This document shows, piece by piece, positions 1-64,000 of a stretch of 64,000 bases of DNA (positions are counted from its first letter, which is position 1; the number at the start of each line of letters is the position of its first letter). A program made the position numbers and the translations under genes. This stretch comes from a virus. The notes under the pieces are model-generated. The model worked only from the letters and a program-made list of their open reading frames with translations, made no database searches and was not told the origin of the DNA. The stretch spans positions 183,113 to 247,112 of the IMG/VR virus record IMGVR_UViG_3300035703_000006, one strand, 5' to 3'.

Positions 1-3000
1 TTGGAATTGGTTCTACTGGAATTCGTAAAACTTTAACTTATGATTATATAAATGATTCATTAAAATCGAGTGAAAATGTTAATATTGCTATAGGAAAAAC
101 TTATAAAATTGATGGAACTGATGTACTAAGTTCTACGACTCTTGGTGCTGGTGTAACTATTTCAAATATAAGAAGTGTAAATCCAGGATTAATTTTTGAT
201 AGAACTACATATTCACCAACTTCAGATGATTATTTGTTAATTTATGATAATGCCGATAATCAACTGAAAAAAGCAACAATTCAAAATGCTGCTTTACAGG
301 GTATTCAAGGTACTCAAGGTCTTCAAGGAACTCAAGGAACACAGGGTACTCAAGGTTTACAAGGTCTTCAGGGAACACAGGGCACTCAAGGAACTCAGGG
401 AACTCAAGGTACTCAGGGAACTCAAGGTACACAAGGAACTCAAGGTTTACAAGGACTTCAAGGAACTCAAGGTACACAAGGAACTCAAGGTTTACAAGGA
501 CTTCAAGGAACTCAAGGTACACAAGGAACTCAAGGTACTCAAGGTACACAAGGAACTCAAGGTACTCAAGGTACTCAAGGTACTCAAGGTACTCAAGGAA
601 CTCAAGGTACACAAGGAACTCAAGGTACTCAAGGTACACAAGGAACTCAAGGTACTCAAGGTACTCAAGGTACTCAAGGTACTCAAGGAACTCAAGGTTT
701 ACAAGGTCTTCAGGGAACTCAAGGTCTTCAGGGAACTCAAGGTCTTCAGGGAACTCAAGGTACACAAGGAACTCAAGGTACACAAGGAACTCAAGGTCTT
801 CAAGGTCTTCAAGGACTTCAAGGCACTCAAGGAACACAGGGTACTCAAGGAACACAGGGTACTCAAGGTACTCAAGGACTTCAAGGTACTCAAGGTACAC
901 AGGGAACTCAAGGAACTCAAGGTACACAGGGAACTCAAGGAACTCAAGGTACACAGGGAACTCAAGGTACACAGGGAACTCAAGGTACACAGGGAACTCA
1001 AGGAACTCAAGGAACTCAAGGTCTTCAAGGAACTCAAGGAACACAGGGTACTCAAGGTTTACAAGGTCTTCAGGGAACACAGGGCACTCAAGGAACTCAG
1101 GGAACTCAAGGTACTCAGGGAACTCAAGGTACACAAGGAACTCAAGGTTTACAAGGACTTCAAGGAACTCAAGGTACACAAGGAACTCAAGGTTTACAAG
1201 GACTTCAAGGAACTCAAGGTACACAGGGCACTCAAGGTACACAGGGCACTCAAGGTACACAGGGCACTCAAGGTACTCAAGGTACTCAAGGTACTCAAGG
1301 CACTCAAGGTACTCAAGGTACTCAAGGTACTCAAGGTACTCAAGGCACTCAAGGTACTCAAGGCACTCAAGGACTTCAAGGAACTCAAGGACTTCAAGGA
1401 ACTCAAGGAACACAGGGAACTCAAGGTCTCCAAGGCACACAGGGCACACAGGGAACTCAAGGTCTCCAAGGTACTCAAGGAACTCAAGGAACTCAAGGTC
1501 TCCAGGGTACTCAAGGTACACAGGGAACTCAAGGAACTCAAGGTCTCCAGGGTACTCAGGGAACTCAAGGTACACAAGGAACTCAAGGTTTACAAGGACT
1601 TCAAGGAACTCAAGGAACACAGGGTACTCAAGGTACTCAAGGTACTCAAGGAACACAGGGCACACAGGGAACTCAAGGTCCCCAAGGTACTCAAGGAACT
1701 CAAGGAACTCAAGGAACTCAAGGTCTTCAGGGAACTCAAGGAACTCAAGGAACTCAAGGAACTCAAGGTACACAAGGAACACAGGGTACTCAAGGAACAC
1801 AGGGTACTCAAGGTACTCAAGGTACTCAAGGAACACAGGGCACACAGGGAACTCAAGGTCTCCAAGGTACTCAAGGAACTCAAGGTCTTCAGGGAACTCA
1901 AGGAACTCAAGGAACTCAAGGTACACAAGGAACTCAAGGTATCACTGGGCCAGTAGCAGGTTCTGCAAATCAAATTATTTTCAAAGACATCTCCAATAAT
2001 CCAACTGGTTCTGGTAATTTAACTTTTGATGGATCTAATCTTTATGTCGGTGGAAATGTAACGATTGGTGGTACTAGTGTTCTTATTGCTGCCAATACTT
2101 TAACTGTAAAAGATAAAGATATTATTGTTGGACTTGCAACAACTGCTGGTGGAGTTGTAATTTCCAATGACACAACAGCAAATCATGGTGGTATTGCTGT
2201 TGCTTCTACCGAAGGAAATCCACTAATTGATATTAATGCTGGTGTTGGTACTGATGATATTCCATCCACATATAAGCAACTTATGTGGATTAAGGCAGGC
2301 ACTTTTACTGGTTTGAATACTGATGCGTGGATATCAAACTATGCAGTTGGTGTTGGTACTTTTGATCTTTCCAATGGAGTAAGATTTGCCGCAGGTGGAA
2401 TGAGAGTCAGTGATGACATTACAACTATCAATGCACTTGATGTAAATAAATTGTCTCCAAATGGCACTGATTTTGGTGCTGCATCTTATGTTCCAATTGC
2501 AGATGGTGCAGGAAATTGGAGTTGGGGAACAGTAAGTGCTGCTGGTGCGGCAACAACAAACGCAATTAATATTAGAGATGAAAATACCCCACAAGGAAGT
2601 GCAACAACACTAAACTTTACTGGAGATGGTATAAGTGCATCGGTTGCATCTGGAACTGCGACTATAACTGTTAATACTATTCAAGGTCTTCAGGGAACTC
2701 AAGGTACTCAAGGATTTCAAGGAACTCAAGGAACTCAAGGAACTCAAGGAACTACAGGTACTCAAGGAACTACAGGTACTCAAGGTACTCAAGGACTTCA
2801 AGGAACTCAAGGAACTACAGGTACTCAGGGAACTACAGGAACTCAAGGAACTACAGGAACTCAAGGAACTACAGGAACTCAGGGAACCACAGGTACTCAA
2901 GGAACCACAGGTACTCAAGGAACTACAGGTACTCAGGGAACTACAGGAACTCAAGGAACTACAGGTACTCAAGGTACTCAAGGACTTCAAGGAACTCAAG

Positions 3001-5015
3001 GAACTACAGGAACTCAAGGAACTACAGGAACTCAAGGAACCACAGGTACTCAGGGAACTACAGGTACTCAGGGAACTACAGGTACTCAGGGAACTACAGG
3101 AACTCAAGGAACTACAGGTACTCAAGGAACTACAGGTACTCAGGGAACTACAGGAACTCAAGGTTTACAGGGTTTACAAGGAAGACAGGGAACTCAAGGA
3201 ACTACAGGTACTCAAGGAACCACAGGTACTCAAGGAACCACAGGTACTCAAGGAACTACAGGTACTCAGGGAACTACAGGAACTACAGGTTTACAGGGTT
3301 TACAAGGAACTACAGGTACTCAGGGAACTACAGGAACTCAAGGAACTACAGGAACTCAAGGAACTACAGGAACTCAGGGAACCACAGGTACTCAAGGAAC
3401 TACAGGAACTCAGGGAACCACAGGTACTCAAGGAACTACAGGTACTCAAGGAACTCAAGGTTTACAGGGTTTACAAGGAAGACAGGGAACTCAAGGAACT
3501 ACAGGTACTCAGGGAACTACAGGAACTCAAGGAACTACAGGAACTCAAGGAACTACAGGAACTCAGGGAACCACAGGTACTCAAGGAACCACAGGTACTC
3601 AAGGAACTACAGGTACTCAGGGAACTACAGGAACTCAGGGAACCACAGGTACTCAAGGAACTACAGGAACTCAAGGTTTACAGGGTTTACAAGGAACTAC
3701 AGGAACTACAGGTACTCAAGGAACTACAGGTACTCAGGGAACTACAGGTACTCAGGGAACTACAGGTACTCAGGGAACTACAGGTACTCAAGGAACTACA
3801 GGAACTCAGGGAACTACAGGAACTCAAGGAACTACAGGTACTCAAGGTTTACAGGGTTTACAAGGAACTACAGGAACTACAGGTACTCAAGGAACTACAG
3901 GTACTCAGGGAACTACAGGTACTCAAGGAACTACAGGAACTCAGGGAACTACAGGAACTCAAGGAACTACAGGTACTCAAGGAACTACAGGTACTCAAGG
4001 AACTACAGGTACTCAGGGAACTACAGGTACTCAGGGAACTACAGGTACTCAGGGAACTACAGGTACTCAAGGAACTACAGGTACTCAAGGAACTCAAGGT
4101 TTACAGGGTTTACAAGGAAGACAGGGAACTCAAGGAACTACAGGTACTCAAGGAACTACAGGTACTCAAGGAACTACAGGTACTCAAGGAACTACAGGTA
4201 CTCAGGGAACTACAGGAACTCAAGGAACTACAGGAACTCAAGGAACTACAGGAACTCAGGGAACCACAGGTACTCAAGGAACTACAGGTACTCAAGGAAC
4301 TACAGGAACTACAGGTTTACAGGGTTTACAAGGAACTACAGGAACTACAGGTACTCAAGGAACTACAGGTACTCAGGGAACTACAGGTACTCAAGGAACT
4401 ACAGGAACTCAGGGAACTACAGGAACTCAAGGAACTACAGGTACTCAAGGAACTACAGGTACTCAGGGAACTACAGGAACTCAGGGAACCACAGGAACTC
4501 AGGGAACCACAGGAACAGGTACTCAGGGACTTCAGGGACTCCAAGGTCCTGCTGCCGCAGGAGGAGGTGGTGGTGGATCTTTAACGGTTATTGATGACAC
4601 AACTACAAATGCTACTTGGTATGTTGGAGTTCTTTCTGTTACGGCAGGAACTGCTTCAACCATTCATACTTCATCTACAAAACTCAACTTCAATCCAAGC
4701 ACTGGAACGTTATCAGCAACAGTCTTTACATCTCTTTCTGACCAAACACAGAAAACAAATGTAAGAAAGATTGAAAATGCTTTAGAAATAGTTAAAAAAA
4801 TTGAAGGTGTAAAATATGAATGGATCGACAATCACAACCAACCCTCAATCGGTGTAATTGCTCAGGAAATTGAAAAAGTACTTCCTGAAGTAGTGACAAC
4901 AAATGATAAGGGACTGAAGACAGTTTCTTATGGAAATATTGTTGGTTTGTTAATTGAAGCAATTAAAGAACAACAAGTTCAAATTGAAAAACTGGAGAAG
5001 AAAATAAATGCCTAA
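1..5015 (+). CDS. Collagen-like tail fibre with C-terminal S74 chaperone domain (5' end outside window)
   Basis: The frame read from base 3 is open from the left edge to TAA at 5013-5015, so the gene starts upstream; about 1670 residues are visible. Order: a non-repetitive N-terminal part (to about 297), Gly-X-Y triplets mostly GTQ/GLQ (about 298-1945), a beta-rich spacer (1946-2674), GTQ/GTT triplets (2675-4540), a poly-Gly hinge (4560-4578), and a C-terminal domain with the peptidase S74 pattern: SLSDQTQK near 4730, then VKYEW, IGVIAQEIEKVLPEVV and a coiled-coil tail. S74 domains are intramolecular chaperones that trimerise fibres and then cut themselves off. Collagen-like triplets in phage fibres form long triple-helical shafts. 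Likely role: receptor-binding tail or side fibre. It overlaps the next gene by 8 bases. Confidence 0.9.
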   Translation, partial: GIGSTGIRKTLTYDYINDSLKSSENVNIAIGKTYKIDGTDVLSSTTLGAGVTISNIRSVNPGLIFDRTTYSPTSDDYLLIYDNADNQLKKATIQNAALQGIQGTQGLQGTQGTQGTQGLQGLQGTQGTQGTQGTQGTQGTQGTQGTQGLQGLQGTQGTQGTQGLQGLQGTQGTQGTQGTQGTQGTQGTQGTQGTQGTQGTQGTQGTQGTQGTQGTQGTQGTQGTQGTQGTQGLQGLQGTQGLQGTQGLQGTQGTQGTQGTQGTQGLQGLQGLQGTQGTQGTQGTQGTQGTQGLQGTQGTQGTQGTQGTQGTQGTQGTQGTQGTQGTQGTQGTQGTQGTQGLQGTQGTQGTQGLQGLQGTQGTQGTQGTQGTQGTQGTQGTQGLQGLQGTQGTQGTQGLQGLQGTQGTQGTQGTQGTQGTQGTQGTQGTQGTQGTQGTQGTQGTQGTQGTQGTQGTQGLQGTQGLQGTQGTQGTQGLQGTQGTQGTQGLQGTQGTQGTQGLQGTQGTQGTQGTQGLQGTQGTQGTQGTQGLQGLQGTQGTQGTQGTQGTQGTQGTQGTQGPQGTQGTQGTQGTQGLQGTQGTQGTQGTQGTQGTQGTQGTQGTQGTQGTQGTQGTQGTQGLQGTQGTQGLQGTQGTQGTQGTQGTQGITGPVAGSANQIIFKDISNNPTGSGNLTFDGSNLYVGGNVTIGGTSVLIAANTLTVKDKDIIVGLATTAGGVVISNDTTANHGGIAVASTEGNPLIDINAGVGTDDIPSTYKQLMWIKAGTFTGLNTDAWISNYAVGVGTFDLSNGVRFAAGGMRVSDDITTINALDVNKLSPNGTDFGAASYVPIADGAGNWSWGTVSAAGAATTNAINIRDENTPQGSATTLNFTGDGISASVASGTATITVNTIQGLQGTQGTQGFQGTQGTQGTQGTTGTQGTTGTQGTQGLQGTQGTTGTQGTTGTQGTTGTQGTTGTQGTTGTQGTTGTQGTTGTQGTTGTQGTTGTQGTQGLQGTQGTTGTQGTTGTQGTTGTQGTTGTQGTTGTQGTTGTQGTTGTQGTTGTQGTTGTQGLQGLQGRQGTQGTTGTQGTTGTQGTTGTQGTTGTQGTTGTTGLQGLQGTTGTQGTTGTQGTTGTQGTTGTQGTTGTQGTTGTQGTTGTQGTTGTQGTQGLQGLQGRQGTQGTTGTQGTTGTQGTTGTQGTTGTQGTTGTQGTTGTQGTTGTQGTTGTQGTTGTQGTTGTQGLQGLQGTTGTTGTQGTTGTQGTTGTQGTTGTQGTTGTQGTTGTQGTTGTQGTTGTQGLQGLQGTTGTTGTQGTTGTQGTTGTQGTTGTQGTTGTQGTTGTQGTTGTQGTTGTQGTTGTQGTTGTQGTTGTQGTTGTQGTQGLQGLQGRQGTQGTTGTQGTTGTQGTTGTQGTTGTQGTTGTQGTTGTQGTTGTQGTTGTQGTTGTQGTTGTTGLQGLQGTTGTTGTQGTTGTQGTTGTQGTTGTQGTTGTQGTTGTQGTTGTQGTTGTQGTTGTQGTTGTGTQGLQGLQGPAAAGGGGGGSLTVIDDTTTNATWYVGVLSVTAGTASTIHTSSTKLNFNPSTGTLSATVFTSLSDQTQKTNVRKIENALEIVKKIEGVKYEWIDNHNQPSIGVIAQEIEKVLPEVVTTNDKGLKTVSYGNIVGLLIEAIKEQQVQIEKLEKKINA
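298..1945 (+). repeat. Collagen-type 9-base repeat tract I (Gly-Thr-Gln / Gly-Leu-Gln)
   Basis: A tandem array of 9-base units of the type ggaactcaa, ggtacacaa and ggtttacaa, encoding GTQ/GLQ triplets inside the tail fibre. Longer blocks of units recur (for example near 340-490 and 1050-1200), which suggests growth by unequal exchange. The low complexity leaves other frames on both strands open; those are artefacts. Confidence 0.92.
2675..4540 (+). repeat. Collagen-type repeat tract II (Gly-Thr-Gln / Gly-Thr-Thr)
   Basis: A second triplet array, with GTQ alternating with GTT and periodic GLQGLQGRQ or GLQGLQGTT interruptions roughly every 150-250 bases. The different dominant triplet shows it expanded independently of tract I. 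The interruptions may give the shaft flexible points (inference). Confidence 0.92.
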
Positions 5016-6198
5016 TCAATTTTTCTCACCAGAAGGAGATTTAGAAAACTATTTTGTATCAGAATACTGGTTAATTGACCAGTGGATTGGTGATGAATTG
5101 TGGAATTGGGGATATAATGTTTATGGAAACCTTGGAACCAATGATACAACTCAAAGAAATACTCCCGTCACCACATTTGCTGGAGGAACTAATTGGAATC
5201 AAGTTGATATCGGAGATCTTCATACTGCAGCAATCAAAACTGATGGAACCTTATGGATGTGGGGAAGAAATTTTGAAGTTCAACTTGGAACCAATGATTT
5301 AACCCAAAGAAATACTCCCGTCACTACATTTGCTGGAGGAATTAATTGGAAACAAGTTAGTTGTGGAGGTGGTCATACGGCAGCAATCAAGACTGATGGA
5401 ACCTTATGGATTTGGGGTTTAAATTCTTCAGCACAACTTGGAACTAATGATTCTATTACTAAAACTACTCCAGTCACCACATTTGCTGGAGGAACTAACT
5501 GGAAACAAGTTTCTTGTGGTGGTAATATGACAGCAGCAGTCAAAACAGATGGAACCTTATGGGGATGGGGTGCTAATACTACGGGTCAATTAGGAACTAA
5601 TGATACGACTCAGAGAAATACTCCAGTCACCACATTTTCTGGAGGAAATAACTGGAAACAAGTTTCTTGTGGTGGTATGCAGATAGCAGCAATCAAAACT
5701 GATGGAACCTTATGGATGTGGGGATTTAATCCTGAAGGAAACCTTGGAACCAATGATACGACTCAGAGAAATACACCTGTCACCACATTTTCTGGAGGGA
5801 CTAACTGGAAAAGAGTTAGTTGTGGGGGTAATCATACATCAGCAATCAAAACAGATGGAACTTTATGGACTTGGGGATATTCTAGTTATGGGTGTTTAGG
5901 AAATAATGATACGGGCAGCAGGTATACTCCAATAACCACTTTTGCTGGAGGAGTCAATTGGAAGCAAGTTGATGTTGGTACTCAACACACTGCAGCAATC
6001 AAAACAGATGGAACCTTATGGACTTGGGGATATAGTTATCTTGGTCGTTTGGGAAACAATGATTCGACATATGCACTTGGTATACTCACTCCAATCACTA
6101 CATTTTCTGGAGGAACTAACTGGAAACAAGTTTCTTGTGGATCCGTTTATACTGCAGCAGTTACTTCAGGACTCATAGCAGACCTACCTATCTCATAA
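5008..6198 (+). CDS. RCC1-like seven-bladed propeller protein (virion surface or fibre tip)
   Basis: 396 residues. After a unique 30-residue N-terminus there are seven units of about 51 residues built on LW-x-WG ... LGTND ... TPVTTFAGG ... NWKQVSCGG ... TAAIKTDGT, the pattern of RCC1/BLIP-II beta-propeller blades; seven blades close one propeller. The start codon lies within the end of the fibre gene, so the two are translationally linked. The near-identical blades and the position between fibre genes suggest a receptor-binding or adhesin role (inference). Two relatives lie at 6878 and 14707. RCC1 nucleotide-exchange activity is not implied. Confidence 0.8.
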   Translation: MPNQFFSPEGDLENYFVSEYWLIDQWIGDELWNWGYNVYGNLGTNDTTQRNTPVTTFAGGTNWNQVDIGDLHTAAIKTDGTLWMWGRNFEVQLGTNDLTQRNTPVTTFAGGINWKQVSCGGGHTAAIKTDGTLWIWGLNSSAQLGTNDSITKTTPVTTFAGGTNWKQVSCGGNMTAAVKTDGTLWGWGANTTGQLGTNDTTQRNTPVTTFSGGNNWKQVSCGGMQIAAIKTDGTLWMWGFNPEGNLGTNDTTQRNTPVTTFSGGTNWKRVSCGGNHTSAIKTDGTLWTWGYSSYGCLGNNDTGSRYTPITTFAGGVNWKQVDVGTQHTAAIKTDGTLWTWGYSYLGRLGNNDSTYALGILTPITTFSGGTNWKQVSCGSVYTAAVTSGLIADLPIS

Positions 6199-6201
6199 AT
6201 A
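6194..6201 (+). promoter_or_regulatory. T4-type late promoter (CATAAATA)
   Basis: CATAAATA matches the T4 late -10 box and lies 16-23 bases before the ATG at 6217. Confidence 0.65.
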
Positions 6202-6216
6202 CTTCAAAAACTTCTA

Positions 6217-6870
6217 ATGGAAATAGCATTAATTCATAATAACTCATTAATACTTGGACCGATGGGATTTAATGTCAGAATGATTAATTCTGACCTAGAT
6301 GATCTTGAATTGGAAGATAGAATAACAACTCAGAGTTACACTAATATTCCTATTCATTTTTCTGACGGATTAACACATCTTCTTTTAATAGAAAAGGAAG
6401 TTCCTGGATATGATCCAAAGTATTATAATCTTGGAAATTTTACTTGGGAAATTATAGAAGAGGGTAATGTTCCAGTTAAAGTCAAACTAACTTATCCATT
6501 AGTTGAAAAAACAATAGAAGAAGTTAAATATTTAAGAAAACAAGAAGTAACTACAGAAAGAAAACAAAAAGAAAATAAAATTATCAATCTCACAATTAAT
6601 GATTCTGAAATAAAAATATCAACAACAAGAGAAGAAAGATTGATGTTAGCATCAAAACTTTCAGCATCACCTGGATTGCATAATTATAAGTTCTCAAATA
6701 CTTGGTTGGAAATCACAAGTGAAAATCTTCAATATATTATTACTGAAGTTGATAAAGTTGTTCAATCTGCTTATGATTGGGAGTTATCAAAACTTCAAGA
6801 AATTGATGCGTGTCAAACTCTTGATGAAATTTATAATGTAATTATTAAAGAAGAAGTAGCAATCGGATGA
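6217..6870 (+). CDS. DUF4376-like tail-fibre assembly protein
   Basis: 217 residues. The C-terminal part (about 115-210) has the layout of DUF4376 domains, which often sit downstream of phage fibre genes: a basic linker, a short strand segment, a WLEIT motif, then a long helix with SAYDWELSKLQEIDACQTL. Such proteins are usually regarded as fibre assembly factors or baseplate-proximal fibre parts. It lies between two RCC1-type genes and follows its own late promoter box. Confidence 0.6.
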   Translation: MEIALIHNNSLILGPMGFNVRMINSDLDDLELEDRITTQSYTNIPIHFSDGLTHLLLIEKEVPGYDPKYYNLGNFTWEIIEEGNVPVKVKLTYPLVEKTIEEVKYLRKQEVTTERKQKENKIINLTINDSEIKISTTREERLMLASKLSASPGLHNYKFSNTWLEITSENLQYIITEVDKVVQSAYDWELSKLQEIDACQTLDEIYNVIIKEEVAIG

Positions 6871-6877
6871 AGTAAAA

Positions 6878-9800
6878 ATGCCATTAGAAGTTACTACTAA
6901 TTTTAAAGATAGTAATGGTGCTGATTTGGGAACAAAATTAGTCACTAAAGATTACTTAATAAGTGTTTATTCTTCTATTGGGCAGAAAATTGGACTTACT
7001 CCAGAATTATGGGTTTGGGGTAATAATGGTAATGGGCAACTTGGAACCAATGATACAATAACCAAAACCACTCCAGTCACGACAGCTGCTGGTAGTTCTA
7101 CTTGGAAACAGATTTCTGGCGCACTTACTTATACTGCAGCAATTAAAACAGATGGAACTTTATGGACTTGGGGTTATGGTGCAAATGGAAGACTTGGAAA
7201 TATTTCAGGATATAGCGCACTTACACCAGTCACAACATTTGCAGGAGGAACTAACTGGAAACAAGTGAGTATTAGTTATGCTCACGCAGCAGCAGTCAAA
7301 ACAGATGGAACTCTGTGGGTTTGGGGAAATGGAGCTTTTGGAAGACTTGGAACATCAGAAAGTTTTCCATTATCTGCTCTTACTCCTATCACTACATTTT
7401 CTGGAGGAACTAACTGGTCAGATACTGCAACTGGAGCTGCAGAAGAACTTTATACTTTATCTGCTGGTTATCGAATTAACGCAGCAATCAAGACTGATGG
7501 AACTTTATGGACTTGGGGATCTGGATCTTCGATTGGAAATGGAAGTTTTAGTAACTCAGAAACTCCAGTCACAACATTTTCTGGAGGAACAACTTGGAAG
7601 CAATCTTCTTGCGGAAGAATTCACTCTGGGGCAATTAAAACTGATGGAACTTTATGGATGTTCGGTAGTGGTGTTAATGGAAAACTCGGAGACAATGATA
7701 CTGTATCAAAATCCACTCCAGTCACAACATTTACTGGTGGAACCAATTGGAAACAAGTTGCTTGTGGAGGATATCAAACAGCAGCAGTCAAAACGGATGG
7801 AACCTTATGGACTTGGGGAGATAATGGTTCTGCTCAACTTGGTAGACTTTTTGGAACTACTATAGCATTCCCTATGATTATAAGTAGAACCTGGGCAGAT
7901 ACTGCAACTGGTGCTGCTAATGAACTTTATACGTTTTCTGCAGGAAAACTTCATAGTGCAGGTATTAAAACTGATGGAACTTTATGGACTTGGGGAAATA
8001 ACTCATATGGTGTTACTTCATCTAGACAACTTGGAAATGGATTAACAACAGATTCTAGTACTCCAATTACTACATTTGCTGGAGGAACTACTTGGAAACA
8101 AGTAAGTGTTGGTTATTATCATACTGCAGCAATTAAAACTGATGGAACCTTATGGACTTGGGGAAATAATAATAGTGGAAGACTAGGAGATAACTCAACA
8201 ACAAATAGATCTACACCAGTCACTACATTTGCTGGAGGAACTACATGGAAACAAGTCTCATGTGGTTCTTTTCATACGGCAGCAACCAAAACTGATGGAA
8301 CTTTATGGGTTTGGGGATCTAATTCAAGTACTCAACTCGGAGATAATACATCAACTCAAAGAAATACTCCAGTCACAACATTTGCTGGAGGAACAACTTG
8401 GTCGCAAGTAAGTGCTGCAGATTCTCATACAGCAGCAATTAAAACTGATGGAACCTTATGGATTTGGGGACGTAATCTTAATGTACAACTTGGGATTAAT
8501 CAGTCAAGTAGTTTTCCCAAATCAACTCCAGTCACAACATTTGCTGGAGGAACAACTTGGTCGCAAGTTTCTTGTGGTATTTTACATACTGCAGCAATTA
8601 AAACTGATGGAACTTTATGGACTTGGGGATATGGTGGTAATGGAAGACTTGGAAATGGTATTATAGTCTCATCTAGAAGTACTCCAATTACAACATTTGC
8701 TGGAGGAACTAACTGGAAACAAGTTTCTTGTGGTACTAATCACACTGCAGCAGTAAAAACTGATGGAACTTTGTGGACTTGGGGTTTTAATAGTGGCGGT
8801 CAACTTGGAACTAATAATACATCTAGCATTAGTACCCCAGTTACAACATTTGCTGGGGGAACTACTTGGAAGCAAGTAAATGCTGCTATGGGTGGTAATC
8901 ATACAATAGCACTAAGAGATGATGGAACTAATAAAGAGTTATTTTCTTTTGGAAATAATGTTAGAGGTCAACTTGGATGTGCGGTTTCGCAAAATATACC
9001 AGGAGAAGTTTTTTCTTACACAAACAATTGGAAGCAAGTTAGTAGTGGAAGGTTTTATGTCTCTGCAATCAGAACCGATGGAACTTTATGGACTTGGGGA
9101 AATAATAGTGCAGCACAACTGGGAGATAATAGTAATGTAAATAAATCAACACCAGTAACTACCTTTGCTGGAGGAACTAACTGGAAACAAGTTTCTTGTG
9201 GTACTAATCACACTGCAGCAGTAAAAACTGATGGAACTTTATGGACTTGGGGAAATGGACTTTCTGGACAGATTGGGAATGCAAGTATAACTATTAGATC
9301 TACACCAGTCACTACATTTGCTGGAGGAACTACTTGGACTGAAGTTTCTTGTGGTTTATCACTATCAGACTCTCATACAGCAGCAATTAAATCTGATGGA
9401 ACTTTATGGGTGTGGGGAACTAACTCTCTTGCACAATTGGGTATCAATAACACAAACAATAAATCAACTCCAGTTACAACATTTGCTGGAGGAACTACTT
9501 GGAAACAGGTAAGTGCTGGTGGTGAGCATACAATTGCTTTGTCTGATGATACAATAAACAAAAGGTTGTATGTATTTGGACTCAATTCGAGTGGAGCACT
9601 TGGAGTTAAAATAAGTGTTTTAAATCCTGTCACAACATTTGCTGGAGGAACTAATTGGAAACAAGTTGCCTGTGGTGGATATCACACCTCAGCAATTAAA
9701 TCTGATGGAACCTTATGGACTTGGGGAAAAAATGACAAGGGACAAATAGGAGATAATGACACAACATCAACAAATAGATTAACTCCAGTCACTACATTTT

Positions 9801-10357
9801 CAGGAGGAACAACTTGGAAGCAAGTTTCTGCAGGAAGAGAACACACTGCAGCAATTAAAACCGATGGAACTCTGTGGGGTTGGGGAAGTAATGCTACTCG
9901 TCAACTTGGTAATAATTCAACAACTACTTTTATATACACACCAGTAACTACATTTTCAGGAGGAACTAATTGGAAACAGGTTTCTTGCGGTGGTTATTAT
10001 ACAGCAGCAGTTAAAAATGATGGAACTTTATGGGCATGGGGTAATAATTCACATCGTCAATTGGGAAATAATGCAACAACGACTTATGTATCAACACCTG
10101 TAACTACCTTTGCTGGGGGAAATAACTGGAAACAAGTTTCTTGTGTGTCTGGCAACACATTATTGGGAAGAACAGCAGCAATCAAAACTGATGGAACTTT
10201 GTGGGTCTGGGGAAATAATTATAGAGGATCATTGGGGACTAATGATATAACAAACAGATCCACACCAGTAACAACATTTGCTGGAGGAACTAATTGGAAA
10301 CAAGTAAGTGGGTCTAGTATAAGCACATTCGCAATCAAGTCCACCGACATCATATAA
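6878..10357 (+). CDS. Giant RCC1-like protein with 21 blades (three propellers)
   Basis: 1159 residues. I count 21 LW-x-WG type blade units, a multiple of seven, so the chain could fold as three seven-bladed propellers in tandem. Most blades carry TPVTTFAGGT-WKQVS and AAIKTDGTLW; blades 13 and 17 are degenerate (LFSFG and LYVFG), and two blades have an insertion with DTATGAA. The 45-residue N-terminus is unique and may anchor it to the virion. Homogenised blades imply repeated internal recombination. Role in host recognition is inferred from position among fibre genes. Confidence 0.8.
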   Translation: MPLEVTTNFKDSNGADLGTKLVTKDYLISVYSSIGQKIGLTPELWVWGNNGNGQLGTNDTITKTTPVTTAAGSSTWKQISGALTYTAAIKTDGTLWTWGYGANGRLGNISGYSALTPVTTFAGGTNWKQVSISYAHAAAVKTDGTLWVWGNGAFGRLGTSESFPLSALTPITTFSGGTNWSDTATGAAEELYTLSAGYRINAAIKTDGTLWTWGSGSSIGNGSFSNSETPVTTFSGGTTWKQSSCGRIHSGAIKTDGTLWMFGSGVNGKLGDNDTVSKSTPVTTFTGGTNWKQVACGGYQTAAVKTDGTLWTWGDNGSAQLGRLFGTTIAFPMIISRTWADTATGAANELYTFSAGKLHSAGIKTDGTLWTWGNNSYGVTSSRQLGNGLTTDSSTPITTFAGGTTWKQVSVGYYHTAAIKTDGTLWTWGNNNSGRLGDNSTTNRSTPVTTFAGGTTWKQVSCGSFHTAATKTDGTLWVWGSNSSTQLGDNTSTQRNTPVTTFAGGTTWSQVSAADSHTAAIKTDGTLWIWGRNLNVQLGINQSSSFPKSTPVTTFAGGTTWSQVSCGILHTAAIKTDGTLWTWGYGGNGRLGNGIIVSSRSTPITTFAGGTNWKQVSCGTNHTAAVKTDGTLWTWGFNSGGQLGTNNTSSISTPVTTFAGGTTWKQVNAAMGGNHTIALRDDGTNKELFSFGNNVRGQLGCAVSQNIPGEVFSYTNNWKQVSSGRFYVSAIRTDGTLWTWGNNSAAQLGDNSNVNKSTPVTTFAGGTNWKQVSCGTNHTAAVKTDGTLWTWGNGLSGQIGNASITIRSTPVTTFAGGTTWTEVSCGLSLSDSHTAAIKSDGTLWVWGTNSLAQLGINNTNNKSTPVTTFAGGTTWKQVSAGGEHTIALSDDTINKRLYVFGLNSSGALGVKISVLNPVTTFAGGTNWKQVACGGYHTSAIKSDGTLWTWGKNDKGQIGDNDTTSTNRLTPVTTFSGGTTWKQVSAGREHTAAIKTDGTLWGWGSNATRQLGNNSTTTFIYTPVTTFSGGTNWKQVSCGGYYTAAVKNDGTLWAWGNNSHRQLGNNATTTYVSTPVTTFAGGNNWKQVSCVSGNTLLGRTAAIKTDGTLWVWGNNYRGSLGTNDITNRSTPVTTFAGGTNWKQVSGSSISTFAIKSTDII

Positions 10358-10360
10358 ATA
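10353..10360 (+). promoter_or_regulatory. T4-type late promoter (TATAAATA)
   Basis: A perfect TATAAATA overlapping the end of the RCC1-like gene, 23 bases before the ATG at 10383. Confidence 0.7.
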
Positions 10361-10382
10361 TTTTTTAATTAAAAGACTTATA

Positions 10383-11729
10383 ATGAATCCACTTGAACTA
10401 GTCGTAAAGACTTTACATTCGTTTGAAGAAAAAGAACTTTCCAAACAAGTTCTTCAAGCATTTGGAAAGAAGGCAGAAACATTCAAACAATATGATGATG
10501 TAGCAAAGATTTTTTTTGAACTCAAAGATTTTACAAATGCTATAACTTATGGTGAACAGGCACTTAAACTTGCAAATTCACCACAGGAAAAATATATAAC
10601 TTCAAAAAATTTGATTAATGCTTATAATCAAAACAATTATCCTGAAAAAGCAATTACTCAAATTTCAAAAATTAAATCACAAAATCCTCAAGATGCTGAA
10701 CTTCTCTTAGAGGAAACTTTTTCATATTCTGCAATTAATCAAAAAGACAAGGCAGAAAAACTTCTTTTTGATTTAATCAAATATAAACTTCCTGAGGAAA
10801 TAGAAAGAAAGGCATATCATAATCTTTCTGGTCATTATTTTAGGAAGGATGATTTGAAAACAGGTCTCAAACATTTTCTCAAAGCAGGAGAAGTGGAGGC
10901 ATATAAAAACCGACAAGTTCCACCATTTCCTAAGTGGGATGGTAAAGTAACCCCAGGTAAAACTATAGTAATTGATAGTCAGTGTGGTGCTGGTGATGAA
11001 ATAATTCATGTAAGATTCATGAAGCACATTAAAGATCTTGGAATGAATCCAATCTGGACAACTACAAGAAAACACATTCAAGATATTTTTAACTATAATG
11101 GTTTTCAAACAGAATTAGTTTGGGATAATCCAAAATTTCCAGAAGATTCTGAATGGGTTTATGCTCTTGCACTTCCATATTATCTTAATCTTTCTGTAAA
11201 TGATTTGGGGAAAGAACCTTACCTTAAACCATTACCAGAAAAAGAAAAAAAATATTCTTATTTAAAGAAAGATGATAAGTACAAAATTGGAATCTTTTGG
11301 AACTCTGGATCTGGATTTGAACAAGCACATTTCAGAAGTATGGATTTTTTTGATTTGTGGAATGTAATTTCTGATCCAGACCATTCACTTTACTCACTTC
11401 AAATGAGTGATACGCAAGTCCCCAAAACTTGTAAAAATCACATTAAAGAATTTCATTCAAAGGATAGAGAATTTTCAGATACTTTTTCTATTATAAATCA
11501 AATGGATTTGATAATTACTTCTTGTACTTCTGTGGCACATGTTGCTGCTTCTATGGGAAAAGAGGTATGTGTCTTTGTCCCAATTATGGAATATTATGTT
11601 TGGACAAGTTCTAATGGGAAATCCTGGTGGTATGGTGATAATGTTCATTTGTTTAGGCAAAAGAAACCAAGAACTTGGAAAGAACCTTTAATTGAATTGA
11701 AGGAGTTTTTAAATGATAGAGGAGTATAA
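10383..11729 (+). CDS. TPR plus GT9-like glycosyltransferase
   Basis: 448 residues. The first about 180 residues are helical TPR-like repeats (KDFTNAITYGEQALKLA, NYPEKAITQISKIK). The C-terminal half resembles GT9 ADP-heptose-type transferases of the TPR-GT9 kind: SQCGAGDEIIHVRF near residue 203, KIGIFWNSGSGFEQ, a late MDLIITSCTSVAHVAASMGK segment, and an ending with SWWYGDNVHLFRQ. It opens a run of glycan-type genes and probably glycosylates a virion or host surface component; substrate unknown. Confidence 0.75.
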   Translation: MNPLELVVKTLHSFEEKELSKQVLQAFGKKAETFKQYDDVAKIFFELKDFTNAITYGEQALKLANSPQEKYITSKNLINAYNQNNYPEKAITQISKIKSQNPQDAELLLEETFSYSAINQKDKAEKLLFDLIKYKLPEEIERKAYHNLSGHYFRKDDLKTGLKHFLKAGEVEAYKNRQVPPFPKWDGKVTPGKTIVIDSQCGAGDEIIHVRFMKHIKDLGMNPIWTTTRKHIQDIFNYNGFQTELVWDNPKFPEDSEWVYALALPYYLNLSVNDLGKEPYLKPLPEKEKKYSYLKKDDKYKIGIFWNSGSGFEQAHFRSMDFFDLWNVISDPDHSLYSLQMSDTQVPKTCKNHIKEFHSKDREFSDTFSIINQMDLIITSCTSVAHVAASMGKEVCVFVPIMEYYVWTSSNGKSWWYGDNVHLFRQKKPRTWKEPLIELKEFLNDRGV

Positions 11730-12195
11730 TTTATCTTATCTCAATCTTGAATACTTAAAAAATACACTTTTAAATATAAAAACAAGTCCTCATGGACTTG
11801 TAACAAAAGGTACTTCCACTTACAATCACGGAATGCCTGTCTTAATGTATCCAGAACTGATTGGATTGAGAAATATCATCAAACAATATGTTAGACTATA
11901 TTGTAGTAAGTATAATATTTCACCTCTAAAGTTTATTAATAGTTGGTTTAATATCTCACAACCAGGAAATAAACTTAAGGCACATAAACACGAAGAAAGT
12001 ATTATTAGTGGAGCATTTTATATTTCTGGAAAAACTTCATTAATTTTTTCAGATAAATCCATTAAACCTTACTCTGGACTATTAGTAATCTTCTCAAGTG
12101 ATTTGATTCACTACACAGAAGAAGAAACAGAAGAAAGAATAGTTATTAGTTTCAATACCGATTATGAAGAAAGTACTCGTTACACTGGACATTAA
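11713..12195 (+). CDS. Putative 2OG-Fe(II) oxygenase-like protein
   Basis: 160 residues. A double-stranded beta-helix pattern is visible: SWFNISQPGNKLKAHKHE ... SGAFYISG ... LLVIFSSDLIHYTEEE ... ERIVISFN. The His-x-Glu pair, distal His and later Arg fit the facial triad and 2-oxoglutarate-binding Arg of phage and cyanobacterial putative 2OG-Fe(II) oxygenases. The substrate is unknown; neighbours suggest modification of sugars or fibre residues. It overlaps both neighbours (17 and 32 bases). Confidence 0.6.
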   Translation: MIEEYNLSYLNLEYLKNTLLNIKTSPHGLVTKGTSTYNHGMPVLMYPELIGLRNIIKQYVRLYCSKYNISPLKFINSWFNISQPGNKLKAHKHEESIISGAFYISGKTSLIFSDKSIKPYSGLLVIFSSDLIHYTEEETEERIVISFNTDYEESTRYTGH

Positions 12196-12886
12196 TTATA
12201 ATAAAGACATCACAAATCTTACATATCCTTATATGAGGAAGTATGCTGAGAGAATTGGTGCTGATTTTGTAATTATGAATGAGAGAAAGTTTCCACATCT
12301 CTCAGCAAATATGGAAAAGTTTCAATTATATGAAATTGGAGCAAACTATGATTGGACTATTTTTCTTGACGCAGATGCTTTAATTCATCCCAATTGTCCA
12401 GACATTACGGAAATTTATAATAAGAATTGTGTAATCTTTAATAGGCACGATTATTATCCTTTTAGATTCAAACACAATAATTATGCAAGAAGAGATGGGA
12501 GAAATATTGCTGCTTGTACTTGGTTATGTGTTTTTAGTGACTGGACTCGTCATGCCTGGGAACCATACGAAAATCCAGAGCAATTTATAGATCAAATCAA
12601 TCCTATGGATTTGGAAAAAAACTTTGGATACGAACCACATCATATTCTTGATGATTACCTAGTGAGTCGTAATATCGCAAAGTATGGATTGAAAGTTGAA
12701 ACATTATATCAGTTAGTTCCAAAAGATGCTAAGATGAACTATTGGTTCAATCACGACTTTTGCATTAATGAAGATGACAAAATTAACCTTCTTAAAATGT
12801 GGATAGATAAGATTGAAAAAGGTTCTTATCGTGAAGAAAATCAGATTGAAGAACAATTATGGGGGTGGAAAAAGGGATTACTATGA
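12164..12886 (+). CDS. Putative glycosyltransferase (GT-A fold, DxD)
   Basis: 240 residues. The N-terminus is Rossmann-like (MKKVLVTLDINYN), followed by YMRKYAERIGADFV and TIFLDADALIHPN, where DAD is a typical metal and nucleotide-sugar binding DxD of GT-A enzymes. C-terminal KMNYWFNHDFC and a histidine-rich PHHILDD may contribute to the active site. It overlaps the upstream oxygenase-like gene by 32 bases and the next gene by an ATGA junction. Confidence 0.6.
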   Translation: MKKVLVTLDINYNKDITNLTYPYMRKYAERIGADFVIMNERKFPHLSANMEKFQLYEIGANYDWTIFLDADALIHPNCPDITEIYNKNCVIFNRHDYYPFRFKHNNYARRDGRNIAACTWLCVFSDWTRHAWEPYENPEQFIDQINPMDLEKNFGYEPHHILDDYLVSRNIAKYGLKVETLYQLVPKDAKMNYWFNHDFCINEDDKINLLKMWIDKIEKGSYREENQIEEQLWGWKKGLL

Positions 12887-13671
12887 AATTTTTATTTTTA
12901 GTTGGGTCTGCACTTAAACATTTTCAAGAAGAAAATTTTAGTGCCTACGATGAAGAGCAAAGATTTAATCAAACACTAGATACTATTGAGTGCATAAGAA
13001 AAAAAGTTCCAGAGTCTTATGTTGTTTTATTTGAGTGCTCGTCTAAACCAATCAATCAAAAACAAAAGGATATACTTGAAGAAAAATGTGATTTGTTTTT
13101 AGAGTTCCATTCGGAATCGGTCATTCAGCAAATTTATGAAAATATTGAAAAAAGACCAGAATTGATTACCTATGGAAAATCATTACTGGAAACTAGAGGT
13201 TTATTGAATGCACTTTATACAATCAAAGAACATAACCTTTTTAATGATAGTCAAAGAGTTTTCAAATTAACTGGAAGATATTTACTAAATGATGATTTCA
13301 ATATTGAAGATTACCAAAGTAAGTTTTTGGAAGGTCATTATGTAATTAAAAAGTATGATTATCTTTCTGAAGAAGAACAGAATTTAAATGAAAAGAGTCT
13401 TGAGAATGTTTATGCATATCTTTATGGTGCTAAAGGTATGATGATTACTGGGTTGTGGTCGTTCGATAGAATTTTATTTAATGATGCAGTTGAAGCACTC
13501 GAAAGAGCATTTTTTTATATGGAAAAGATGATACAATATACTGCTGGTACTGATGTTGAGCACTCACTTTACAGATTCATTGATAAGAGAAATATTATTA
13601 GTATTCCCAATCTTGGACTTACTTTAATTAAAGGAATGAGTGGTGAAAATGGAGGAACATATCATACGTGA
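12883..13671 (+). CDS. Unrecognised protein of the glycan cluster
   Basis: 262 residues from the ATG in the ATGA overlap with the upstream gene. It begins MKFLFLVGSALKHF and contains VFKLTGRYLLNDDF, a stretch reminiscent of bacterial proteins found with glycosyltransferases, but no clear DxD or Walker motif. Its place between two glycosyltransferase-like genes suggests a role in the same pathway. Function not assigned. Confidence 0.55.
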   Translation: MKFLFLVGSALKHFQEENFSAYDEEQRFNQTLDTIECIRKKVPESYVVLFECSSKPINQKQKDILEEKCDLFLEFHSESVIQQIYENIEKRPELITYGKSLLETRGLLNALYTIKEHNLFNDSQRVFKLTGRYLLNDDFNIEDYQSKFLEGHYVIKKYDYLSEEEQNLNEKSLENVYAYLYGAKGMMITGLWSFDRILFNDAVEALERAFFYMEKMIQYTAGTDVEHSLYRFIDKRNIISIPNLGLTLIKGMSGENGGTYHT

Positions 13672-14348
13672 AAATAGCAATTTTTTATCACATAGGACAA
13701 ACAGGTTTAGGAGCATTCATCTATCAACAGCAGATTCATAGATTATATGCTTCTGGTCTTATGCAAGCAGCAAATCATATTCACTTTGGAGTCAATGGAG
13801 ACCAAGAGTTGTTTAATGTTCCTGAAAAAGTGAAAGTAAATTACAATCCAAAAGAACAATGGACAACAGAAAAGCAGACACTACTTGACCTAAAAAATTT
13901 TTGTAAAGAAAACCCAGATTATAAAGTTCTTTATTTTCACACAAAAGGTTCTACCAAAGACTCTTTAAGTGTTCAATCTTGGAGACTAATGATGGAATAT
14001 TTTGTAATTGATAAGTGGGAAGAATGCGTAAAATATCTTGATGAGTATACTTGTGTTGGATGTCATTTAGGAACAATTGGTCCTAGTATTTGTGCAGATG
14101 GTTCTTTGATAGAAAATGATAAGACTTATGCTTATATGGGAAACTTTTGGTGGGCAAATTCTTCCTATATAAACACAATCAAATCAAGATATATGGATTC
14201 TGATTGTAGAATGGAGAAAGAAAGATGGATTGGTGATAGTGATACTTGCTATCCAAAAACACTATACAATAATATAGAATTTGATTCCAATCCTTTTAAC
14301 TTTAATAATTATTCTTATTATTTTAGGGAGGAAGATTATGTTTCGTGA
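13668..14348 (+). CDS. Putative glycosyltransferase-like protein (HTKG motif)
   Basis: 226 residues. The start is GTG at 13668, whose last bases form the upstream TGA. MKIAIFYHIGQTGLGAF is a Rossmann-type start; YFHTKGSTKD and SWRLMMEYFVIDKWEEC resemble a family of bacterial glycosyltransferase-like proteins with an HTKG signature, followed by GNFWWANSSYI. Likely acts on a surface glycan. Confidence 0.5.
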   Translation: MKIAIFYHIGQTGLGAFIYQQQIHRLYASGLMQAANHIHFGVNGDQELFNVPEKVKVNYNPKEQWTTEKQTLLDLKNFCKENPDYKVLYFHTKGSTKDSLSVQSWRLMMEYFVIDKWEECVKYLDEYTCVGCHLGTIGPSICADGSLIENDKTYAYMGNFWWANSSYINTIKSRYMDSDCRMEKERWIGDSDTCYPKTLYNNIEFDSNPFNFNNYSYYFREEDYVS

Positions 14349-14694
14349 ATGTGGTGAATGCACTGCTTGCTGTTCGTGGTTAATTGGTGATGCTTTTGCT
14401 TGGCAATTTGGTGCAGGGAAGTCTTGTAAGTTTTTGGAATGTAATGGGTGTGGAGTTCATAAAGCAAGACCAGAACCTTGTAGAAATTACCAGTGTGCTT
14501 GGAGTCAGCATTTATTACCAGAAGAAATGAGACCTGATAAATGTAATGTACTGGTTTCTGTTGAAAACAATGAAAGAGGACAATATCTTAGAGTTTTACC
14601 AATAAATACTAAAGAAATAAATGGTGAAGTCAAAAAATATCTTACCAAATGGAGTGATAAAATGAATACTCCAGTTATTTTTGTAGAACTTTAA
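14338..14694 (+). CDS. YkgJ-like CxxCxxCC metal-binding protein
   Basis: 118 residues from the ATG at 14338, preceded by a strong AGGGAGGA ribosome-binding site. MFRECGECTACCSW carries CxxCxxCC, followed by CKFLECNGCGVHKARP and CRNYQCAW, the cysteine layout of the YkgJ zinc/iron-chelating family. It overlaps the upstream gene by 11 bases. The role in the phage is unknown; it could accompany the metal-dependent oxygenases nearby (inference). Confidence 0.65.
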   Translation: MFRECGECTACCSWLIGDAFAWQFGAGKSCKFLECNGCGVHKARPEPCRNYQCAWSQHLLPEEMRPDKCNVLVSVENNERGQYLRVLPINTKEINGEVKKYLTKWSDKMNTPVIFVEL

Positions 14695-14706
14695 CACTCT
14701 CCCCAA

Positions 14707-15906
14707 ATGCCTACATTTTATAACTTTACCGAAAATAATATAGTACGTTCTTTTGATGATGTTTTTGTTCCTGCTGATGCATTTAGGGATGGAAATTTGT
14801 TTACTTGGGGTTATAATTCAAATTCTCAATTAGGACTCAATGATACAACCAATAGATCTACACCAGTCACAACAATTGCTGGAGGATCCAATTGGATTCA
14901 AATAAGTTGTAGTGGTGCTCATTTTAATTTTAACTACCACACAGCAGCAATCAAAACTGATGGGACTTTATGGGTTTGGGGTAATAACAATAATGTACAA
15001 CTTGGAACCAATGATACAATTAGAAAATCCACTCCAGTAACAACATTTGCTGGAGGAAGCAATTGGAAACAAGTTTCTTGCGGTCCTACTTATACTGCAG
15101 CAATCAAAAATGATGGAACCTTATGGACTTGGGGAAATAATAGTTCAGGACAACTTGGAATTAACATTGCCGGTTCTAATGTTGGTAGATCTACTCCAGT
15201 CACCACATTTGCTGGAGGAACAAATTGGAAACAAGTAAGTGCAGGATATAATTCCTGTATGGCAATTAAAACTGATGGAACATTATGGTCTTGGGGTTAT
15301 AATGGTCGTGGTCAACATGCAACCAATGACACAACTCAAAGAAATACTCCAGTCACAACATTTGTTGGAGGAACCAATTGGATGCAAATAAGTGCCGGTT
15401 TTCGACATAGGGCAGCAATCAAAACTGATGGCACTTTATGGACATGGGGTTATAATACTAGTGGGCAACTAGGAATTAATAATGTAACCACTCAAATACT
15501 TACTCCAGTCACAACATTTGCTGGAGGAACCAATTGGAAACAAGTTTTTTGTGGAGAAAATTCATCTGCAGCAATCAAAACTGATGGAACCTTATGGACT
15601 TGGGGAATTGGTTTTAATTCGGGACTAGGAGTTGCTGATGCAACTAATAGATCTACTCCAGTCACTACCTTTGCTGGAGGAACCAATTGGAAACAAGTGA
15701 GTATTGGTACTCATCGTATGGGAGCAATCAAAACTGATGGGACTTTATGGATGTGGGGTAGTGGAAATGATGGAGCACTAGGAAATGCTGGTATAACTAA
15801 TAGATCTACTCCAGTAACAACATTTGCTGGAGGAACCAATTGGAAACAAGTTTCTTGTGGTACTAAACACACTGCAGCAGCCACATACATAGATTCTGTG
15901 ATATAA
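14707..15906 (+). CDS. RCC1-like seven-bladed propeller protein
   Basis: 399 residues with seven LW-x-WG blade units after a unique N-terminus (MPTFYNFTENNIVRSFDD). Blade consensus and DNA are close to those of the genes at 5008 and 6878, so the three are recent paralogues or exchange blades. Both seven-bladed copies have short unique N-termini that could dock on different virion parts. Likely a surface or adhesin protein. Confidence 0.78.
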   Translation: MPTFYNFTENNIVRSFDDVFVPADAFRDGNLFTWGYNSNSQLGLNDTTNRSTPVTTIAGGSNWIQISCSGAHFNFNYHTAAIKTDGTLWVWGNNNNVQLGTNDTIRKSTPVTTFAGGSNWKQVSCGPTYTAAIKNDGTLWTWGNNSSGQLGINIAGSNVGRSTPVTTFAGGTNWKQVSAGYNSCMAIKTDGTLWSWGYNGRGQHATNDTTQRNTPVTTFVGGTNWMQISAGFRHRAAIKTDGTLWTWGYNTSGQLGINNVTTQILTPVTTFAGGTNWKQVFCGENSSAAIKTDGTLWTWGIGFNSGLGVADATNRSTPVTTFAGGTNWKQVSIGTHRMGAIKTDGTLWMWGSGNDGALGNAGITNRSTPVTTFAGGTNWKQVSCGTKHTAAATYIDSVI

Positions 15907-15921
15907 TAATTAATAAAAACT

Positions 15922-16704
15922 ATGAAGAAATTGTATTTTCTTGGAGGACTTCCAAGAAGTGGTTCTACATTACTTGGATCACTTCTCAATCAGCATCCAG
16001 AGATTTACGTATCACCCACTTCTCCATTAGGTGATGTTGTTTCTGGGATTGAAAAGATATTCAATGAAGTTGATATTCAATTTACATTTGATCGCAAAGA
16101 AGTATCTTATAATGTTTATTCATCAGTTCTTGCTAACTTTTATAATCACATTCCCAAACCTGTCATTTTAGATAAGCACAGATTTTGGGGAAAGAATCTT
16201 GATGTAGTTCAAATGTTTCTTTCCAACAAACCAAAAATTGTAGCAACATATCGTTCCATACCAGAAGTTCTTACGTCATATATTTCGTTAATAGAAAGAT
16301 CTAAGCACAAAGATAATTTTATTGACGAACATTTAAGAAAAGATAATTTACCCATCACAAATAACAATCGTGCTGAGTATATTTGGAGATATTATGTTTC
16401 TCCTTCTTATGAGTCTATGGTTTACGGATTAAAAAAATATCCAGAATGGGTTCATTTAGTTGAATATAATAATCTTGTAAAAAATCCACAAGAAGAACTT
16501 AATAAAGTTTATGAATTCTTAGAAATTTCATCTCATACAAATACTTTTCATAATATCGAAAATGCTTGTGGAGAGCAAAAAGATGAAGAATGGGGACTAA
16601 AAGGTCTTCATGATATTCGTCCAAATCTTTCTAAAATATCACAAAATCCTATTGATATAATAGGAGAAGAAAACGTAAAAATTTATTCCAAATTTGATTT
16701 ATGA
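15922..16704 (+). CDS. Sulfotransferase-like protein
   Basis: 260 residues. GGLPRSGSTLLGSLLNQHP at residues 8-26 is the 5'-PAPS phosphosulfate loop of the sulfotransferase family, and KIVATYRSIPEVLTSYI matches the 3'-phosphate binding segment. It lies in the glycan cluster and overlaps the next gene by an ATGA junction, so sulfation of a sugar or tyrosine on the virion or host envelope is plausible. Confidence 0.75.
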   Translation: MKKLYFLGGLPRSGSTLLGSLLNQHPEIYVSPTSPLGDVVSGIEKIFNEVDIQFTFDRKEVSYNVYSSVLANFYNHIPKPVILDKHRFWGKNLDVVQMFLSNKPKIVATYRSIPEVLTSYISLIERSKHKDNFIDEHLRKDNLPITNNNRAEYIWRYYVSPSYESMVYGLKKYPEWVHLVEYNNLVKNPQEELNKVYEFLEISSHTNTFHNIENACGEQKDEEWGLKGLHDIRPNLSKISQNPIDIIGEENVKIYSKFDL

Positions 16705-17396
16705 AAACACAAATTGAAGTATTTTTAAGACATTGTTATACATCAAAAGTTAATTTATCAGGAGCAAATCGTCCAGACTGGTGGAATAAGGAAAAAGTAT
16801 TTCAAAACTTCAAAAGTACTCTGAATCCAGAGACTACAAATTATACAATTATTTTTGATGAGTGTTATGGAAAACAACAAGACACATTTCTAAAAAATGA
16901 AAGTGCAGTCACTATCAATTGTGGAAAAGAAAGTTCTAGTTTTTGCAAGACATTAGAGTATATTCTTTCACAAGACTTTGATAATGATACAATCATTTAT
17001 TTTCTTGAGGATGATTATCTACATCGTCCAGGATGGGATAAAGTTTTGATTGATGGATTTACTCTCCCAGTTCAGTATGTGACCTTATACGACCACGGAG
17101 ACAAGTATCAGGAGATGTATGAGAACTTTATGACTAAAGTTCTTGCAACAAAATATTCTCATTGGATGCCAACTCCTTCAACTACTAATACTTTTGCAGT
17201 GAAGTTCAAGACTCTCAAGGAAGACGAAGAGATTCATAAACACTTTTCTACAGGATTTGAACCATCTGCAGATCACGGAAAATTTTTAGAACTACATAAA
17301 AGAGGAAGAAATTTAATTTCAAGTATTCCTGGTTATTCTACACATTGCCATTCTCAATTTTTATCTCCTTGTATTGATTGGGCAAGTTATCTATGA
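16701..17396 (+). CDS. Putative GT-A type glycosyltransferase
   Basis: 231 residues. YTIIFDECYG is followed by IIYFLEDDYLHRPGW, where EDD occupies the place of a DxD motif, then PVQYVTLYDHGDKY and a C-terminal GYSTHCHSQFLSP. This pattern is seen in phage and cyanobacterial glycosyltransferase-like proteins. No specific substrate can be named. Confidence 0.5.
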   Translation: MKTQIEVFLRHCYTSKVNLSGANRPDWWNKEKVFQNFKSTLNPETTNYTIIFDECYGKQQDTFLKNESAVTINCGKESSSFCKTLEYILSQDFDNDTIIYFLEDDYLHRPGWDKVLIDGFTLPVQYVTLYDHGDKYQEMYENFMTKVLATKYSHWMPTPSTTNTFAVKFKTLKEDEEIHKHFSTGFEPSADHGKFLELHKRGRNLISSIPGYSTHCHSQFLSPCIDWASYL

Positions 17397-17962
17397 AAGT
17401 GATTCAAATTGGATCAAATAAAGGTGACGACGATCTATCAGATTATCTTAAAAAAAATTATAAGGAATTGGAGTTTGGTCTTTTTGTAGAAGCAAATCCA
17501 CTTCATATTGGTAACTTAAAGAATTGTTATTCTCAATATAAAAATGCTATAATAGAAAATATTGCAATCAAAATTCCTTCACATCAAGAAGATATTCTAA
17601 AGTTGTATTATCATCAAAATGATGGTCCAATGTATCACGTTGCCTCTTGCAATAAATCACATATTGAGATTTATTATTCAACAGAAGGAATTAAATATTT
17701 TGAAATTCCTTGTATAACTTTAGATGATTTATTTAAAAAGTACCAAATCAAAGATTTAGATTGGTTGCTATTAGACATTGAAGGTATTGATGCTGAAATA
17801 TTACTTTCTACTGATTGGAGTAAGTATGACATTCAAAGAATTGAATATGAAAAATTACATTTGGGAAATAAAAAAGATGAGATAGAAAATATATTTGAAA
17901 ATCTTGGATACAAAAAAATAAATTCTTTACACGATTATGACGATGCTTGGGGGAAACACTAA
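17393..17962 (+). CDS. FkbM-type SAM-dependent methyltransferase
   Basis: 189 residues from the ATG overlapping the upstream stop. MKVIQIGSNKGDDDLSDYL, GLFVEANPLHIGNLK, ITLDDLFKKY and LDWLLLDIEGIDAEIL are the successive motifs of FkbM-family methyltransferases (SAM-binding loop, acidic residue of motif II, catalytic-side IEGID). Probably O-methylates a sugar in the pathway encoded here. Confidence 0.75.
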   Translation: MKVIQIGSNKGDDDLSDYLKKNYKELEFGLFVEANPLHIGNLKNCYSQYKNAIIENIAIKIPSHQEDILKLYYHQNDGPMYHVASCNKSHIEIYYSTEGIKYFEIPCITLDDLFKKYQIKDLDWLLLDIEGIDAEILLSTDWSKYDIQRIEYEKLHLGNKKDEIENIFENLGYKKINSLHDYDDAWGKH

Positions 17963-18645
17963 TGAAAAATCATCCTGTAACTGAAACTGATTATTTTAAA
18001 ACCATTAAAATGGTGGTAGACAATATTCACAATACTGGAATGGTAGAAGCAGGTTCTGGGTACTGCTTAAGTATGAGTGACATTGTACTTAAACTTTTAC
18101 ACAAAGAAGGGATTAAGTCAAGACTTGTTGAGTGCAATTTAATGGTTACACTTAAAAACCCTCCTGGATTATTTTTGATTGGTTATCCTGGATTTAATCA
18201 GAATAACTATGATTCAGAAAAAATGATGCAAACGCATATTATTTGCATCACCGAGACTGAAATTCCCATTTTAATTGACACTAGTATTTCTCATATTGAT
18301 AAAAATGTTCCTTATATCTGTGCTCCAATTCTGAGAAATTATGAGCACGCAAATATTTCAGAGTATGAATTTGAAACAAGCACTTGGACATACACTGAGA
18401 AAAAAGAAACCGAAATAGAACTTCCAAAACTCCATCAAAAAAGTATTATTGATAGAATCAAAAAAGATACCGAAATACAAACTCAAATTAATTTTATTCG
18501 GAACTTTATGATTATTTTATTTGCAATATCGGGATTGAATTTAATTCGTGGTACATACGACTTTTACCAGACTTTTGTTAACCCGAATAGTGGTTGGGGT
18601 CCACAAAAAGTTCAAATACATAATACGAATGAGGTTAAAAAATGA
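17962..18645 (+). CDS. Unrecognised protein with one C-terminal membrane segment
   Basis: 227 residues, start overlapping the upstream stop (TAATG). It contains EAGSGYCLSMSDIVLKLLH with Cys followed by a helix, and a later THIICITETEIPILIDTS; the layout is loosely like a transglutaminase-type fold, which I cannot confirm. A hydrophobic stretch (about 177-195, FMIILFAISGLNLIRG) looks like a membrane segment. Function unknown. Confidence 0.5.
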   Translation: MKNHPVTETDYFKTIKMVVDNIHNTGMVEAGSGYCLSMSDIVLKLLHKEGIKSRLVECNLMVTLKNPPGLFLIGYPGFNQNNYDSEKMMQTHIICITETEIPILIDTSISHIDKNVPYICAPILRNYEHANISEYEFETSTWTYTEKKETEIELPKLHQKSIIDRIKKDTEIQTQINFIRNFMIILFAISGLNLIRGTYDFYQTFVNPNSGWGPQKVQIHNTNEVKK

Positions 18646-20174
18646 AAATTACACTATACGCAATTGCAAAGAACGAAGAAAAAAATGTTTCAAAATTCGT
18701 TGAAATTTCAAAAAAGTTTGATGATGTTGTTGTAGTTGATACTGGAAGTACAGACAATACAATTCAACTACTCAGAGATGCTGGTGTTAAAGTCTATGAG
18801 CATCCACAAACAAGAGAAGAGTTTGATTTTTCAGTCGCAAGAAATCAGGCACTTTCTTATGTAGAAACAGATTGGGCATTTTCTATTGACTTCAATGAAG
18901 AATTGAGTGAATTCTTTTCAGAAGGTCTTGAAGTAATTTCTAATGAGTTCACCTCATTCAAGCATCAAAGATATGATAAAATTGGTGACCAAGAACCGAC
19001 TTTAGGGCAAGCAACACACATTCGTTTTCACAGAACTAAAAACTATACTTGGGTTAATGCTGTTCATGAAACCCCGATGTTTCTTCCAACAGAAGATTTT
19101 ATAAATGAATCAAGTGTAGACACTACAATAAAGATCATAAAAAACATTCAACCAAGTATTGATAAACAATTATTTTATCTTTCAATTTGTGAAAGAGAAT
19201 ATCAAAAAAATTCAGAAAATACTTATTACCTTTGGTTTATTTTTAAACATTATTTTGAGGTTAAAAATTTCCAAAAAGTATTAGAACTTGGTCAAGAGTA
19301 TCTTAATATTTCTAAAGCATACTTTGATCCTATGAGGATTGATATTTTTATTATGACTGGTCTTGCTTTAGTTAACTTACAAAATATAACATTAGCATCA
19401 AATTATGCATTCCATGCAGTAAGTGAAGCAATGAATATTGGTGGAGATGTTATGGGTAAGGCATTTACAAACCTTCTTGAAATTGGAAAACTGGTAAGAA
19501 ATCCGAATATTATTGTATTTGCTTCTGGATTTTCTGAAGTAACAAAATCACTTAAAGAAAGAACAGATGCGATTGATAAATTGTTTTTGACAAACTTGGA
19601 TGACACTCCATCAACTTCTTGGACTGGACATAGAGACTTTGCGGAATGGTTAGTACGATTCACAAATCCAAAAGTTGTCGTAGATCTTGGGGTTGATTTT
19701 GGATATTCTACGTTCTCATTTGCATTTCCAAGAATTGGTCATGTGTATGGAATTGATAATTTTGTTGGAGATGATTATATTGGAATTGATGACCAAAGAT
19801 TGAAGTATAATTTTGTTACGATGAAGAGAGAAAAACTTCATCTTCAAGATTATATAACTTTCATTGAAGGAACTTTTGATGAAGTAGCAAAAACTTGGGA
19901 TAAACCAATTGACATTCTTCACATTGATGGAAGTCATCATTATGAAGATATCAAAAATGATTTTGAAACTTGGAGTAAATTTGTTTCTGATGATGGAATT
20001 ATTTTACTTCATGACACTTGCGTAGAAACTGCTTTTGGTAGAGAGTATGGTGTTAAAAAGTTTTTTGAAGAAATAGATTTACCAAAATTTACATTCACTC
20101 ATTGTTATGGTCTTGGAGTTGTTTGTAAAAATCCAATTATTTTAGATCAAATTAAGAATACTCTTTGCTTATGA
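18642..20174 (+). CDS. GT2 glycosyltransferase fused to a SAM methyltransferase
   Basis: 510 residues. Residues 1-110 form a GT2 domain: MKITLYAIAKNEEKNVSKF, VVVDTGSTDNT, FDFSVARNQAL and an FSIDFNEEL acidic site. The middle is helical and TPR-like. From about 326 there is a class I methyltransferase: PKVVVDLGVDFGYSTF, VYGIDNFVGD, ILHIDGSHHYEDIKND and GIILLHDTC. The fusion suggests a sugar transferred and then methylated in one enzyme. ATGA overlaps on both sides. Confidence 0.75.
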   Translation: MKITLYAIAKNEEKNVSKFVEISKKFDDVVVVDTGSTDNTIQLLRDAGVKVYEHPQTREEFDFSVARNQALSYVETDWAFSIDFNEELSEFFSEGLEVISNEFTSFKHQRYDKIGDQEPTLGQATHIRFHRTKNYTWVNAVHETPMFLPTEDFINESSVDTTIKIIKNIQPSIDKQLFYLSICEREYQKNSENTYYLWFIFKHYFEVKNFQKVLELGQEYLNISKAYFDPMRIDIFIMTGLALVNLQNITLASNYAFHAVSEAMNIGGDVMGKAFTNLLEIGKLVRNPNIIVFASGFSEVTKSLKERTDAIDKLFLTNLDDTPSTSWTGHRDFAEWLVRFTNPKVVVDLGVDFGYSTFSFAFPRIGHVYGIDNFVGDDYIGIDDQRLKYNFVTMKREKLHLQDYITFIEGTFDEVAKTWDKPIDILHIDGSHHYEDIKNDFETWSKFVSDDGIILLHDTCVETAFGREYGVKKFFEEIDLPKFTFTHCYGLGVVCKNPIILDQIKNTLCL

Positions 20175-20527
20175 AAATGATGATTCCTGTTTCAGTAGGA
20201 GAATTGATTGATAAGATCACGATTCTCGAAATTAAAGTATTTCTCACTGATGATGAATATGTTCACAAAGAGTTGAATGAATTGAATAAAATTAAATCAA
20301 CTCTTACTCAATATACTTTAGATTATGAAGTTCAACTTAAAAAAGTAAATGAAGATCTTTGGAAAATTGAAGATAAACTCAGAAAACTCGAAAAAGAACA
20401 AAAATTTGATGACGAATTTATAGACCTTGCTCGGAGTGTATATATAAAAAATGATGAACGAGCAAGAATTAAAAAAGAAATTAATATTGTTTGCAATTCA
20501 GATTACCAAGAAATAAAAATTTATTGA
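20171..20527 (+). CDS. DUF6165-like protein
   Basis: 118 residues. The opening MKMMIPVSVGELIDKITILEI is the signature of DUF6165, a small family found with glycosyltransferases and TPR proteins in marine bacteria and phages. The rest is coiled-coil-like and lysine/glutamate rich. The biochemical role is unknown. Confidence 0.6.
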   Translation: MKMMIPVSVGELIDKITILEIKVFLTDDEYVHKELNELNKIKSTLTQYTLDYEVQLKKVNEDLWKIEDKLRKLEKEQKFDDEFIDLARSVYIKNDERARIKKEINIVCNSDYQEIKIY

Positions 20528-20532
20528 ATTTT

Positions 20533-21507
20533 ATGAGCAACTTTGTTAAACTTGCATTGGAAAGTGGAGGAACAATCAAACCTTTAATGTTTGATTCAAA
20601 AGATTTTACAGGACCTTCTTTAAATAATCCATCTGTTTTAATTGTAAATGATAAAATATTAGTAAATATTAGAAATGTTAACTATACATTGTATCACTCA
20701 GAACTGGATAGATTTGAACATATCTGGGGTCCATTGACATATGTTCACCCAGAAGATGATATGCATCTTAGGACTTGGAATTATATTGCTCAATTGGATG
20801 ATGACTTAAATATAGAACATTATTCAAAAATAGATACTTCTAAATTTCCAGACCAAGAACTTTGGGAATTTGTTGGACTAGAAGATGGTCGTTTAGTGGA
20901 TTGGGAAGACAAAATATACTTATGCGGTGTTAGAAGGGATACGACACCCAATGGTGTCGGAAGAATGGAAATGTGTGAACTTGAATTTGATGACCTGTCT
21001 GTAAGAGAAGTGTCTAGATATAGAATTCCTGGACCACCTCCTGATGATGAATATTGTATGAAAAATTGCACTCCAATAGAAGGAAAACCATTTCATTTAA
21101 TTAAGTGGACCAATCCAACTTGCATTATGAAATTTGATCCTAATGGAGGAGAAACAATAGTCCAAGAAACCACTTCATATGTTCCTGGTTATAATGATAT
21201 GAGGGGTGGTTCTCAAGTTATTAAATATAAAGATGGTTATTTAACTATAATTCATGAAACGGATTTATATGATTCCGTCCAAGGAAGAAAGAATGGAACA
21301 TATAGGCATAGGTTTGTATATTGGAATCATGATTTTACAGAACAAAAATTTTCTAGATTATTTTCTTTCTTAAATATGAAAATAGAATTTTGTTGTGGTT
21401 TAACAAAACATAAAAATGATTACCTAATCACATTTGGTGCATCAGATAATGCTGCATATATTTTAAAAATTTCTGAGTCTTTTCTGGAGGATTTTATCAA
21501 TGAATGA
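20533..21507 (+). CDS. GH130-like beta-propeller protein
   Basis: 324 residues from the ATG at 20533. It contains PSLNNPSVLIVND, a GLEDGRLVDW motif, MKNCTPIEGKPFHLIKW, RGGSQVIKYKDGY and HRFVYW, with a distal IEFCCGLTKH. These recurrent strand blocks resemble the five-bladed propeller of GH130 phosphorylases and relatives that sit with glycosyltransferases. Phosphorylase activity is not shown; glycan processing or binding is the most likely role. Confidence 0.55.
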   Translation: MSNFVKLALESGGTIKPLMFDSKDFTGPSLNNPSVLIVNDKILVNIRNVNYTLYHSELDRFEHIWGPLTYVHPEDDMHLRTWNYIAQLDDDLNIEHYSKIDTSKFPDQELWEFVGLEDGRLVDWEDKIYLCGVRRDTTPNGVGRMEMCELEFDDLSVREVSRYRIPGPPPDDEYCMKNCTPIEGKPFHLIKWTNPTCIMKFDPNGGETIVQETTSYVPGYNDMRGGSQVIKYKDGYLTIIHETDLYDSVQGRKNGTYRHRFVYWNHDFTEQKFSRLFSFLNMKIEFCCGLTKHKNDYLITFGASDNAAYILKISESFLEDFINE

Positions 21508-23464
21508 ACTAATTGAATTTTGTTTGGATACAGAAAATCCAGAAAAAAATTATAAACTAGCACAATGGTATGAAAAGCAAAATCATACTGCATCTGCTCA
21601 TGTTTATTACTTTAGAACGGCAGAAAGAACAGATACTAAAAATCTTGCATATACTTCACTTCTTCGTTCATCAATTTGTTATAAAAGTCAAGGAAAAAGA
21701 GACGCAACTGAAAAATTATTAATTCATGCTGCTTTATCTTATCTACAAGAAAGACCTGAAGCATATTACTTTCTTTCTTTATTTTATCAACGAAAGGAAG
21801 AATGGGACCAATGTTATTTGTATGCAGACTTTGGATTAAAATGTTATGAAAATCAAATAGATTCAATAGATTTACCAGAGTATCAAGGAAAATATGCACT
21901 CATTTATCAAAAAGCACTTGCCTCTTGGTGGTGGGGAAGAGGAGAAGAAAGTAAAAAACTTTTTCAGAGTCTTAAGGATGAATATTGGAATGTCATGAAC
22001 GATGATTATAAAAATCTTGTTGACGAAAAATTATTTACTTTCCATCAAGTTCCAAACTCTAGAGGAGAAAAAAATTATATTAAAAAAATTACAACACTTG
22101 ATAATTCAATTCTAGAAAAATATAATTTAAATTCAGAACATTTTGAAACTACTTTTGAATTTGATTGGGGAGTGAATTGTAGTAATATGAATGAAATTAT
22201 CAAAAAAGAAATATTTGAAGAAAATATTTACGAAAAATTTTTCTCAGTCAAAGAAAACGATATTGTAATGGACATTGGAGCAAATGTTGGAGCATTTTCT
22301 TATTCAATTTTAAACAAAAAACCAAAACATATTTACTGCATAGAACCTTCTGTTAATCTAATTAGTGCGATTAAAAACAATTTAAAGGGGCATAGTGCAA
22401 CTATCATAAATTGTGCAGTTTCAAATGAAAATAATAAATCTAAAAAACCTAATGAGAATGTGTATATTTACTCTCATGAAGGAGAATATGAGACAAAAAC
22501 TTTTAAAAGTATTCTTGAGGAGTATAATATTGACCACATAGATTTTTTAAAAATTGATTGCGAAGGTGGGGAATATGATGTATTTAATGAAGAAAACAAA
22601 GATTTTATTTTAAATAAAGTCAAGTATATTGTAGGAGAATGGCATTTTACTGGGATTGAAAATTTCTTAGAAAAATTTAAAAAATTTAGAGAACTTTATT
22701 TAAGTAATCACAATAATTATAGAGTTTTTGAAAGATGTGGAAAAGAAATAACTGACAAAATATTTGATGATGATTATCTGATTGGTTTTGAGCAATGGTA
22801 TCGTGAAAATGGGGATGGACAACTTACGATTTATATTAATAATGATATTGAAAATAATAAAAAACAATTTTTTTCAATTAATGAATATAAAAAATCAACT
22901 AGTTGGATTGTAGATAATTTTTATGATAATCCAGATGAGATTCGTAAGTTTGCTTTAGAGCAAGAATTTGGAGATGAAAGTGTAATTACTGGATTTGTTG
23001 GTAGAAGAACATTTAATCAATTTTTATTCCCAGGATTGAAAGAAGAATTTGAATCTGTAATGGGTAAAAAGATTACAAAATGGGAAGAACACGGAATGAA
23101 TGGAAGATTTCAAATCTGTTGGTCTGGGGAACGACTAGTTTATCATTGCGATGAACAAATGTGGGGAGGTATGATTTATCTAACTCCAAATGCACCATAT
23201 CAATGTGGAACTACATTATATGCTGACAAGAAAAATAGGGCAAGGACTTATTATGATCCAGGTTGGGATGAATATTGGGCAAATACTCCTGGAGATTGTC
23301 ATCTAGACAAAACACCATTTGAACCAGTAGACGTTCTTGGTAATGTATACAATCGTCTTGTAATTTTTGATGCAAGTTGTATTCATTCTGCCTCTGAATA
23401 CTTTGGGACTAATAAAGAAAATGCAAGATTATGGCAAATGTTCTTTTTTGATACAGAAAAATAA
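21500..23464 (+). CDS. Three-domain fusion: TPR, FkbM methyltransferase, 2OG-Fe(II)-like domain
   Basis: 654 residues. Residues 1-190 are TPR-like helices (KLAQWYEKQNHTASAHVYYF). About 250-400 is an FkbM methyltransferase (VMDIGANVGAFSYSI, HIYCIEPSVNLI, IDFLKIDCEGGEYDVF). From about 465 the chain matches DUF6445/2OG-Fe(II)-like proteins: WIVDNFYDNPDEIRKFAL, YHCDEQMWGGMIYLTP, NRLVIFDASCIHSASEYFG and ARLWQMFFFD, giving an H-x-D, a distal His and an Arg. It probably performs two modifications on one target. Confidence 0.7.
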   Translation: MNELIEFCLDTENPEKNYKLAQWYEKQNHTASAHVYYFRTAERTDTKNLAYTSLLRSSICYKSQGKRDATEKLLIHAALSYLQERPEAYYFLSLFYQRKEEWDQCYLYADFGLKCYENQIDSIDLPEYQGKYALIYQKALASWWWGRGEESKKLFQSLKDEYWNVMNDDYKNLVDEKLFTFHQVPNSRGEKNYIKKITTLDNSILEKYNLNSEHFETTFEFDWGVNCSNMNEIIKKEIFEENIYEKFFSVKENDIVMDIGANVGAFSYSILNKKPKHIYCIEPSVNLISAIKNNLKGHSATIINCAVSNENNKSKKPNENVYIYSHEGEYETKTFKSILEEYNIDHIDFLKIDCEGGEYDVFNEENKDFILNKVKYIVGEWHFTGIENFLEKFKKFRELYLSNHNNYRVFERCGKEITDKIFDDDYLIGFEQWYRENGDGQLTIYINNDIENNKKQFFSINEYKKSTSWIVDNFYDNPDEIRKFALEQEFGDESVITGFVGRRTFNQFLFPGLKEEFESVMGKKITKWEEHGMNGRFQICWSGERLVYHCDEQMWGGMIYLTPNAPYQCGTTLYADKKNRARTYYDPGWDEYWANTPGDCHLDKTPFEPVDVLGNVYNRLVIFDASCIHSASEYFGTNKENARLWQMFFFDTEK

Positions 23465-23470
23465 TTTAAT

Positions 23471-24634
23471 TTACTCTATCCAAGTTCTTATATACTCACT
23501 TTTATATAATTTTTGAATTGAAGATTTTACTTCTGGAAAAATTACTTCCCCAGAAGTAATTTCAAAATTAAATGATTGAGTATTTCCAGAATAAAATTCA
23601 CAAGAAAATTCTCCAACTAATATTTCTTTACTTTGTTTAATATAATCTGGTGAGTCATCAAAACTAAGATATATCTTATAAAATCCTTTACCATATTGAA
23701 TTTCTTCTATTTTTGGCATAACATATTGAACAAATTGATTTTTAATATCAACATTAATGTCACAAAAATTAAGTTTTTGACCATAATAAATTATTAATTG
23801 TTTAATCTCATTAATTGTTTTTTGAATCACATCATCATTTAAATACATTTGCCAATTTAGATGTTTTGTATTGTCATAATCTGGCTGCTTTCTAAAACCA
23901 TCTGGTGCAAACATTCTTAATCCATTATCTGACATTCTGGATGAAAAAAATGGTCCCATACCATAAGTATCAATCAAACCAAGTATATTTACTTTTTTTC
24001 TTTTAGACAAGATACTTAAAATTGATTGATCGTGTCTATGACCTTTATACTCATTTAATTGCTCAAAATCATCGTCATCATTCACTAAAGAATAATTGTC
24101 CTCTGTGACCAAATTTAACCATTCTTTTACAAAATTAATGGACTCTTGAGATTTTTTACAAATAAAAACTCCCCCTTCAATTTGACCAGAGTTTAAAAAA
24201 TTTTCATCATTTTCTAAACTAAATCTTTTGAGTACTTTCATTTTTTGAAAATACTTTTCTTTATAGTCTGGAGGATTTCCACAAGACCCTCCATCACAAA
24301 AAACAAGAATTGGAGTAGAATTCAGCATTTCTAGATACTCTTCAAATCTTTTATTTCTATGTTTTAAAATACAACCACCAGAATCAATATAAAAAATATT
24401 GTCTCCCTCATTAATTTTTTCTAATAAATCTAAAATAATATAAGGTTTCCAAATCCAATATCCATATCCTCTAGAATTAGTAACAAAGTCTTTATGTTTA
24501 ATAAAAAAATTTGAAAGAGTTTCTGGTGAATGGATAATAACTTTATCAAACCATCCAGTATCCTCTGCTTGTTTCTTTAAGATTTGTTTTTTATAATTAA
24601 AATAATCATCCCCGAAAGATATTAAATAATTCAT
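23471..24634 (-). CDS. Putative glycosyltransferase (only minus-strand gene)
   Basis: 387 residues. It starts MNYLISFGDDYFNYKKQIL and has the GYGYWIWKPYIILDLLE and GDNIFYIDSGGCIL segments typical of a GT8-like family common in glycan islands. DGGSCGNPPDY and HDQSILSIL follow. The C-terminal 100 residues look like a separate strand-rich domain. It converges on the oxygenase fusion gene with 6 bases between the stops. Its orientation marks it as a separately acquired cassette (inference). Confidence 0.6.
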   Translation of the reverse strand: MNYLISFGDDYFNYKKQILKKQAEDTGWFDKVIIHSPETLSNFFIKHKDFVTNSRGYGYWIWKPYIILDLLEKINEGDNIFYIDSGGCILKHRNKRFEEYLEMLNSTPILVFCDGGSCGNPPDYKEKYFQKMKVLKRFSLENDENFLNSGQIEGGVFICKKSQESINFVKEWLNLVTEDNYSLVNDDDDFEQLNEYKGHRHDQSILSILSKRKKVNILGLIDTYGMGPFFSSRMSDNGLRMFAPDGFRKQPDYDNTKHLNWQMYLNDDVIQKTINEIKQLIIYYGQKLNFCDINVDIKNQFVQYVMPKIEEIQYGKGFYKIYLSFDDSPDYIKQSKEILVGEFSCEFYSGNTQSFNFEITSGEVIFPEVKSSIQKLYKSEYIRTWIE

Positions 24635-24715
24635 ATTTAAATTTATTGTATATTATAATTTATCTTCAAACCCAACAGAGTGATTTTAGACGATTTTTGA
24701 TACCTTTGTCAATAC

Positions 24716-24744
24716 TTGACATTCAAGTGTCTCTGGTATATGAT
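24716..24744 (+). promoter_or_regulatory. Sigma-70 promoter TTGACA-17-TATGAT
   Basis: TTGACA at 24716-24721, a 17-base spacer and TATGAT at 24739-24744. The -35 box is part of the small palindrome ACTTGA-CAT-TCAAGT. No coding gene follows before the terminator at 24825, so its product is probably the small RNA listed next. Confidence 0.7.
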
Positions 24745-24749
24745 TAAAA

Positions 24750-24847
24750 AGTCTTCACAACTTTGTAGCTTTGAGATGTGAAGACTCGTCCTGTGGTGGG
24801 GACGGATTTTAAGGTGGAACAACGGGGGTCTTAGGACCCCTTTTTTT
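24750..24847 (+). ncRNA. Candidate small regulatory RNA
   Basis: A canonical promoter ends 6 bases upstream and a rho-independent terminator closes the segment. The predicted transcript of about 95 bases has a perfect 10-bp 5' stem (24750-24759 with 24777-24786, 17-base loop), a middle segment with a GTCC/GGAC pair, and the terminator stem. There is no plausible ORF or ribosome-binding site inside. It is not a tRNA and I do not recognise an RNA family. Confidence 0.55.
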
Positions 24848-24857
24848 CTGCTATGAT
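24813..24857 (+). promoter_or_regulatory. 38-type promoter upstream of the vWA gene (box GGTGGAAC, -10 TATGAT)
   Basis: The upstream box starts at 24813, and an extended -10 (TGCTATGAT) has its hexamer at 24852, 39 bases on. It lies across the terminator, so termination of the small RNA and initiation of the next unit share the same DNA. Confidence 0.5.
24825..24847 (+). terminator. Rho-independent terminator
   Basis: GGGGTC (24825-24830), loop TTAG, GACCCC (24835-24840), then seven T residues. Confidence 0.85.
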
Positions 24858-24883
24858 ACTAGAAGTTCAAAAGCAGACCCCTG

Positions 24884-27076
24884 ATGTCCGTTAATCTAGA
24901 AGTTAAAGGAATGCTGGCTAAATGCCTTGCGATGGAAAATATTATTATTGAGCACAAGAAAGTCCCGACTGCGATGTTTGATGTAGAACGTCGTGTGCTG
25001 ACTTTGCCGACTTGGGATAAAGCAAGTAATACTGTGTATGACCTTTTGGTTGCCCATGAGGTAGGCCATAGTCTCGCAACCCCTAATATTGACTGGACTA
25101 AAGAATATCCCGAAGTTCCTAAAGACTTTGTGAACGTTCTTGAAGATGTTCGTGTTGAACGTCTGATGAAGAAAAAGTATCCTGGACTCTCTCGGACTTT
25201 TTACAATGGTTATAATGAACTGAACAACGATGACTTCTTCTCAACGAAAGATGAGAACCTAGATGAACTGACTTTCATTGACCGAATCAATCTTTATTAC
25301 AAGATTGGTGCATTTCATAACATTTGCTTCAATGATGAAGAGAATGAGTTTCTGACTCGTGCTTCTCTGACTGAAACTTTTGATGAAGTGCTTCAACTTG
25401 CTCGGGAAATTGTTGAGTTTGTTCAATACAAACGTCAAAAAGTTGATTCTATGCCCACTATTGATGGTGGTGAAGAGATGTCTGGTCCTGGTGGTGAGGA
25501 AGTAGAAACTCCTCAGCAAAACTCTTCTTCTCAAGACGGAGAAAATCAGGATGGTCAAAACAAGACTCAACTGGAGCAAGATTCGCAGGGTCAGTCTCAA
25601 ACTGAAGGTGAATCTTTCGGTGATGAGATGAATAAGTCTATGGAAGCACCGAATGGTGGTGGTTTCGGTCAGGAAGCAAGTGATAAACATGGGGAAACCA
25701 GTAAAGATGAACTGACTTCTAAGACTTCTCGTTCTTTTGATGAAAAGTCTCAAGACCTGGTGGATAAGTATGCTCAGGAAACTCATTATGTGGAACTTCC
25801 TAAGATGAATCTTGAGACGATGATTATCCCAAATGAGTTTATTCATCGTAAAGCAACCGAGTTTTATACTACTCGTGGTTCTTATTACAAAGATTCTTTT
25901 GATTTTGCTTGTAAGGAATATAATACTTACAACAAATCTGCCGAAAAGGAAGTTTCTTATCTGGTAAAAGAGTTTGAGTGCAAGAAGTCTGCAGACCAAT
26001 ATGCTCGTTCTAGCACTGCTCGCACGGGTGTTTTGGATACTTCCAAACTCCACACCTATAAGTTCAACGAAGACCTGTTTAAGAAGGTTTCTGTGGTTCC
26101 TGATGGTAAGAACCATGGACTTATCTTTATTCTAGATTGGTCTGGTTCAATGGGTGATTTTCTTCTGGATGCTTACAAGCAACTGTTGAATCTGATTTGG
26201 TTCTGCCGTAAGGTGAATATTCCTTTCGAGGTGTATGCCTTCACTCTGGATGCTCATTCTTATATGGAACTGCAACCCAATCATCCTCCTGTGTATGATA
26301 AAGTTGCGGGTGTTCTTTCTCCAGAGAATTCTTTTCGTCTGATGAATTTCTTCACCAGCAAAGTGAATAACCGAGTTCTTGATGAACAACTCAAGAATAT
26401 TTGGTCTGTTTGTCATGCGTATCAGAAACGTTCTGGTGTTGTTCCTCCTCACCTGGACCTTTCGGGTTCTCCTATCGGTGAGAGTATGATGGCACTTCAT
26501 TCTCTGATTCCTGACTTCCAGGCAAAGAATAAACTTCAGAAGGTGAATGTTATCTTCTTGACAGATGGTGAGGGGTATCAGAATTCGGTGACGGTTGCTC
26601 GTAAGGGTCGTTATCCTGATTCTCCCGAATATATCGGAAACACAAAGTATAATCGCACTGCGATTCGTGACCGCAAGACTGGTCGTGTATATCCTGCTTT
26701 GGATTATGATAGCTTCCCTCGTTATGCTAAAATTCTTCTGCAAACTGTGAAAGATAGGTTCCCAAATGTGAATCTTATCAACTTCCGTATCACTCCTGGT
26801 CGTGATTTCCAGAATTGTTATCGTTGGTATGGAAGTGGGCAAGAAAACTACGAGAAAGTAAAGGCAGATTATCGTAAGAATGGTTGTGTTCAATTCGATG
26901 GAACTGGATTTGATCAATTTAATGTGATTGCTGCATCTTCTCTTGCACAGGATGAAGACTTTGTGATTCCCGAGAATGCAACGAAAGCACAAATTAAAAC
27001 TAGTTTTAGTAAGATGTTGGGCAAGAAAAAAACCAATAAGAAAATCCTAGGTTCTTTTATCAGTCTTGTTGCCTGA
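24884..27076 (+). CDS. CobT-like vWA protein with HEXXH metallopeptidase motif
   Basis: 730 residues. Near the N-terminus DLLVAHEVGHSLATP gives HEVGH at 58-62, followed by VLEDVRVERLM, a glutamate helix typical of zinc metallopeptidases. Residues about 190-290 are a low-complexity acidic Gln/Ser/Gly linker. The C-terminal half is a von Willebrand A domain: FILDWSGSMGDF (MIDAS DxSxS at about 418-422) and VIFLTDGEGYQ. With the AAA+ partner downstream it resembles the CobT/CobS or MoxR-vWA pairs; in T4-like cyanophages the partner is annotated CobS. Such pairs often act as chaperone machines. Metal chelation into corrin and peptidase activity are both unproven here. Confidence 0.8.
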   Translation: MSVNLEVKGMLAKCLAMENIIIEHKKVPTAMFDVERRVLTLPTWDKASNTVYDLLVAHEVGHSLATPNIDWTKEYPEVPKDFVNVLEDVRVERLMKKKYPGLSRTFYNGYNELNNDDFFSTKDENLDELTFIDRINLYYKIGAFHNICFNDEENEFLTRASLTETFDEVLQLAREIVEFVQYKRQKVDSMPTIDGGEEMSGPGGEEVETPQQNSSSQDGENQDGQNKTQLEQDSQGQSQTEGESFGDEMNKSMEAPNGGGFGQEASDKHGETSKDELTSKTSRSFDEKSQDLVDKYAQETHYVELPKMNLETMIIPNEFIHRKATEFYTTRGSYYKDSFDFACKEYNTYNKSAEKEVSYLVKEFECKKSADQYARSSTARTGVLDTSKLHTYKFNEDLFKKVSVVPDGKNHGLIFILDWSGSMGDFLLDAYKQLLNLIWFCRKVNIPFEVYAFTLDAHSYMELQPNHPPVYDKVAGVLSPENSFRLMNFFTSKVNNRVLDEQLKNIWSVCHAYQKRSGVVPPHLDLSGSPIGESMMALHSLIPDFQAKNKLQKVNVIFLTDGEGYQNSVTVARKGRYPDSPEYIGNTKYNRTAIRDRKTGRVYPALDYDSFPRYAKILLQTVKDRFPNVNLINFRITPGRDFQNCYRWYGSGQENYEKVKADYRKNGCVQFDGTGFDQFNVIAASSLAQDEDFVIPENATKAQIKTSFSKMLGKKKTNKKILGSFISLVA

Positions 27077-27085
27077 CCACTTGAA

Positions 27086-27119
27086 GGGGTGTCCACTTTG
27101 GACCCCCCTATACCTTTTT
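27086..27119 (+). terminator. Probable imperfect terminator
   Basis: An imperfect stem GGGGTGTCC / GGACCCCCC just after the vWA gene is followed about 10 bases on by a short T run. Its left arm is also the upstream box of the next promoter. Confidence 0.45.
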
Positions 27120-27131
27120 CCGTGGTAGAAT
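27088..27131 (+). promoter_or_regulatory. 38-type promoter of the CobS-like gene (box GGTGTCCAC, -10 TAGAAT)
   Basis: The box starts exactly 38 bases before TAGAAT at 27126-27131; the gene starts at 27154. Confidence 0.55.
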
Positions 27132-27153
27132 TACGGAGTAATCAACCAAACCG

Positions 27154-28290
27154 ATGCCTACAAAATCTAACATCATGACCGAACAAGCAATCAACATTTT
27201 GAAGGAAAAGTATGGCACCGAGTTTGGTGCTGATGCTGTCAAAGAAGTGGCAGATGAACTGAATACTTCTTATGCGACTCTCTCCAAGTATCTGAATCAA
27301 TACAAGGTGGGTCGTGGTAAATGGAATCTGGAGCAAACTGTGCAAGACCTTGAAGAAACTTACAACTCTCCTGCTGCAGAGGGTTCCGATACGGTTCCTG
27401 GTGTGGCAACTATGAATTCTGTCGTGCAAAATCTTATTCCCAACAAAGATGCTACCTTCGTCAGCTTTGGTAACTTTTCGGATATTAAGAAAGTTATTCA
27501 GTCTGGTCTATTCTATCCTGCTTTCATCACTGGTCTTTCTGGCAACGGAAAAACTTTCGTTGTGGAACAATCTTGTGCTCAACTTAGTCGGGAACTGATT
27601 CGTGTTAACATTACTGTTGAAACTGATGAGGATGACCTTATTGGTGGTTTTCGTCTCGTGAATGGGGAAACTGTGTGGCACAATGGTCCTGTCGTAGAAG
27701 CAATGGAACGTGGTGCAATCCTTCTGCTCGATGAGATTGACCTGGCATCTAACAAGATTATGTGTCTGCAGTCTGTTCTTGAAGGTAAAGGTGTATTCCT
27801 TAAGAAAATCGGTAAGCACGTTGTACCCAAAGCAGGTTTCAATGTGATTGCAACTGCCAACACCAAAGGTAAAGGTAGTGATGATGGCCGATTCATCGGC
27901 ACAAATGTGCTCAATGAGGCATTCTTGGAACGATTCCCTATCACTTTTGAGCAGGAGTATCCTACCATCAGTGTTGAGACTAAAATCTTGACTAAAGTAG
28001 CAGAATCTCTTAAAATTCCTATGATTGGTGAGCATACTGATTTTATCAAGCACCTTTGCACTTGGTCTGAGATCATTCGTAAGACCTTCAACGATGGTGG
28101 TATTGATGAAGTCATCAGCACTCGTCGTCTGGTTCATATCATTAAGGCATATTCTATCTTCGGTAAGAAGGACAAAGCACTTAAGGTTTGTCTGAATCGT
28201 TTTGATGATGAAACCAAATCAACTTTTGTTGAGTTGTATGACAAGATTGATGCTGAATTTAAGCAACCCGACACAGAGGAGGTGGGGTGA
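27154..28290 (+). CDS. cobS: CobS/MoxR-like AAA+ ATPase
   Basis: 378 residues. The N-terminal about 60 residues look like a small helical domain (VKEVADELNTSYATLSKYL). The AAA+ core follows: Walker A GLSGNGKT at about 127-134, a DDLIGGFRLVNGET pore-side segment, Walker B ILLLDEIDL at about 189, and sensor-1 VIATANTKGKG. It matches the CobS-like protein carried by most T4-like cyanophages. It is paired with the vWA/HEXXH gene upstream, the arrangement of CobS-CobT and MoxR-vWA systems. The name reflects homology; cobaltochelatase activity in phage is unproven. Confidence 0.85.
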   Translation: MPTKSNIMTEQAINILKEKYGTEFGADAVKEVADELNTSYATLSKYLNQYKVGRGKWNLEQTVQDLEETYNSPAAEGSDTVPGVATMNSVVQNLIPNKDATFVSFGNFSDIKKVIQSGLFYPAFITGLSGNGKTFVVEQSCAQLSRELIRVNITVETDEDDLIGGFRLVNGETVWHNGPVVEAMERGAILLLDEIDLASNKIMCLQSVLEGKGVFLKKIGKHVVPKAGFNVIATANTKGKGSDDGRFIGTNVLNEAFLERFPITFEQEYPTISVETKILTKVAESLKIPMIGEHTDFIKHLCTWSEIIRKTFNDGGIDEVISTRRLVHIIKAYSIFGKKDKALKVCLNRFDDETKSTFVELYDKIDAEFKQPDTEEVG

Positions 28291-28339
28291 TCCCCCCTTC
28301 CTGACTATATAAAACGAACCTTCCTACGCACTTCTACCT

Positions 28340-28468
28340 ATGACTTCACTTTTTCTAGAGAAAGACTCCGATAGAATTTACGAAGAATTTCAAGATACAA
28401 ATGAAGATAATCAAGAAGAAGAATATAGAGAAGATAGAATGGATCAAATGATTTCTAAGTATGGTTGA
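28340..28468 (+). CDS. Small acidic protein
   Basis: 42 residues (MTSLFLEKDSDRIYEE...), highly acidic, with clustered Glu/Asp. First gene of the tightly packed run after the CobS-like gene. Function unknown. Confidence 0.5.
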   Translation: MTSLFLEKDSDRIYEEFQDTNEDNQEEEYREDRMDQMISKYG

Positions 28469-28479
28469 TTGGAGGTCTT

Positions 28480-28620
28480 ATGATTCAAACCATAGAAGAA
28501 ACAATTAAAAAAGAACACGTAGAAGACCTGAAAGAATTTGCTACTTATCTTGGAGTAGATTTTGAGGACTATCTAGAATTTTTACATCCTGACGTTGATT
28601 TTGATGACTACTCCCGATAA
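28480..28620 (+). CDS. Small acidic protein
   Basis: 46 residues, with a clear GGAGG ribosome-binding site 6 bases before the ATG. Acidic and aromatic C-terminus (DFEDYLEFLHPDVDFDDY). It overlaps the next gene by 17 bases. Function unknown. Confidence 0.6.
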   Translation: MIQTIEETIKKEHVEDLKEFATYLGVDFEDYLEFLHPDVDFDDYSR

Positions 28621-28792
28621 AACAGAAGAGAATGGAATTGATGGATACATTAGTCCAAATAGAATGTGGGCTGCAGTTCCTTGGGGTAAGGGGAAATATA
28701 TTTCCATTTACAACGGGGAACAAATTTGTGTTCATCATAGTTTAGAAACTGCTAAAAAGTTTATTCAAAAGGAAACCAGAAAAAGAAAATGA
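28604..28792 (+). CDS. Small hypothetical protein
   Basis: 62 residues from the ATG at 28604. Contains WAAVPWGKGKYISIYNG and ends in a basic tail (KETRKRK). Both neighbours overlap it, as expected of genuine phage early genes. Function unknown. Confidence 0.6.
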   Translation: MTTPDKTEENGIDGYISPNRMWAAVPWGKGKYISIYNGEQICVHHSLETAKKFIQKETRKRK

Positions 28793-29034
28793 TTCTATCA
28801 ATTGATGAATTGAGACAAGAAAATGATTTGGTTTTTGTGAGAGCAGTTGTAGAAGATGTCATTCAAACTCGTTCCCAAACATATTATGAACCAGCAGAGT
28901 ATGGTCCAGCATTATGTGAATCTTCTTTTTGTCTTGATGAGGATGAACAACTTCCAGAAAATGAAGAACATCTATTAAATTACTTAAATAGTTTAGGTCT
29001 TGATTGGGAAGTTCTTCCTAACGATTGGGATTAA
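28789..29034 (+). CDS. Small acidic hypothetical protein
   Basis: 81 residues, ATGA overlap with the upstream gene. The second half is strongly acidic (CLDEDEQLPENEEHLL), which can indicate a DNA-mimic or a binding partner of basic proteins (speculative). Function unknown. Confidence 0.6.
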   Translation: MILSIDELRQENDLVFVRAVVEDVIQTRSQTYYEPAEYGPALCESSFCLDEDEQLPENEEHLLNYLNSLGLDWEVLPNDWD

Positions 29035-29058
29035 AATAAAATCTACCTCATTACATAA

Positions 29059-29298
29059 ATGAACTACTATTACATTTGGTTTATTTTATTCGTTATAGTT
29101 GCTTATTTGATTATAACGGATAATAGCATTGCAATAGCATTTAACTATGTGATGAGGTTGATTCGTTTTGATTACGAAAAGATTGTTTGGTGGATTAGAA
29201 ATTCACCAGATAATCCCATTGTTCGTTTTCTAATTTATAGACGTTCAATGAAAATGGCAAAGGAACTTATGAAGGAATTTGAAGAAAAAAATGACTGA
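29059..29298 (+). CDS. Small membrane protein
   Basis: 79 residues. Residues 4-21 (YYIWFILFVIVAYLIITD) form a clear membrane helix, followed by a basic, aromatic cytoplasmic-type tail. It could act at the host inner or thylakoid membrane. Function unknown. Confidence 0.6.
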   Translation: MNYYYIWFILFVIVAYLIITDNSIAIAFNYVMRLIRFDYEKIVWWIRNSPDNPIVRFLIYRRSMKMAKELMKEFEEKND

Positions 29299-29542
29299 AC
29301 AAAAGAAATCAAAAAAATCTACTCCAAAGAAAAAAAGTACAGCAGTTAAAATCAGTGAGAGTGATAAAACTCATTTTCCCCATACTCAGTTTCCTATAAA
29401 AATTATTCACAAAGACGGAAAGGAATTGCAGGATACGAAGACTTGTTATTTTCAAAATGAAAGTCACGCACAAAAGTATATTGATAGATGCAAATTCAAG
29501 AAGACAGACTATCAGATGTTTGTAAAACCACAAAAAACGTGA
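29291..29542 (+). CDS. Small basic protein
   Basis: 83 residues from the ATG overlapping the upstream stop. The N-terminus is lysine-rich (KKSKKSTPKKKST), then a folded-looking part with TCYFQNESHAQKYID. Nucleic-acid binding is possible from charge alone. Function unknown. Confidence 0.5.
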   Translation: MTEQKKSKKSTPKKKSTAVKISESDKTHFPHTQFPIKIIHKDGKELQDTKTCYFQNESHAQKYIDRCKFKKTDYQMFVKPQKT

Positions 29543-29748
29543 AAAAGAAAAAAAATGCCTGGAGATGGTGGGCAAAGGCACTTGGTGAAAAAGCATATAA
29601 ATGTGATAAGGAATCCGATAGAGTTGCAGTAATTAGAACAATTATCTTTGCAACTTATCTAATTACAAACTGCTTTATTGTTTATGGTGTTGTGAGAACT
29701 CATATCATTCCAGCACCACAAAAAGCAGTAAAGTGTATTATTCAATAA
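29539..29748 (+). CDS. Small membrane protein (GTG start)
   Basis: 69 residues. GTG at 29539 overlaps the upstream TGA (GTGA), which is why I prefer it to the upstream in-frame ATG. KKKKNAWRWWAKALG precedes a membrane helix, TIIFATYLITNCFIVYGVV. Function unknown. Confidence 0.5.
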   Translation: MKKKKNAWRWWAKALGEKAYKCDKESDRVAVIRTIIFATYLITNCFIVYGVVRTHIIPAPQKAVKCIIQ

Positions 29749-29756
29749 GAAAAAAA

Positions 29757-29921
29757 ATGACTCAAAGAACTTTTATAGATAAAAATGGTAATTCTTGGTA
29801 CTGGGAAGAAACACCAGAAACAATAAAAGCAGTTGAAGAACTTGCTAAATTTGCTGGTAATTATCATGGACCCCTTTATGCACCTCATCCCGATTTAAAG
29901 AATGGAAAAGAAACTAATTGA
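29757..29921 (+). CDS. Small hypothetical protein
   Basis: 54 residues from ATG 29757. MTQRTFIDKNGNSWYWEETPET is followed by a helix and a Pro/His segment. Overlaps the next gene by 20 bases. Function unknown. Confidence 0.5.
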   Translation: MTQRTFIDKNGNSWYWEETPETIKAVEELAKFAGNYHGPLYAPHPDLKNGKETN

Positions 29922-30111
29922 CGATTGTTTTTACGTTCAACGAAAAAAGTATGGACTCTGGGACTCAACCGATCTTGAAGAAAATGGACTGGTCACGTCT
30001 CTCACTGAAGAGCAATGTATATCAGCGACCCGTGCTTTGCTTAAGTGGAGGCAGGAGGGTTTCCCTGAACCCCAAAGCATTCACTCAGGAGAAGTCGGAG
30101 GCAAATTGTGA
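29902..30111 (+). CDS. Small hypothetical protein
   Basis: 69 residues (MEKKLIDDCFYVQRKKYGLW...). An alternative frame over the same bases (from 29918) lacks matching junctions; this frame joins both neighbours by short overlaps. Function unknown. Confidence 0.5.
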   Translation: MEKKLIDDCFYVQRKKYGLWDSTDLEENGLVTSLTEEQCISATRALLKWRQEGFPEPQSIHSGEVGGKL

Positions 30112-30245
30112 GTGATACTGACTCAACAGCACCTTGGTACGAATTCATTTCATATTGTAGGTGCTGTGAAAGTCTTGGAGTAACACCTTCTCTCCAAAGG
30201 TTTATGGCATATCAAAGATACTTTAAGACTTATGGAATCAAATAA
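30108..30245 (+). CDS. Small Cys-containing protein (GTG start)
   Basis: 45 residues starting with GTG in a GTGA overlap. Contains SYCRCCESLGVTPSLQRF, three close cysteines that could bind a metal. It overlaps the next gene by 14 bases. Function unknown. Confidence 0.45.
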   Translation: MSDTDSTAPWYEFISYCRCCESLGVTPSLQRFMAYQRYFKTYGIK

Positions 30246-30435
30246 AAATCTATTTGAATTGATTGAAGAATTGCAAGAGAAAGTTCAATTCCTTGAAGAT
30301 CAGATAAAAGAGTTGCAGTATGAAAATATTGCAACTACAAATGAACTTTATCGTATGGAGAATTCCCTTGAAGCACGTATTGACATTCTTGCTTCAGAAC
30401 CTTATAATCTTGAAAGATTTTCACTTGAAAAATAA
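30232..30435 (+). CDS. Small coiled-coil protein
   Basis: 67 residues, nearly all predicted coiled coil: a heptad pattern in FELIEELQEKVQFLEDQIKE. Probably oligomeric. The next gene starts at its stop codon (TAATG). Function unknown. Confidence 0.6.
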   Translation: MESNKNLFELIEELQEKVQFLEDQIKELQYENIATTNELYRMENSLEARIDILASEPYNLERFSLEK

Positions 30436-30635
30436 TGTACGAACACCTATCAGAATATGAAAGAGCACTTGCTCGTTTTGGTGATAAAGTTGGTCTAATT
30501 GCTGGATTAGAAATCAACGATAAGATTTCACCAGAAGAAGCATATCAACAAATCAAAACTCTGTACAAAGAACTTAAATCTCTTCGCAAAGTAGAGAAAA
30601 AGGATTGGGAACAAGATATTCATATTGATATGTAA
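30435..30635 (+). CDS. Small helical protein
   Basis: 66 residues, helical and charged (SEYERALARFGDKVGLIAGLE; PEEAYQQIKTLYKELKSL). It shares TAATG junctions with both neighbours. Function unknown. Confidence 0.55.
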   Translation: MYEHLSEYERALARFGDKVGLIAGLEINDKISPEEAYQQIKTLYKELKSLRKVEKKDWEQDIHIDM

Positions 30636-30793
30636 TGGAAGACTCACTTAAAATTACAGAGAACGAGGACGGATCGTTCACTATGGATTGGGATCCACAA
30701 GACCCAAAATGGAAATTTCTTAATGGATTGACAAGCAAGGAGATCCAGGTTATAGTGGAGCAAGCAATTAAGGAACATCTTGATGGACTTTGA
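30635..30793 (+). CDS. Small conserved phage-type protein
   Basis: 52 residues. The segment ITENEDGSFTMDWDPQDP followed by KWKFLN and a short helix is a pattern I associate with small conserved proteins of T4-like cyanophages. The start overlaps the upstream stop and the gene overlaps the next by 11 bases. Function unknown. Confidence 0.6.
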   Translation: MEDSLKITENEDGSFTMDWDPQDPKWKFLNGLTSKEIQVIVEQAIKEHLDGL

Positions 30794-31508
30794 CTACAAG
30801 AAGTATTCTCTTGAAAATCTTGAGAATTGGATGCACGATGCAATGTCTTGTGCAGAAGCAACACCCCAAGAAATCTATGATGTTATTGTTGGTGTAGTTA
30901 AAGAAAACTATTACACATACAAACATCAAGCATCTCAGGCATATGAACTTCTTTCTCTTCTGAATAGTGGTATTGACAATAACAAATATCAGAATATTCT
31001 GAATAAAGTTCTGAGATGTGATAAGGATGATTCATTTGAAGAGTGTAAAAAGTCTTGGACTTCTTTCTGGGAAGATGATGCTATGCCTCCTTGGGGACAT
31101 AGTGATTTGGAAGCACTCAAATATACTGATGAAGAACTGAATGCAATGTGTGATAATGCAGCATCAGATCAAGAAAAAGAGCAGTGTCGTGAATATAATC
31201 TGCGGGAAGCAGAATATTATGATAAGCGAGCAAAACTTGATGCAACTTACGATGATATGGTTGCTGCTGGATATACAATGACTGATGATGGTTTTTGGAT
31301 TCCACCACAAAAAGAAGATAAAGTAGTTAAGTGGCAACTTTCTGTGGAAATAGATGGTCCCAGTGGAGAATATTTTGTATGTTTCCCTGATGACCTTCTA
31401 GAGGCAGCAAATCTTAAAGAAGGTGATGAAATTAAATGGGTTGATAATGGTGATGGTTCTTATACTATTCGTAAGGTAACTAAAGAGATTAAAATGGAGA
31501 ATTGTTGA
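30783..31508 (+). CDS. Protein with C-terminal AbrB/MazE-like domain
   Basis: 241 residues from the ATG at 30783. The N-terminal 170 residues are mostly helical with several Cys. The C-terminus (about 178-236: WQLSVEIDGPSGEY, FPDDLLEAANLKEGDEIKW, DGSYTIRKV) has the swapped-hairpin pattern of AbrB/SpoVT/MazE DNA-binding domains, with the typical LKEGDEI turn. It could be a transcriptional regulator of phage or host genes. No toxin gene is adjacent. Confidence 0.6.
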   Translation: MDFDYKKYSLENLENWMHDAMSCAEATPQEIYDVIVGVVKENYYTYKHQASQAYELLSLLNSGIDNNKYQNILNKVLRCDKDDSFEECKKSWTSFWEDDAMPPWGHSDLEALKYTDEELNAMCDNAASDQEKEQCREYNLREAEYYDKRAKLDATYDDMVAAGYTMTDDGFWIPPQKEDKVVKWQLSVEIDGPSGEYFVCFPDDLLEAANLKEGDEIKWVDNGDGSYTIRKVTKEIKMENC

Positions 31509-31735
31509 TGGCATTATCGGATTCTGTTGAAACTAACTTAAAAGAAGCAGAACAATCATTACGTGCTGCATTGTCATTTGCGGCACGTCAAGAACGTCCA
31601 ATGGTAGTTTCTGTGATTGCTGATTTAATTTCCCGCATTGAATCTGTGAGAAATACTGATGCAATTCTAGATAAACTTGAAAATCGCAAATTTGGTGACT
31701 CTGGATTTTTTGGAACTTTCTTTGGTAAAGAATGA
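31508..31735 (+). CDS. Small helical protein
   Basis: 75 residues, start at the upstream stop (TGATG). Amphipathic helices (VETNLKEAEQSLRAALSF, PMVVSVIADLISRIESV) and a Gly/Phe tail (GFFGTFFGKE). Function unknown. Confidence 0.55.
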   Translation: MALSDSVETNLKEAEQSLRAALSFAARQERPMVVSVIADLISRIESVRNTDAILDKLENRKFGDSGFFGTFFGKE

Positions 31736-32112
31736 TGGAAGAAAAACAACCCAACGAATTTGGTAAAGCAATGCAAGAGTGGTGGGATTCCGATGCTTGT
31801 AAAAATCTTCAGAAAGCAAATAAAGAAGCACGAGAACGTGCAGTTGGAAAGTATTTTATGCTTCCAGAATCAGAAAAACTGGATATGGTAGAAGCAATCA
31901 CATACATTATGTGCAAAGCAGAACAAAATGGGTGCAGTCATCGTGGACTTCAAGATGCACTTGGAATCTATCCTGCTGGTTTTTGGGTGAACCATCTTAT
32001 GGATGTACATAACTCACTTTACGAGTATTTTGATAAAAAAAGACAAAAACAAGAACTAGAGGACGATATTAAAACTTTACAGAAGTTTACGGAAAAAGAA
32101 AGAGAAGATTAA
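31732..32112 (+). CDS. Hypothetical protein
   Basis: 126 residues, ATG in an ATGA overlap (a second ATG follows directly). Contains WWDSDACKNLQKANKEAR and a coiled-coil-like C-terminus (KKRQKQELEDDIKTLQKF). Function unknown. Confidence 0.6.
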   Translation: MMEEKQPNEFGKAMQEWWDSDACKNLQKANKEARERAVGKYFMLPESEKLDMVEAITYIMCKAEQNGCSHRGLQDALGIYPAGFWVNHLMDVHNSLYEYFDKKRQKQELEDDIKTLQKFTEKERED

Positions 32113-32169
32113 GAAAAATCATTTTGACTAGATATTATGTTAGGATTTCAACAAATTTGAAAAGAAACT

Positions 32170-32376
32170 ATGACCCTCTCAAAAACTGGAACTGAAGTTC
32201 TAAATGATGAAGAATGGAATGAATTGGTTGCTCTTAAGAACGCAATTCATGATAATCCAGCATCAGTATCTTATGAAAAAATGGAAAAATTTACTGAACT
32301 AATGGTTCGTTCTCTTGAAGGTAAATTTGACCCTCCTCCTCCAAAAAATTGGAGAGGAAACACTTTAAGTGAGTGA
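32170..32376 (+). CDS. Small hypothetical protein
   Basis: 68 residues. Starts MTLSKTGTEVLNDEEWNELV and ends with a Pro-rich PPPPKNW. Last gene before the late-promoter block begins at 32377. Function unknown. Confidence 0.5.
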   Translation: MTLSKTGTEVLNDEEWNELVALKNAIHDNPASVSYEKMEKFTELMVRSLEGKFDPPPPKNWRGNTLSE

Positions 32377-32384
32377 GATAAATA
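32377..32384 (+). promoter_or_regulatory. T4-type late promoter (GATAAATA)
   Basis: GATAAATA, 23-30 bases before the ATG at 32407, just after the stop of the preceding gene. Confidence 0.65.
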
Positions 32385-32406
32385 TATAAGGGTTTGGTGT
32401 ATATAA

Positions 32407-33201
32407 ATGCTTGACGAAGCAAGGAAAAGAGAGAAAGTTGCGAATGCATTTTTAGCAGCAACAATGGCAGCATCTGCTGCACAATCACCAAAAGATTTCG
32501 TAAGAACAGGACACATTGAAGCACCTGGAACTGCTTTAATGCAAATGTGGGGAAAGAAAAGAGGTGAGGCAGAAAGAAATTTAGATAGTGGTAGAGTATC
32601 TCATCCTGCTCGCAATCGCAAGAAAAAGACATTTGAGGAATTTGTTTCTGAAGCAAGACAACCAACATTTTCAAGTAGAGCAGAACTTGAAAAGCATCAT
32701 AGTGGAATTCCATCTGGGTATTATGCTAATAATGCGGGAAGTACAGAAAATCCAAAGTGGAGACTGAAACCAAAATCTGGTGGTGTTAAAGAGAGACAGG
32801 CAAGAGCAGAAAGAATTGCTACTTTGAGTTCTGATGAAGAAAAACAAGCAGCAGCAAAAAAGGCAAATAAATTAAAAAGAGCAGGACTTGAGGCACATCA
32901 CATTACTCCAACTCATTATTCTGCAAAAATTAAATCATCTATGAGTGATGCTGAGTGGGAAGCACGAAAGAAAAGAGATGCAGAACAAGGAATTTATCAC
33001 GGGCATCATCCTAAAAATGTAATGGGTGTTGTGACTGATAGAACACCAGAAAGTAGAAGTAAAAGAGGAATTCGTCATAGAGCAGGTGGAGCACACGAAT
33101 TGGAAGGAAAGACGAAAGATATTGCACACGTTGGGCACAAGGGATTACTTGCTGCGGCACATAAAAGAAGATTGAGAAAAGAAAAGGAAACAAATAAATA
33201 A
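32407..33201 (+). CDS. HNH-like protein with an internal capsid-targeting-like motif
   Basis: 264 residues, very basic. After a first segment of about 73 residues comes KKKTFEEFVSEARQP, closely like the N-terminal capsid-targeting sequence of T4 internal proteins. The C-terminal part has GLEAHHITPTHYSAK and GIYHGHHPKNVMGVV, a His-His/His/Asn pattern resembling the HHH/NVM core of toxin-type HNH nucleases. It follows its own late promoter and heads the series of putative packaged proteins. A capsid-borne nuclease injected with the DNA is an attractive but unproven reading. Confidence 0.6.
   Translation: MLDEARKREKVANAFLAATMAASAAQSPKDFVRTGHIEAPGTALMQMWGKKRGEAERNLDSGRVSHPARNRKKKTFEEFVSEARQPTFSSRAELEKHHSGIPSGYYANNAGSTENPKWRLKPKSGGVKERQARAERIATLSSDEEKQAAAKKANKLKRAGLEAHHITPTHYSAKIKSSMSDAEWEARKKRDAEQGIYHGHHPKNVMGVVTDRTPESRSKRGIRHRAGGAHELEGKTKDIAHVGHKGLLAAAHKRRLRKEKETNK
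33193..33200 (+). promoter_or_regulatory. T4-type late promoter (AATAAATA)
   Basis: AATAAATA overlapping the end of the HNH-like gene, 20-27 bases before the ATG at 33221. Confidence 0.6.
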
Positions 33202-33220
33202 AAATAAAAGTCATAAAAAG

Positions 33221-33679
33221 ATGAAGACCTTCAAAGAGTTTTTAGAAGAAGCATATCTCGTTGAGATGCGTAAAGAAGATAAAGTTAAGGGTGAGAAGAA
33301 AACTCCACTTTATGTGACTAAAACTTCTGGTAGAGTTGTGAAGAATCCTGAGACTGGTCGTTCAGAAGTTAAAAAATCAACAAGAACTGCACTATCACCT
33401 AGAGCAGCAATCGGTAGGATTAAGCAGGGTATGAAAGACCCTCTCAACACCTATAGTCAACCAGAAACTTATGGTGCTACTAGACACGCACAAGGTGGTG
33501 GTGGAAGTGGAGCAGCAGCACCTGGAAGACTTAGAGGTGTTGGTAAGTTAGAAAAGCAGAAGATGGATAAGGAACAAAGAGAAAAAGGAGAAAGACCAGT
33601 TGGTTCAGGTCCATCTCCAGAATATAAAGTTGCATTGAGAAGAGCACAAAGAGCACGTTCATCTGGTGGTGGAAGATGA
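33221..33679 (+). CDS. Putative capsid-packaged internal protein
   Basis: 152 residues, strongly basic (rich in Lys/Arg/Gly). It begins MKTFKEFLEEAYLVEM, closely matching the capsid-targeting sequence MKTYQEFIAEA of T4 internal proteins IPII and IPIII; the L-x-E before Ala is the cleavage pattern of the T4 prohead protease gp21. The rest looks unstructured with a Gly/Ala linker (GGGGSGAAAPG). Probably packaged into proheads, processed after LEE and ejected with DNA. ATGA junction with the next gene. Confidence 0.65.
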   Translation: MKTFKEFLEEAYLVEMRKEDKVKGEKKTPLYVTKTSGRVVKNPETGRSEVKKSTRTALSPRAAIGRIKQGMKDPLNTYSQPETYGATRHAQGGGGSGAAAPGRLRGVGKLEKQKMDKEQREKGERPVGSGPSPEYKVALRRAQRARSSGGGR

Positions 33680-34998
33680 AGACTTATCAAGAGTTTATTT
33701 CTGAAGCAAAGAAGTGTTGGCCTGGATATAAGAAGAAAGGCACTCAAAAACTCTTTGGGAAGACTTATAATCGTTGTGTGAAAGAAGGAAAAGTTCCCTG
33801 GGATGACCCAAAATATCCACTACAAAGTGGATGGACTCCAGCAGAAAAGAATAGAGCAAAAAGAGAAAGAACTGGTGTAGAAGACCCTAATAATCCACAA
33901 TATAAAATAAGTGATAAAGATATGGCTAGATATAGTGGAATGAAAGAAGTAGATGATACTGAAACTTCAAAATCACCTAAACAAAAGAAAACTTTATTAG
34001 GTAAAAAGAAACCACTAGAACATAAAACTCCTCCACACAAATTCAAAAAACAAAGACATGTAGACAACACATCTGATAATCCGTATTCTAAAAATTCAGC
34101 TTCTGGTTTATTAAAACCTGCAACTCATACAAAGGGGCAAGGAAGAAGAGCAGTAGGAGATAAATTTGATTCAACAATAGCACAAACTCCAATTCGTTCT
34201 GATGATACAAGAAGAAGAACCTCCAAAAAATGGGGAGGACCAAATCCAAAAAAAGAAGAATTTGAATATGAACTAGAAGAAAGTTCATCGGGTGAAAGAA
34301 GTGGAAGAAGAACCAGAGGCAAGGTAACTCTTGCCCGTGGTCGTGGTGCTGATATGGACCGTAAAGAGAGAACTACTGCTGCGATTGCAAAGAAAGCAGG
34401 TCTCAAGGGAACTGGTAAGTATTCCACTAAAGATTTGAGAACCAGAGCAGATGATTATACAACTTATGATAGTGATGATACTGATGATGATTATGGTAGC
34501 ACCGAGCAGGACCATTACATCCGCACTCACTCTTCTGCAAGAAAAGCAGCAAAGGGAGAGCATTTAGTTAAAAAATACAAGTTTAGAAGAAAAACACCCG
34601 AAGGACACACTAAAGTTAAAACTGCACCTTCAAGTGAAAGTGTAAGAAGAGTAAAGGATTTAAGAAAACAAATGACTAAAGCAGGTGCTAATAAGAGAGG
34701 TCCAGTTCATACTGTTGATATTATGCATCGTGATAGTGATGTTGGAAAAGGTGATAAGGACCAACAAATGGAAAGAGGTAGAAACTTTATCCAAGCACTG
34801 AAAGATACACCAAAGCATCTGAAGAGAGCAGGTGCAAAAAAAGGTGAAACTGTAGTCGGAAAACCAACAGCAGTGATGTCTGGTGAAGACCAGAAGACTG
34901 GAGTAGCAAAGAGAGCAAAACTTTATAAGAAAGTATTCGGCAAAAAGAGCACTGAAAAGTCCGCAAAAACAGGATTGATGACTGGAAAGGTCGATTGA
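33676..34998 (+). CDS. Large basic putative capsid-packaged protein
   Basis: 440 residues. The first 11, MKTYQEFISEA, differ from the T4 IPII/IPIII targeting sequence at one position (Ser for Ala), predicting prohead protease cleavage after ISE. The mature protein is lysine/arginine rich, with several segments that could be separate small domains (KCWPGYKKKGTQKLFGKTYN; TTAAIAKKAGLKGTGKYS; HTVDIMHRDSDVGKGDKDQQ). EFEYELEESS inside resembles a further cleavable site. Function after ejection is unknown; DNA binding or host take-over are possible. Confidence 0.65.
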   Translation: MKTYQEFISEAKKCWPGYKKKGTQKLFGKTYNRCVKEGKVPWDDPKYPLQSGWTPAEKNRAKRERTGVEDPNNPQYKISDKDMARYSGMKEVDDTETSKSPKQKKTLLGKKKPLEHKTPPHKFKKQRHVDNTSDNPYSKNSASGLLKPATHTKGQGRRAVGDKFDSTIAQTPIRSDDTRRRTSKKWGGPNPKKEEFEYELEESSSGERSGRRTRGKVTLARGRGADMDRKERTTAAIAKKAGLKGTGKYSTKDLRTRADDYTTYDSDDTDDDYGSTEQDHYIRTHSSARKAAKGEHLVKKYKFRRKTPEGHTKVKTAPSSESVRRVKDLRKQMTKAGANKRGPVHTVDIMHRDSDVGKGDKDQQMERGRNFIQALKDTPKHLKRAGAKKGETVVGKPTAVMSGEDQKTGVAKRAKLYKKVFGKKSTEKSAKTGLMTGKVD

Positions 34999-35009
34999 AC
35001 CACTTTCCA

Positions 35010-35053
35010 AACTGTCCCCAGACCCCGCAAGGGGTCTTTTTTTGTGCTATAAT
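35010..35053 (+). promoter_or_regulatory. 38-type promoter (box ACTGTCCCCA, -10 TATAAT)
   Basis: The box starts at 35010 and TATAAT at 35048, exactly 38 bases on, with extended TGC before it. A terminator hairpin lies between the two elements. Confidence 0.6.
35020..35043 (+). terminator. Rho-independent terminator of the late block
   Basis: AGACCCC (35020-35026), loop GCAA, GGGGTCT (35031-35037) and a T7 run. It sits inside the promoter spacer of the next gene. Confidence 0.85.
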
Positions 35054-35073
35054 ACTTGAAACAAAGGACTCAA

Positions 35074-35481
35074 ATGGAACTTACAGTTGTAGCAATCAAA
35101 CGTGAAGATGGTCTGTATCACTTTGACCATCCTCATAATGATACAGTTGAAGAACTGCTGATGAATGGAACTGAAGAAGCAATTGATGAGCATTGCTACT
35201 TTAAGACTGGGAAGTATCCGATTGAAGGTGATGAAGTTGAGATTTCTCTCTTCCTTGAAGAACCTGCTGATTATGATACTCTTCTTGTGAAAGAAGTATC
35301 TGATGAAGAAGGAACAACTTATACTGATACTACAATGTGTCTTCCTGTATGGTTGTGCAACTGGAACCAAGGGTATTTTGGTTTTGTTCCAGAAAACCTT
35401 TATGTAAAAGTTCGTCCAATTAACAAAGGTCTTGAGAGTTTTGTGAAAACAACGGGAATGACTGGGTTTCTCAATAAATAA
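35074..35481 (+). CDS. Conserved-type hypothetical protein
   Basis: 135 residues from ATG 35074 (the -10 at 35048 excludes upstream starts). MELTVVAIKREDGLYHFDHP and TVEELLMNGTEEAIDEHC recall a family of small cyanobacterial and phage proteins of unknown role; the middle is acidic. First gene of a 38-type promoter. Confidence 0.6.
   Translation: MELTVVAIKREDGLYHFDHPHNDTVEELLMNGTEEAIDEHCYFKTGKYPIEGDEVEISLFLEEPADYDTLLVKEVSDEEGTTYTDTTMCLPVWLCNWNQGYFGFVPENLYVKVRPINKGLESFVKTTGMTGFLNK
35473..35480 (+). promoter_or_regulatory. T4-type late promoter (AATAAATA)
   Basis: AATAAATA overlapping the stop codon of the upstream gene, 22-29 bases before the ATG at 35502. Confidence 0.55.
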
Positions 35482-35501
35482 AGTTACTGAAAGAATTTAA
35501 G

Positions 35502-35828
35502 ATGCTCTCAACACAATACAGACTTAGGTTAGAAGCAATCTGCCATAAAATTTCCTTACACGAAGAAGTGTCTCTTGAAGATATGATTTGGGCAGAAAAA
35601 CTTGCAAAAGCAAATCGTTCTGCTGGGACAATGTTACGACAAGCACGTAGAAAGGCAGAAAATCCTGATATGCAAGAAGGTGATATGGATGATTTTTTAA
35701 ATCAACTTGATATTGGTGGTTTGGGAAATGAAAGATTTGGTGTTCGTAGATTTGAAAGTGTTGATGATATTGTAGATTTCTTTTCTGAAGATAGGGATAA
35801 ACCAGATGATTGGAGACAAAGAGATTGA
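35502..35828 (+). CDS. Hypothetical late protein
   Basis: 108 residues: a basic, helical first half (EDMIWAEKLAKANRSAGTML) and an acidic second half (MQEGDMDDFLNQLD). It has a late promoter box and lies among putative internal proteins but lacks the targeting N-terminus. Function unknown. Confidence 0.55.
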   Translation: MLSTQYRLRLEAICHKISLHEEVSLEDMIWAEKLAKANRSAGTMLRQARRKAENPDMQEGDMDDFLNQLDIGGLGNERFGVRRFESVDDIVDFFSEDRDKPDDWRQRD

Positions 35829-35834
35829 GGTAAA

Positions 35835-35842
35835 AATAAATA
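35835..35842 (+). promoter_or_regulatory. T4-type late promoter (AATAAATA)
   Basis: AATAAATA, 10-17 bases before the ATG at 35852; a second A/T-rich repeat follows. Confidence 0.5.
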
Positions 35843-35851
35843 AAAATAAAA

Positions 35852-36220
35852 ATGAAAACCTTTAAAGAATTTATTGAAGAATCTTGGTCACAAAAATATA
35901 AAAAGTCCATTGATTGCAATAATCCAAAAGGATTTTCACAAAAAGCACATTGTGCTGGAAGAAAGAAAAGAGCAGCAGGTGGTGAAACTAAATCTAAACC
36001 AATCTCCGAACATTGTGGTTGCACAGATAACGCAGTAGGTGAACTTGAGGACGGACTCAAGAAATTGAATGATACTTCTTATGATTCAATTGATAAGTTA
36101 ATGCGTAAAATTATGAAAAAGCACAAGATGAGTGCAAAGGAACTACATAATGCTTTTGTTGACACTCACGGTAAAATACCTGATGAGTGGATAAAACAAA
36201 TAAATAAAAGAAAAAAGTAA
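35852..36220 (+). CDS. Putative capsid-packaged protein with NPKGFSQKAHC motif
   Basis: 122 residues. MKTFKEFIEESWSQ is a third T4-type capsid-targeting N-terminus with an I-x-E cleavage pattern. IDCNNPKGFSQKAHCAGRKK follows, a Cys-containing basic motif known from virion and internal proteins of T4-like cyanophages; the C-terminus is helical (KLMRKIMKKHKMSAKELHNAF). Probably packaged in the head. Function unknown. Confidence 0.6.
   Translation: MKTFKEFIEESWSQKYKKSIDCNNPKGFSQKAHCAGRKKRAAGGETKSKPISEHCGCTDNAVGELEDGLKKLNDTSYDSIDKLMRKIMKKHKMSAKELHNAFVDTHGKIPDEWIKQINKRKK
36199..36206 (+). promoter_or_regulatory. T4-type late promoter (AATAAATA)
   Basis: AATAAATA at the end of the upstream gene, 19-26 bases before the ATG at 36225. 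Confidence 0.5.
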
Positions 36221-36224
36221 TCAG

Positions 36225-36383
36225 ATGAAACCAACACCTAGAGAACTACAGGAAACTTATAAGACTTATTCAAAAGTTGTAGAGCATTTAGTTGCTGAAG
36301 GTTATGCAGATGATAATGAATCAGCAGATAAGATTATTGAGGGAATGAGTGAAACCTGGTATAATCTTATTATTGGATATTGA
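36225..36383 (+). CDS. Small protein with the EGYA...MSExW domain
   Basis: 52 residues. EHLVAEGYADDNESADKIIEGMSETWYNLII is the short helical domain also found in the proteins at 36415 and 39864. Here it stands almost alone, which marks it as an independent folding or docking unit. Function unknown. Confidence 0.6.
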   Translation: MKPTPRELQETYKTYSKVVEHLVAEGYADDNESADKIIEGMSETWYNLIIGY

Positions 36384-36386
36384 TTT

Positions 36387-36394
36387 TATAAATA
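36387..36394 (+). promoter_or_regulatory. T4-type late promoter (TATAAATA)
   Basis: A perfect TATAAATA, 21-28 bases before the ATG at 36415. Confidence 0.7.
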
Positions 36395-36414
36395 CCTAAA
36401 AAGTATTTGTAAAA

Positions 36415-37245
36415 ATGGACGCACAAGACCTGCATAATCTTTCAGAAGCATATAGAGAAGTTTATGATAATATAATGGAAAGGGAAGATAGTCCTTATGA
36501 AAAAGCATCTGATGCAGCATTAGATGCAAGATATGGATATGGAAGAGCAACTGGGGATAAACGTTCTTTTGGAAGAGCAGCAAATCGTGCGTCTGCTGCT
36601 GCAATGTTGAAAAGATTGAGAAGAGATAGGGATGAAGGAAGATCAACTTCTAGAGAATCTGGAGCAGATGCAGTTCATCAAGGATGGGCACACACCGCAA
36701 GAACAAGTTCAGACCAAACACCAGAAAAGAAAGAAAGAAGAGCAAAACTTGCTGATACCTCATATTCAAATCTCCCTGATGATGAAAAGGAAAAAGATAG
36801 AGTTTCTGCTGACGCAGTAAGAGCAGTTTATAATAGAAATAAATCAACTAAAAAGGAAGAAGTGGATATTTACGACATTATCCTTTCGCACTTACTTGAT
36901 GAAGGATATGCCGAAACACCAGAAGCAGCAGAAGTCATTATGGTCAATATGAGTGAAGATTGGAGAGAAGATATTGTAGAAGCATACAAAGAACTTCCTG
37001 TTGGTAAAATGAGAAAACAGGTCATTAAACACGCTGCCTCTGGCACAAAGAGAGCATTTTTGTCAAAATTTAGAGGACAAAAAGGAACTACAGCAGGAAA
37101 TGTTGAAGATGCAAAAGCAATGAAATCTTTGAATAAGGCAAAAAAAATTCAAGCTGAAATTGAAAATAGAGAAAAAATGGGATCAGATTTTTATCAGGGT
37201 TCTAGAGAAGGACGTGCTCTTGTCAATAAAAGAAGAGGTCGTTGA
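36415..37245 (+). CDS. Basic late protein with the DEGYAE...MSEDW domain
   Basis: 276 residues. The acidic N-terminus (MDAQDLHNLSEAYREVYDNI) is followed by an Arg/Ala-rich stretch. SHLLDEGYAETPEAAEVIMV then NMSEDWREDIVEAY form the shared helical domain (about 160-195). The C-terminus is lysine-rich. It has its own late promoter and lies among putative head-packaged proteins; a head or internal protein is likely. Confidence 0.6.
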   Translation: MDAQDLHNLSEAYREVYDNIMEREDSPYEKASDAALDARYGYGRATGDKRSFGRAANRASAAAMLKRLRRDRDEGRSTSRESGADAVHQGWAHTARTSSDQTPEKKERRAKLADTSYSNLPDDEKEKDRVSADAVRAVYNRNKSTKKEEVDIYDIILSHLLDEGYAETPEAAEVIMVNMSEDWREDIVEAYKELPVGKMRKQVIKHAASGTKRAFLSKFRGQKGTTAGNVEDAKAMKSLNKAKKIQAEIENREKMGSDFYQGSREGRALVNKRRGR

Positions 37246-37258
37246 GGACACCTCAGCA

Positions 37259-37301
37259 TCTGTCCACTAGTCTTGCCAAGCACCCCAAGAGGTGCTATGA
37301 T
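37259..37301 (+). promoter_or_regulatory. 38-type promoter with TTGCCA -35 (box TCTGTCCAC, -10 TATGAT)
   Basis: The upstream box starts 37 bases before TATGAT (37296). TTGCCA at 37273 lies 17 bases upstream of the -10. The spacer is a small inverted repeat, GCACC-CCAAGA-GGTGC. Confidence 0.6.
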
Positions 37302-37326
37302 TACTAGGTAATCAAGAGAGGCACTG

Positions 37327-37545
37327 ATGGAAGTTCTTGAGTTCACTGATTCTTCTGCTATTGCAAAGATTCAGTTTGATAATGAACAAAATCAAGTAGG
37401 AATTGCTTATACCTACAAACCAGACAAAGTTTATGTCTTTAACTGCAACGATTTGACTCTTGTGAAAGAAAAAGTCAAAGGTGCAGAAAGTGTTGGAAAA
37501 CTTGTTTCTGAACTTCGTAAAGATGGGACTTTGATTGCTACTTGA
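37327..37545 (+). CDS. Small hypothetical protein
   Basis: 72 residues. Strand-rich beginning (MEVLEFTDSSAIAKIQFDN), then VGIAYTYKPDKVYVFNCND and a helix, a layout like the KTSC-type small fold (tentative). It has its own promoter and precedes the tRNA block. Confidence 0.6.
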   Translation: MEVLEFTDSSAIAKIQFDNEQNQVGIAYTYKPDKVYVFNCNDLTLVKEKVKGAESVGKLVSELRKDGTLIAT

Positions 37546-37570
37546 CAAAGAGTTCCAAGTCCTCTACAAT
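37542..37570 (+). promoter_or_regulatory. Sigma-70 promoter TTGACA-17-TACAAT
   Basis: TTGACA at 37542, a 17-base spacer, TACAAT at 37565; drives the first tRNA genes. The inverted repeat CCAAGTC/GACTTGG (37555-37578) covers the spacer and -10. Confidence 0.65.
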
Positions 37571-37584
37571 TGACTTGGGTTTTT
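37555..37584 (+). terminator. Stem-loop with T-run overlapping a promoter
   Basis: CCAAGTC (37555-37561) pairs with GACTTGG (37572-37578), followed by GTTTTT. It may end the upstream gene while its DNA holds the -10 box of the tRNA promoter. Confidence 0.5.
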
Positions 37585-37586
37585 AT

Positions 37587-37674
37587 GGAAGTGAGACTTG
37601 GTAGTCAGAGTCGTCTTATAAACGATTTGCCCCAGATTAGGGCCTTTGAGATGGTTCGAATCCATCCACTTCTA
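37587..37674 (+). tRNA. Atypical tRNA with long variable arm; anticodon reads TAT
   Basis: Acceptor GGAAGTG/CACTTCT, T-arm GATGG-TTCGAAT-CCATC and anticodon stem GTCGT/ACGAT with loop CTTATAA (anticodon TAT, Ile AUA) are clear. The D-arm is short (GAC/GTC, 6-base loop), and the variable region is about 23 bases with its own GCCC/GGGC stem, as in class II tRNAs. A long arm is unusual for Ile; identity and activity are uncertain. Confidence 0.5.
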
Positions 37675-37678
37675 CCTT

Positions 37679-37752
37679 GCTCGTTTAGCAATCTGTCCGA
37701 ATGCAATCGTCTCATAAACGATCGAAGGTGGGTTAGATTCCCACAACGAGCA
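37679..37752 (+). tRNA. tRNA-Met/Ile2 (CAT)
   Basis: Acceptor GCTCGTT/AACGAGC, anticodon loop CTCATAA, T-arm GTGGG-TTAGATT-CCCAC. The CAT anticodon could be elongator Met or, if lysidine-modified, Ile (AUA). Confidence 0.85.
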
Positions 37753-37753
37753 C

Positions 37754-37782
37754 TTGACAATCATAACTCTTTGTGGTATGAT
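37754..37782 (+). promoter_or_regulatory. Sigma-70 promoter TTGACA-17-TATGAT
   Basis: TTGACA at 37754, TATGAT at 37777. The perfect inverted repeat GACAATCAT/ATGATTGTC (37756-37764, 37778-37786) links the -35 and -10 regions. Drives tRNA-Leu. Confidence 0.7.
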
Positions 37783-37795
37783 TGTCTCATCATCT

Positions 37796-37881
37796 GGGCG
37801 AGTGATGAAATTGGTTAGACATCTCAGACTTAAAATCTGACGGGCATAACGCCCATGCGGGTTCGAGTCCCGCCTCGCCTA
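37796..37881 (+). tRNA. tRNA-Leu (TAA)
   Basis: Class II tRNA: acceptor GGGCGAG/CTCGCCT, anticodon stem TCAGA/TCTGA with loop CTTAAAA, a long variable arm with GGGC/GCCC, T-arm GCGGG-TTCGAGT-CCCGC. Confidence 0.93.
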
Positions 37882-37900
37882 TAAAATAACGGAAAAGGCA

Positions 37901-37908
37901 TATAAATA
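37901..37908 (+). promoter_or_regulatory. T4-type late promoter (TATAAATA)
   Basis: A perfect TATAAATA 24-31 bases before the HNH gene at 37932, heading the nuclease/methylase cassette. Confidence 0.7.
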
Positions 37909-37931
37909 ACTATACACTTGCCTATTTAAAT

Positions 37932-38396
37932 ATGCCGATGCCTAGAAATTACACTGATGAGCAATTTATAGAAGCAGTTGAAACTTCTACAAGTATTAGA
38001 CAGGTATTGTTTAAACTTGGGCTAAAAGAAGCAGGTGGAAATTATAAAGTTGCTCAAAATAGAATGAAGCAACTTGGTGTTAATTTACTCTCTGGACCTA
38101 ATGGACAAGGTTGGAGTAAAGGAAAAACTCTTGGACCTAAAAGGTCTATTGAAGAATATTTAAAAGAAGATATAGTAGTTCAATCATTTCGACTCAAAAA
38201 TCGCCTATTAGCAGAAGGTCTCAAAGAACACAAGTGCGAGTGCTGTGGTATAACTAAATGGAATGGGCAACCAGCACCAATTGAACTTGATCACATAAAC
38301 GGCAACCATCACGATAATAGATTAGAAAATCTTCGTATCTTATGTCCTAATTGTCACGCTCAAACTGAAACTTACCGAGGAAAAAACAAAAAATGA
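37932..38396 (+). CDS. HNH endonuclease
   Basis: 154 residues. N-terminal helix-turn-helix-like part (FIEAVETSTSIRQVLFKLGL), then a zinc-type HNH domain: CECCGITKWNGQ, ELDHINGNHHDNR, LENLRILCPNCHAQT. This layout is typical of phage homing-type HNH enzymes. It opens a three-gene cassette with ATGA junctions to the next two genes. Confidence 0.85.
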   Translation: MPMPRNYTDEQFIEAVETSTSIRQVLFKLGLKEAGGNYKVAQNRMKQLGVNLLSGPNGQGWSKGKTLGPKRSIEEYLKEDIVVQSFRLKNRLLAEGLKEHKCECCGITKWNGQPAPIELDHINGNHHDNRLENLRILCPNCHAQTETYRGKNKK

Positions 38397-38998
38397 TTAC
38401 TATTGATTACTTGAAAACCATCTGCGAAACCCAATGGGATTGGAATAGAATTTTTGGAGCAGTAGTTGATGTTTATTCTGATAAAGGATTTAAAAGTAAA
38501 GCAGACAATTTTATTCGATCTAGAATTCTTGAGCTATCTGTAGTTACTTTTTCAGAACTTATTCACATTGATGAAGATGGTGTGGATTTTATTCTGATGG
38601 TTGATGGTCAAGAAGTTTTAATTGAAGGAAAATTTCAAAAAGATTTCTTTAAACAAAGAAAAATTAAAGGAACTAATGAATTTCATACTTGCAATAAAGT
38701 CAAGATGAAAAATTACCGAGGTAAAATTGACGAGGATGCATTTAATAGATTTAAAGGAGAGAATAAATTTCATTATGTAATGATTATTGACCGAGAGTGC
38801 CTTAAAGTTGCGTTTGCATCCAAAGAAACAGCACAAAAATATTATGTTCACGAAGGTGATGGAGTTTTTTCATATCTCCCTTACAATGAATTGACTTATC
38901 TTGATTTGGATGTTGAAAACTTTACATTTCCTTCTTCTAATGTTAAACTTTCTGAGTTATTAGATGAAGTAATCATCAATTGGATTAAGAACCGATGA
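38393..38998 (+). CDS. Putative PD-(D/E)xK nuclease
   Basis: 201 residues. DGVDFILMVDGQEVLIEGKF gives Asp65, Glu78 and Lys80 spaced as in PD-(D/E)xK nucleases, with a helix before it and a strand around EVLIEGK. The rest has no family I recognise. It is joined by ATGA overlaps to an HNH gene upstream and a Dam-type methylase downstream, which is what a restriction enzyme or methyl-directed nuclease would show. Activity is inferred only. Confidence 0.5.
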   Translation: MITIDYLKTICETQWDWNRIFGAVVDVYSDKGFKSKADNFIRSRILELSVVTFSELIHIDEDGVDFILMVDGQEVLIEGKFQKDFFKQRKIKGTNEFHTCNKVKMKNYRGKIDEDAFNRFKGENKFHYVMIIDRECLKVAFASKETAQKYYVHEGDGVFSYLPYNELTYLDLDVENFTFPSSNVKLSELLDEVIINWIKNR

Positions 38999-39834
38999 AA
39001 CAATTTCCGCTTAAGACGGCATTGCGCTACCCAGGAGGCAAGAGTAAAGCACTAAAAACTCTTGCTCCTTGGTTTCCGAGTGACTTCAAAGAGTTCCGTG
39101 AACCATTCTTGGGTGGTGGAAGCATTTCTTTAATGATTTCCCAAAACTACCCAAAGGTTCCTATTTGGGTAAATGACAAATACTTTTATCTCTATAACTT
39201 CTGGATTCAACTTCGTGATAATGGTCAAACATTATCAGAAAAGTTGAGAGCAATCAAAGAAGAAGTAAATGGGGATGATGAAGCACATAAGGACTTGTTT
39301 AATCTGTATCAAAGTGACATTGAAACTCTTGAACCTTTTGAACAAGCAGTTGCTTTTTTCATTCTAAACAAGTGTTCCTATTCTGGTTTGACTGAAAATT
39401 CTACATTCTCAGTTCAAGCATCACGTTCTAATTTTTCTCTTGTTGGTATTGACAAACTTCCAAAGTATTCATACATTATCAAAGACTGGAAAATCACAAA
39501 CATTGATTATGAATCAGTAATGAATGATGCTGGTGATAACGTATTTGTCTTTCTTGACCCTCCTTACGACATTAAAGATTTTCTTTATGGAACGGGAAGG
39601 AAATTGCACTCCTCATTCTCACACGAAAGATTTGCGGATGATGTAGATAAATGTCCTCATCGTTTTATGATTACTTATAATCTTAATGATTGGTTGTTAA
39701 ATCGTTATAAAGAGTACAATCTTAATGAGTGGAAACTTCGTTATTCAATGGTTCATCGTGGTGAAAAGGGTACTCAGGACAATGTAAAAACAGAATTATT
39801 AATTACAAACTATGTTCTAGATTCAGTTTTATAA
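38995..39834 (+). CDS. dam: D12-class adenine DNA methyltransferase (Dam-like)
   Basis: 279 residues. TALRYPGGKSKALKTLAPWF near the N-terminus and EPFLGGGSISLMI are SAM-binding motifs of D12 N6-adenine methylases; FVFLDPPYDI (DPPY at about 188-191) is the catalytic motif. KTELLITNY closes the chain. T4-like phages often carry Dam to protect or mark their DNA. GATC sites are common in the window (for example near 5215 and 6301), so methylation rather than site avoidance is plausible. Specificity for GATC is assumed from family. Confidence 0.85.
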   Translation: MKQFPLKTALRYPGGKSKALKTLAPWFPSDFKEFREPFLGGGSISLMISQNYPKVPIWVNDKYFYLYNFWIQLRDNGQTLSEKLRAIKEEVNGDDEAHKDLFNLYQSDIETLEPFEQAVAFFILNKCSYSGLTENSTFSVQASRSNFSLVGIDKLPKYSYIIKDWKITNIDYESVMNDAGDNVFVFLDPPYDIKDFLYGTGRKLHSSFSHERFADDVDKCPHRFMITYNLNDWLLNRYKEYNLNEWKLRYSMVHRGEKGTQDNVKTELLITNYVLDSVL

Positions 39835-39837
39835 ATA
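39830..39837 (+). promoter_or_regulatory. T4-type late promoter (TATAAATA)
   Basis: A perfect TATAAATA overlapping the end of the methylase gene, 27-34 bases before the ATG at 39864. Confidence 0.65.
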
Positions 39838-39863
39838 AAGTATATAAAACACATTCTGGACCA

Positions 39864-40829
39864 ATGAATTATAAGGACCTTCAAAACATTTCCGATCTTT
39901 CCCAACAAATTCTTACAGAAGCTGCTTCTGAAGAGTACGATGTAATGAATCGTTGGCCTTATGCCTCACCTTATCTTCAAGAAGAAAGAGCACCTGGTGT
40001 AAAACCATATAAAGCAGGACCAACTCAAGCAGAAGTCAGAGCAGATGCAAGAGCAGCTCGTAAGAAGCACGTAGGAAAAGCAGAAGGTCAGTATGGTTAC
40101 GGTCCTGAAGAAAAGTTCAAAGACTGGAAAGATAGAGCAACACCCGCTTCAATACTTAGAAGAAGAAGTCCAGAAGGAGGAACAGAAGAGGAAACTGTTT
40201 CACAAAGAATGAATCGTGAAAAGCCCTATGTCAAGAGAATGACTGGTCCTCTTGCTAGAGCACAAGGAAGTCGTACTGCTTCTGCTGTTACTAGAACAAT
40301 TGAAGGTCCAGGAGAACCTCAAGCAGTTACAATGCCTAGAAAAGGTAGAGATGAAAAGAAAAAGCCTTCTAGAGAAATTGTTCGTAAGGGAAAGCAAGAA
40401 GAAAGTTTTGACCTTTGGGTAAATTCTCTTCTTGATGAAGGTTACGACCTAAGTGATTATAGTTGGGATGAGATGTATGAGATTTATATGAGTGAAGAGA
40501 GAATTGATCTTTATGATGTAATCCTTTCGCATCTTATTGACGAGGGTTATGCAGAAACTCAAGAATCAGCAGAAGCAATTATGGTGAATATGAGTGAAGA
40601 GTGGAAGCAGAGTATTGTTGAAGACATTAGAGGTGCCATTACTTATAATCCAAACACTCCTATTGGCAAATTGAAAAGAAGAATAAAGGGTTCTACTCCA
40701 GAAAAGAGAGAAGCAAGAACAAGAGCATATCAGGGAAATAGATCCGATGCTGCTGAGAGATATGGTGCATCTCAACGTAATCCATATGATGACAACAGGG
40801 GAGATATACCTTCTTTGAGGGGAAAATAA
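39864..40829 (+). CDS. Basic late protein with the DEGYAE...MSEEW domain
   Basis: 321 residues. The N-terminus MNYKDLQNISDLSQQILTEAAS ends in an L-x-E/A pattern like prohead-protease sites. A long Arg/Lys-rich, Pro-rich middle follows, then EESFDLWVNSLLDEGYDLSD and a second copy, SHLIDEGYAETQESAEAIMV, with NMSEEWKQSIVED. It shares the helical domain and basic tail with the protein at 36415. Likely a head or internal virion protein. Confidence 0.6.
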   Translation: MNYKDLQNISDLSQQILTEAASEEYDVMNRWPYASPYLQEERAPGVKPYKAGPTQAEVRADARAARKKHVGKAEGQYGYGPEEKFKDWKDRATPASILRRRSPEGGTEEETVSQRMNREKPYVKRMTGPLARAQGSRTASAVTRTIEGPGEPQAVTMPRKGRDEKKKPSREIVRKGKQEESFDLWVNSLLDEGYDLSDYSWDEMYEIYMSEERIDLYDVILSHLIDEGYAETQESAEAIMVNMSEEWKQSIVEDIRGAITYNPNTPIGKLKRRIKGSTPEKREARTRAYQGNRSDAAERYGASQRNPYDDNRGDIPSLRGK

Positions 40830-40854
40830 GACCACTTCCCAAACTGGCACACAA

Positions 40855-40878
40855 GAGGGTTTCACCACCCTCTTTTTT
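40855..40878 (+). terminator. Rho-independent terminator
   Basis: GAGGGT (40855-40860), loop TTCACC, ACCCTC (40867-40872), T6. Preceded by a lone ACTGGCAC box at 40843 without a good -10. Confidence 0.85.
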
Positions 40879-40939
40879 AACTTTAATTTTATTTCATTTG
40901 AAGTTTGACAATTTTAAATAGTTAATTTAAAATTACATA

Positions 40940-40947
40940 TATAAATA
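40940..40947 (+). promoter_or_regulatory. T4-type late promoter (TATAAATA)
   Basis: A perfect TATAAATA in a very A/T-rich leader, 29-36 bases before the ATG at 40976. Confidence 0.65.
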
Positions 40948-40975
40948 ATAATTATTTTATTTTTTTATAACAATT

Positions 40976-41173
40976 ATGTCTGACACTGTAACCCAAATTG
41001 CTTCTGTTTTTGAAACTTGGAAACAAGAAGACGAAAAATTTGAAAATGGCAATGCTTCTGCTGGAACTAGAGCAAGAAAAGCACTTCAAGAAATTGCAAA
41101 ACTTGCAAAGGCTCGTAGAGCAGAAATCTCTGAAGCAAAGAATGCTAGAAAAGAAGCAAAAGTTGCATCTTGA
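40976..41173 (+). CDS. Histone H1 (Hc1)-like small basic protein
   Basis: 65 residues. FENGNASAGTRARKALQEIA followed by KLAKARRAEISEAKN matches the helical core of the bacterial Hc1 histone-like family (GTRARK-L--I--LAK--R-EI). It probably binds and compacts DNA, either phage DNA during packaging or the host nucleoid. It is expressed from a late promoter. Confidence 0.6.
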   Translation: MSDTVTQIASVFETWKQEDEKFENGNASAGTRARKALQEIAKLAKARRAEISEAKNARKEAKVAS

Positions 41174-41176
41174 TCT

Positions 41177-41184
41177 TATAAATA
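41177..41184 (+). promoter_or_regulatory. T4-type late promoter (TATAAATA)
   Basis: A perfect TATAAATA just after the Hc1-like gene, 19-26 bases before the small ORF at 41203. Confidence 0.6.
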
Positions 41185-41202
41185 AAACAACGACTTAAAA
41201 CA

Positions 41203-41304
41203 ATGACTAACCTACATACACAACCAAAGAGTGATTATCGTCCCATTACCTGCTGGTTTATGGGAGAATCCCTCTTGGTTGCAAATATGGTAAGTCAAAG
41301 TTAA
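41203..41304 (+). CDS. Very small protein
   Basis: 33 residues (MTNLHTQPKSDYRPITCW...). The late promoter box at normal distance and the terminator right after support it as a real gene. Contains YRPITCWFMGESLLVAN. Function unknown. Confidence 0.45.
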   Translation: MTNLHTQPKSDYRPITCWFMGESLLVANMVSQS

Positions 41305-41329
41305 AAGAACAAACCATAAAAGCAATCAA

Positions 41330-41363
41330 GAGGGAGAATCCAAAAGGTTCTCCCTCTTTTTTT
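41330..41363 (+). terminator. Strong rho-independent terminator
   Basis: GAGGGAGAA (41330-41338) pairs with TTCTCCCTC (41348-41356), followed by T7. Confidence 0.9.
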
Positions 41364-41384
41364 ATGCCTTGTGCCACTTGTTCA

Positions 41385-41428
41385 ACTGGTCGTATCATTT
41401 TCCGTTGAGGGTCAAACCCTGGTATATT
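41385..41428 (+). promoter_or_regulatory. 38-type promoter (box ACTGGTCGTA, -10 TATATT)
   Basis: The box starts exactly 38 bases before TATATT (41423). GGGT-CAA-ACCC precedes the -10. First of two promoters ahead of the tRNA array. Confidence 0.55.
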
Positions 41429-41479
41429 ACATGAGTCGGTGGGGGAACGAGACCCAAAGTGCTCAGGTCCACTTATGGA

Positions 41480-41523
41480 ACTGGCACAAACCACTTGCCC
41501 CGCAACGGGTTCCGTGGTATTCT
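41480..41523 (+). promoter_or_regulatory. 38-type promoter (box ACTGGCACAA, -10 TATTCT)
   Basis: The box at 41480 lies exactly 38 bases before TATTCT (41518); TTGCCC near 41494 may act as a weak -35. Transcription would run into tRNA-Lys. Confidence 0.55.
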
Positions 41524-41573
41524 TAAGGGGTGGTTGAGAGACCACCAGCACCTAGACAACTTAAACCTTTAAT

Positions 41574-41653
41574 GGGGTGGTTCCCGTAGTGGCGAACGGA
41601 CCTGGCTTTTAACCAGAGATTATACACCGTGGGTTCGAGTCCCACCCACCCCA
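41574..41653 (+). tRNA. tRNA-Lys (TTT)
   Basis: Acceptor GGGGTGG/CCACCCC, anticodon loop CTTTTAA, T-arm GTGGG-TTCGAGT-CCCAC; the variable loop is somewhat long (11 bases). Confidence 0.88.
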
Positions 41654-41656
41654 TAT

Positions 41657-41747
41657 GAGAGAGTGTCTACTGTCGGCAATATGTGTAGTCCGTGTCTGTA
41701 AAACACGTACATAAGAACCATCGGGGGTTCGATTCCCTCCTCTCTCA
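41657..41747 (+). tRNA. tRNA-Tyr (GTA)
   Basis: Class II tRNA with acceptor GAGAGAG/CTCTCTC, anticodon loop CTGTAAA, long variable region, T-arm GGGGG-TTCGATT-CCCTC. Confidence 0.92.
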
Positions 41748-41751
41748 CCTT

Positions 41752-41823
41752 GCGGACTTAGTTCAGTGGTAGAACGCAACCTTGCCAAGGTTGATGTCAC
41801 GAGTTCGAATCTCGTAGTCCGCT
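41752..41823 (+). tRNA. tRNA-Gly (GCC)
   Basis: Acceptor GCGGACT/AGTCCGC, anticodon loop TTGCCAA, T-arm ACGAG-TTCGAAT-CTCGT. Confidence 0.95.
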
Positions 41824-41829
41824 CCATTT

Positions 41830-41903
41830 GACGATGTAACTCAGCGGTCTAGAGTGCTTCCCTGTCACGGAAGAAGTCGGGGGTTCAAATCCCCTCATCG
41901 TCG
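41830..41903 (+). tRNA. tRNA-Asp (GTC)
   Basis: Acceptor GACGATG/CATCGTC, anticodon loop CTGTCAC, discriminator G as in bacterial tRNA-Asp. Confidence 0.95.
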
Positions 41904-41951
41904 TTGCTATGCTGCCGATGGAGTGTCCCTCCTTGGTGGTTGTAGAATTAA

Positions 41952-42023
41952 GTTCCTATCGACTAGCGGTTAGGTCACCACCCTTTCAAGGTGGTAGCAC
42001 GGGTTCGAATCCCGTTAGGAATA
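41952..42023 (+). tRNA. tRNA-Glu (TTC)
   Basis: Acceptor GTTCCTA/TAGGAAT, anticodon stem CCACC/GGTGG with loop CTTTCAA, T-arm ACGGG-TTCGAAT-CCCGT. Confidence 0.93.
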
Positions 42024-42026
42024 CTT

Positions 42027-42100
42027 GGGAACATAGCTCCAATTGGTAGAGCACAGGATTGAAGATCTTGGTGTTGTCGGTTCAAGTCCGACTGTTCCCC
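42027..42100 (+). tRNA. tRNA-Phe (GAA)
   Basis: Acceptor GGGAACA/TGTTCCC, anticodon stem CAGGA/TCTTG with loop TTGAAGA, canonical T-loop TTCAAGT. Confidence 0.92.
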
Positions 42101-42104
42101 CCTT

Positions 42105-42176
42105 GGAACCGTAGCTCAGTGGTAGAGCACTCGGCTGATAACCGAGCGGTCACAAGTTCAAATCTTGTCGGTTCCA
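42105..42176 (+). tRNA. tRNA-Ile (GAT)
   Basis: Acceptor GGAACCG/CGGTTCC, anticodon stem CTCGG/CCGAG with loop CTGATAA, T-loop TTCAAAT. Confidence 0.95.
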
Positions 42177-42178
42177 TT

Positions 42179-42225
42179 GTTGCCTTGATGCAACCTAAAT
42201 CGCACTTAGGTTAATTCAAGGCAAC
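42179..42225 (+). other. Long hairpin between tRNA genes
   Basis: GTTGCCTTGA (42179-42188) pairs perfectly with TCAAGGCAAC (42216-42225); inside, AACCTAA (42192-42198) pairs with TTAGGTT (42206-42212), leaving a symmetric 3x3 internal loop and a 7-base tip. No T-run, so it is more likely a processing or stability element than a terminator. Confidence 0.7.
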
Positions 42226-42230
42226 ATTAA

Positions 42231-42320
42231 GGAAGTGTGGCAGAGAGGTCTAATGCAGTGGATTGCTAATCCGCCGATGTTCTTTAAGAGCATCCGTTGG
42301 TTCGAATCCAACCACTTCCG
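42231..42320 (+). tRNA. tRNA-Ser (GCT)
   Basis: Class II tRNA with acceptor GGAAGTG/CACTTCC, anticodon loop TTGCTAA, long variable arm, discriminator G. Confidence 0.93.
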
Positions 42321-42324
42321 CCTT

Positions 42325-42396
42325 GGCAATGTAGTTCAGTGGTAGAACAAGAGATTCATACCCTCTATGTCGGTAGTTCAATTCTACCCATTGTCA
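42325..42396 (+). tRNA. tRNA-Met/Ile2 (CAT)
   Basis: Acceptor GGCAATG/CATTGTC, anticodon loop TTCATAC (one A-C mismatch at the loop-closing pair), T-loop TTCAATT. Elongator Met or lysidine-dependent Ile. Confidence 0.85.
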
Positions 42397-42397
42397 T

Positions 42398-42469
42398 GTG
42401 TCGTTATCCTAGTGGTCAAGGAACCTGTTTGTGAAACAGGGTAGATGAGTTCAATTCTCATACGGCACC
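42398..42469 (+). tRNA. tRNA-His (GTG)
   Basis: Acceptor GTGTCGT/ACGGCAC with discriminator C, anticodon stem CCTGT/ACAGG with loop TTGTGAA. Confidence 0.93.
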
Positions 42470-42471
42470 CC

Positions 42472-42544
42472 GCCCGATTAGCTCAGTGGTAGTAGCATCT
42501 GTCTAGTAAACAGAAGGTCGTCAGTTCGAATCTGACATTGGGCT
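42472..42544 (+). tRNA. tRNA-Thr (AGT)
   Basis: Acceptor GCCCGAT/ATTGGGC, anticodon stem TCTGT/ACAGA with loop CTAGTAA. A34 is unusual for a bacterial-type tRNA and would normally need conversion to inosine. Confidence 0.8.
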
Positions 42545-42547
42545 CTC

Positions 42548-42572
42548 AACTATCCAGTAATCCTTGATAGTT
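42548..42572 (+). other. Hairpin between tRNA genes
   Basis: AACTATC (42548-42554) pairs with GATAGTT (42566-42572), 11-base loop. Confidence 0.55.
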
Positions 42573-42577
42573 CAAAT

Positions 42578-42653
42578 GTTCAGGTGGCAGAGTGGTCGAA
42601 TGCGAGAGTCTGCAAAACTCTTATCATCGTGGGTTCGAATCCCACCCTGAACT
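42578..42653 (+). tRNA. tRNA-Cys (GCA)
   Basis: Acceptor GTTCAGG/CCTGAAC, anticodon stem AGAGT/ACTCT with loop CTGCAAA, discriminator T as in bacterial tRNA-Cys. Confidence 0.93.
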
Positions 42654-42656
42654 CTT

Positions 42657-42678
42657 ATCCCATCGAATTCGATGGGAT
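42657..42678 (+). other. Perfect 22-base palindrome between tRNA genes
   Basis: ATCCCATCGAA directly followed by its reverse complement, TTCGATGGGAT. It can form a hairpin in RNA or a dyad protein-binding site in DNA. Confidence 0.65.
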
Positions 42679-42682
42679 TTAA

Positions 42683-42754
42683 TCCAGAATCGACTAATTG
42701 GCAGGTCAGCACCCTTTGAAGGTGTACGTCTAGGTTCGAATCCTAGTTCTGGAA
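42683..42754 (+). tRNA. tRNA-Gln (TTG)
   Basis: Acceptor TCCAGAA/TTCTGGA, anticodon loop CTTTGAA, canonical T-loop TTCGAAT. Confidence 0.92.
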
Positions 42755-42756
42755 TT

Positions 42757-42829
42757 GTCCATGTAGCCCAATGGAAGAGGCAATAGACTAAGGATCTATT
42801 TGTTGGAGGTTCGAATCCTCTCATGGACA
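42757..42829 (+). tRNA. tRNA with AAG anticodon (Leu)
   Basis: Acceptor GTCCATG/CATGGAC, anticodon stem ATAGA/TCTAT with loop CTAAGGA (AAG, codon CUU), T-arm GGAGG-TTCGAAT-CCTCT. G37 fits Leu, but the variable loop is only 5 bases while bacterial Leu tRNAs have a long arm, and A34 is unusual. Confidence 0.7.
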
Positions 42830-42833
42830 CCTT

Positions 42834-42905
42834 GTTGGGTTGGTGCAATTGGTAGCATCTTGGTCTCCAAAACCAAAGATCAGAGTTCAAGTCTCTGACC
42901 CTTCG
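42834..42905 (+). tRNA. tRNA-Trp (CCA)
   Basis: Anticodon stem TTGGT/ACCAA with loop CTCCAAA, T-arm CAGAG-TTCAAGT-CTCTG, discriminator G. The acceptor stem has two T-T mismatches (positions 2 and 3). Confidence 0.85.
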
Positions 42906-42908
42906 CCT

Positions 42909-42982
42909 ATCCTCTTAACTCAGTGGACTAGAGTGCTTGGCTACGAACCAAGAAGTCGCAGGTTCAAATCCTGCAGAGGATG
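42909..42982 (+). tRNA. tRNA-Arg (ACG)
   Basis: Acceptor ATCCTCT/AGAGGAT, anticodon stem CTTGG/CCAAG with loop CTACGAA, the usual inosine-type bacterial Arg anticodon. Confidence 0.93.
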
Positions 42983-43011
42983 TTGACAATTTATACTACA
43001 TATAGTATGAT
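42983..43011 (+). promoter_or_regulatory. Sigma-70 promoter TTGACA-17-TATGAT inside the tRNA array
   Basis: TTGACA at 42983, TATGAT at 43006. The same DNA forms a two-part inverted repeat: TGACAAT (42984-42990) with ATTGTCA (43010-43016), and ATACTA with TAGTAT inside. Drives the tRNA-Ser group. Confidence 0.7.
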
Positions 43012-43020
43012 TGTCATATT

Positions 43021-43103
43021 GGAGAGAGTCCGGTTGGTCGAGGACACCGCCTTGAAAGCGGCTGGGTGTAAAAGCTTCGCAGGTTCGATTCCTGTTCTCT
43101 CCG
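43021..43103 (+). tRNA. tRNA-Ser (TGA)
   Basis: Class II tRNA: acceptor GGAGAGA/TCTCTCC, anticodon loop CTTGAAA, long variable arm, discriminator G. Confidence 0.93.
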
Positions 43104-43121
43104 TTGCTCCTTGTGAGCAAC
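43103..43121 (+). other. Hairpin between tRNA genes
   Basis: GTTGCTC (43103-43109) pairs with GAGCAAC (43115-43121), 5-base loop. Confidence 0.55.
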
Positions 43122-43124
43122 AAT

Positions 43125-43196
43125 GCCCTTGTAGCTCAGTGGTAGAGCAATGGTTTTGTAAACCATTGGTCGTCCGTTCAAATCGGATCGGGGGCT
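43125..43196 (+). tRNA. tRNA-Thr (TGT)
   Basis: Acceptor GCCCTTG/CGGGGGC, anticodon stem ATGGT/ACCAT with loop TTTGTAA, T-loop TTCAAAT. Confidence 0.93.
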
Positions 43197-43197
43197 C

Positions 43198-43226
43198 TTG
43201 ACAAATCCGAAAGGGTATGTCATAAT
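43198..43226 (+). promoter_or_regulatory. Sigma-70 promoter TTGACA-17-CATAAT
   Basis: TTGACA at 43198, CATAAT at 43221; TGACA/TGTCA forms a short inverted repeat across the spacer. Drives tRNA-Gly, tRNA-Val and tRNA-Pro. Confidence 0.65.
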
Positions 43227-43234
43227 AAACAAAT

Positions 43235-43306
43235 GCGAAATTAATTCAGCGGTAGAATGTCTGCCTTCCAAGCAGAACGTCAGGAGTTCGAATCTCCTAT
43301 TTCGCT
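43235..43306 (+). tRNA. tRNA-Gly (TCC)
   Basis: Acceptor GCGAAAT/ATTTCGC, anticodon loop CTTCCAA, T-loop TTCGAAT. Confidence 0.93.
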
Positions 43307-43309
43307 CCA

Positions 43310-43381
43310 GGGTGATTAACTCAGTGGTAGAGTAATTCCCTTACAAGGAATGAGTCACTGGTTCGAATCCAGTATTACCCA
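43310..43381 (+). tRNA. tRNA-Val (TAC)
   Basis: Acceptor GGGTGAT/ATTACCC, anticodon stem ATTCC/GGAAT with loop CTTACAA. Confidence 0.93.
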
Positions 43382-43384
43382 CCA

Positions 43385-43458
43385 CGGAATGTAGCTCAGT
43401 TTGGTAGAGCACTCGCTTTGGGAGCGAGATGTCGCAGGTTCGAATCCTGTCATTCCGA
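43385..43458 (+). tRNA. tRNA-Pro (TGG)
   Basis: Acceptor CGGAATG/CATTCCG, anticodon stem CTCGC/GCGAG with loop TTTGGGA. Confidence 0.94.
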
Positions 43459-43467
43459 CTTGGAGGT

Positions 43468-43475
43468 AATAAATA
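43468..43475 (+). promoter_or_regulatory. T4-type late promoter (AATAAATA)
   Basis: AATAAATA, 25-32 bases before the ATG at 43500, within a weak TGGAG/CTCCA hairpin. Confidence 0.5.
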
Positions 43476-43499
43476 TCTCCATTAATTGCAAAATACATT

Positions 43500-43655
43500 A
43501 TGTCTCTTATTTCACAAAAAGACCGAGAAAATGTTATTGAGTCTCTTGACTTCTACCTTTTTAGTAAAGGACAAGATTTCACAGAGGAAAAAAGAGCAGA
43601 ATTCAATGCTCTTCTCAATTGGATTAAACTTGAGTATTCAAAGAATGAAAATTAA
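43500..43655 (+). CDS. Small hypothetical protein
   Basis: 51 residues (MSLISQKDRENVIESLDFYL...), charged and helical, with LLNWIKLEYSKNEN at the end. The late box upstream and 11-base overlap with the next gene support it. Function unknown. Confidence 0.55.
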   Translation: MSLISQKDRENVIESLDFYLFSKGQDFTEEKRAEFNALLNWIKLEYSKNEN

Positions 43656-43818
43656 TCTTTGGCATTGTAAAGATATGGGTCAATGGAGATGGTCATTAAC
43701 TGACGACTCTAGACCAATTATTAAACAAGAAACTGGTCAAAGACCTAATTTACGTGATGCGATGAATGATATCGCAAATAATGTTGAACATATGATGGGT
43801 TATAGTGGGGAAGTGTAA
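43645..43818 (+). CDS. Small hypothetical protein overlapping a tRNA
   Basis: 57 residues from the ATG inside the end of the previous gene. MKINLWHCKDMGQWRWSLTD is rich in Trp; NLRDAMNDIANNVEHM is helical. The last 15 bases overlap the 5' end of the CCA-encoding tRNA. Function unknown. Confidence 0.55.
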   Translation: MKINLWHCKDMGQWRWSLTDDSRPIIKQETGQRPNLRDAMNDIANNVEHMMGYSGEV

Positions 43819-43878
43819 CGGTTGCACAGAAGTCTCATAAGCTTCAGGTAGGAGGTTCAATTCCTCCCCCCGCCACCA
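43804..43878 (+). tRNA. Initiator-like tRNA-Met (CAT) with encoded CCA
   Basis: Anticodon stem GAAGT/GCTTC with loop CTCATAA, T-arm GGAGG-TTCAATT-CCTCC. The first acceptor pair (A43804/C43874) is mismatched, as position 1-72 is in bacterial initiators, while positions 2-7 pair. It is the only tRNA here that clearly encodes its CCA (43876-43878). The three G-C pairs typical of initiator anticodon stems are absent. Confidence 0.7.
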
Positions 43879-43881
43879 AAT

Positions 43882-43955
43882 GCCGTGGGTAGTCTAGTGG
43901 TCAGGACAGGCAGACAATGCACTTGGAGTTTGGGTTCGATTCCCAATCTGCGGCA
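43882..43955 (+). tRNA. Degenerate tRNA-like sequence, anticodon unclear
   Basis: Acceptor GCCGTGG/CTGCGGC, a D-stem GTCT/GGAC and T-arm TTGGG-TTCGATT-CCCAA are present, but the anticodon arm does not form a normal 5-bp stem with a 7-base loop: the best pairing CAGG/CTTG leaves an 11-base loop. It may be a decayed tRNA, or one with an unusual anticodon arm. Confidence 0.45.
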
Positions 43956-43984
43956 CACACAACATACACACAAGGAGTAAACAA

Positions 43985-44188
43985 ATGACACCTTACGAAC
44001 TACGATTTGAAATTTTTAAGCAAGCATATAATTTTGCTAATGATAAGTTCAGTATCGAATATGATACTGCCCGTTGCTGGAATGAAAATTCTAGAAATAC
44101 GGTGAAAATAGATTACCCAGATTTTCCGACTTATGAGCAGGTAGAGTACCTTGCAGAAAAGATTAATACTTTTGTAAGTTCTAAGTAA
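43985..44188 (+). CDS. Small conserved-type hypothetical protein
   Basis: 67 residues with an AAGGAG ribosome-binding site. MTPYELRFEIFKQAYNFAND then FPTYEQVEYLAEKINTFV. This is a pattern of small proteins widespread in T4-like cyanophages, function unknown. Confidence 0.6.
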   Translation: MTPYELRFEIFKQAYNFANDKFSIEYDTARCWNENSRNTVKIDYPDFPTYEQVEYLAEKINTFVSSK

Positions 44189-44219
44189 AATAGTGGGGTG
44201 GCAACACCCCCGTTAGTAT

Positions 44220-44292
44220 TCCCATCGACCGAGCAAGCGAACGGGCCCGACTGTTAATCGGAGATTGGTAGGGGCAGTACCTACGATGGGAG
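44220..44292 (+). tRNA. tRNA-Asn (GTT) with non-canonical T-loop
   Basis: Acceptor TCCCATC/GATGGGA, anticodon stem CCGA/TCGG with loop CTGTTAA. The T-stem GTAGG/CCTAC is perfect but encloses GGCAGTA instead of the usual TTCxAxx, and the D-loop (AGCAAGCGAA) lacks the GG pair that normally docks with it. The same T-loop occurs in the tmRNA at 45276-45282. Confidence 0.75.
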
Positions 44293-44307
44293 TTAGAAGG
44301 GTTGGAA

Positions 44308-44448
44308 ATGTCCGATTCTTCTAAATTTAATAAGGTCTGGAAAGTAAAAGGAGAATGGGAACCGAAAGGAGATACCTCACCTGCCTTATTATCTTATTCA
44401 CTGCCCTCTAATGCAGTGAAAATTGCAGAAAGTGTCTTCTGCGGGTGA
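44308..44448 (+). CDS. Small hypothetical protein
   Basis: 46 residues (MSDSSKFNKVWKVKGEWEPK...). It lies between tRNA-Asn and tRNA-Leu; no promoter of its own seen. Coding status uncertain. Function unknown. Confidence 0.4.
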   Translation: MSDSSKFNKVWKVKGEWEPKGDTSPALLSYSLPSNAVKIAESVFCG

Positions 44449-44468
44449 CGGGCACTCGTTACCCATTT

Positions 44469-44549
44469 GCTCAAGTGGCGGAATGGTATACGCAGCAGAC
44501 TTAGAATCTGCCGTCGCAAGACTTGGAGGTTCAAGTCCTCTCTTGAGCA
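44469..44549 (+). tRNA. tRNA-Leu (TAG)
   Basis: Class II tRNA: acceptor GCTCAAG/CTTGAGC, anticodon stem CAGA/TCTG with loop CTTAGAA, canonical T-loop TTCAAGT. Confidence 0.93.
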
Positions 44550-44551
44550 TT

Positions 44552-44569
44552 GAAAACTAAATAGTTTTC
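44552..44569 (+). other. Hairpin between tRNA genes
   Basis: GAAAACTA (44552-44559) and TAGTTTTC (44562-44569) separated by two bases; a near-palindrome with T-rich right arm, possibly a weak terminator. Confidence 0.5.
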
Positions 44570-44575
44570 TTATAA

Positions 44576-44648
44576 GGGGGCATAGCTCAATTGGTAGAGC
44601 ACTTGATTTGCATTCAAGAGGTTTCGAGTTCGAGACTCGATGCTTCCA
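44576..44648 (+). tRNA. tRNA-Ala (TGC)
   Basis: Acceptor GGGGGCA/TGCTTCC, including the G3-T70 wobble (44578/44645) that marks Ala tRNAs, anticodon stem CTTGA/TCAAG with loop TTTGCAT. Confidence 0.92.
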
Positions 44649-44669
44649 TTATGGAGAGTAGGGGAATAT

Positions 44670-44677
44670 TATAAATA
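44670..44677 (+). promoter_or_regulatory. T4-type late promoter (TATAAATA)
   Basis: A perfect TATAAATA, 22-29 bases before the ATG at 44699. Confidence 0.65.
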
Positions 44678-44698
44678 ACTATAGTTGTGGAGAGCACT

Positions 44699-45235
44699 AT
44701 GGTTACTTGTAAGTGTCAAAAATGTGGATTACAGTTTGAAAAGATTAAAAGTGAATATAATAGAAAAATTAAATTGGGAACTCCATTTTTTTGTAGTTTG
44801 AAATGTTCTAGTAGTTTTGATACTTCACATTTGGATAACTGGAGAAAAAGTGAGGAAAACAAAAAGTTTATAAAGCAGTTTAGTGGAAGTAGTAAAGATG
44901 AATATTCTCCTTTCAGAGAGACATTAAAAAAAGTCAAAAATAGAAGTAAATCTAAAAATAGAGAATGTGATATTGATTTGCAATATTTAAAAGAGGTTTG
45001 GGAAAATCAAAAGGGCAAATGTCCATATTTGAAAAGAAAATTAGTTCTTCCCCTAACTGACCAATCTCACGACAAATCAAACCCAAATCTAATTGCTAGT
45101 TTGGATAGAATTGATAGCTCTAAAGGATACGTAAAGGGAAACATACAATTTATCAGCACGACCTTAAATTTTGCTAAAAATAAATATTCTGAAAATGTTC
45201 TCTTGAATTTAATTGAAATGTGTGCTACTATATAA
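44699..45235 (+). CDS. HNH-type homing endonuclease
   Basis: 178 residues from ATG 44699 (a GTG at 44687 is too close to the promoter). An N-terminal zinc finger (CKCQKCGLQFEK; FFCSLKCSSSF) is followed by a nuclease core: KGK-CPY then LIASLDRIDSSKGYVKGNIQ and FISTTLNFAKNKYS, typical of mobile HNH enzymes. It sits between the tRNA array and the tmRNA with its own late promoter, as a homing gene would. Confidence 0.75.
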   Translation: MVTCKCQKCGLQFEKIKSEYNRKIKLGTPFFCSLKCSSSFDTSHLDNWRKSEENKKFIKQFSGSSKDEYSPFRETLKKVKNRSKSKNRECDIDLQYLKEVWENQKGKCPYLKRKLVLPLTDQSHDKSNPNLIASLDRIDSSKGYVKGNIQFISTTLNFAKNKYSENVLLNLIEMCATI

Positions 45236-45459
45236 AGTGTTCAAGAGGATAAACCTCTATATTCCAACACATCGGGGCAGTACCGATTACCTCCATTACA
45301 GGGGGGTAAAACAGAATCGACTGGGGTGTATGTATTATCTGTTGACGGGACAAAAAACAAACGCAAACAACATTGTTGCATTCACTCGTCAGACCGCATT
45401 GGTTTGACCATAAAAGAGTGAGGGGGTTATAAGTTTCCTTCTTACCCAAAACTTATGCT
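45236..45459 (+). ncRNA. ssrA: Permuted two-piece tmRNA
   Basis: The 3' half comes first: hairpin AGAGG/CCTCT, T-arm ATCGG-GGCAGTA-CCGAT (45271-45287), acceptor 3' strand TACCTCC (45288-45294) and A73. A 6-base spacer (45296-45301) follows, then the acceptor 5' strand GGGGGTA (45302-45308), all 7 pairs matching, and the conserved D-like segment AATCGACTGG. The tag frame starts at GCA 45363 and ends at TGA 45405-45407: ANNIVAFTRQTALV, close to cyanobacterial tags (ANNIV-F-R-), but without the usual final Ala-Ala. A hairpin ATAAGTTT/AAACTTAT (45429-45456) and a terminator follow. tmRNA with SmpB rescues stalled ribosomes. The permuted two-piece form is known in some cyanobacteria. A TGCTACTAT at 45223 is a possible -10. 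Confidence 0.85.
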
Positions 45460-45488
45460 GGGGACACTTGAAAAGGTGTCCCCTTTTT
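45460..45488 (+). terminator. Rho-independent terminator of the tmRNA
   Basis: GGGGACAC (45460-45467) pairs with GTGTCCCC (45476-45483), followed by T5. Its right arm is also the upstream box of the next promoter. Confidence 0.88.
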
Positions 45489-45518
45489 CGTCCAAGGTGG
45501 TTTTGAAGGTGCTATAAT
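45475..45518 (+). promoter_or_regulatory. 38-type promoter (box GGTGTCCCC, -10 TATAAT)
   Basis: The box starts exactly 38 bases before TATAAT (45513), which has an extended TGC. Opens the small-gene operon at 45542. Confidence 0.6.
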
Positions 45519-45541
45519 TGCAAGGTAATTCACAAGACAAG

Positions 45542-45952
45542 ATGGCAACCCGTTCTCGTATTGGAATCCAACTCTCAGATGAATCTGTTCTTTCGGTGTA
45601 TCACAATTGGGATGGTTATCCTGAATGGTTGGGTCGTATTCTGAAAACTCACTACAATACTCGGGAGAAAGTTGCCGAGTTGATTGATGGTGGTGATATG
45701 AGTTCTTGCTGGACGGAAGACCGTTGGAACAGTGAGACCAAAGCACAAGAATACGGTCCTCAATACTACTCTCAACGGGGTGAGGATTGTCCTCCACGAC
45801 TTGATGAAAATAAGTATGAGTATCTTGCTAATGGTGAGGAATACGCATATCTTTATACTCTAAATGATGAGTGGGTGTGCTATGATACGCATGACTTCGG
45901 GAACAAATATCCCGAAATTGTTGAAATTCCGTCTGCTGCTCTTCACGTTTGA
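45542..45952 (+). CDS. Conserved phage protein of the MATRSRIG type
   Basis: 136 residues from ATG 45542. MATRSRIGIQLSDESVLSVY then HNWDGYPEWLGRIL and ELIDGGDMSSCW form a pattern widely conserved in phage and some bacterial genomes, function unknown. First gene of the operon. Confidence 0.7.
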   Translation: MATRSRIGIQLSDESVLSVYHNWDGYPEWLGRILKTHYNTREKVAELIDGGDMSSCWTEDRWNSETKAQEYGPQYYSQRGEDCPPRLDENKYEYLANGEEYAYLYTLNDEWVCYDTHDFGNKYPEIVEIPSAALHV

Positions 45953-45954
45953 CT

Positions 45955-46143
45955 ATGAAAACTTCTGCTACTGTTGCTGCTGCTCTTGCTGTTATTGTTC
46001 TTGCCACTGTTGGAATTCTCTTTGAAGCATGGTTGCTTGGAGTGATTCTGTCTTGGTTCGGAGTTTCTTTGACCTTCTGGCAGAACCTTGCTATGATTGT
46101 ACTTGCTAATCTTATCTTCAAAAACAACGGGAGTTCTAACTGA
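45955..46143 (+). CDS. Small membrane protein
   Basis: 62 residues from ATG 45955, with two hydrophobic helices (TVAAALAVIVLATVGILF and FWQNLAMIVLANLIF). Start 2 bases after the upstream stop. May act with the SPFH-like protein next to it. Confidence 0.6.
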   Translation: MKTSATVAAALAVIVLATVGILFEAWLLGVILSWFGVSLTFWQNLAMIVLANLIFKNNGSSN

Positions 46144-46145
46144 TT

Positions 46146-46553
46146 ATGACTAAACAAAACGGATTTATTGAACCTGCTGCAGTTGTTGTAGTTGGTGGTG
46201 TGATTATGCTTGGTGCTCTCATCTTTATTGGTGGCCCGCAGTATAACGTGTGGCAACAATCTCTTGCTGGTAAAGCAGAACTGCAAAAAGCAGAATATAC
46301 TCGTCAGGTTGCTGTGCTTGAAGCACAAGCAAAGAAAGATAGTGCTCAACAACTTGCTGATGCTGAAATCATCCGTGCTACTGGTGTCGCTAAGGCAAAC
46401 CAAATCATTGGTGATAGTCTGAAAGATAATCGTGAGTATCTTCAGTATCTGTATATCACTGGTCTGGAAGATGGTAGCAAGAATGGTAATGTGACCATCT
46501 ATGTTCCGACCGAAGGTGGTATGCCTGTTCCTACACTTCAAATGAATAAATGA
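46146..46553 (+). CDS. Membrane-anchored SPFH/prohibitin-tail-like protein
   Basis: 135 residues. An N-terminal membrane helix (AAVVVVGGVIMLGALIFIGG) is followed by a long helix (ELQKAEYTRQVAVLEAQAKK; QQLADAEIIRATGVAKANQI) and a strand with VTIYVPTEGG. This matches the C-terminal coiled coil of band-7/prohibitin proteins without the globular SPFH domain. Possibly forms a membrane-bound oligomer altering host membranes. Confidence 0.6.
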   Translation: MTKQNGFIEPAAVVVVGGVIMLGALIFIGGPQYNVWQQSLAGKAELQKAEYTRQVAVLEAQAKKDSAQQLADAEIIRATGVAKANQIIGDSLKDNREYLQYLYITGLEDGSKNGNVTIYVPTEGGMPVPTLQMNK

Positions 46554-46711
46554 ATTTAATTAAAGTTTTTATCGCATCTATTCGGTGGGGGGAACTTTCT
46601 CCCTCTGATGTTGAACTTGTTGAGTCTTCTACTTTGAAACAAGTTTTCCGAGCATCTTATCTACGACGTACTATTTCTTCACCTCATAATATCGTTGTTC
46701 TTGAAAAATGA
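46550..46711 (+). CDS. Small hypothetical protein
   Basis: 53 residues, ATGA overlap. MNLIKVFIASIRWGELSPSD, ELVESSTLKQVFRASYLRR. Basic and helical. Function unknown. Confidence 0.55.
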   Translation: MNLIKVFIASIRWGELSPSDVELVESSTLKQVFRASYLRRTISSPHNIVVLEK

Positions 46712-46914
46712 CCGCAACAATTAAACGCAAATTTGTCTGTGTTGAACCTGTTTCTAGTGTCGCAAAACTTCGGTTTGATACTGAAATGGACCATCTGCAT
46801 AGTTGTTATGTAGATGATGAAAAGGATGGTCTTATGTTTCTGACTTCTGTAAATGGTAAGTACAAATTTACCTTAGATAAAAAACAAGACTTTAACTGGC
46901 AAATTGTTAAGTGA
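46708..46914 (+). CDS. Small hypothetical protein
   Basis: 68 residues, ATGA overlap. Strand-rich (FVCVEPVSSVAKLRFDTEM; GLMFLTSVNGKYKFTLD). Function unknown. Confidence 0.55.
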   Translation: MTATIKRKFVCVEPVSSVAKLRFDTEMDHLHSCYVDDEKDGLMFLTSVNGKYKFTLDKKQDFNWQIVK

Positions 46915-46918
46915 CACT

Positions 46919-47293
46919 ATGAAAAGTATTTTTCTTCTTGCTGCACTCCTTCTGACTTCTCCTGTTTTCGCACAAACCGAAAAGGTTGTAGAAAAGAAAA
47001 CTTATCGTCCTTTCCGATACGAAACTCCTTGTGGTTTGGAAACGGCAAATGATTTTCTGCAGGATAATTGTGTTGTAATTGAAACTCGTGAAACTGGTGG
47101 AGCACTTCGTACTCGTAATATTTACTCCAATCGTTTTGGTTTGACTATTAAGGGACGATTTGATAAAGAGAAAGGATATATGACCTGGGACTCTCATAAC
47201 AAATATGAATATAAGTGGGAGTATAAACCTGCTGGAACTGGTTGGACTTATGTGATGCCTGGAGTTCTAATTCAAAACATTTCTTGGGATTGA
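46919..47293 (+). CDS. Small secreted or periplasmic protein
   Basis: 124 residues from ATG 46919. MKSIFLLAALLLTSPVFAQT is a textbook signal peptide with cleavage after VFA. The mature part has two Cys (ETPCGLETANDFLQDNCVV), probably a disulfide, and is strand-rich. An exported phage protein could act on the host envelope or exclude other phages (inference). Confidence 0.65.
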   Translation: MKSIFLLAALLLTSPVFAQTEKVVEKKTYRPFRYETPCGLETANDFLQDNCVVIETRETGGALRTRNIYSNRFGLTIKGRFDKEKGYMTWDSHNKYEYKWEYKPAGTGWTYVMPGVLIQNISWD

Positions 47294-47297
47294 AATT

Positions 47298-47531
47298 ATG
47301 TTTATTAAATCTTATGTTGCTTATCCAGTTCTAATTTTAACTGCAATTGCTGGTTTTGCTGTCGGTGGTGCATCTTCTGTAAGTACAATCACTAATAACA
47401 CACTTAAAATGTGTAATCAAAAACCACTTGAATGTAAGTTCAAGTATGATATTTTGATGTACAATGAAACTGGTAGAGTTCCTTACACTCAACCAAAACC
47501 TCAAACTGAAGAAAAACAAAATAAAAAATGA
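47298..47531 (+). CDS. Small membrane-anchored protein
   Basis: 77 residues. An N-terminal helix (AYPVLILTAIAGFAVGGASS) probably anchors a short periplasmic domain with two Cys and a Pro/Gln-rich tail. Follows the exported protein at 47293 and may work with it. Confidence 0.55.
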   Translation: MFIKSYVAYPVLILTAIAGFAVGGASSVSTITNNTLKMCNQKPLECKFKYDILMYNETGRVPYTQPKPQTEEKQNKK

Positions 47532-47722
47532 ATGAAAGAGCAAAAAAATTAATGGATGAGATTTGGGCAGCAAGAAACTCTGGTGCTGACACAGAAGAAA
47601 AGTTAATTGCTGCCGTTCTTCGTATTACTGCTGAGAGTGTTCAGTTCTATAATGCTCAAAATGACTTGATTGTTTTGGATAAAAATGATATGCTTCAATT
47701 AGCACAGGAACTAGAAGAATGA
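47528..47722 (+). CDS. Small helical protein
   Basis: 64 residues, ATGA overlap. Helical (RAKKLMDEIWAARNSGADTE; MLQLAQELEE). Function unknown. Confidence 0.55.
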   Translation: MNERAKKLMDEIWAARNSGADTEEKLIAAVLRITAESVQFYNAQNDLIVLDKNDMLQLAQELEE

Positions 47723-47997
47723 AAATCTTTCAAGTAGCAAAATGGTATGTAAGAGAAGATTACGGTAAAGAATATTGCCTGACTCTTTTCTTTAATGAAA
47801 GACAAGCACTTCTTCAAGTTGCAGTTGATATTGGGGATTATGGTTCTTGGTTTGACTGGCCTTATCTACAAATTTCTATGGGATATGGAAGGTTGTTTTC
47901 ATTCCTATTTTCTCTTGGTAAGATAGGTTTTACTTTTGATATTGCTGGTCGTAACTGGAGAGATGAATTGTTTTATGTTCAAGAGGTGAAAGAATGA
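47719..47997 (+). CDS. Hypothetical protein, paralogue of 49444
   Basis: 92 residues. DIGDYGSWFDWPYLQISMG and FSFLFSLGKIGFTFDIAGR correspond to WDDYGSDEIFPAISLSIG and LLGFFIRYKRFQFDCSI of the protein at 49444, so the two share a fold. Function unknown. Confidence 0.6.
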   Translation: MKIFQVAKWYVREDYGKEYCLTLFFNERQALLQVAVDIGDYGSWFDWPYLQISMGYGRLFSFLFSLGKIGFTFDIAGRNWRDELFYVQEVKE

Positions 47998-48569
47998 CTA
48001 TTTCGCAAGGTTTAGTATCGGAAGAGAACGAAGATCCTGGATTTGAAATTATCCATCTATCTTTCCGTAAGAGAGAGTCCATCCATCTTTATGGTGGACC
48101 AGTAAACTATTATTGTGGAAACATTGTATTCCGTCTAACAGACCCAGATGCAATCAACCGCATGAAGTATTACATGGAGGAGAATGAAGACCTTCGTGTA
48201 GCACCAGACCTAGAGTTGATGGAAAAGTATTACGAAGGTCTTCATTTTGTCTTTGATAAAGATGAAAAAGTAAATGTTGATGGTGAAAAGTATACTCCAC
48301 TTGACATTCGTAATAAGCATGGTATCAAGGATGAAGATGTATTCATCCGTGCTCATCGTCGTAACATGATGCCACTTCATGACTTTATTCAATACCATGA
48401 GAAGTTTGATGTGTATTCGATGAGAGAATACTTTCAAGACACCCCAGTTGTTCGCGGTATAATGCAGTATCTTCAAGATATGAAGGATGGTAAACCGAAT
48501 CCAAGTCGAACGGTTTATCATGAACAATTTATTAACACTCTTGAAAACCTCTGCTGGTGGTGGGACTGA
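47994..48569 (+). CDS. Hypothetical protein
   Basis: 191 residues, ATGA overlap. IIHLSFRKRESIHLYGGPVN, NIVFRLTDPDAINRMKYYME and a C-terminal NLCWWWD. No family recognised. Confidence 0.6.
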   Translation: MTISQGLVSEENEDPGFEIIHLSFRKRESIHLYGGPVNYYCGNIVFRLTDPDAINRMKYYMEENEDLRVAPDLELMEKYYEGLHFVFDKDEKVNVDGEKYTPLDIRNKHGIKDEDVFIRAHRRNMMPLHDFIQYHEKFDVYSMREYFQDTPVVRGIMQYLQDMKDGKPNPSRTVYHEQFINTLENLCWWWD

Positions 48570-48724
48570 TGAAAGAACTACCCGATAAACTACAACTTGA
48601 TATAATGTGGGCAGTGGCAACCAGTTCCGCAATTGAAACTGGCACAAGACCTCACATCCTCTTTGCCAAAATGCTGTATGATGAGTTCAACGACACCAAA
48701 CCCCCTGTAAAACTTGCTGACTAA
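48569..48724 (+). CDS. Small hypothetical protein carrying a promoter
   Basis: 51 residues, start at the upstream stop (TGATG). Its second half contains a full 38-type promoter (ACTGGCACAA, TATGAT), which shapes residues IETGTRPHILFAKMLYDEF. Function unknown. Confidence 0.5.
   Translation: MKELPDKLQLDIMWAVATSSAIETGTRPHILFAKMLYDEFNDTKPPVKLAD
48638..48682 (+). promoter_or_regulatory. 38-type promoter inside a coding gene (box ACTGGCACAA, -10 TATGAT)
   Basis: Box to -10 distance is 39; the predicted start lies about 35 bases before the ATG at 48727. Confidence 0.5.
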
Positions 48725-48726
48725 TT

Positions 48727-49011
48727 ATGAGTTTTTCTAAGACTGTTTCTGTTGTTGCCGCACTGGGTAGTATCTTCAGTGTTGGTCTTGCAAGTTGGAA
48801 GATTTCTGAGGACATTAAAAACGCACAAACTGCACCATTGGAACAGAAAATTGAAGATCTTGAAAAGAAACTAGAAGAAACTAAACAACCAATCCAACAA
48901 TCAAATACAATTGTTCCTGCTCCTGTTAATCTTCCACCAACAACTATTCAACCAATTCCCCAACCAATTCAACCTTCTCCACCACCTCCCCAAGTTCCAC
49001 CAAATCCATGA
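48727..49011 (+). CDS. Membrane-anchored Pro-rich protein
   Basis: 94 residues. An N-terminal helix (TVSVVAALGSIFSVGLASW), a coiled coil (LEQKIEDLEKKLEETKQP) and a C-terminal Pro/Gln run. It could span the periplasm like a spanin component, but no lipobox is present. Function unknown. Confidence 0.55.
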   Translation: MSFSKTVSVVAALGSIFSVGLASWKISEDIKNAQTAPLEQKIEDLEKKLEETKQPIQQSNTIVPAPVNLPPTTIQPIPQPIQPSPPPPQVPPNP

Positions 49012-49457
49012 AAACTTATACTCTCACTATTACAGAAGAACAGGCAAAGACTATTCAGGTTGCTTGTGAATTTCTTGCTCGTATTCAAGGTGGTCAGGTG
49101 CGTGAGGTATTCCAACATCTTCCACTTCGTGAAGGTATTGATTGGAGTGTTTATCATGAAATTCAAGATGAACTGACCAAACGAATGCCTGAAATTTTGA
49201 AAGATAAAATTAATGGATGGAATTCTCATTTTGGTGTGGGACATCCAGACCTTCCAAAATCTCATGATATTGCTTGGGATTTATACCAGGTTGTGAGGCA
49301 TCAATTATCTTGGGAGTATGCTGTGAAACAAGGTTGGGTAGAAGACTTGAATTCTCCAAGAAAATGGGATAAAATGCTTGGAGTATCTTATGATGAACCA
49401 ATGCGTTTTGGTTGCGAACCACTTGCTAAAATGGAGAGGATTGATGAAACTCTTTGA
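49008..49457 (+). CDS. Hypothetical protein
   Basis: 149 residues, ATGA overlap. MKTYTLTITEEQAKTIQVAC then EFLARIQGGQVREVFQHLP, SHDIAWDLYQVVRHQLSW. This type is found in several T4-like phages; function unknown. Confidence 0.6.
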   Translation: MKTYTLTITEEQAKTIQVACEFLARIQGGQVREVFQHLPLREGIDWSVYHEIQDELTKRMPEILKDKINGWNSHFGVGHPDLPKSHDIAWDLYQVVRHQLSWEYAVKQGWVEDLNSPRKWDKMLGVSYDEPMRFGCEPLAKMERIDETL

Positions 49458-49707
49458 TTATGAAACTTATGAAGATTTTGGGAAGGAGTTCTTCCTCCAA
49501 ATTCTCACATCCCGTAGGTTTGCTCTGTTTGATTTTACTCTCCAGTGGGATGACTATGGTTCTGATGAAATCTTCCCAGCAATTTCATTGAGTATTGGTT
49601 CTAGTCATTTGCTTGGATTTTTCATCCGATACAAACGATTTCAATTTGATTGTAGTATAATTGACTCAAAACCTAGGGATTTGCAATGGTATCGTCAGCA
49701 TAAATAA
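49444..49707 (+). CDS. Hypothetical protein, paralogue of 47719
   Basis: 87 residues from ATG 49444 with a GAGGA ribosome-binding site; overlaps the upstream gene by 14 bases. Aromatic and strand-rich (FALFDFTLQWDDYGSDEIFP). Function unknown. Confidence 0.6.
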   Translation: MKLFDYETYEDFGKEFFLQILTSRRFALFDFTLQWDDYGSDEIFPAISLSIGSSHLLGFFIRYKRFQFDCSIIDSKPRDLQWYRQHK

Positions 49708-49740
49708 TAATGCTTGTGTTTGGTCGCAGAAGCAGAGATT

Positions 49741-49764
49741 AGGTGTCCTCGGGCACCTTTTCTT
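49741..49764 (+). terminator. Probable terminator
   Basis: AGGTG (49741-49745) pairs with CACCT (49754-49758), followed by TTTCTT. Confidence 0.5.
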
Positions 49765-49765
49765 G

Positions 49766-49773
49766 TATAAATA
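49766..49773 (+). promoter_or_regulatory. T4-type late promoter (TATAAATA)
   Basis: A perfect TATAAATA, 27-34 bases before the GIY-YIG gene at 49800. Confidence 0.65.
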
Positions 49774-49799
49774 ATACAGACCAAACACAAAGTAGAATT

Positions 49800-50471
49800 A
49801 TGGTGAACCCATATAGATTTTATACTTACGCATATTTGCGGGTAGATAGAACTCCTTATTATATTGGTAAGGGTAGAGGAAATAGAGCATATTACAAATA
49901 TAAGGGAACAAAACCACCTAAAGACAAATCAAGAATAATACTCCTCAAACAGAATTTGACAGAGGAGGAATCATTCAAACACGAAAAGTATATGATTGCT
50001 GTCTTTGGTAGAAAAGATTTGGGAACTGGTATTCTTCATAACAGAACTGATGGTGGAGATGGTTCTTCTGGTTTGATAAGGACTGAAGAACATAAGAGTA
50101 AAATTCGTAAATCGTTACTTGGTAGACCTCGTTCTCAAGAAACTAAAGAAAAATTGAGAAAAGCAAATTTAGGAAAAATTCGCAACCCTTGTTCGCAAGA
50201 AACTAAAGATAAAATAGGTGCTGCCAATAGAGGAAAAAAACACTCTAAATAATCTAAAGAAAAAATTGGTGCTATTTGGTCAAATTGGTGGAGAATAACA
50301 TTTGATGATAATAGTGAGATTGTGATATTTGGATTATCTTCTTGGTGTAAGAAAAATAGTACATATAATAAATCTTGTCTTCTTTGTGTTTCATCAGGAA
50401 AACAGAAAAAACATAAAGATATTGTGTCAGTTGAAAAACTGGCACACTATACTCCTACAAGACCTTCTTGA
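49800..50471 (+). pseudogene. GIY-YIG homing endonuclease split by an in-frame stop
   Basis: The N-terminal GIY-YIG domain (RFYTYAYLRVDRTPYYIGKG) is followed by NUMOD3-like basic repeats (EEHKSKIRKSLLGRP, QETKEKLRKANLGK, QETKDKIGAANRGKK). A TAA at 50250-50252 interrupts; the same frame then stays open for 72 codons to TGA 50469-50471, with SKEKIGAIWSNWW, ITFDDNSEIVIFGLSSWCKK and HKDIVSVEKL, the usual C-terminal DNA-binding repeat of such enzymes. The first 150 codons could still give a truncated nuclease. Confidence 0.75.
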
Positions 50472-50482
50472 TGCACTATAAT
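50438..50482 (+). promoter_or_regulatory. 38-type promoter (box ACTGGCACAC, -10 TATAAT)
   Basis: Box to TATAAT (50477) distance is 39. The box lies inside the 3' end of the broken GIY-YIG gene; the next gene starts at 50506. Confidence 0.6.
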
Positions 50483-50505
50483 GACTTCATACAAAACAAA
50501 TCACG

Positions 50506-50829
50506 ATGACTGACCTTTCCAAACTATCTTACAAAGAACTTCAAGAACTTGAAAAGCAAATTGAAGAACGCAAACAAGTATTGAGTGAATCAAATGATTG
50601 TGTTGAAGGATATAAAGTAACTTTCTGTGTGAAGTTCAATCCTGCCACCAACCCATATAGTGACTTGAGAAGTCCAGAAGACTTTGGTGATTACTTGGCA
50701 AATGATATTGCTAATGTACTTGTTAATGATTTTGGTCTTCGTCAATCTGATGTGAGTTCTTTTGAGGTGGAATGGATGAATGACGAGTATAAGGTAGAAT
50801 GGAAGGATTTCTGGGAGGGTGAAGAGTGA
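50506..50829 (+). CDS. Hypothetical protein with N-terminal coiled coil
   Basis: 107 residues. LSYKELQELEKQIEERKQVL is a coiled coil; the rest is acidic (NDFGLRQSDVSSFEVEWMND). First gene of a long chain of ATGA-joined genes. Function unknown. Confidence 0.6.
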   Translation: MTDLSKLSYKELQELEKQIEERKQVLSESNDCVEGYKVTFCVKFNPATNPYSDLRSPEDFGDYLANDIANVLVNDFGLRQSDVSSFEVEWMNDEYKVEWKDFWEGEE

Positions 50830-51005
50830 CTGACGAACAGATTGATTTTATGCTTCAAATGCATAGGTATTTAATTAAATGTGAGATGAATACTATGGTT
50901 GCTAAAATCAATAGAGAAAAAGACACAGAACTCCTCCAAGAAGCATTTAATGATACAAAATGGGAAGAGTTTGCTAAATGGTTCAAAATGATTAGAGACC
51001 AATGA
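50826..51005 (+). CDS. Small helical protein (GTG start)
   Basis: 59 residues, GTG in a GTGA overlap with the upstream stop. Helical (EQIDFMLQMHRYLIKCEMN; WEEFAKWFKMIRDQ). Function unknown. Confidence 0.5.
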   Translation: MTDEQIDFMLQMHRYLIKCEMNTMVAKINREKDTELLQEAFNDTKWEEFAKWFKMIRDQ

Positions 51006-51193
51006 CTACTAGAGCACTGCAAATCTTGGAATGCACGATGGAACTCTCTATGAGACCAAAAAGTAAAGATAGGCAGAAGTTGATTGCTCGTGTAATCAAT
51101 GAAGTTGCTGATAGGTTATGTACGGATTGTGGAGAACTTGAAGACCCTGTATCTGTTTTGCGTGAAATTGCTGATGAAGTGGAGGCACTCTAA
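51002..51193 (+). CDS. Small helical protein
   Basis: 63 residues, ATGA overlap. MTTRALQILECTMELSMRPK, LIARVINEVADRLC. Function unknown. Confidence 0.55.
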   Translation: MTTRALQILECTMELSMRPKSKDRQKLIARVINEVADRLCTDCGELEDPVSVLREIADEVEAL

Positions 51194-51372
51194 TGGAAAA
51201 AGTAAAATTCAAACAGGTCACAAGAACCATCTGTCCCAAAACAGGCACACACTACTTGGATGCCATTGACACTAATAATCAGCACTGGATGGCAGAAATG
51301 CGAAGTGATGTAGAAAAATGGTTAGTTTTCACCCGAGTATGGCACAAAGACGCACAACACCCTTATGACTGA
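51193..51372 (+). CDS. Small hypothetical protein
   Basis: 59 residues, start at the upstream stop (TAATG). VTRTICPKTGTHYLDAIDTN and a tryptophan-rich end. Function unknown. Confidence 0.5.
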   Translation: MEKVKFKQVTRTICPKTGTHYLDAIDTNNQHWMAEMRSDVEKWLVFTRVWHKDAQHPYD

Positions 51373-51577
51373 CCTCAAACTCTGTAAGGATTGTAAGCAC
51401 TATAAGAGGGATTGGGGTGCTCGTATTACTGGATTTGGAGACACATTTGACCTATGCCTTCATCCTCTTGTGACTGAAAATGTTGTGACTGGAAAATCTA
51501 ATGGTCGTTATTGTGATAGTGTGAGAAAGTATCAAGGATGTGGTATGGAAGGTAAGTATTTTGAGGCACGAAAATGA
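51365..51577 (+). CDS. Small Cys-rich protein
   Basis: 70 residues. LKLCKDCKHYKRDW and FDLCLHPL with later CDSVRKYQGCG give a possible zinc site of the kind seen in small phage proteins. Function unknown. Confidence 0.6.
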   Translation: MTDLKLCKDCKHYKRDWGARITGFGDTFDLCLHPLVTENVVTGKSNGRYCDSVRKYQGCGMEGKYFEARK

Positions 51578-51744
51578 GTTCTTATATTTCGTGCTATAAT
51601 CAAGGAACACGAGAACTGGAACACTATAAGGTTCCCTATGATGTTTATGTGTATATCGTTCAACTGGAAAATGAAATCAGGTATGCTTCTGGTGGTGTGA
51701 AACGACTTTATCCTTTTAGATTTGGAGAGAAAGTAAATGACTGA
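51574..51744 (+). CDS. Small hypothetical protein
   Basis: 56 residues, ATGA overlap. Tyr-rich (YDVYVYIVQLENEIRYASGG). Function unknown. Confidence 0.5.
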   Translation: MSSYISCYNQGTRELEHYKVPYDVYVYIVQLENEIRYASGGVKRLYPFRFGEKVND

Positions 51745-51931
51745 CATAAAAACCAAAGCAGATAAAGTACTTTCTGCTTATTATGATGACTTAGCACACG
51801 ACCCTGCCTTCCACCTTACTGGTATTCTTCGTGAAGTCATCAATCAACTTCAACAATCTTCTGCTACTCATCCTGCCTTTATTTCTTGTCCTGATATGTT
51901 AGAATTATGTGAGGAAATTGAAAAACTATGA
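51737..51931 (+). CDS. Small helical protein
   Basis: 64 residues. KADKVLSAYYDDLAHDPAFH, ILREVINQLQQSS. Overlaps by 8 and 4 bases. Function unknown. Confidence 0.5.
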   Translation: MTDIKTKADKVLSAYYDDLAHDPAFHLTGILREVINQLQQSSATHPAFISCPDMLELCEEIEKL

Positions 51932-52299
51932 CTGACTTCACAAAACTTACCGACGAAGAACTTCTTCAACTTTATGATAATATAAGATCTTATGTTATAC
52001 ACAAAAAAATTCCAGAACCTGACTTTAATCTATATAAATCAATTCAGTTTGAACACAATTCTAATGTAAATCCAAATACTCTTATTCCAACTCTGGACTT
52101 TAAAATTTCAGTGAATAAAGAAGACTTGCAAGACTTTAGAGTTTTATGGGAGGATTTTTACAATAAGCAACAACAATTTTACAAATACCGTAATAGTCTT
52201 CCTCCCGAAAAACAAGTAACTGTTGATATTAAAAACGCAATTCAACGTGCATTTATTGATTATCTGGATAAGGTATTTCCTGTTGTTCATTATACATGA
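51928..52299 (+). CDS. Hypothetical protein
   Basis: 123 residues. TKLTDEELLQLYDNIRSYV is helical; the C-terminus is helical with KNAIQRAFIDYLDKVFPV. Function unknown. Confidence 0.55.
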   Translation: MTDFTKLTDEELLQLYDNIRSYVIHKKIPEPDFNLYKSIQFEHNSNVNPNTLIPTLDFKISVNKEDLQDFRVLWEDFYNKQQQFYKYRNSLPPEKQVTVDIKNAIQRAFIDYLDKVFPVVHYT

Positions 52300-52595
52300 G
52301 AGAACTTATGACTAATGATTGGAAACCTGAAAAGAATATCTCATCTCCTTGGGATGTTGATGTGATGGAGTATAACATAGGACAACCAGTAAAACCTTCT
52401 GGGGATAATCTACCATATCCTTATACATCTTCATACATTCATAATCCAAAACAATCTAATTGGACTTGTTATATGTTTGGTGGTAGTCCTGGTTGTGGAA
52501 TTGCTTATACTCCACAAGAAGGACACGTTCCTAATAGGTTTGTGAGGTTTATGATGAAACTTTGTTTTGATTGTACTTGGGTAGAGGAGAAATGA
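52296..52595 (+). CDS. Hypothetical protein related to 54944
   Basis: 99 residues. The end HVPNRFVRFMMKLCFDCTWV parallels NAITRWFMNKCLSIRWVDEK of the gene at 54944. Function unknown. Confidence 0.55.
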   Translation: MRELMTNDWKPEKNISSPWDVDVMEYNIGQPVKPSGDNLPYPYTSSYIHNPKQSNWTCYMFGGSPGCGIAYTPQEGHVPNRFVRFMMKLCFDCTWVEEK

Positions 52596-52762
52596 AATAC
52601 AACAGACCTATGAATGTCTTTGAAAAACTCCAAGCAGGTTGGTATTGGACTTGGGAATGTTTTGATGAATGGTGCTATACTATGTTGTATGATGATGGAG
52701 AGTTCTTCAACTATCTTCAATCTGATTATGTAAAATATGAGGAGGATATGTATTATGACTAA
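52592..52762 (+). CDS. Small Trp-rich protein
   Basis: 56 residues from ATG 52592 (ATGA overlap). KLQAGWYWTWECFDEWCYTM is rich in Trp/Cys. Function unknown. Confidence 0.5.
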   Translation: MKYNRPMNVFEKLQAGWYWTWECFDEWCYTMLYDDGEFFNYLQSDYVKYEEDMYYD

Positions 52763-52892
52763 ACCAACAGATGAAGAACTTGATGGATTTATTGAAGGTT
52801 ATTTGAGTGATGGTATGGATTGGTGGTATGATAAAGAAATAGTGAGAGGACTTGCCCGTGCTCTATTGGAACATTTTGGTGATAAAGAATGA
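52755..52892 (+). CDS. Small acidic protein
   Basis: 45 residues. PTDEELDGFIEGYLSDGMDW then a helix. Overlaps neighbours by 8 and 4 bases. Function unknown. Confidence 0.5.
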   Translation: MTKPTDEELDGFIEGYLSDGMDWWYDKEIVRGLARALLEHFGDKE

Positions 52893-52993
52893 CTTACGCA
52901 TCTTACCGTTGTCAAAAATGTGGAGCACAGATAGGATATATTGGAAGGTTCTTTCAGTTTCTTCGTATTCCATTGCATCGGTGTGAAAAATGA
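52889..52993 (+). CDS. Mini zinc-ribbon-like protein, paralogue of 55835
   Basis: 34 residues. RCQKCGAQIGYIGRFFQFLR then IPLHRCEK: a CxxC and a distal Cys. The copy at 55835 is nearly identical over 20 residues and at DNA level, showing a local duplication. Confidence 0.6.
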   Translation: MTYASYRCQKCGAQIGYIGRFFQFLRIPLHRCEK

Positions 52994-53310
52994 CTAATCC
53001 TCTCCTACAAAAATATGAAGAACTCTACGGAAAGAAAGAAGAACCAGTAGTAGAAGAAAAGTATGAAATGCCACCAGAATGGGATGTAAGAGGTGTAACT
53101 ACTACAAATGCTCCCAATTATAATACAAAAGCAAATCATATTCCAATCACAAAACTCACATCTTATGATAATGAGAGTTTGAATGATGGTTTCTTACAAA
53201 TTGCCGAAAAGGTGAAAAGCAAAGAGGCACAAGTATTTTCTATGAATATGGATATAGACCAATTAAGTCGCACAAAAAAAATTACCTTTGAGGTGTGGGA
53301 CAATTTTTGA
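52990..53310 (+). CDS. Hypothetical protein
   Basis: 106 residues. PLLQKYEELYGKKEEPVVEE then an unstructured part and IAEKVKSKEAQVFSMNMDI. Last gene before the promoter at 53311. Function unknown. Confidence 0.55.
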   Translation: MTNPLLQKYEELYGKKEEPVVEEKYEMPPEWDVRGVTTTNAPNYNTKANHIPITKLTSYDNESLNDGFLQIAEKVKSKEAQVFSMNMDIDQLSRTKKITFEVWDNF

Positions 53311-53354
53311 ACTGGCACAAGGACTTCCCAAAGTCCCTGAAAATGCCTTATAAT
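53311..53354 (+). promoter_or_regulatory. 38-type promoter (box ACTGGCACAA, -10 TATAAT)
   Basis: The box starts exactly 38 bases before TATAAT (53349). GGACT/AGTCC inverted repeat between. Gene start at 53380. Confidence 0.65.
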
Positions 53355-53379
53355 ACTCTCATAACCAAAGGAACTCCAA

Positions 53380-53601
53380 ATGGCAATTGAAATCACTAAT
53401 CAAGTTCGTATTCAACAAGACAAAGATTTTTGGTACACAGTAGAAGACACCAATATTGATGTGGGGTGTGATGGTTGTACCATTTCTTATTGGGAGTTTG
53501 TAAAAGATACTGGTGACAGACGATTTCAAAACATTTCTATGAACGAAGAAGAAGCACTTGCCGTTGCTGATGCAATCTACAAATTTTTCAAAAAGAACTG
53601 A
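53380..53601 (+). CDS. Hypothetical protein related to 56013
   Basis: 73 residues. MAIEITNQVRIQQDKDFWYT then a C-terminal helix (EEALAVADAIYKFFKKN). The gene at 56013 has the same plan (YQITKEIRIHHEDGWFY) and also follows a 38-type promoter. Function unknown. Confidence 0.55.
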   Translation: MAIEITNQVRIQQDKDFWYTVEDTNIDVGCDGCTISYWEFVKDTGDRRFQNISMNEEEALAVADAIYKFFKKN

Positions 53602-53795
53602 TGAAAGACGAACAAATCCTAAAACTTGCTAAAACCTGTGGATTTGATGAATTTCCAGATGATATTACATCAACCAAAGAACAACTCTTGAAGTTTGCCC
53701 GAGAACTTTATGATGAAGGTTATACAAAAGGTTTCAAAGTAGGGCACGATGCTGGTTGGGAACTAAATGAAGAAGTATCACGCAGAGGATTATGA
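53601..53795 (+). CDS. Small protein, paralogue of 54735
   Basis: 64 residues. The C-terminus LYDEGYTKGFKVGHDAGWEL followed by NEEVSRRGL is identical to that of the gene at 54735, while the N-termini differ. Function unknown. Confidence 0.6.
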   Translation: MKDEQILKLAKTCGFDEFPDDITSTKEQLLKFARELYDEGYTKGFKVGHDAGWELNEEVSRRGL

Positions 53796-53977
53796 CTTCT
53801 ATTCTCCAACAATACACTCTTGAAGATTTCGTCAAATGTCGTAATCAAAAAGAATGGATTTGTGATGAATGTAGAAATTGTGGTGATAGAGATTGTTGCT
53901 CTGGAAATCACATAATGTTTAGAGTTCCTAAAACTGATGATTGTCTCTGTTCTATTTGTATGAGTAAATTAAAATGA
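53792..53977 (+). CDS. Small Cys-rich protein
   Basis: 61 residues with nine cysteines (CDECRNCGDRDCCSGNH; CLCSICMSKLK), likely zinc or Fe-S binding. ATGA overlaps. Function unknown. Confidence 0.6.
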   Translation: MTSILQQYTLEDFVKCRNQKEWICDECRNCGDRDCCSGNHIMFRVPKTDDCLCSICMSKLK

Positions 53978-54171
53978 AACTTTCATATAATCTCAAACAG
54001 TTTTGGTTGCGAAGATTGATGTGGAGATGGTGTTTTGATTGGTGGTTTAGAGTAATGTATCCTCACATTTATTATAGTGAATATGGTAAAAGGTATGAGG
54101 AATATGTGAGTGATGATGATATGTTGTGGTTTTGGAACTATCTAAACAACTTTGATAATGAGGTATTATGA
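53974..54171 (+). CDS. Small Trp-rich protein
   Basis: 65 residues. QFWLRRLMWRWCFDWWFRVM has six Trp residues and a basic helix that could lie on a membrane. Function unknown. Confidence 0.5.
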   Translation: MKLSYNLKQFWLRRLMWRWCFDWWFRVMYPHIYYSEYGKRYEEYVSDDDMLWFWNYLNNFDNEVL

Positions 54172-54362
54172 CTTTACTTGAAACTATTCAATACTTTCTC
54201 ACAGAAACCGCAGCAGATATGGATGGTTTGTCTTGGGAAATCCGTGAGGAAACTAACTTTGAGGACAACAACATAGAGCATTTGACTGAATGTTATGATT
54301 TCAATAAAGAACTTTATGATAATCTCAAACAAATCAAATCCATTATTGAGAAACTGAAATGA
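54168..54362 (+). CDS. Small acidic helical protein
   Basis: 64 residues (LLETIQYFLTETAADMDGLS...). ATGA overlaps on both sides. Function unknown. Confidence 0.5.
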   Translation: MTLLETIQYFLTETAADMDGLSWEIREETNFEDNNIEHLTECYDFNKELYDNLKQIKSIIEKLK

Positions 54363-54553
54363 CTGAACCAACCGACACAGAAATCCTTGAGTTTCTACTC
54401 AATCAGTTCCAAGGACATTCTCTCAAAATGAATGGTGAAAGTGATTGGGTTTTTATCAATACTGGATTTCCTATGAACCACGCAAAAGGACAAACCGCAA
54501 GAGATGCTGTGATTGCTGCTATGAGGGCAAAATGTCTTACGAAGAATTTTTAG
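54359..54553 (+). CDS. Small hypothetical protein
   Basis: 64 residues. PTDTEILEFLLNQFQGHSLK, then AKGQTARDAVIAAMRAKC. Function unknown. Confidence 0.5.
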   Translation: MTEPTDTEILEFLLNQFQGHSLKMNGESDWVFINTGFPMNHAKGQTARDAVIAAMRAKCLTKNF

Positions 54554-54738
54554 ATATTCCATTTAGTTCTCTCAAAGACATTGAAACTATCCTTATCTTG
54601 AAAGACAAACACAATATGGATATTACTAAACAAGAAGAAGATTTGTGTAGGCATATCAACAAGTATTATGGAGAGCAAATCAAATCTTATGAACTCTTCA
54701 AGAACAAAGAAAAACTTGAAAAACTTTTTAGAAAATGA
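54532..54738 (+). CDS. Small helical protein
   Basis: 68 residues from ATG 54532, overlapping the upstream gene by 22 bases. Highly charged helices (KQEEDLCRHINKYYGEQIKS). Function unknown. Confidence 0.5.
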   Translation: MSYEEFLDIPFSSLKDIETILILKDKHNMDITKQEEDLCRHINKYYGEQIKSYELFKNKEKLEKLFRK

Positions 54739-54947
54739 CTAACGAAGAACTTCTAAAACTTGCTGAAACCTATGGGTGTTCTAGACACATAAGTAAAACA
54801 ACACACGACATTTACTGGGAATGTGATGAAGATGACTTCTTGAAGTTTGCCCGAGCACTTTATGATGAGGGTTATACTAAAGGTTTCAAAGTAGGGCACG
54901 ATGCTGGTTGGGAATTAAATGAAGAAGTATCACGCAGAGGATTATGA
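54735..54947 (+). CDS. Small protein, paralogue of 53601
   Basis: 70 residues. NEELLKLAETYGCSRHISKT at the start, then the same C-terminal block as 53601 (YTKGFKVGHDAGWELNEEVS). The conserved DNA block marks a duplication about 1.1 kb apart. Confidence 0.6.
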   Translation: MTNEELLKLAETYGCSRHISKTTHDIYWECDEDDFLKFARALYDEGYTKGFKVGHDAGWELNEEVSRRGL

Positions 54948-55471
54948 CTGAAAAAATAGGATATAAACTCAATCCAAACAAACTTGTGGGAGCATCTTCA
55001 AGTATTCTTCCTTATTTTGTTAGTGCTTTTTATTACACCGAAGATTTTGAGTATTTTGATGTAATCAAACCTTATCTTGAAATCCCAGAGAAACCTAAAA
55101 CTCTGGAAGAAATCCAACAAGAATTTGAAGAGAAGTTTGATAAACATATTGAGAGTATCAAGCATAAGTTTGCTGAACTCAAATGTCATCAAGAGTATTA
55201 CTACAATCAAAGGTTCAATAGAATTATTGAGGACTTTGAGTATGCTTGCAAAAATGGAAGATTTCCAGAAAAACATAGATTAATTTATAGTGATAATCTT
55301 GGAACAAATAATTTTACTTCCAGTTTTATAATTAAACAAGGAAATAACCACGAAGGTTATTATACAATCGGTAATGGTTATTTAAGGTTCTATATGCCGA
55401 CTAAACCAAATGCTATTACTCGTTGGTTTATGAATAAATGTCTTTCCATTAGATGGGTGGATGAGAAATGA
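54944..55471 (+). CDS. Hypothetical protein related to 52296
   Basis: 175 residues. Middle coiled-coil (TLEEIQQEFEEKFDKHIESI), C-terminal YYTIGNGYLRFYMPTKPNAI. Function unknown. Confidence 0.55.
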   Translation: MTEKIGYKLNPNKLVGASSSILPYFVSAFYYTEDFEYFDVIKPYLEIPEKPKTLEEIQQEFEEKFDKHIESIKHKFAELKCHQEYYYNQRFNRIIEDFEYACKNGRFPEKHRLIYSDNLGTNNFTSSFIIKQGNNHEGYYTIGNGYLRFYMPTKPNAITRWFMNKCLSIRWVDEK

Positions 55472-55638
55472 AATACCCCCAATCAGTAAATAAATCTATC
55501 TTCATTAGAGAAGTGTATGAAGACACTTATGAAACACCATATGACTATATTGTAGATACTATGATTTGGGAAAATCGTGTTGATGAACTTCATACGATTT
55601 GGCATAAAGGTAAAGACCCACGAAAGGATGAGAAATGA
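55468..55638 (+). CDS. Small hypothetical protein
   Basis: 56 residues, ATGA overlaps. FIREVYEDTYETPYDYIVDT. Function unknown. Confidence 0.5.
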   Translation: MKYPQSVNKSIFIREVYEDTYETPYDYIVDTMIWENRVDELHTIWHKGKDPRKDEK

Positions 55639-55838
55639 CTAAACTATCAGCAGCAGACCTTATGGTAATTCATAACACTCTTTATAAAAGTTTGAGTGTC
55701 GTTGGAAATAGTATTTGGACACAAGAAACCAGAGAAAGAGTTATGGATAAGGTGTCTATTATTATGGAACAAATGAATGCAGAAGTTGTCTGTGGTGATG
55801 TAGAACCTATTGTAGTGAGTGGAGATTTGGGTGGATGA
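55635..55838 (+). CDS. Small hypothetical protein
   Basis: 67 residues. LSAADLMVIHNTLYKSLSVV and a helix with RERVMDKVSIIMEQMN. Function unknown. Confidence 0.5.
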   Translation: MTKLSAADLMVIHNTLYKSLSVVGNSIWTQETRERVMDKVSIIMEQMNAEVVCGDVEPIVVSGDLGG

Positions 55839-55942
55839 CTTACCCATCGTATTGTTGCCCTAAATGTGGAGAACAGATAGGATGGACTGGAAGGTTCTTT
55901 CAGTTTCTTCGTATTCCATTACATCGGTGTAAGGACACTTGA
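55835..55942 (+). CDS. Mini zinc-ribbon-like protein, paralogue of 52889
   Basis: 35 residues. YCCPKCGEQIGWTGRFFQFL then RIPLHRCKD. Nearly the same protein and DNA as 52889. Last gene before the promoter at 55946. Confidence 0.6.
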   Translation: MTYPSYCCPKCGEQIGWTGRFFQFLRIPLHRCKDT

Positions 55943-55945
55943 AGA

Positions 55946-55989
55946 ACTGGTACAAGGGATGCTCTGGGTGCCTCTGTGGGTGCTATAAT
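55946..55989 (+). promoter_or_regulatory. 38-type promoter (box ACTGGTACAA, -10 TATAAT)
   Basis: The box starts exactly 38 bases before TATAAT (55984), extended TGC. The direct repeat GGGTGC occurs in the spacer. Gene start at 56013. Confidence 0.65.
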
Positions 55990-56012
55990 ACTCTCATACA
56001 CACAGACACCTG

Positions 56013-56213
56013 ATGACTTATCAAATCACAAAAGAAATTCGTATTCACCACGAAGATGGTTGGTTCTACCAATTTACTGATGATGGTCAAGGTCTTGTAG
56101 AGATTAATCAATATACAACTCACGGAGTTGAAGAAACTAAAACAGGGGAACCTTTCCACATTCCCAAAGATTGCCTTGAAACCTTTATCTCTGTTCTCCA
56201 ACAACTGAAATGA
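56013..56213 (+). CDS. Hypothetical protein related to 53380
   Basis: 66 residues. Same plan as 53380: a strand-rich N-terminus and a C-terminal helix (KDCLETFISVLQQLK). Function unknown. Confidence 0.55.
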   Translation: MTYQITKEIRIHHEDGWFYQFTDDGQGLVEINQYTTHGVEETKTGEPFHIPKDCLETFISVLQQLK

Positions 56214-56434
56214 CTAACGAAGAAAAACTCACACTTCTCCTCAAGGTTCTCAAAGAATACGCAGAGGTAAAACACTGCTATGATGTATATGGAGATGATT
56301 ATACTCCAAGTGCTGGTAGTTATGATGATGCCTTTGAAGATGGTTGTGCTTATGGTGAGATTACCTTTGCCCGCACTATGTTAGAATGTATTGGTGTAGA
56401 ATTTGAGTATCCTTGTATGAGTGAAGACAAATGA
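56210..56434 (+). CDS. Small acidic hypothetical protein
   Basis: 74 residues. EEKLTLLLKVLKEYAEVKHC then YDDAFEDGCAYGEITFARTM, similar in layout to the GFKVGHDAG proteins nearby. Function unknown. Confidence 0.5.
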   Translation: MTNEEKLTLLLKVLKEYAEVKHCYDVYGDDYTPSAGSYDDAFEDGCAYGEITFARTMLECIGVEFEYPCMSEDK

Positions 56435-57015
56435 CTGAAATTGAAGAACTCAAAGCACAACTCAAAGTATTGGAAAAGAAACTCTCATTCCTTGAAGAAC
56501 TGGAAAAAACAAAATCACCAGTAGAAGAAGCATATAAAGATTGGTGGGGTGAGTATCCTGGAGATGAAAACTGGACAAGTGATGCTACAAGGTGGCAAGG
56601 TTTCCAAGCAGGTTATAATGCTGCTTATGAAGAAAAGGTAAGTGAAACCGCACAAGAACGAGGAGAACGAGTACATAATGAAATGGAAGAAACTATCAAA
56701 ATCCACGATGGTTATGGTGTAGTTGATTACAAACCAACTCCACAAACACCAGAGCAAGTTGCTGATGGATTGAAAGAAGCATTTCGTGAAGCAGTCAAGC
56801 AAGGTGTAGTTTCATCTTCTACCAAACCACAAACTCTCACTGATTTGATTTATGATTGGTGGGAAGATGTATTCACAACTCATAGTGATTGGGATATGGA
56901 AACTTCCATTGATAATTTGGTAGATGAAATTAGTTTATGGTTGCCGACAGAACACGAAACTAACAGTTATAAGTGGAATGAGTGTATCCGAATGATTAGG
57001 GAGAAACTACGATAA
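56431..57015 (+). CDS. Hypothetical protein with coiled coil
   Basis: 194 residues. N-terminal coiled coil (EELKAQLKVLEKKLSFLEEL), then WQGFQAGYNAAYEEKVSETA, recalling the block in 53601 and 54735. Function unknown. Confidence 0.55.
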   Translation: MTEIEELKAQLKVLEKKLSFLEELEKTKSPVEEAYKDWWGEYPGDENWTSDATRWQGFQAGYNAAYEEKVSETAQERGERVHNEMEETIKIHDGYGVVDYKPTPQTPEQVADGLKEAFREAVKQGVVSSSTKPQTLTDLIYDWWEDVFTTHSDWDMETSIDNLVDEISLWLPTEHETNSYKWNECIRMIREKLR

Positions 57016-57209
57016 TGCCATTCTTTCCAGACTGCTATGATGAGTGGGGTCTTTATAAGATTACCTACGATGGAGACCACAAACTATATGAAATGTTATT
57101 TGAGGGCACAGAAGAACAATGCCGTCAATATGCTTATGAGAACTACACAGACAAAGAACAGGGTGAAATGTGCCTGATGGATTGGGAGGGGAGAGATTGG
57201 CAAGTATGA
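57015..57209 (+). CDS. Small hypothetical protein
   Basis: 64 residues, start at the upstream stop (TAATG). MPFFPDCYDEWGLYKITYDG. Function unknown. Confidence 0.5.
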   Translation: MPFFPDCYDEWGLYKITYDGDHKLYEMLFEGTEEQCRQYAYENYTDKEQGEMCLMDWEGRDWQV

Positions 57210-57394
57210 CTGACCGAAACTTCAAGAAAGAACTGAATTACTATGTCTATAATGACCCAGAGTATAGTGAAGATATTGAAACAATTGATTATGATTGTCT
57301 GATTGGTATTATCACCGAGTTGTGTGATAGAATTGAAAAACTTGAGGACAAAGTAGATGAACTTAACCCTAACCCGAGATGGAGTTTGGATTGA
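57206..57394 (+). CDS. Small acidic protein
   Basis: 62 residues from ATG 57206 (ATGA overlap). C-terminal coiled coil (ITELCDRIEKLEDKVDEL). Function unknown. Confidence 0.5.
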   Translation: MTDRNFKKELNYYVYNDPEYSEDIETIDYDCLIGIITELCDRIEKLEDKVDELNPNPRWSLD

Positions 57395-58110
57395 TGACTG
57401 AACACAATCTGCCAGACAAGGATGATGCTCCTTGGTTAAACACACAATACGATGGTTTTATGACACACGAAGAAATGCTTGAAGTTGCCAAACAACGAGA
57501 AGAAGCAAACAAAAAAGCATGGGAAGCAGTACAAAAACTGTATGCTGAAAATGGTGATGCTTTAAAAGAACTTGCTGATATTGAAAAAGAGGAACGAATG
57601 GATGCAATCAGAACTGCTATTGCTGGTATTGATAAGTATTCCGATGCTCTCAAAGAACTTCGTAAGGTTGAGCATGAAGAACTGATTGAAGAACTGCAAG
57701 CAAAGAAGAAAGAAAACTTTCAACTGGTTGCCGATGCTTGTATGAAAGAATATGAGCAGAAGTATAATCGTGATGTATTCCCAGTAGATGAATACTGGGT
57801 GTATATGGTTTCTGAATACTTTGGCACAGGTGAAGGTCAAACTGTGTGTATTATGATGACACAGGCAAATCCATATGGTGATGACTTTGCTGATGGTAAT
57901 TTCTATGTACCTGTTAATTCTAAGCAATATCGTGCTGTGAGAGCATTCCACGAGCAGTTTGGCACTTGGCATCTTCATGGTCTCAGATTCCTCAGTAAAG
58001 AAGATTTCTTCAGTGAATATTCATACTACATTCCTCCAGTGATGATGAAACTCTCTAATAAGAGTTGCTACAAAGATTTCCACACTCGTGTTCACTACAA
58101 CTTCTCATGA
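57394..58110 (+). CDS. Hypothetical protein with long coiled coil
   Basis: 238 residues from the ATG at the upstream stop. Residues 30-110 are a charged helix (KQREEANKKAWEAVQKLYAE); the C-terminal 110 residues look globular (PVDEYWVYMVSEYFGTGEGQ, QFGTWHLHGLRFLSKEDFF). No family recognised. Confidence 0.6.
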   Translation: MTEHNLPDKDDAPWLNTQYDGFMTHEEMLEVAKQREEANKKAWEAVQKLYAENGDALKELADIEKEERMDAIRTAIAGIDKYSDALKELRKVEHEELIEELQAKKKENFQLVADACMKEYEQKYNRDVFPVDEYWVYMVSEYFGTGEGQTVCIMMTQANPYGDDFADGNFYVPVNSKQYRAVRAFHEQFGTWHLHGLRFLSKEDFFSEYSYYIPPVMMKLSNKSCYKDFHTRVHYNFS

Positions 58111-58403
58111 CTTATTCACTCAATCAAGAAGCAAAAGCATTCTCTTACACTCGTGAAGAGTTATTTGAGTGTATCACAAAGATTGTGGCACATCCTCATA
58201 AGACCATCACAGAACATGATCATTCTCGTGCTCTTGCGATTATGGTAGTGTTTGATGACTACCTCACAAATTATACCGAATCAGATAATAATGGTGGGTA
58301 TTGTGTATATGAACGGGATGCAACTGACTTTATTGATTTTGTAAGGTTCAAGATGGGTATTGATGATTATGATTATGTGAATGTTGATGGGGTATTGAAA
58401 TGA
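58107..58403 (+). CDS. Hypothetical protein
   Basis: 98 residues from ATG 58107 (ATGA overlap). AFSYTREELFECITKIVAHP and HDHSRALAIMVVFDDYLTNY. Function unknown. Confidence 0.55.
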   Translation: MTYSLNQEAKAFSYTREELFECITKIVAHPHKTITEHDHSRALAIMVVFDDYLTNYTESDNNGGYCVYERDATDFIDFVRFKMGIDDYDYVNVDGVLK

Positions 58404-58585
58404 CACGATTTACAAAGAATCCTGATGAAATTGTTCTGGAAGATGTGAAGATGTTCCATTATGAGGTAATGGAACCAAATAAGGCAGTATGGTTAGGAAT
58501 CTATCTTAATAACGGACAAATTTTTCATCTAAACATCGGTGGGGACAATCTTTATGTTAATTACTCGGACGAGACATTGGATTGA
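58400..58585 (+). CDS. Small hypothetical protein
   Basis: 61 residues, ATGA overlap. Strand-rich (EDVKMFHYEVMEPNKAVWLG). Function unknown. Confidence 0.5.
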   Translation: MTRFTKNPDEIVLEDVKMFHYEVMEPNKAVWLGIYLNNGQIFHLNIGGDNLYVNYSDETLD

Positions 58586-58787
58586 TGATGTCTATTGGTC
58601 TTGGAAAAATTGTATTGAATGTCGTTTGAATTTAGAAGATAATATTGATAGACTTATGTTTTTTGAAGAACTATCAAGTGGATTTATGCAAATGACAGAC
58701 GAGTGGATTATGTCTCAAACAAACTTTGACCCTTATAATCTATCAGGTAGAGATCCTTACTACACTTATATGATGAGGAAAAAATGA
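58554..58787 (+). CDS. Small hypothetical protein
   Basis: 77 residues from ATG 58554, the only ATG near the upstream stop in this frame, giving a 32-base overlap that is larger than usual here. WIDDVYWSWKNCIECRLNLE. A non-ATG start closer to 58585 is possible. Function unknown. Confidence 0.45.
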   Translation: MLITRTRHWIDDVYWSWKNCIECRLNLEDNIDRLMFFEELSSGFMQMTDEWIMSQTNFDPYNLSGRDPYYTYMMRKK

Positions 58788-58996
58788 ACTTCTTATGGTC
58801 TTTGTGGTATAGGTATAAAGAGTGGAGATACGAACGCAAGTGTCTCAAACATCTTGGTATAAAACCCACAAAGATGTATGTGACAAAAGAACAATATGAT
58901 GCTCTGATTAAAAGAATCAATGCACCACCAGACCCAGAAAGTATGGCAAAAATTCGTAAAGTATTAGAACGCAAGGCACCTTGGGACAATGAATGA
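58784..58996 (+). CDS. Small basic protein
   Basis: 70 residues, ATGA overlap. MNFLWSLWYRYKEWRYERKC, then a helix and ESMAKIRKVLERKAP. Function unknown. Confidence 0.5.
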   Translation: MNFLWSLWYRYKEWRYERKCLKHLGIKPTKMYVTKEQYDALIKRINAPPDPESMAKIRKVLERKAPWDNE

Positions 58997-59156
58997 AAGA
59001 CATATTGGTTATGAGATTGATTGCGATTATCAATGGTTAAATATGCTCACAAAAATGAAAGAAAGAAATCCACAAAGATTTTATTCTTTTTATGATGATA
59101 ACACAATCTATCATTATATGGATAAACTTCAGTATCGTCATTTAACTACCGATTGA
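58989..59156 (+). CDS. Small hypothetical protein
   Basis: 55 residues, 8-base overlap. IDCDYQWLNMLTKMKERNPQ, Tyr-rich C-terminus. Last gene before the promoter at 59169. Function unknown. Confidence 0.5.
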   Translation: MNERHIGYEIDCDYQWLNMLTKMKERNPQRFYSFYDDNTIYHYMDKLQYRHLTTD

Positions 59157-59168
59157 GACACTTGTGGA

Positions 59169-59213
59169 ACTGGCACAAGGCACTCCCCAAATGGGTGGAA
59201 TCACCCCTATAAT
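59169..59213 (+). promoter_or_regulatory. 38-type promoter (box ACTGGCACAA, -10 TATAAT)
   Basis: Box to TATAAT (59208) distance 39. The short inverted repeat GGGTG-GAAT-CACCC lies right before the -10. Gene start at 59235. Confidence 0.65.
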
Positions 59214-59234
59214 GAGTACATACTCAAAAACCCA

Positions 59235-59498
59235 ATGACGACTTCCAATCTTTCTAAAATTAAACCAAAACTTCGCACTCAAGGTGTGGTTTCGGGTAAT
59301 TTTGGAAAATCAAAAGTTAAAGCAGGTTCTCCTTTGCGTGATATTGGTGTCACCAGTGCAAAAGTTGTAAATGTCGTAAAGCAAGAGGATTACCTCAAAC
59401 GTCTTTATGCTGCTTATGAAACAACCAATGACACAAAACTAAAAAGTTTTATTTACAATGAGATTCGTAAGATTCTAATTCAAAAGGGGGAATGGTGA
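59235..59498 (+). CDS. Small basic protein
   Basis: 87 residues. A basic flexible N-terminus (LSKIKPKLRTQGVVSGNFGK), then a helix (DYLKRLYAAYETTNDTKLKS). Function unknown. Confidence 0.55.
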   Translation: MTTSNLSKIKPKLRTQGVVSGNFGKSKVKAGSPLRDIGVTSAKVVNVVKQEDYLKRLYAAYETTNDTKLKSFIYNEIRKILIQKGEW

Positions 59499-59680
59499 CT
59501 AAGATTGTTTATGCTTATGCAGAAGTTGAACGTGCGTACAAGATTCTGACTGAACTTGTAGAACGTGAAAACAAACTTCATGAGATGGATATGACTATTA
59601 TGAGTCAACATCTTAATGATATTCAATATGAGATTCTTCCGATGCTGGAAGAAATTGTTTATTTTGACCCTACTCCTTAA
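59492..59680 (+). CDS. Small helical protein
   Basis: 62 residues. YAYAEVERAYKILTELVERE and MSQHLNDIQYEILPMLEEI, helical hairpin. Function unknown. Confidence 0.5.
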   Translation: MVTKIVYAYAEVERAYKILTELVERENKLHEMDMTIMSQHLNDIQYEILPMLEEIVYFDPTP

Positions 59681-59684
59681 TCTA

Positions 59685-59978
59685 ATGCAATTTGATTTTT
59701 CTACCATTAAAGACTTTTACACGGAAAACGTGACTGATGATGTCCTGAAGAAAGTTGGACTGACTGCTGGTATCTTTGCGGTAGTTATTGTTTCTCAGGT
59801 TCTCCTTCACGGACTTGTAGAGATTGTTGATGGCATCCCTGTGTTTAATTCTTTGATGCAGGTTGTTGGTGTTTATGCAACTCTACGATTTGTTCTTTCT
59901 AATCTTGTAACACAAGAACAAAGAACCACTCTACGTTCAAAGGTTCGGAGTTCTTACCAAGAAATTGTTGGTAATTGA
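59685..59978 (+). CDS. CAAD-domain-like membrane protein
   Basis: 97 residues from ATG 59685. Two membrane helices with an intervening loop: AGIFAVVIVSQVLLHGLVEI, DGIPVFNSLMQVVGVYATLR and FVLSNLVTQEQRTTL. The pattern (IP-x-LM-VG-Y---R-VL) resembles the CAAD domain found in cyanobacterial aminoacyl-tRNA synthetases and thylakoid curvature proteins. If right, it acts at host thylakoids or sequesters synthetases. The assignment is by eye. Confidence 0.5.
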   Translation: MQFDFSTIKDFYTENVTDDVLKKVGLTAGIFAVVIVSQVLLHGLVEIVDGIPVFNSLMQVVGVYATLRFVLSNLVTQEQRTTLRSKVRSSYQEIVGN

Positions 59979-59993
59979 CTACATAGGTATAAC

Positions 59994-60019
59994 AATGGAC
60001 ACTTTTTTGAGTGTCCATT
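59994..60019 (+). other. Perfect 10-bp hairpin
   Basis: AATGGACACT (59994-60003) pairs with AGTGTCCATT (60010-60019); the loop is T-rich. Ends the CAAD-like gene unit; its right arm is the upstream box of the next promoter. Confidence 0.6.
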
Positions 60020-60053
60020 GTCACTTGCTTCAGCACCCTAAAGGTGCTATGAT
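60010..60053 (+). promoter_or_regulatory. 38-type promoter with TTGCTT -35 (box AGTGTCCATT, -10 TATGAT)
   Basis: The box starts exactly 38 bases before TATGAT (60048); TTGCTT lies 17 bases upstream of the -10; spacer repeat GCACC/GGTGC. Gene start at 60076. Confidence 0.65.
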
Positions 60054-60075
60054 TAAAAAGTAAATCAATCAGGTT

Positions 60076-60201
60076 ATGCCCGAAACTTACACATTTACAA
60101 GTGATGCCATTACCATTATCGGTTTGGTTGGTGTTATCAGCACTGCTTTCATTATTCTCTCTGTTTTTCGTTCTTACTGGTCTAGTCCTTATCGCAAATG
60201 A
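60076..60201 (+). CDS. Small single-span membrane protein
   Basis: 41 residues. AITIIGLVGVISTAFIILSV is one membrane helix, with a short basic tail. It resembles the small membrane subunits common in phages and photosystems in layout only. Function unknown. Confidence 0.6.
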   Translation: MPETYTFTSDAITIIGLVGVISTAFIILSVFRSYWSSPYRK

Positions 60202-60419
60202 ATTATACAAAAACTCTCACTGAGTACGAAAAAGAACTCAAAGAAGCAAAGAAAAAGTTTGATAAACTCTCCAAGCAATATAAAAAGTGCAGGAGTGCTT
60301 ATCAAGCAGAAATGATGTATGATGACCTCACAATTCTCAATGAAGACATTTCAGAACTTCAAATGATTGTGAAGGAACTGCGACAACAAAAGAAACTTGC
60401 AGAAATTGATGTTTATTGA
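60198..60419 (+). CDS. Small coiled-coil protein
   Basis: 73 residues, ATGA overlap; charged heptads (EYEKELKEAKKKFDKLSKQY). Function unknown. Confidence 0.6.
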   Translation: MNYTKTLTEYEKELKEAKKKFDKLSKQYKKCRSAYQAEMMYDDLTILNEDISELQMIVKELRQQKKLAEIDVY

Positions 60420-60421
60420 TT

Positions 60422-60721
60422 ATGACTGACCTTTATACTGAAATCCTGAAGTGCGAGCAAATGCCAAAATCTCTTGATGAGTTTATCACTGAAATTGTTG
60501 ATGACCCAACAACTAGAGATAATTTTCTTGAAGAGTTTGTTGATGAATTGATTGATTCAATGGACCCAAAAGATATTGTCCGTGCTTATGCAGACAATCT
60601 CCTTCAGGATTTGTATAGGAAATGTGATGAGAATGAAGAGGAATACATTGTTCAAGAGTGTGCCGAGTATTTCCCTTATGTTCTCCAACGATTTGGAGTT
60701 GAAGTAGAGGAAAATGCTTAA
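60422..60721 (+). CDS. Small acidic protein
   Basis: 99 residues from ATG 60422; 26 Asp/Glu-rich helices (NFLEEFVDELIDSMDPKDIV). Function unknown; acidic proteins can mimic DNA (speculative). Confidence 0.55.
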   Translation: MTDLYTEILKCEQMPKSLDEFITEIVDDPTTRDNFLEEFVDELIDSMDPKDIVRAYADNLLQDLYRKCDENEEEYIVQECAEYFPYVLQRFGVEVEENA

Positions 60722-60884
60722 ACTTGATAACTACAACTATTGTAGAAAGAACTTTGAAGTTCTTGAACTTGTCTGCACTCAAGGAATGAAACATTACAAT
60801 CATCTTTTGAGTGTTGTGGATAATAAAGTTGATGAGTTCTATTATCAGGAACACTTCAACGAATATAAGTGGTATGATGTTTGA
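60714..60884 (+). CDS. Small hypothetical protein
   Basis: 56 residues. NYNYCRKNFEVLELVCTQGM. 8-base overlap with the upstream gene. Function unknown. Confidence 0.5.
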   Translation: MLKLDNYNYCRKNFEVLELVCTQGMKHYNHLLSVVDNKVDEFYYQEHFNEYKWYDV

Positions 60885-60907
60885 TTGTACCTTGTGCCAC
60901 TAATTCT

Positions 60908-60951
60908 TCTGGCACATAACACTTTACAGACCAGAGCACATCTGCTATGAT
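60908..60951 (+). promoter_or_regulatory. 38-type promoter (box TCTGGCACAT, -10 TATGAT)
   Basis: The box starts exactly 38 bases before TATGAT (60946). It is the right half of the inverted repeat TTGTGCCA/TGGCACA. Gene start at 60981 with a GGGAGG site. Confidence 0.6.
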
Positions 60952-60980
60952 GTATTCATCAAGTCAAGGGAGGTTTCAAG

Positions 60981-61124
60981 ATGATTGACACTTGTGTTCT
61001 TCACGATGATTACGAGGACTTTGCTGAAAAGTATCTCGGTATTGATTATGATGACTATGTGACTTTTGAACTTGGTCTTCCTGATGAAGATGAACTTGAA
61101 ATTGAATATCCTGTAGGTATTTGA
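60981..61124 (+). CDS. Small very acidic protein
   Basis: 47 residues with a strong AAGGGAGG ribosome-binding site. About 20 Asp/Glu (DYEDFAEKYLGIDYDDYV). Function unknown. Confidence 0.6.
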   Translation: MIDTCVLHDDYEDFAEKYLGIDYDDYVTFELGLPDEDELEIEYPVGI

Positions 61125-61185
61125 TTTCAAAAGGAATGGGTTTGCCTCAAAGTTACCCACTTTTACTCACTTGACTTTTTATTAA

Positions 61186-61404
61186 ATGTCTGCTAAACTG
61201 ATTGCTCTTGCTGCTGAAATTGTTGATATCAACCCTGCTGGTGCTCAACTGATTGTCAATCTGACTAAGGCAGAAACTGGTGCTGAGATTGTAGAAGCAC
61301 TGGATAATTATGATTCTGTAGTTCTTGAGTATCATACTGAATCTGTTGAAACTGAGGGTGAAGTAACTCTCACCGATGCAGATGGTGTTGTAACTTCTGT
61401 TTGA
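61186..61404 (+). CDS. Small acidic protein
   Basis: 72 residues. MSAKLIALAAEIVDINPAGA, then an Asp/Glu/Val-rich strand section. Function unknown. Confidence 0.6.
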   Translation: MSAKLIALAAEIVDINPAGAQLIVNLTKAETGAEIVEALDNYDSVVLEYHTESVETEGEVTLTDADGVVTSV

Positions 61405-61441
61405 TTTTTACTCTTTAATTTCATAACCAACTAATTTTATT

Positions 61442-61693
61442 ATGGCACGTCGTTCTAAATCTGCATCTCGTCAAATGGTTGAATCTCTCAAAGACCAACT
61501 CACAGAGTATTTCCGTGAAAATGTTTTTGATGATTATGACTATGAAGATTTGACGGGTTCCGAACTCTTTGAAGCACTTATTGAAACATTCAAAGAACTT
61601 GAGAATGAACTCAAAGAAGAACTGAAACCAATTCAGTATGTGCTAAATAAACTTGACCCAGAGGATACTGAACCTCAAGTTCTCAACGGGTGA
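61442..61693 (+). CDS. Small acidic protein with basic start
   Basis: 83 residues. MARRSKSASRQMVESLKDQL, then acidic helices (FEALIETFKELENELKEELK). Function unknown. Confidence 0.55.
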   Translation: MARRSKSASRQMVESLKDQLTEYFRENVFDDYDYEDLTGSELFEALIETFKELENELKEELKPIQYVLNKLDPEDTEPQVLNG

Positions 61694-61780
61694 TTCTTAT
61701 GGGCATCAAAGGTCCAAACTTTGAGTAAGTCCCACCCCCTCCATGCCTCTTTACAATGCACAAACAGGAGGGTCTCTTAT

Positions 61781-61853
61781 GGGGCAGCAGCATGACGGAT
61801 CATGCACCATCCTTCTAAGATGTAAGATGGGGGTTCAAATCCCTCCTGCCCTG
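61781..61853 (+). tRNA. tRNA-Arg (TCT)
   Basis: Acceptor GGGGCAG/CTGCCCT, anticodon stem CATC/GATG with loop CTTCTAA, T-arm GGGGG-TTCAAAT-CCCTC. It stands alone, 17 kb from the main array. Confidence 0.92.
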
Positions 61854-61869
61854 TTTAATAGTCTATTTA

Positions 61870-61877
61870 TATAAATA
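61870..61877 (+). promoter_or_regulatory. T4-type late promoter (TATAAATA)
   Basis: A perfect TATAAATA, 24-31 bases before the ATG at 61901. Confidence 0.65.
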
Positions 61878-61900
61878 ATAATAAATATCCATTGAACTAT

Positions 61901-62473
61901 ATGGACAAACAAAAATTAATAGAGTATGTTGAGATGGGAATGTCAACTACTCAAATATCTAAGTTGGAAAACAAAGGGAAAACAACTATTAGATATTGGT
62001 TAGATAAGTATGGCCTGAAAACAAAAAACAAATCTTTTAAAGAAGGATATGTAGAAAATCCTATTTTAAGAATAAATGGAACCCCAATTCAGTCTTGTGC
62101 TAAGTGTGGAATTTCACTAAATGAAGATACTGGATATTGGAGAGAAAGTAAAAAAGTTTGGCAAGCAAATTGCAAAAAGTGTCAAAATAAGTACTCTGTT
62201 AAAAGATGGCAAAATAATAAAAAAAGAGCAGTTGATTATAAAGGTGGAAAGTGTGAGAGGTGTGGATATAATAAATGTATTGATGCATTAGAGTTCCATC
62301 ATATTGACCCATTAGAAAAAGATAAAAATTTTGGAAACATAAAAATTAGAAAATGGGAAGACCAGAAAAAAGAACTTGATAAATGCATATGTGTTTGTGC
62401 TAATTGCCACAGAGAAATTCATTCAGAAATAAGAAATGCCACTTCAAAAACTGGCACACTTGACTCCCAATAA
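61901..62473 (+). CDS. HNH homing endonuclease with HTH domain
   Basis: 190 residues from ATG 61901. N-terminal helix-turn-helix (EYVEMGMSTTQISKLENKGK), two zinc-ribbon-like CxxC motifs, then CERCGYNKCIDALEFHHIDP and CVCANCHREIHSE, a zinc-type HNH core. It lies next to tRNA-Arg under its own late promoter, and its last codons contain the upstream box of the next gene's promoter, so it seems inserted at an operon boundary. Confidence 0.8.
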   Translation: MDKQKLIEYVEMGMSTTQISKLENKGKTTIRYWLDKYGLKTKNKSFKEGYVENPILRINGTPIQSCAKCGISLNEDTGYWRESKKVWQANCKKCQNKYSVKRWQNNKKRAVDYKGGKCERCGYNKCIDALEFHHIDPLEKDKNFGNIKIRKWEDQKKELDKCICVCANCHREIHSEIRNATSKTGTLDSQ

Positions 62474-62493
62474 ACCCCAAAATGTCCTATAAT
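62450..62493 (+). promoter_or_regulatory. 38-type promoter (box ACTGGCACAC, -10 TATAAT)
   Basis: The box starts exactly 38 bases before TATAAT (62488) and overlaps the 3' end of the HNH gene. Gene start at 62514. Confidence 0.65.
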
Positions 62494-62513
62494 GAAGACA
62501 AGAACAAAAACCA

Positions 62514-63284
62514 ATGAAACTCAAAGTTCTCAGTGATTTGCATCTAGAACATTTTTGTGCAAATCAAATCTATCCAGTCGGAGAAGGTGATGTTCTAGTT
62601 CTTGCTGGTGACATTCTTAATGCCAAGCATTTCAAAACTGATGGATACATTCACGAGGTCTATGATAGGTTCCTGAGTGATTGTAGCAAGAACTATGACA
62701 AAGTTCTTTATGTATTTGGAAATCACGAATACTATGGATACAATTATGAAGGTGCAAAGAGGAAAATAAAAGAGAATCTTCCTGATAATTTTCAAATCCT
62801 TGACAATGACACAGTTAAGATTGGAGACTGGGACTTTATAGGTTTCACTCTCTGGACAGACTTTAGAGATGAAAATGCTCTAGAGATGATGGAAGCAGCA
62901 CAGGTGATGAATGACTACAAGGTTATTCGTATCACTCCAAAGTATCGGAAACTGAATCCAACAGATACTCTCAACTTCCATAAGGATAGTAAGAAGTATC
63001 TGCTGAATCAACTACAAACACTGAATGAAAACGTATTTGTCATCAGTCATCACGCACCGAGTTATCAGTCGATTCCGCAGGAATACAAAAAGAATGCAAA
63101 TGGTGCTTATTGTAGTAATCTTGATACTCTTATTCTAAATCATCCACAAATCAAATACTGGGTTCACGGACACACTCATACTGCCTTTGATTATATGATT
63201 GAAGATTGTAGAGTTATCTGCAATCCTGGTGGTTATCCTGGTCAAAATACTGGATGCAATCCAGATTTATTTTTTGACATCTAG
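62514..63284 (+). CDS. Calcineurin-like metallophosphoesterase
   Basis: 256 residues with the full signature: LSDLHLE (5-11), LAGDILN (about 30), VFGNHEYYG (about 68), VISHHAPSY and WVHGHTHTAFDY. This binuclear-metal fold hydrolyses phosphomono- or diesters. Phage members are known with nuclease or signalling-nucleotide activity; the substrate here is unknown. Single-gene unit with its own 38-type promoter. Confidence 0.85.
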   Translation: MKLKVLSDLHLEHFCANQIYPVGEGDVLVLAGDILNAKHFKTDGYIHEVYDRFLSDCSKNYDKVLYVFGNHEYYGYNYEGAKRKIKENLPDNFQILDNDTVKIGDWDFIGFTLWTDFRDENALEMMEAAQVMNDYKVIRITPKYRKLNPTDTLNFHKDSKKYLLNQLQTLNENVFVISHHAPSYQSIPQEYKKNANGAYCSNLDTLILNHPQIKYWVHGHTHTAFDYMIEDCRVICNPGGYPGQNTGCNPDLFFDI

Positions 63285-63333
63285 ATATAAGGGGAGTTAG
63301 AATCTCCCCACTTACCAAACACGCAATAGGTCG

Positions 63334-63810
63334 ATGGACTACTTACAAATTGAACCAAATCAAACTATACTTGTACTCAATGCATCTTACGAACCAATCA
63401 ACTTTACAAATTGGAAAAGAGCTATTGTACTGCTTATGAAAAATAAAGCACAAGCACTTGGTAAAAGAGTCATTCGTTTGGTCAATTATATTAAGTTGCC
63501 CTACGAGAAACTTATGCAAAATAAACCATCAAGATCAATGATATACAAACGTGATGGTCATAAATGTCAGTATTGTGGTTCTACAAAGAATCTAACTATT
63601 GATCACATTATTCCACGTTCCCGTGGTGGTGAAGATACTTGGGAAAACTTGGTTGTTGCTTGTATGCCATGCAATACTAGAAAGAGTGACAAACTTCTTG
63701 AAGATACCAACTTAACTCTTCATACCATTCCAAGAAAACCAATCAACAAAATGCTTTTTACTTTAGATAGAGCAAATGTTGAAGAGTGGAATGAGTATTC
63801 TTATAGTTGA
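63334..63810 (+). CDS. HNH endonuclease (cyanobacterial/cyanophage type)
   Basis: 158 residues. An N-terminal domain (TILVLNASYEPINFTNWKRA; RLVNYIKLPYE) precedes an HNH core: CQYCGSTKNLTIDHIIPRSR, GGEDTWENLVVACMPCN and KSDKLL. This two-part layout is common in cyanobacteria and their phages. No late box is seen upstream, unlike the homing-type genes here. Confidence 0.85.
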   Translation: MDYLQIEPNQTILVLNASYEPINFTNWKRAIVLLMKNKAQALGKRVIRLVNYIKLPYEKLMQNKPSRSMIYKRDGHKCQYCGSTKNLTIDHIIPRSRGGEDTWENLVVACMPCNTRKSDKLLEDTNLTLHTIPRKPINKMLFTLDRANVEEWNEYSYS

Positions 63811-63813
63811 TGT

Positions 63814-63831
63814 GACACTTGTGAAAGTGTC
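63814..63831 (+). other. Hairpin after the HNH gene
   Basis: GACACTT (63814-63820) pairs with AAGTGTC (63825-63831), 4-base loop; no T-run. Confidence 0.5.
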
Positions 63832-63869
63832 CATAACACCTCTCCAAACCACTGGGGAGGTGTTATACT
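63826..63869 (+). promoter_or_regulatory. 38-type promoter (box AGTGTCCATA, -10 TATACT)
   Basis: The box starts exactly 38 bases before TATACT (63864). The inverted repeat AACACCTC/GAGGTGTT fills the spacer and reaches the -10. Confidence 0.6.
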
Positions 63870-63893
63870 ATGCTCATCAAGCAAAGGGGAGGT

Positions 63894-64000
63894 ATGACAC
63901 CGAATTGGCAGCACAATTCAGGAAAACGTAAAAACACCAAAGGTTCCTGTAAGGGGAAACTCAAAGCAAGAAAACAAGCACTTCAACACATCAAACGCAA
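63894..64000 (+). CDS. Small basic protein, 3' end outside window
   Basis: At least 35 residues (MTPNWQHNSGKRKNTKGSCK...), Lys/Arg-rich, with a strong GGGGAGGT ribosome-binding site. The reading frame is open at the window edge. Confidence 0.5.
   Translation, partial: MTPNWQHNSGKRKNTKGSCKGKLKARKQALQHIKR

Follow-up and report, generated by a model that had tools for sequence, protein, structure and literature searches.

A predicted two-piece tmRNA gene of a cyanophage with an alphaproteobacterial-type tRNA-like domain and a tag ending in -ALV

Natural tmRNAs join two jobs: they release ribosomes and tag incomplete proteins for degradation. A phage lineage in which rescue is kept and the degron is changed would make it possible to test on a natural system whether viruses require rescue but not proteolysis. 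This question is raised by a tmRNA-like gene in the window, by which we mean the whole stretch of DNA analyzed here, i.e. the final 64 kb of a virus record of 247,112 bases. The virus is a cyanophage, since the record holds two photosystem II reaction-centre genes (Photo_RC; psbA/psbD-like frames of 374 and 355 aa) located 3 kb apart at G000:C1:124138-128808.

Layout and conservation of the tmRNA gene

Judged by its sequence, the region 45238-45488 of the window is a circularly permuted two-piece tmRNA gene, and an array of 26 tRNA genes lies directly upstream of it. The Rfam model RF01851 (cyano_tmRNA) covers positions 45222-45481 end to end with 65.2 bits (E 4.2e-17, 801 bases searched), which does not reach the whole-model gathering score of 70. 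RF04321 (tmRNA_permuted) covers 45245-45401 with 47.9 bits and passes its gathering score of 47. The strength of these matches is far above chance. A sequence-only reading of the locus had named ARAGORN and Infernal as checks: the two Rfam models agree with it, but ARAGORN did not report the window gene. Since ARAGORN also missed the hybrid relatives that were tried (described below), phage surveys based on this program undercount them. The features of the locus are as follows:

44687-45235, + strand: HNH / endonuclease VII-like ORF (PHROG 3322, E 5e-24); its 3' end overlaps the promoter-like element
45203-45231, + strand: promoter-like element TTGAAT-N17-TACTAT, extended TGC; predicted start near 45238
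45238-45295, + strand: acceptor (3') piece of the mature tmRNA, from the RF01851/RF04321 alignments; start deduced from the promoter-like element
45258-45266, + strand: connector helix (P2), acceptor-piece strand TATATTCCA; 9/9 pairs with 45322-45330
45271-45287, + strand: T-arm, stem ATCGG/CCGAT; alpha-type T-loop GGCAGTA at 45276-45282
45288-45295, + strand: 3' acceptor strand TACCTCC and discriminator A73; bears U70 of the G3-U70 alanine identity pair
45296-45301, + strand: intervening segment TTACAG between both mature ends; predicted to be removed in maturation
45302-45488, + strand: coding (5') piece of the mature tmRNA, terminator included; the RF01851 match reaches 45481
45302-45308, + strand: 5' acceptor strand GGGGGTA; 7/7 pairs with 45288-45294
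45309-45321, + strand: alpha-type D-loop segment AAACAGAATCGAC, the same as in the alpha-type phage tmRNA L085; the cyanophage form is CCATGGTTTCGAC
45322-45330, + strand: connector helix (P2), coding-piece strand TGGGGTGTA; pairs with 45258-45266
45331-45362, + strand: PK1-region segment of cyanophage type, containing TATCTGTTGACGGGACAAAAAACAAAC; upstream of the resume codon
45363-45407, + strand: tag frame ANNIVAFTRQTALV-stop; resume codon GCA, 14 codons, TGA
45388-45408, + strand: hairpin GTCAGACC-GCATT-GGTTTGAC, made of the end of the tag frame and the stop codon
45418-45456, + strand: H-type pseudoknot; stem 45418-45426/45437-45445, and ATAAGTTT 45429-45436/AAACTTAT 45449-45456
45460-45488, + strand: intrinsic terminator, a terminator-like hairpin GGGGACACTT-GAAA-AGGTGTCCCC-TTTTT

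The gene order is thus connector strand, T-arm, 3' acceptor strand, intervening segment, 5' acceptor strand, D-loop, connector strand, PK1, tag and pseudoknot. The permuted arrangement of T-arm and acceptor strands had been recognized in the sequence-only reading at these same positions; the seven acceptor pairs it claimed all form, as do 5/5 pairs of the T-stem, and its tag frame reads as listed, followed by TGA. The acceptor piece stops at A73 and CCA is uncoded, the next bases being TTA. The intervening segment had been called very short. Its length is 6 nt in every hybrid and about 4-6 nt in cyanophage relatives, so that it is ordinary for this group.

A generic sigma-70 scan called no promoter at the tmRNA gene; the promoter-like element emerged from comparing relatives. 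The motif TTGAC(A/T)-N17-TACTAT is found at constant spacing upstream of most of 27 related phage tmRNAs. In IMG/VR searches the hybrid form, defined by the alpha T-loop variant together with the leader, was present in at least 23 other viral contigs and the ordinary cyanophage-type tmRNA in about 30; among INPHARED phage records the hybrid form was not found at the sensitivity of the search used. With RF01851 most hybrid relatives score 68-85 bits, several lying above the gathering score at 72-85.

The predicted structure is conserved throughout this set. T-stem and acceptor stem are paired in 23/23 related phage sequences with changes on both sides, including a compensatory C-G to U-A change in the acceptor stem of relatives L006 and L158, and the G-U at acceptor position 3-70 is kept in all 23 (23/23). 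Compensatory changes also occur in the connector helix and in the tag-end hairpin, which folds in all hybrids tried. In the 3' pseudoknot, whose first stem corresponds to the cyano_tmRNA helix, 6/8 pairs show changes on both sides. Folding of the tmRNA segment beats 200/200 shuffles (z -3.8). The bit score might suggest a decaying, nonfunctional passenger copied from a host or another phage, as cyanobacterial host tmRNAs score 299-324 bits with RF01851 vs about 65 for the window gene. Such an origin is extremely improbable, however: the 23 or more other contigs keep the gene with compensatory and synonymous changes, the promoter-like element at constant spacing and the terminator are retained, and no relative was seen in which the acceptor stem or the tag frame is broken.

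Two further observations concern the RNA genes of the window. The tRNAs Thr(AGT) at 42472-42545 and Leu(AAG) at 42757-42831 carry a wobble A, which is uncommon in bacteria. An abiF RNA (RF03085, 50.8 bits) is located at 61737-61773, just ahead of a tRNA-Arg at 61780; the Abi_2 protein was absent from the four ORFs scanned around it, one of which contains an HNH domain.

Origin of the tRNA-like domain

The point missed by the sequence-only reading is that the tRNA-like domain (TLD), including the T-loop GGCAGTA, is of alphaproteobacterial type. On sequence grounds the gene is a mosaic in which the TLD is alpha-type and the promoter, leader, pseudoknots and tag are cyanophage-type. The T-loops and D-loops of 182 TLDs from the retrieved loci fell into two coupled combinations: TTCGA(C/T)T occurs together with ..GGTTTCGAC, GGCAGTA in most cases with A..AG(G/A)(A/T)TCGAC. 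The window gene combines GGCAGTA with the D-loop AGAATCGAC; the canonical cyanobacterial TTCGANT and GGTTTCGAC are absent. The consensus of RF01849 (alpha_tmRNA) has the T-loop GGGGCgGUACCC and the D-loop AAuAGGAUCGAC, that of the cyanobacterial model the T-loop GGUUCGAUUCC. Replacement of T-loop uridines by guanines was described in an alignment study for the mitochondrial tmRNA of Reclinomonas and, at one position, for Caulobacter (PMC1168896).

Over a 48-nt TLD core, 42/48 positions are identical to the nearest alpha-type phage tmRNA (6 mismatches) and 29/48 to the nearest cyanophage tmRNA (19 mismatches), while the nearest cyanobacterial host tmRNA differs at 18. At ten diagnostic sites in the TLD, nine states are alpha, none is cyanobacterial and one is neither. 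A T-loop pattern served to retrieve the alpha set, so that evidence free of this selection comes only from the D-loop sites and the Rfam consensus. Trees group the hybrids with the alpha set (support 91/74), and constraining their TLDs with those of -ALV phages bearing a cyanobacterial TLD was rejected (dlnL 40, p-AU 0.015). The short 48-nt core limits such tests: broader alternatives were not rejected by AU tests, with p 0.44 for hybrids and all cyanobacterial-type sequences on one side and p 0.08 for hybrids with all cyanophages.

Sequence identity to cyano-TLD phages changes along the gene. It amounts to 84% in the leader and 93% from PK1 (from 45331) to the middle of the tag. The TLD, by contrast, is 55% identical and the first connector strand 22%. 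These values bear on the idea that the alpha-like T-loop and D-loop arose in place by convergence, without recombination. The TLD is short and, as the two AU values illustrate, trees alone leave a cyanobacterial placement partly open. Yet nine of ten diagnostic sites being alpha and none cyanobacterial argues against convergence, as do the connector strands, which are replaced too although both flanks remain 84-93% identical to cyano-TLD phages, and no intermediate TLD was seen among the 182. Overall we regard convergence as unlikely.

Replacement of the TLD is the reading we prefer. In an ancestral cyanophage tmRNA, a contiguous TLD module of about 75 bases, made up of connector strand, T-arm, both acceptor strands and D-loop, would have been exchanged for an alphaproteobacterial-type one, the donor probably being a phage of alphaproteobacteria. 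In a standard tmRNA gene the TLD parts sit at opposite ends of the gene. The permuted layout keeps the module contiguous, and therefore one short exchange could replace the whole TLD with both coupled loops together. The mosaic thus suggests that this gene layout may make it easy to swap the TLD as a unit.

Two other routes were considered for the exchange. An origin of the T-loop from the host was rejected, since the alpha-type arm occurs in 0/386 cyanobacterial genomes spread across the phylum. The HNH gene as a general driver of TLD exchange is unsupported: the relatives L003, L006 and L007 are without a nucleotide match to the HNH ORF, and their promoter flanks differ.

Compared with known families the window gene stands between two types. 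With the cyanobacterial RF01851 tmRNAs and their copies in the Synechococcus phages S-CAM1, S-CAM3 and S-CBWM1 and the marine virus AG-345-P14 it shares the permuted order and the uncoded CCA. The cyanobacterial PK1 sequence, the ANNIV/ANKIV start of the tag, the tag-end hairpin, the 3' pseudoknot and the promoter-like leader are also present, and the short intervening segment is found in RF01851-type cyanophage copies as well. It differs from this type in its alpha TLD and in the tag ending, which is ALV vs TVAA, LATA or SCA in phages or PVAA in hosts. The copies in these four GenBank records were unannotated and score 120-128 bits (in the order listed, L128 3004-3272, L129 3004-3273, L002 4848-5126 and L130 954-1230). 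ARAGORN gives the S-CAM1 tag as ANTSDSAANNIVAFSRSTVAA.

With the alphaproteobacterial RF01849 tmRNAs and their phage copies of the pelagiphage/Melnitz type (PMC9004378) the window gene has in common the T-loop GGC(A/G)GTA, the D-loop AGGATCGAC and the permuted order. In contrast to that type it lacks an encoded CCA and a long intervening segment, and instead of an alpha mRNA domain with a tag ending in AA it carries the cyanobacterial tag and pseudoknots. Two-piece phage tmRNAs as such are already known from Melnitz and from 53/133 phage tmRNA structures (PMC9004378), so that their rarity had been overstated in the sequence-only reading.

The tag ending in -ALV

The usual Ala-Ala degron at the end of the tag, which is neither universal nor family-defining, is missing in the window gene, where the tag ends in ALV. 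That the tag is of cyanobacterial type without terminal Ala-Ala had been noticed from the sequence before; the relatives now show that -ALV is a conserved ending and not a local lesion. Tags of the hybrids end in ALV, with SLV in one case and VSV in a subgroup. About ten ordinary contigs with a cyanobacterial TLD have the tag ANNIVAFSRS(K/N)(S/T)TALV. Across the -ALV lineages leucine is encoded by TTG, TTA, CTA and CTT and valine by GTT, GTC and GTA, and one lineage stops with TGA, the other with TAG. The sequences thus place a conserved -ALV in two phage lineages with different TLDs, codons and RNA hairpins. That a one-base frameshift produced the short tag is contradicted by the synonymous changes with which relatives preserve the ending, and was rejected. 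Part of the conservation of the tag end in the hybrids can be put down to RNA structure, since the hairpin that it forms shows compensatory changes. In the second lineage, LV falls outside the corresponding hairpin, which makes a constraint at the amino acid level likely.

All sampled cyanobacterial tags (116/116) end in AA or VA, the retrieval pattern having fixed an earlier alanine and not the tag end. Tags predicted by ARAGORN end in AA in 40/40 permuted cyanobacterial genes, 61/63 alpha-type phage genes and 21/39 cyanophage genes, the remaining cyanophage tags ending in LV (11), TA (5), VA (1) and CA (1); the sequences in these counts are phylogenetically non-independent, and hybrids are uncounted. 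A search of cyanobacterial genomes for ANNIV-type tags ending in ALV-stop gave 6 pattern matches, none of them tmRNA-like, at a rate like that of a reversed-pattern control.

Some hybrids (L059, L067, L138, L155, L156, L159, L168 and L170) have the resume codon GTA, not GCA. If read at the same place, their tag would be VNNIVAFSRQTVSV.

Ribosome rescue and the fate of tagged proteins

Because acceptor stem, G3-U70, connector, pseudoknots and an open tag frame are conserved, the gene appears to encode a working trans-translation RNA, and trans-translation by the phage tmRNA is in our view well supported. Transcription would be driven by its own promoter. Processing of the RNase P and tRNase Z type would free the two pieces, which would pair again via the acceptor stem and the connector helix. 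After addition of CCA by host enzymes, alanyl-tRNA synthetase would charge the tmRNA through G3-U70, and host AlaRS, EF-Tu and SmpB are expected to serve it. With host SmpB, ribosomes stalled on broken mRNAs would be freed during infection and ANNIVAFTRQTALV appended to the unfinished proteins. An SmpB gene was not found in the 247-kb virus record; function with cyanobacterial SmpB is assumed for this reason, and the question arises how this protein serves an alphaproteobacterial-type T-loop/D-loop pair.

Alternatively, the RNA could be a decoy, i.e. a tmRNA that is defective and, by titrating SmpB or the ribosomal A site, blocks host trans-translation. The TLD-only RNA of mycobacteriophage DS6A offers a precedent for such an inhibitor (PMC4131195, PMC11915505), a foreign TLD might bind host SmpB differently, and L059-type relatives have the changed resume codon GTA. 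Like the DS6A RNA, the window gene is a modified tmRNA borne by a phage. However, the DS6A RNA, reported to be inhibitory, has no tag frame, while the window gene keeps tag and pseudoknots. Constraint acts here on the whole mRNA domain with its pseudoknots, on the open tag frame and its stop codon, and on G3-U70; since a decoy could do without the tag, we consider it very unlikely.

For E. coli ClpXP a change of either alanine raises KM (PMC7652416), and for this reason -ALV should be a weaker ClpXP degron. The loss of Ala-Ala would have occurred independently of the TLD swap and been maintained; its most likely effect would be that rescue no longer entails degradation of the tagged peptide by ClpXP, and an escape of rescued phage peptides from degradation is plausible. 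ClpXP decay of a protein ending in ANNIVAFTRQTALV would then be slower than that of one ending in ANNIVRFSRQTAPVAA. In E. coli, lambda-immP22 depends 10,000-fold on trans-translation, and most studies conclude that this phage requires the rescue of ribosomes but not proteolysis directed by the tag (PMC2862035). A phage tmRNA that keeps rescue and relaxes the degron fits this requirement for rescue alone. The tag can be likened to those of the E. coli SsrA-DD laboratory mutants, in which rescue proceeds without an efficient ClpXP degron, and tags of this type support growth of lambda-immP22 with an EOP of 0.1-0.5 (PMC2862035). In contrast to SsrA-DD, the window tag is natural, conserved and made by dropping two alanines.

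It is also conceivable that -ALV still acts as a degron for another host protease, such as a tail-specific protease of the Prc/CtpA type, FtsH or a ClpX of other specificity, in which case tagged proteins would be redirected and not protected. The ending is nonpolar, tail-specific proteases act on nonpolar C termini (as cited in PMC8909930), and the tag has been conserved in sequence rather than just lost. However, neither ClpP nor an S41 peptidase was found in the phage record, and we consider redirection rather unlikely. Altogether we hold it probable that the gene is a working phage tmRNA, a mosaic formed by TLD replacement, in which the loss of Ala-Ala is maintained and likely uncouples rescue from ClpXP.

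Altered or missing tmRNA tags are already known (PMC11915505, PMC4131195). In the open-access literature we found no report of a chimeric tmRNA, with the TLD of one phylum's type and the mRNA domain of another's, or of a natural cyanophage tag that is conserved and lacks the terminal alanine; the TLD/mRNA-domain mosaic and the conserved -ALV ending therefore appear to be new. More broadly and more tentatively, phage tmRNAs may be modular, with a permuted TLD cassette swapped across phyla and large cyanophages employing a tag meant not to lead to degradation, or to lead to it by another route, so that rescue is separated from ClpXP proteolysis. We deem this general scheme quite possible, if somewhat short of likely.

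Several related genes show features of their own. Some permuted cyanophage tmRNAs harbor a complete tRNA-Tyr(GTA) gene within their intervening segment (L139 1886-1968, L142 13582-13664, L147 757-839 and L150 1233-1315); a 2025 survey treated as unique the case of one nominally archaeal gene with a tRNA-Ala nested in it. Synechococcus WH7803 has, besides its main gene at 323.5 bits, a second cyano_tmRNA match of 153.6 bits at G001:C1:862708-862935. Besides an alpha-type tmRNA, the viral contig L101 carries a GOLLD RNA and a large array of tRNA genes (795-1101 and 12031-12431).
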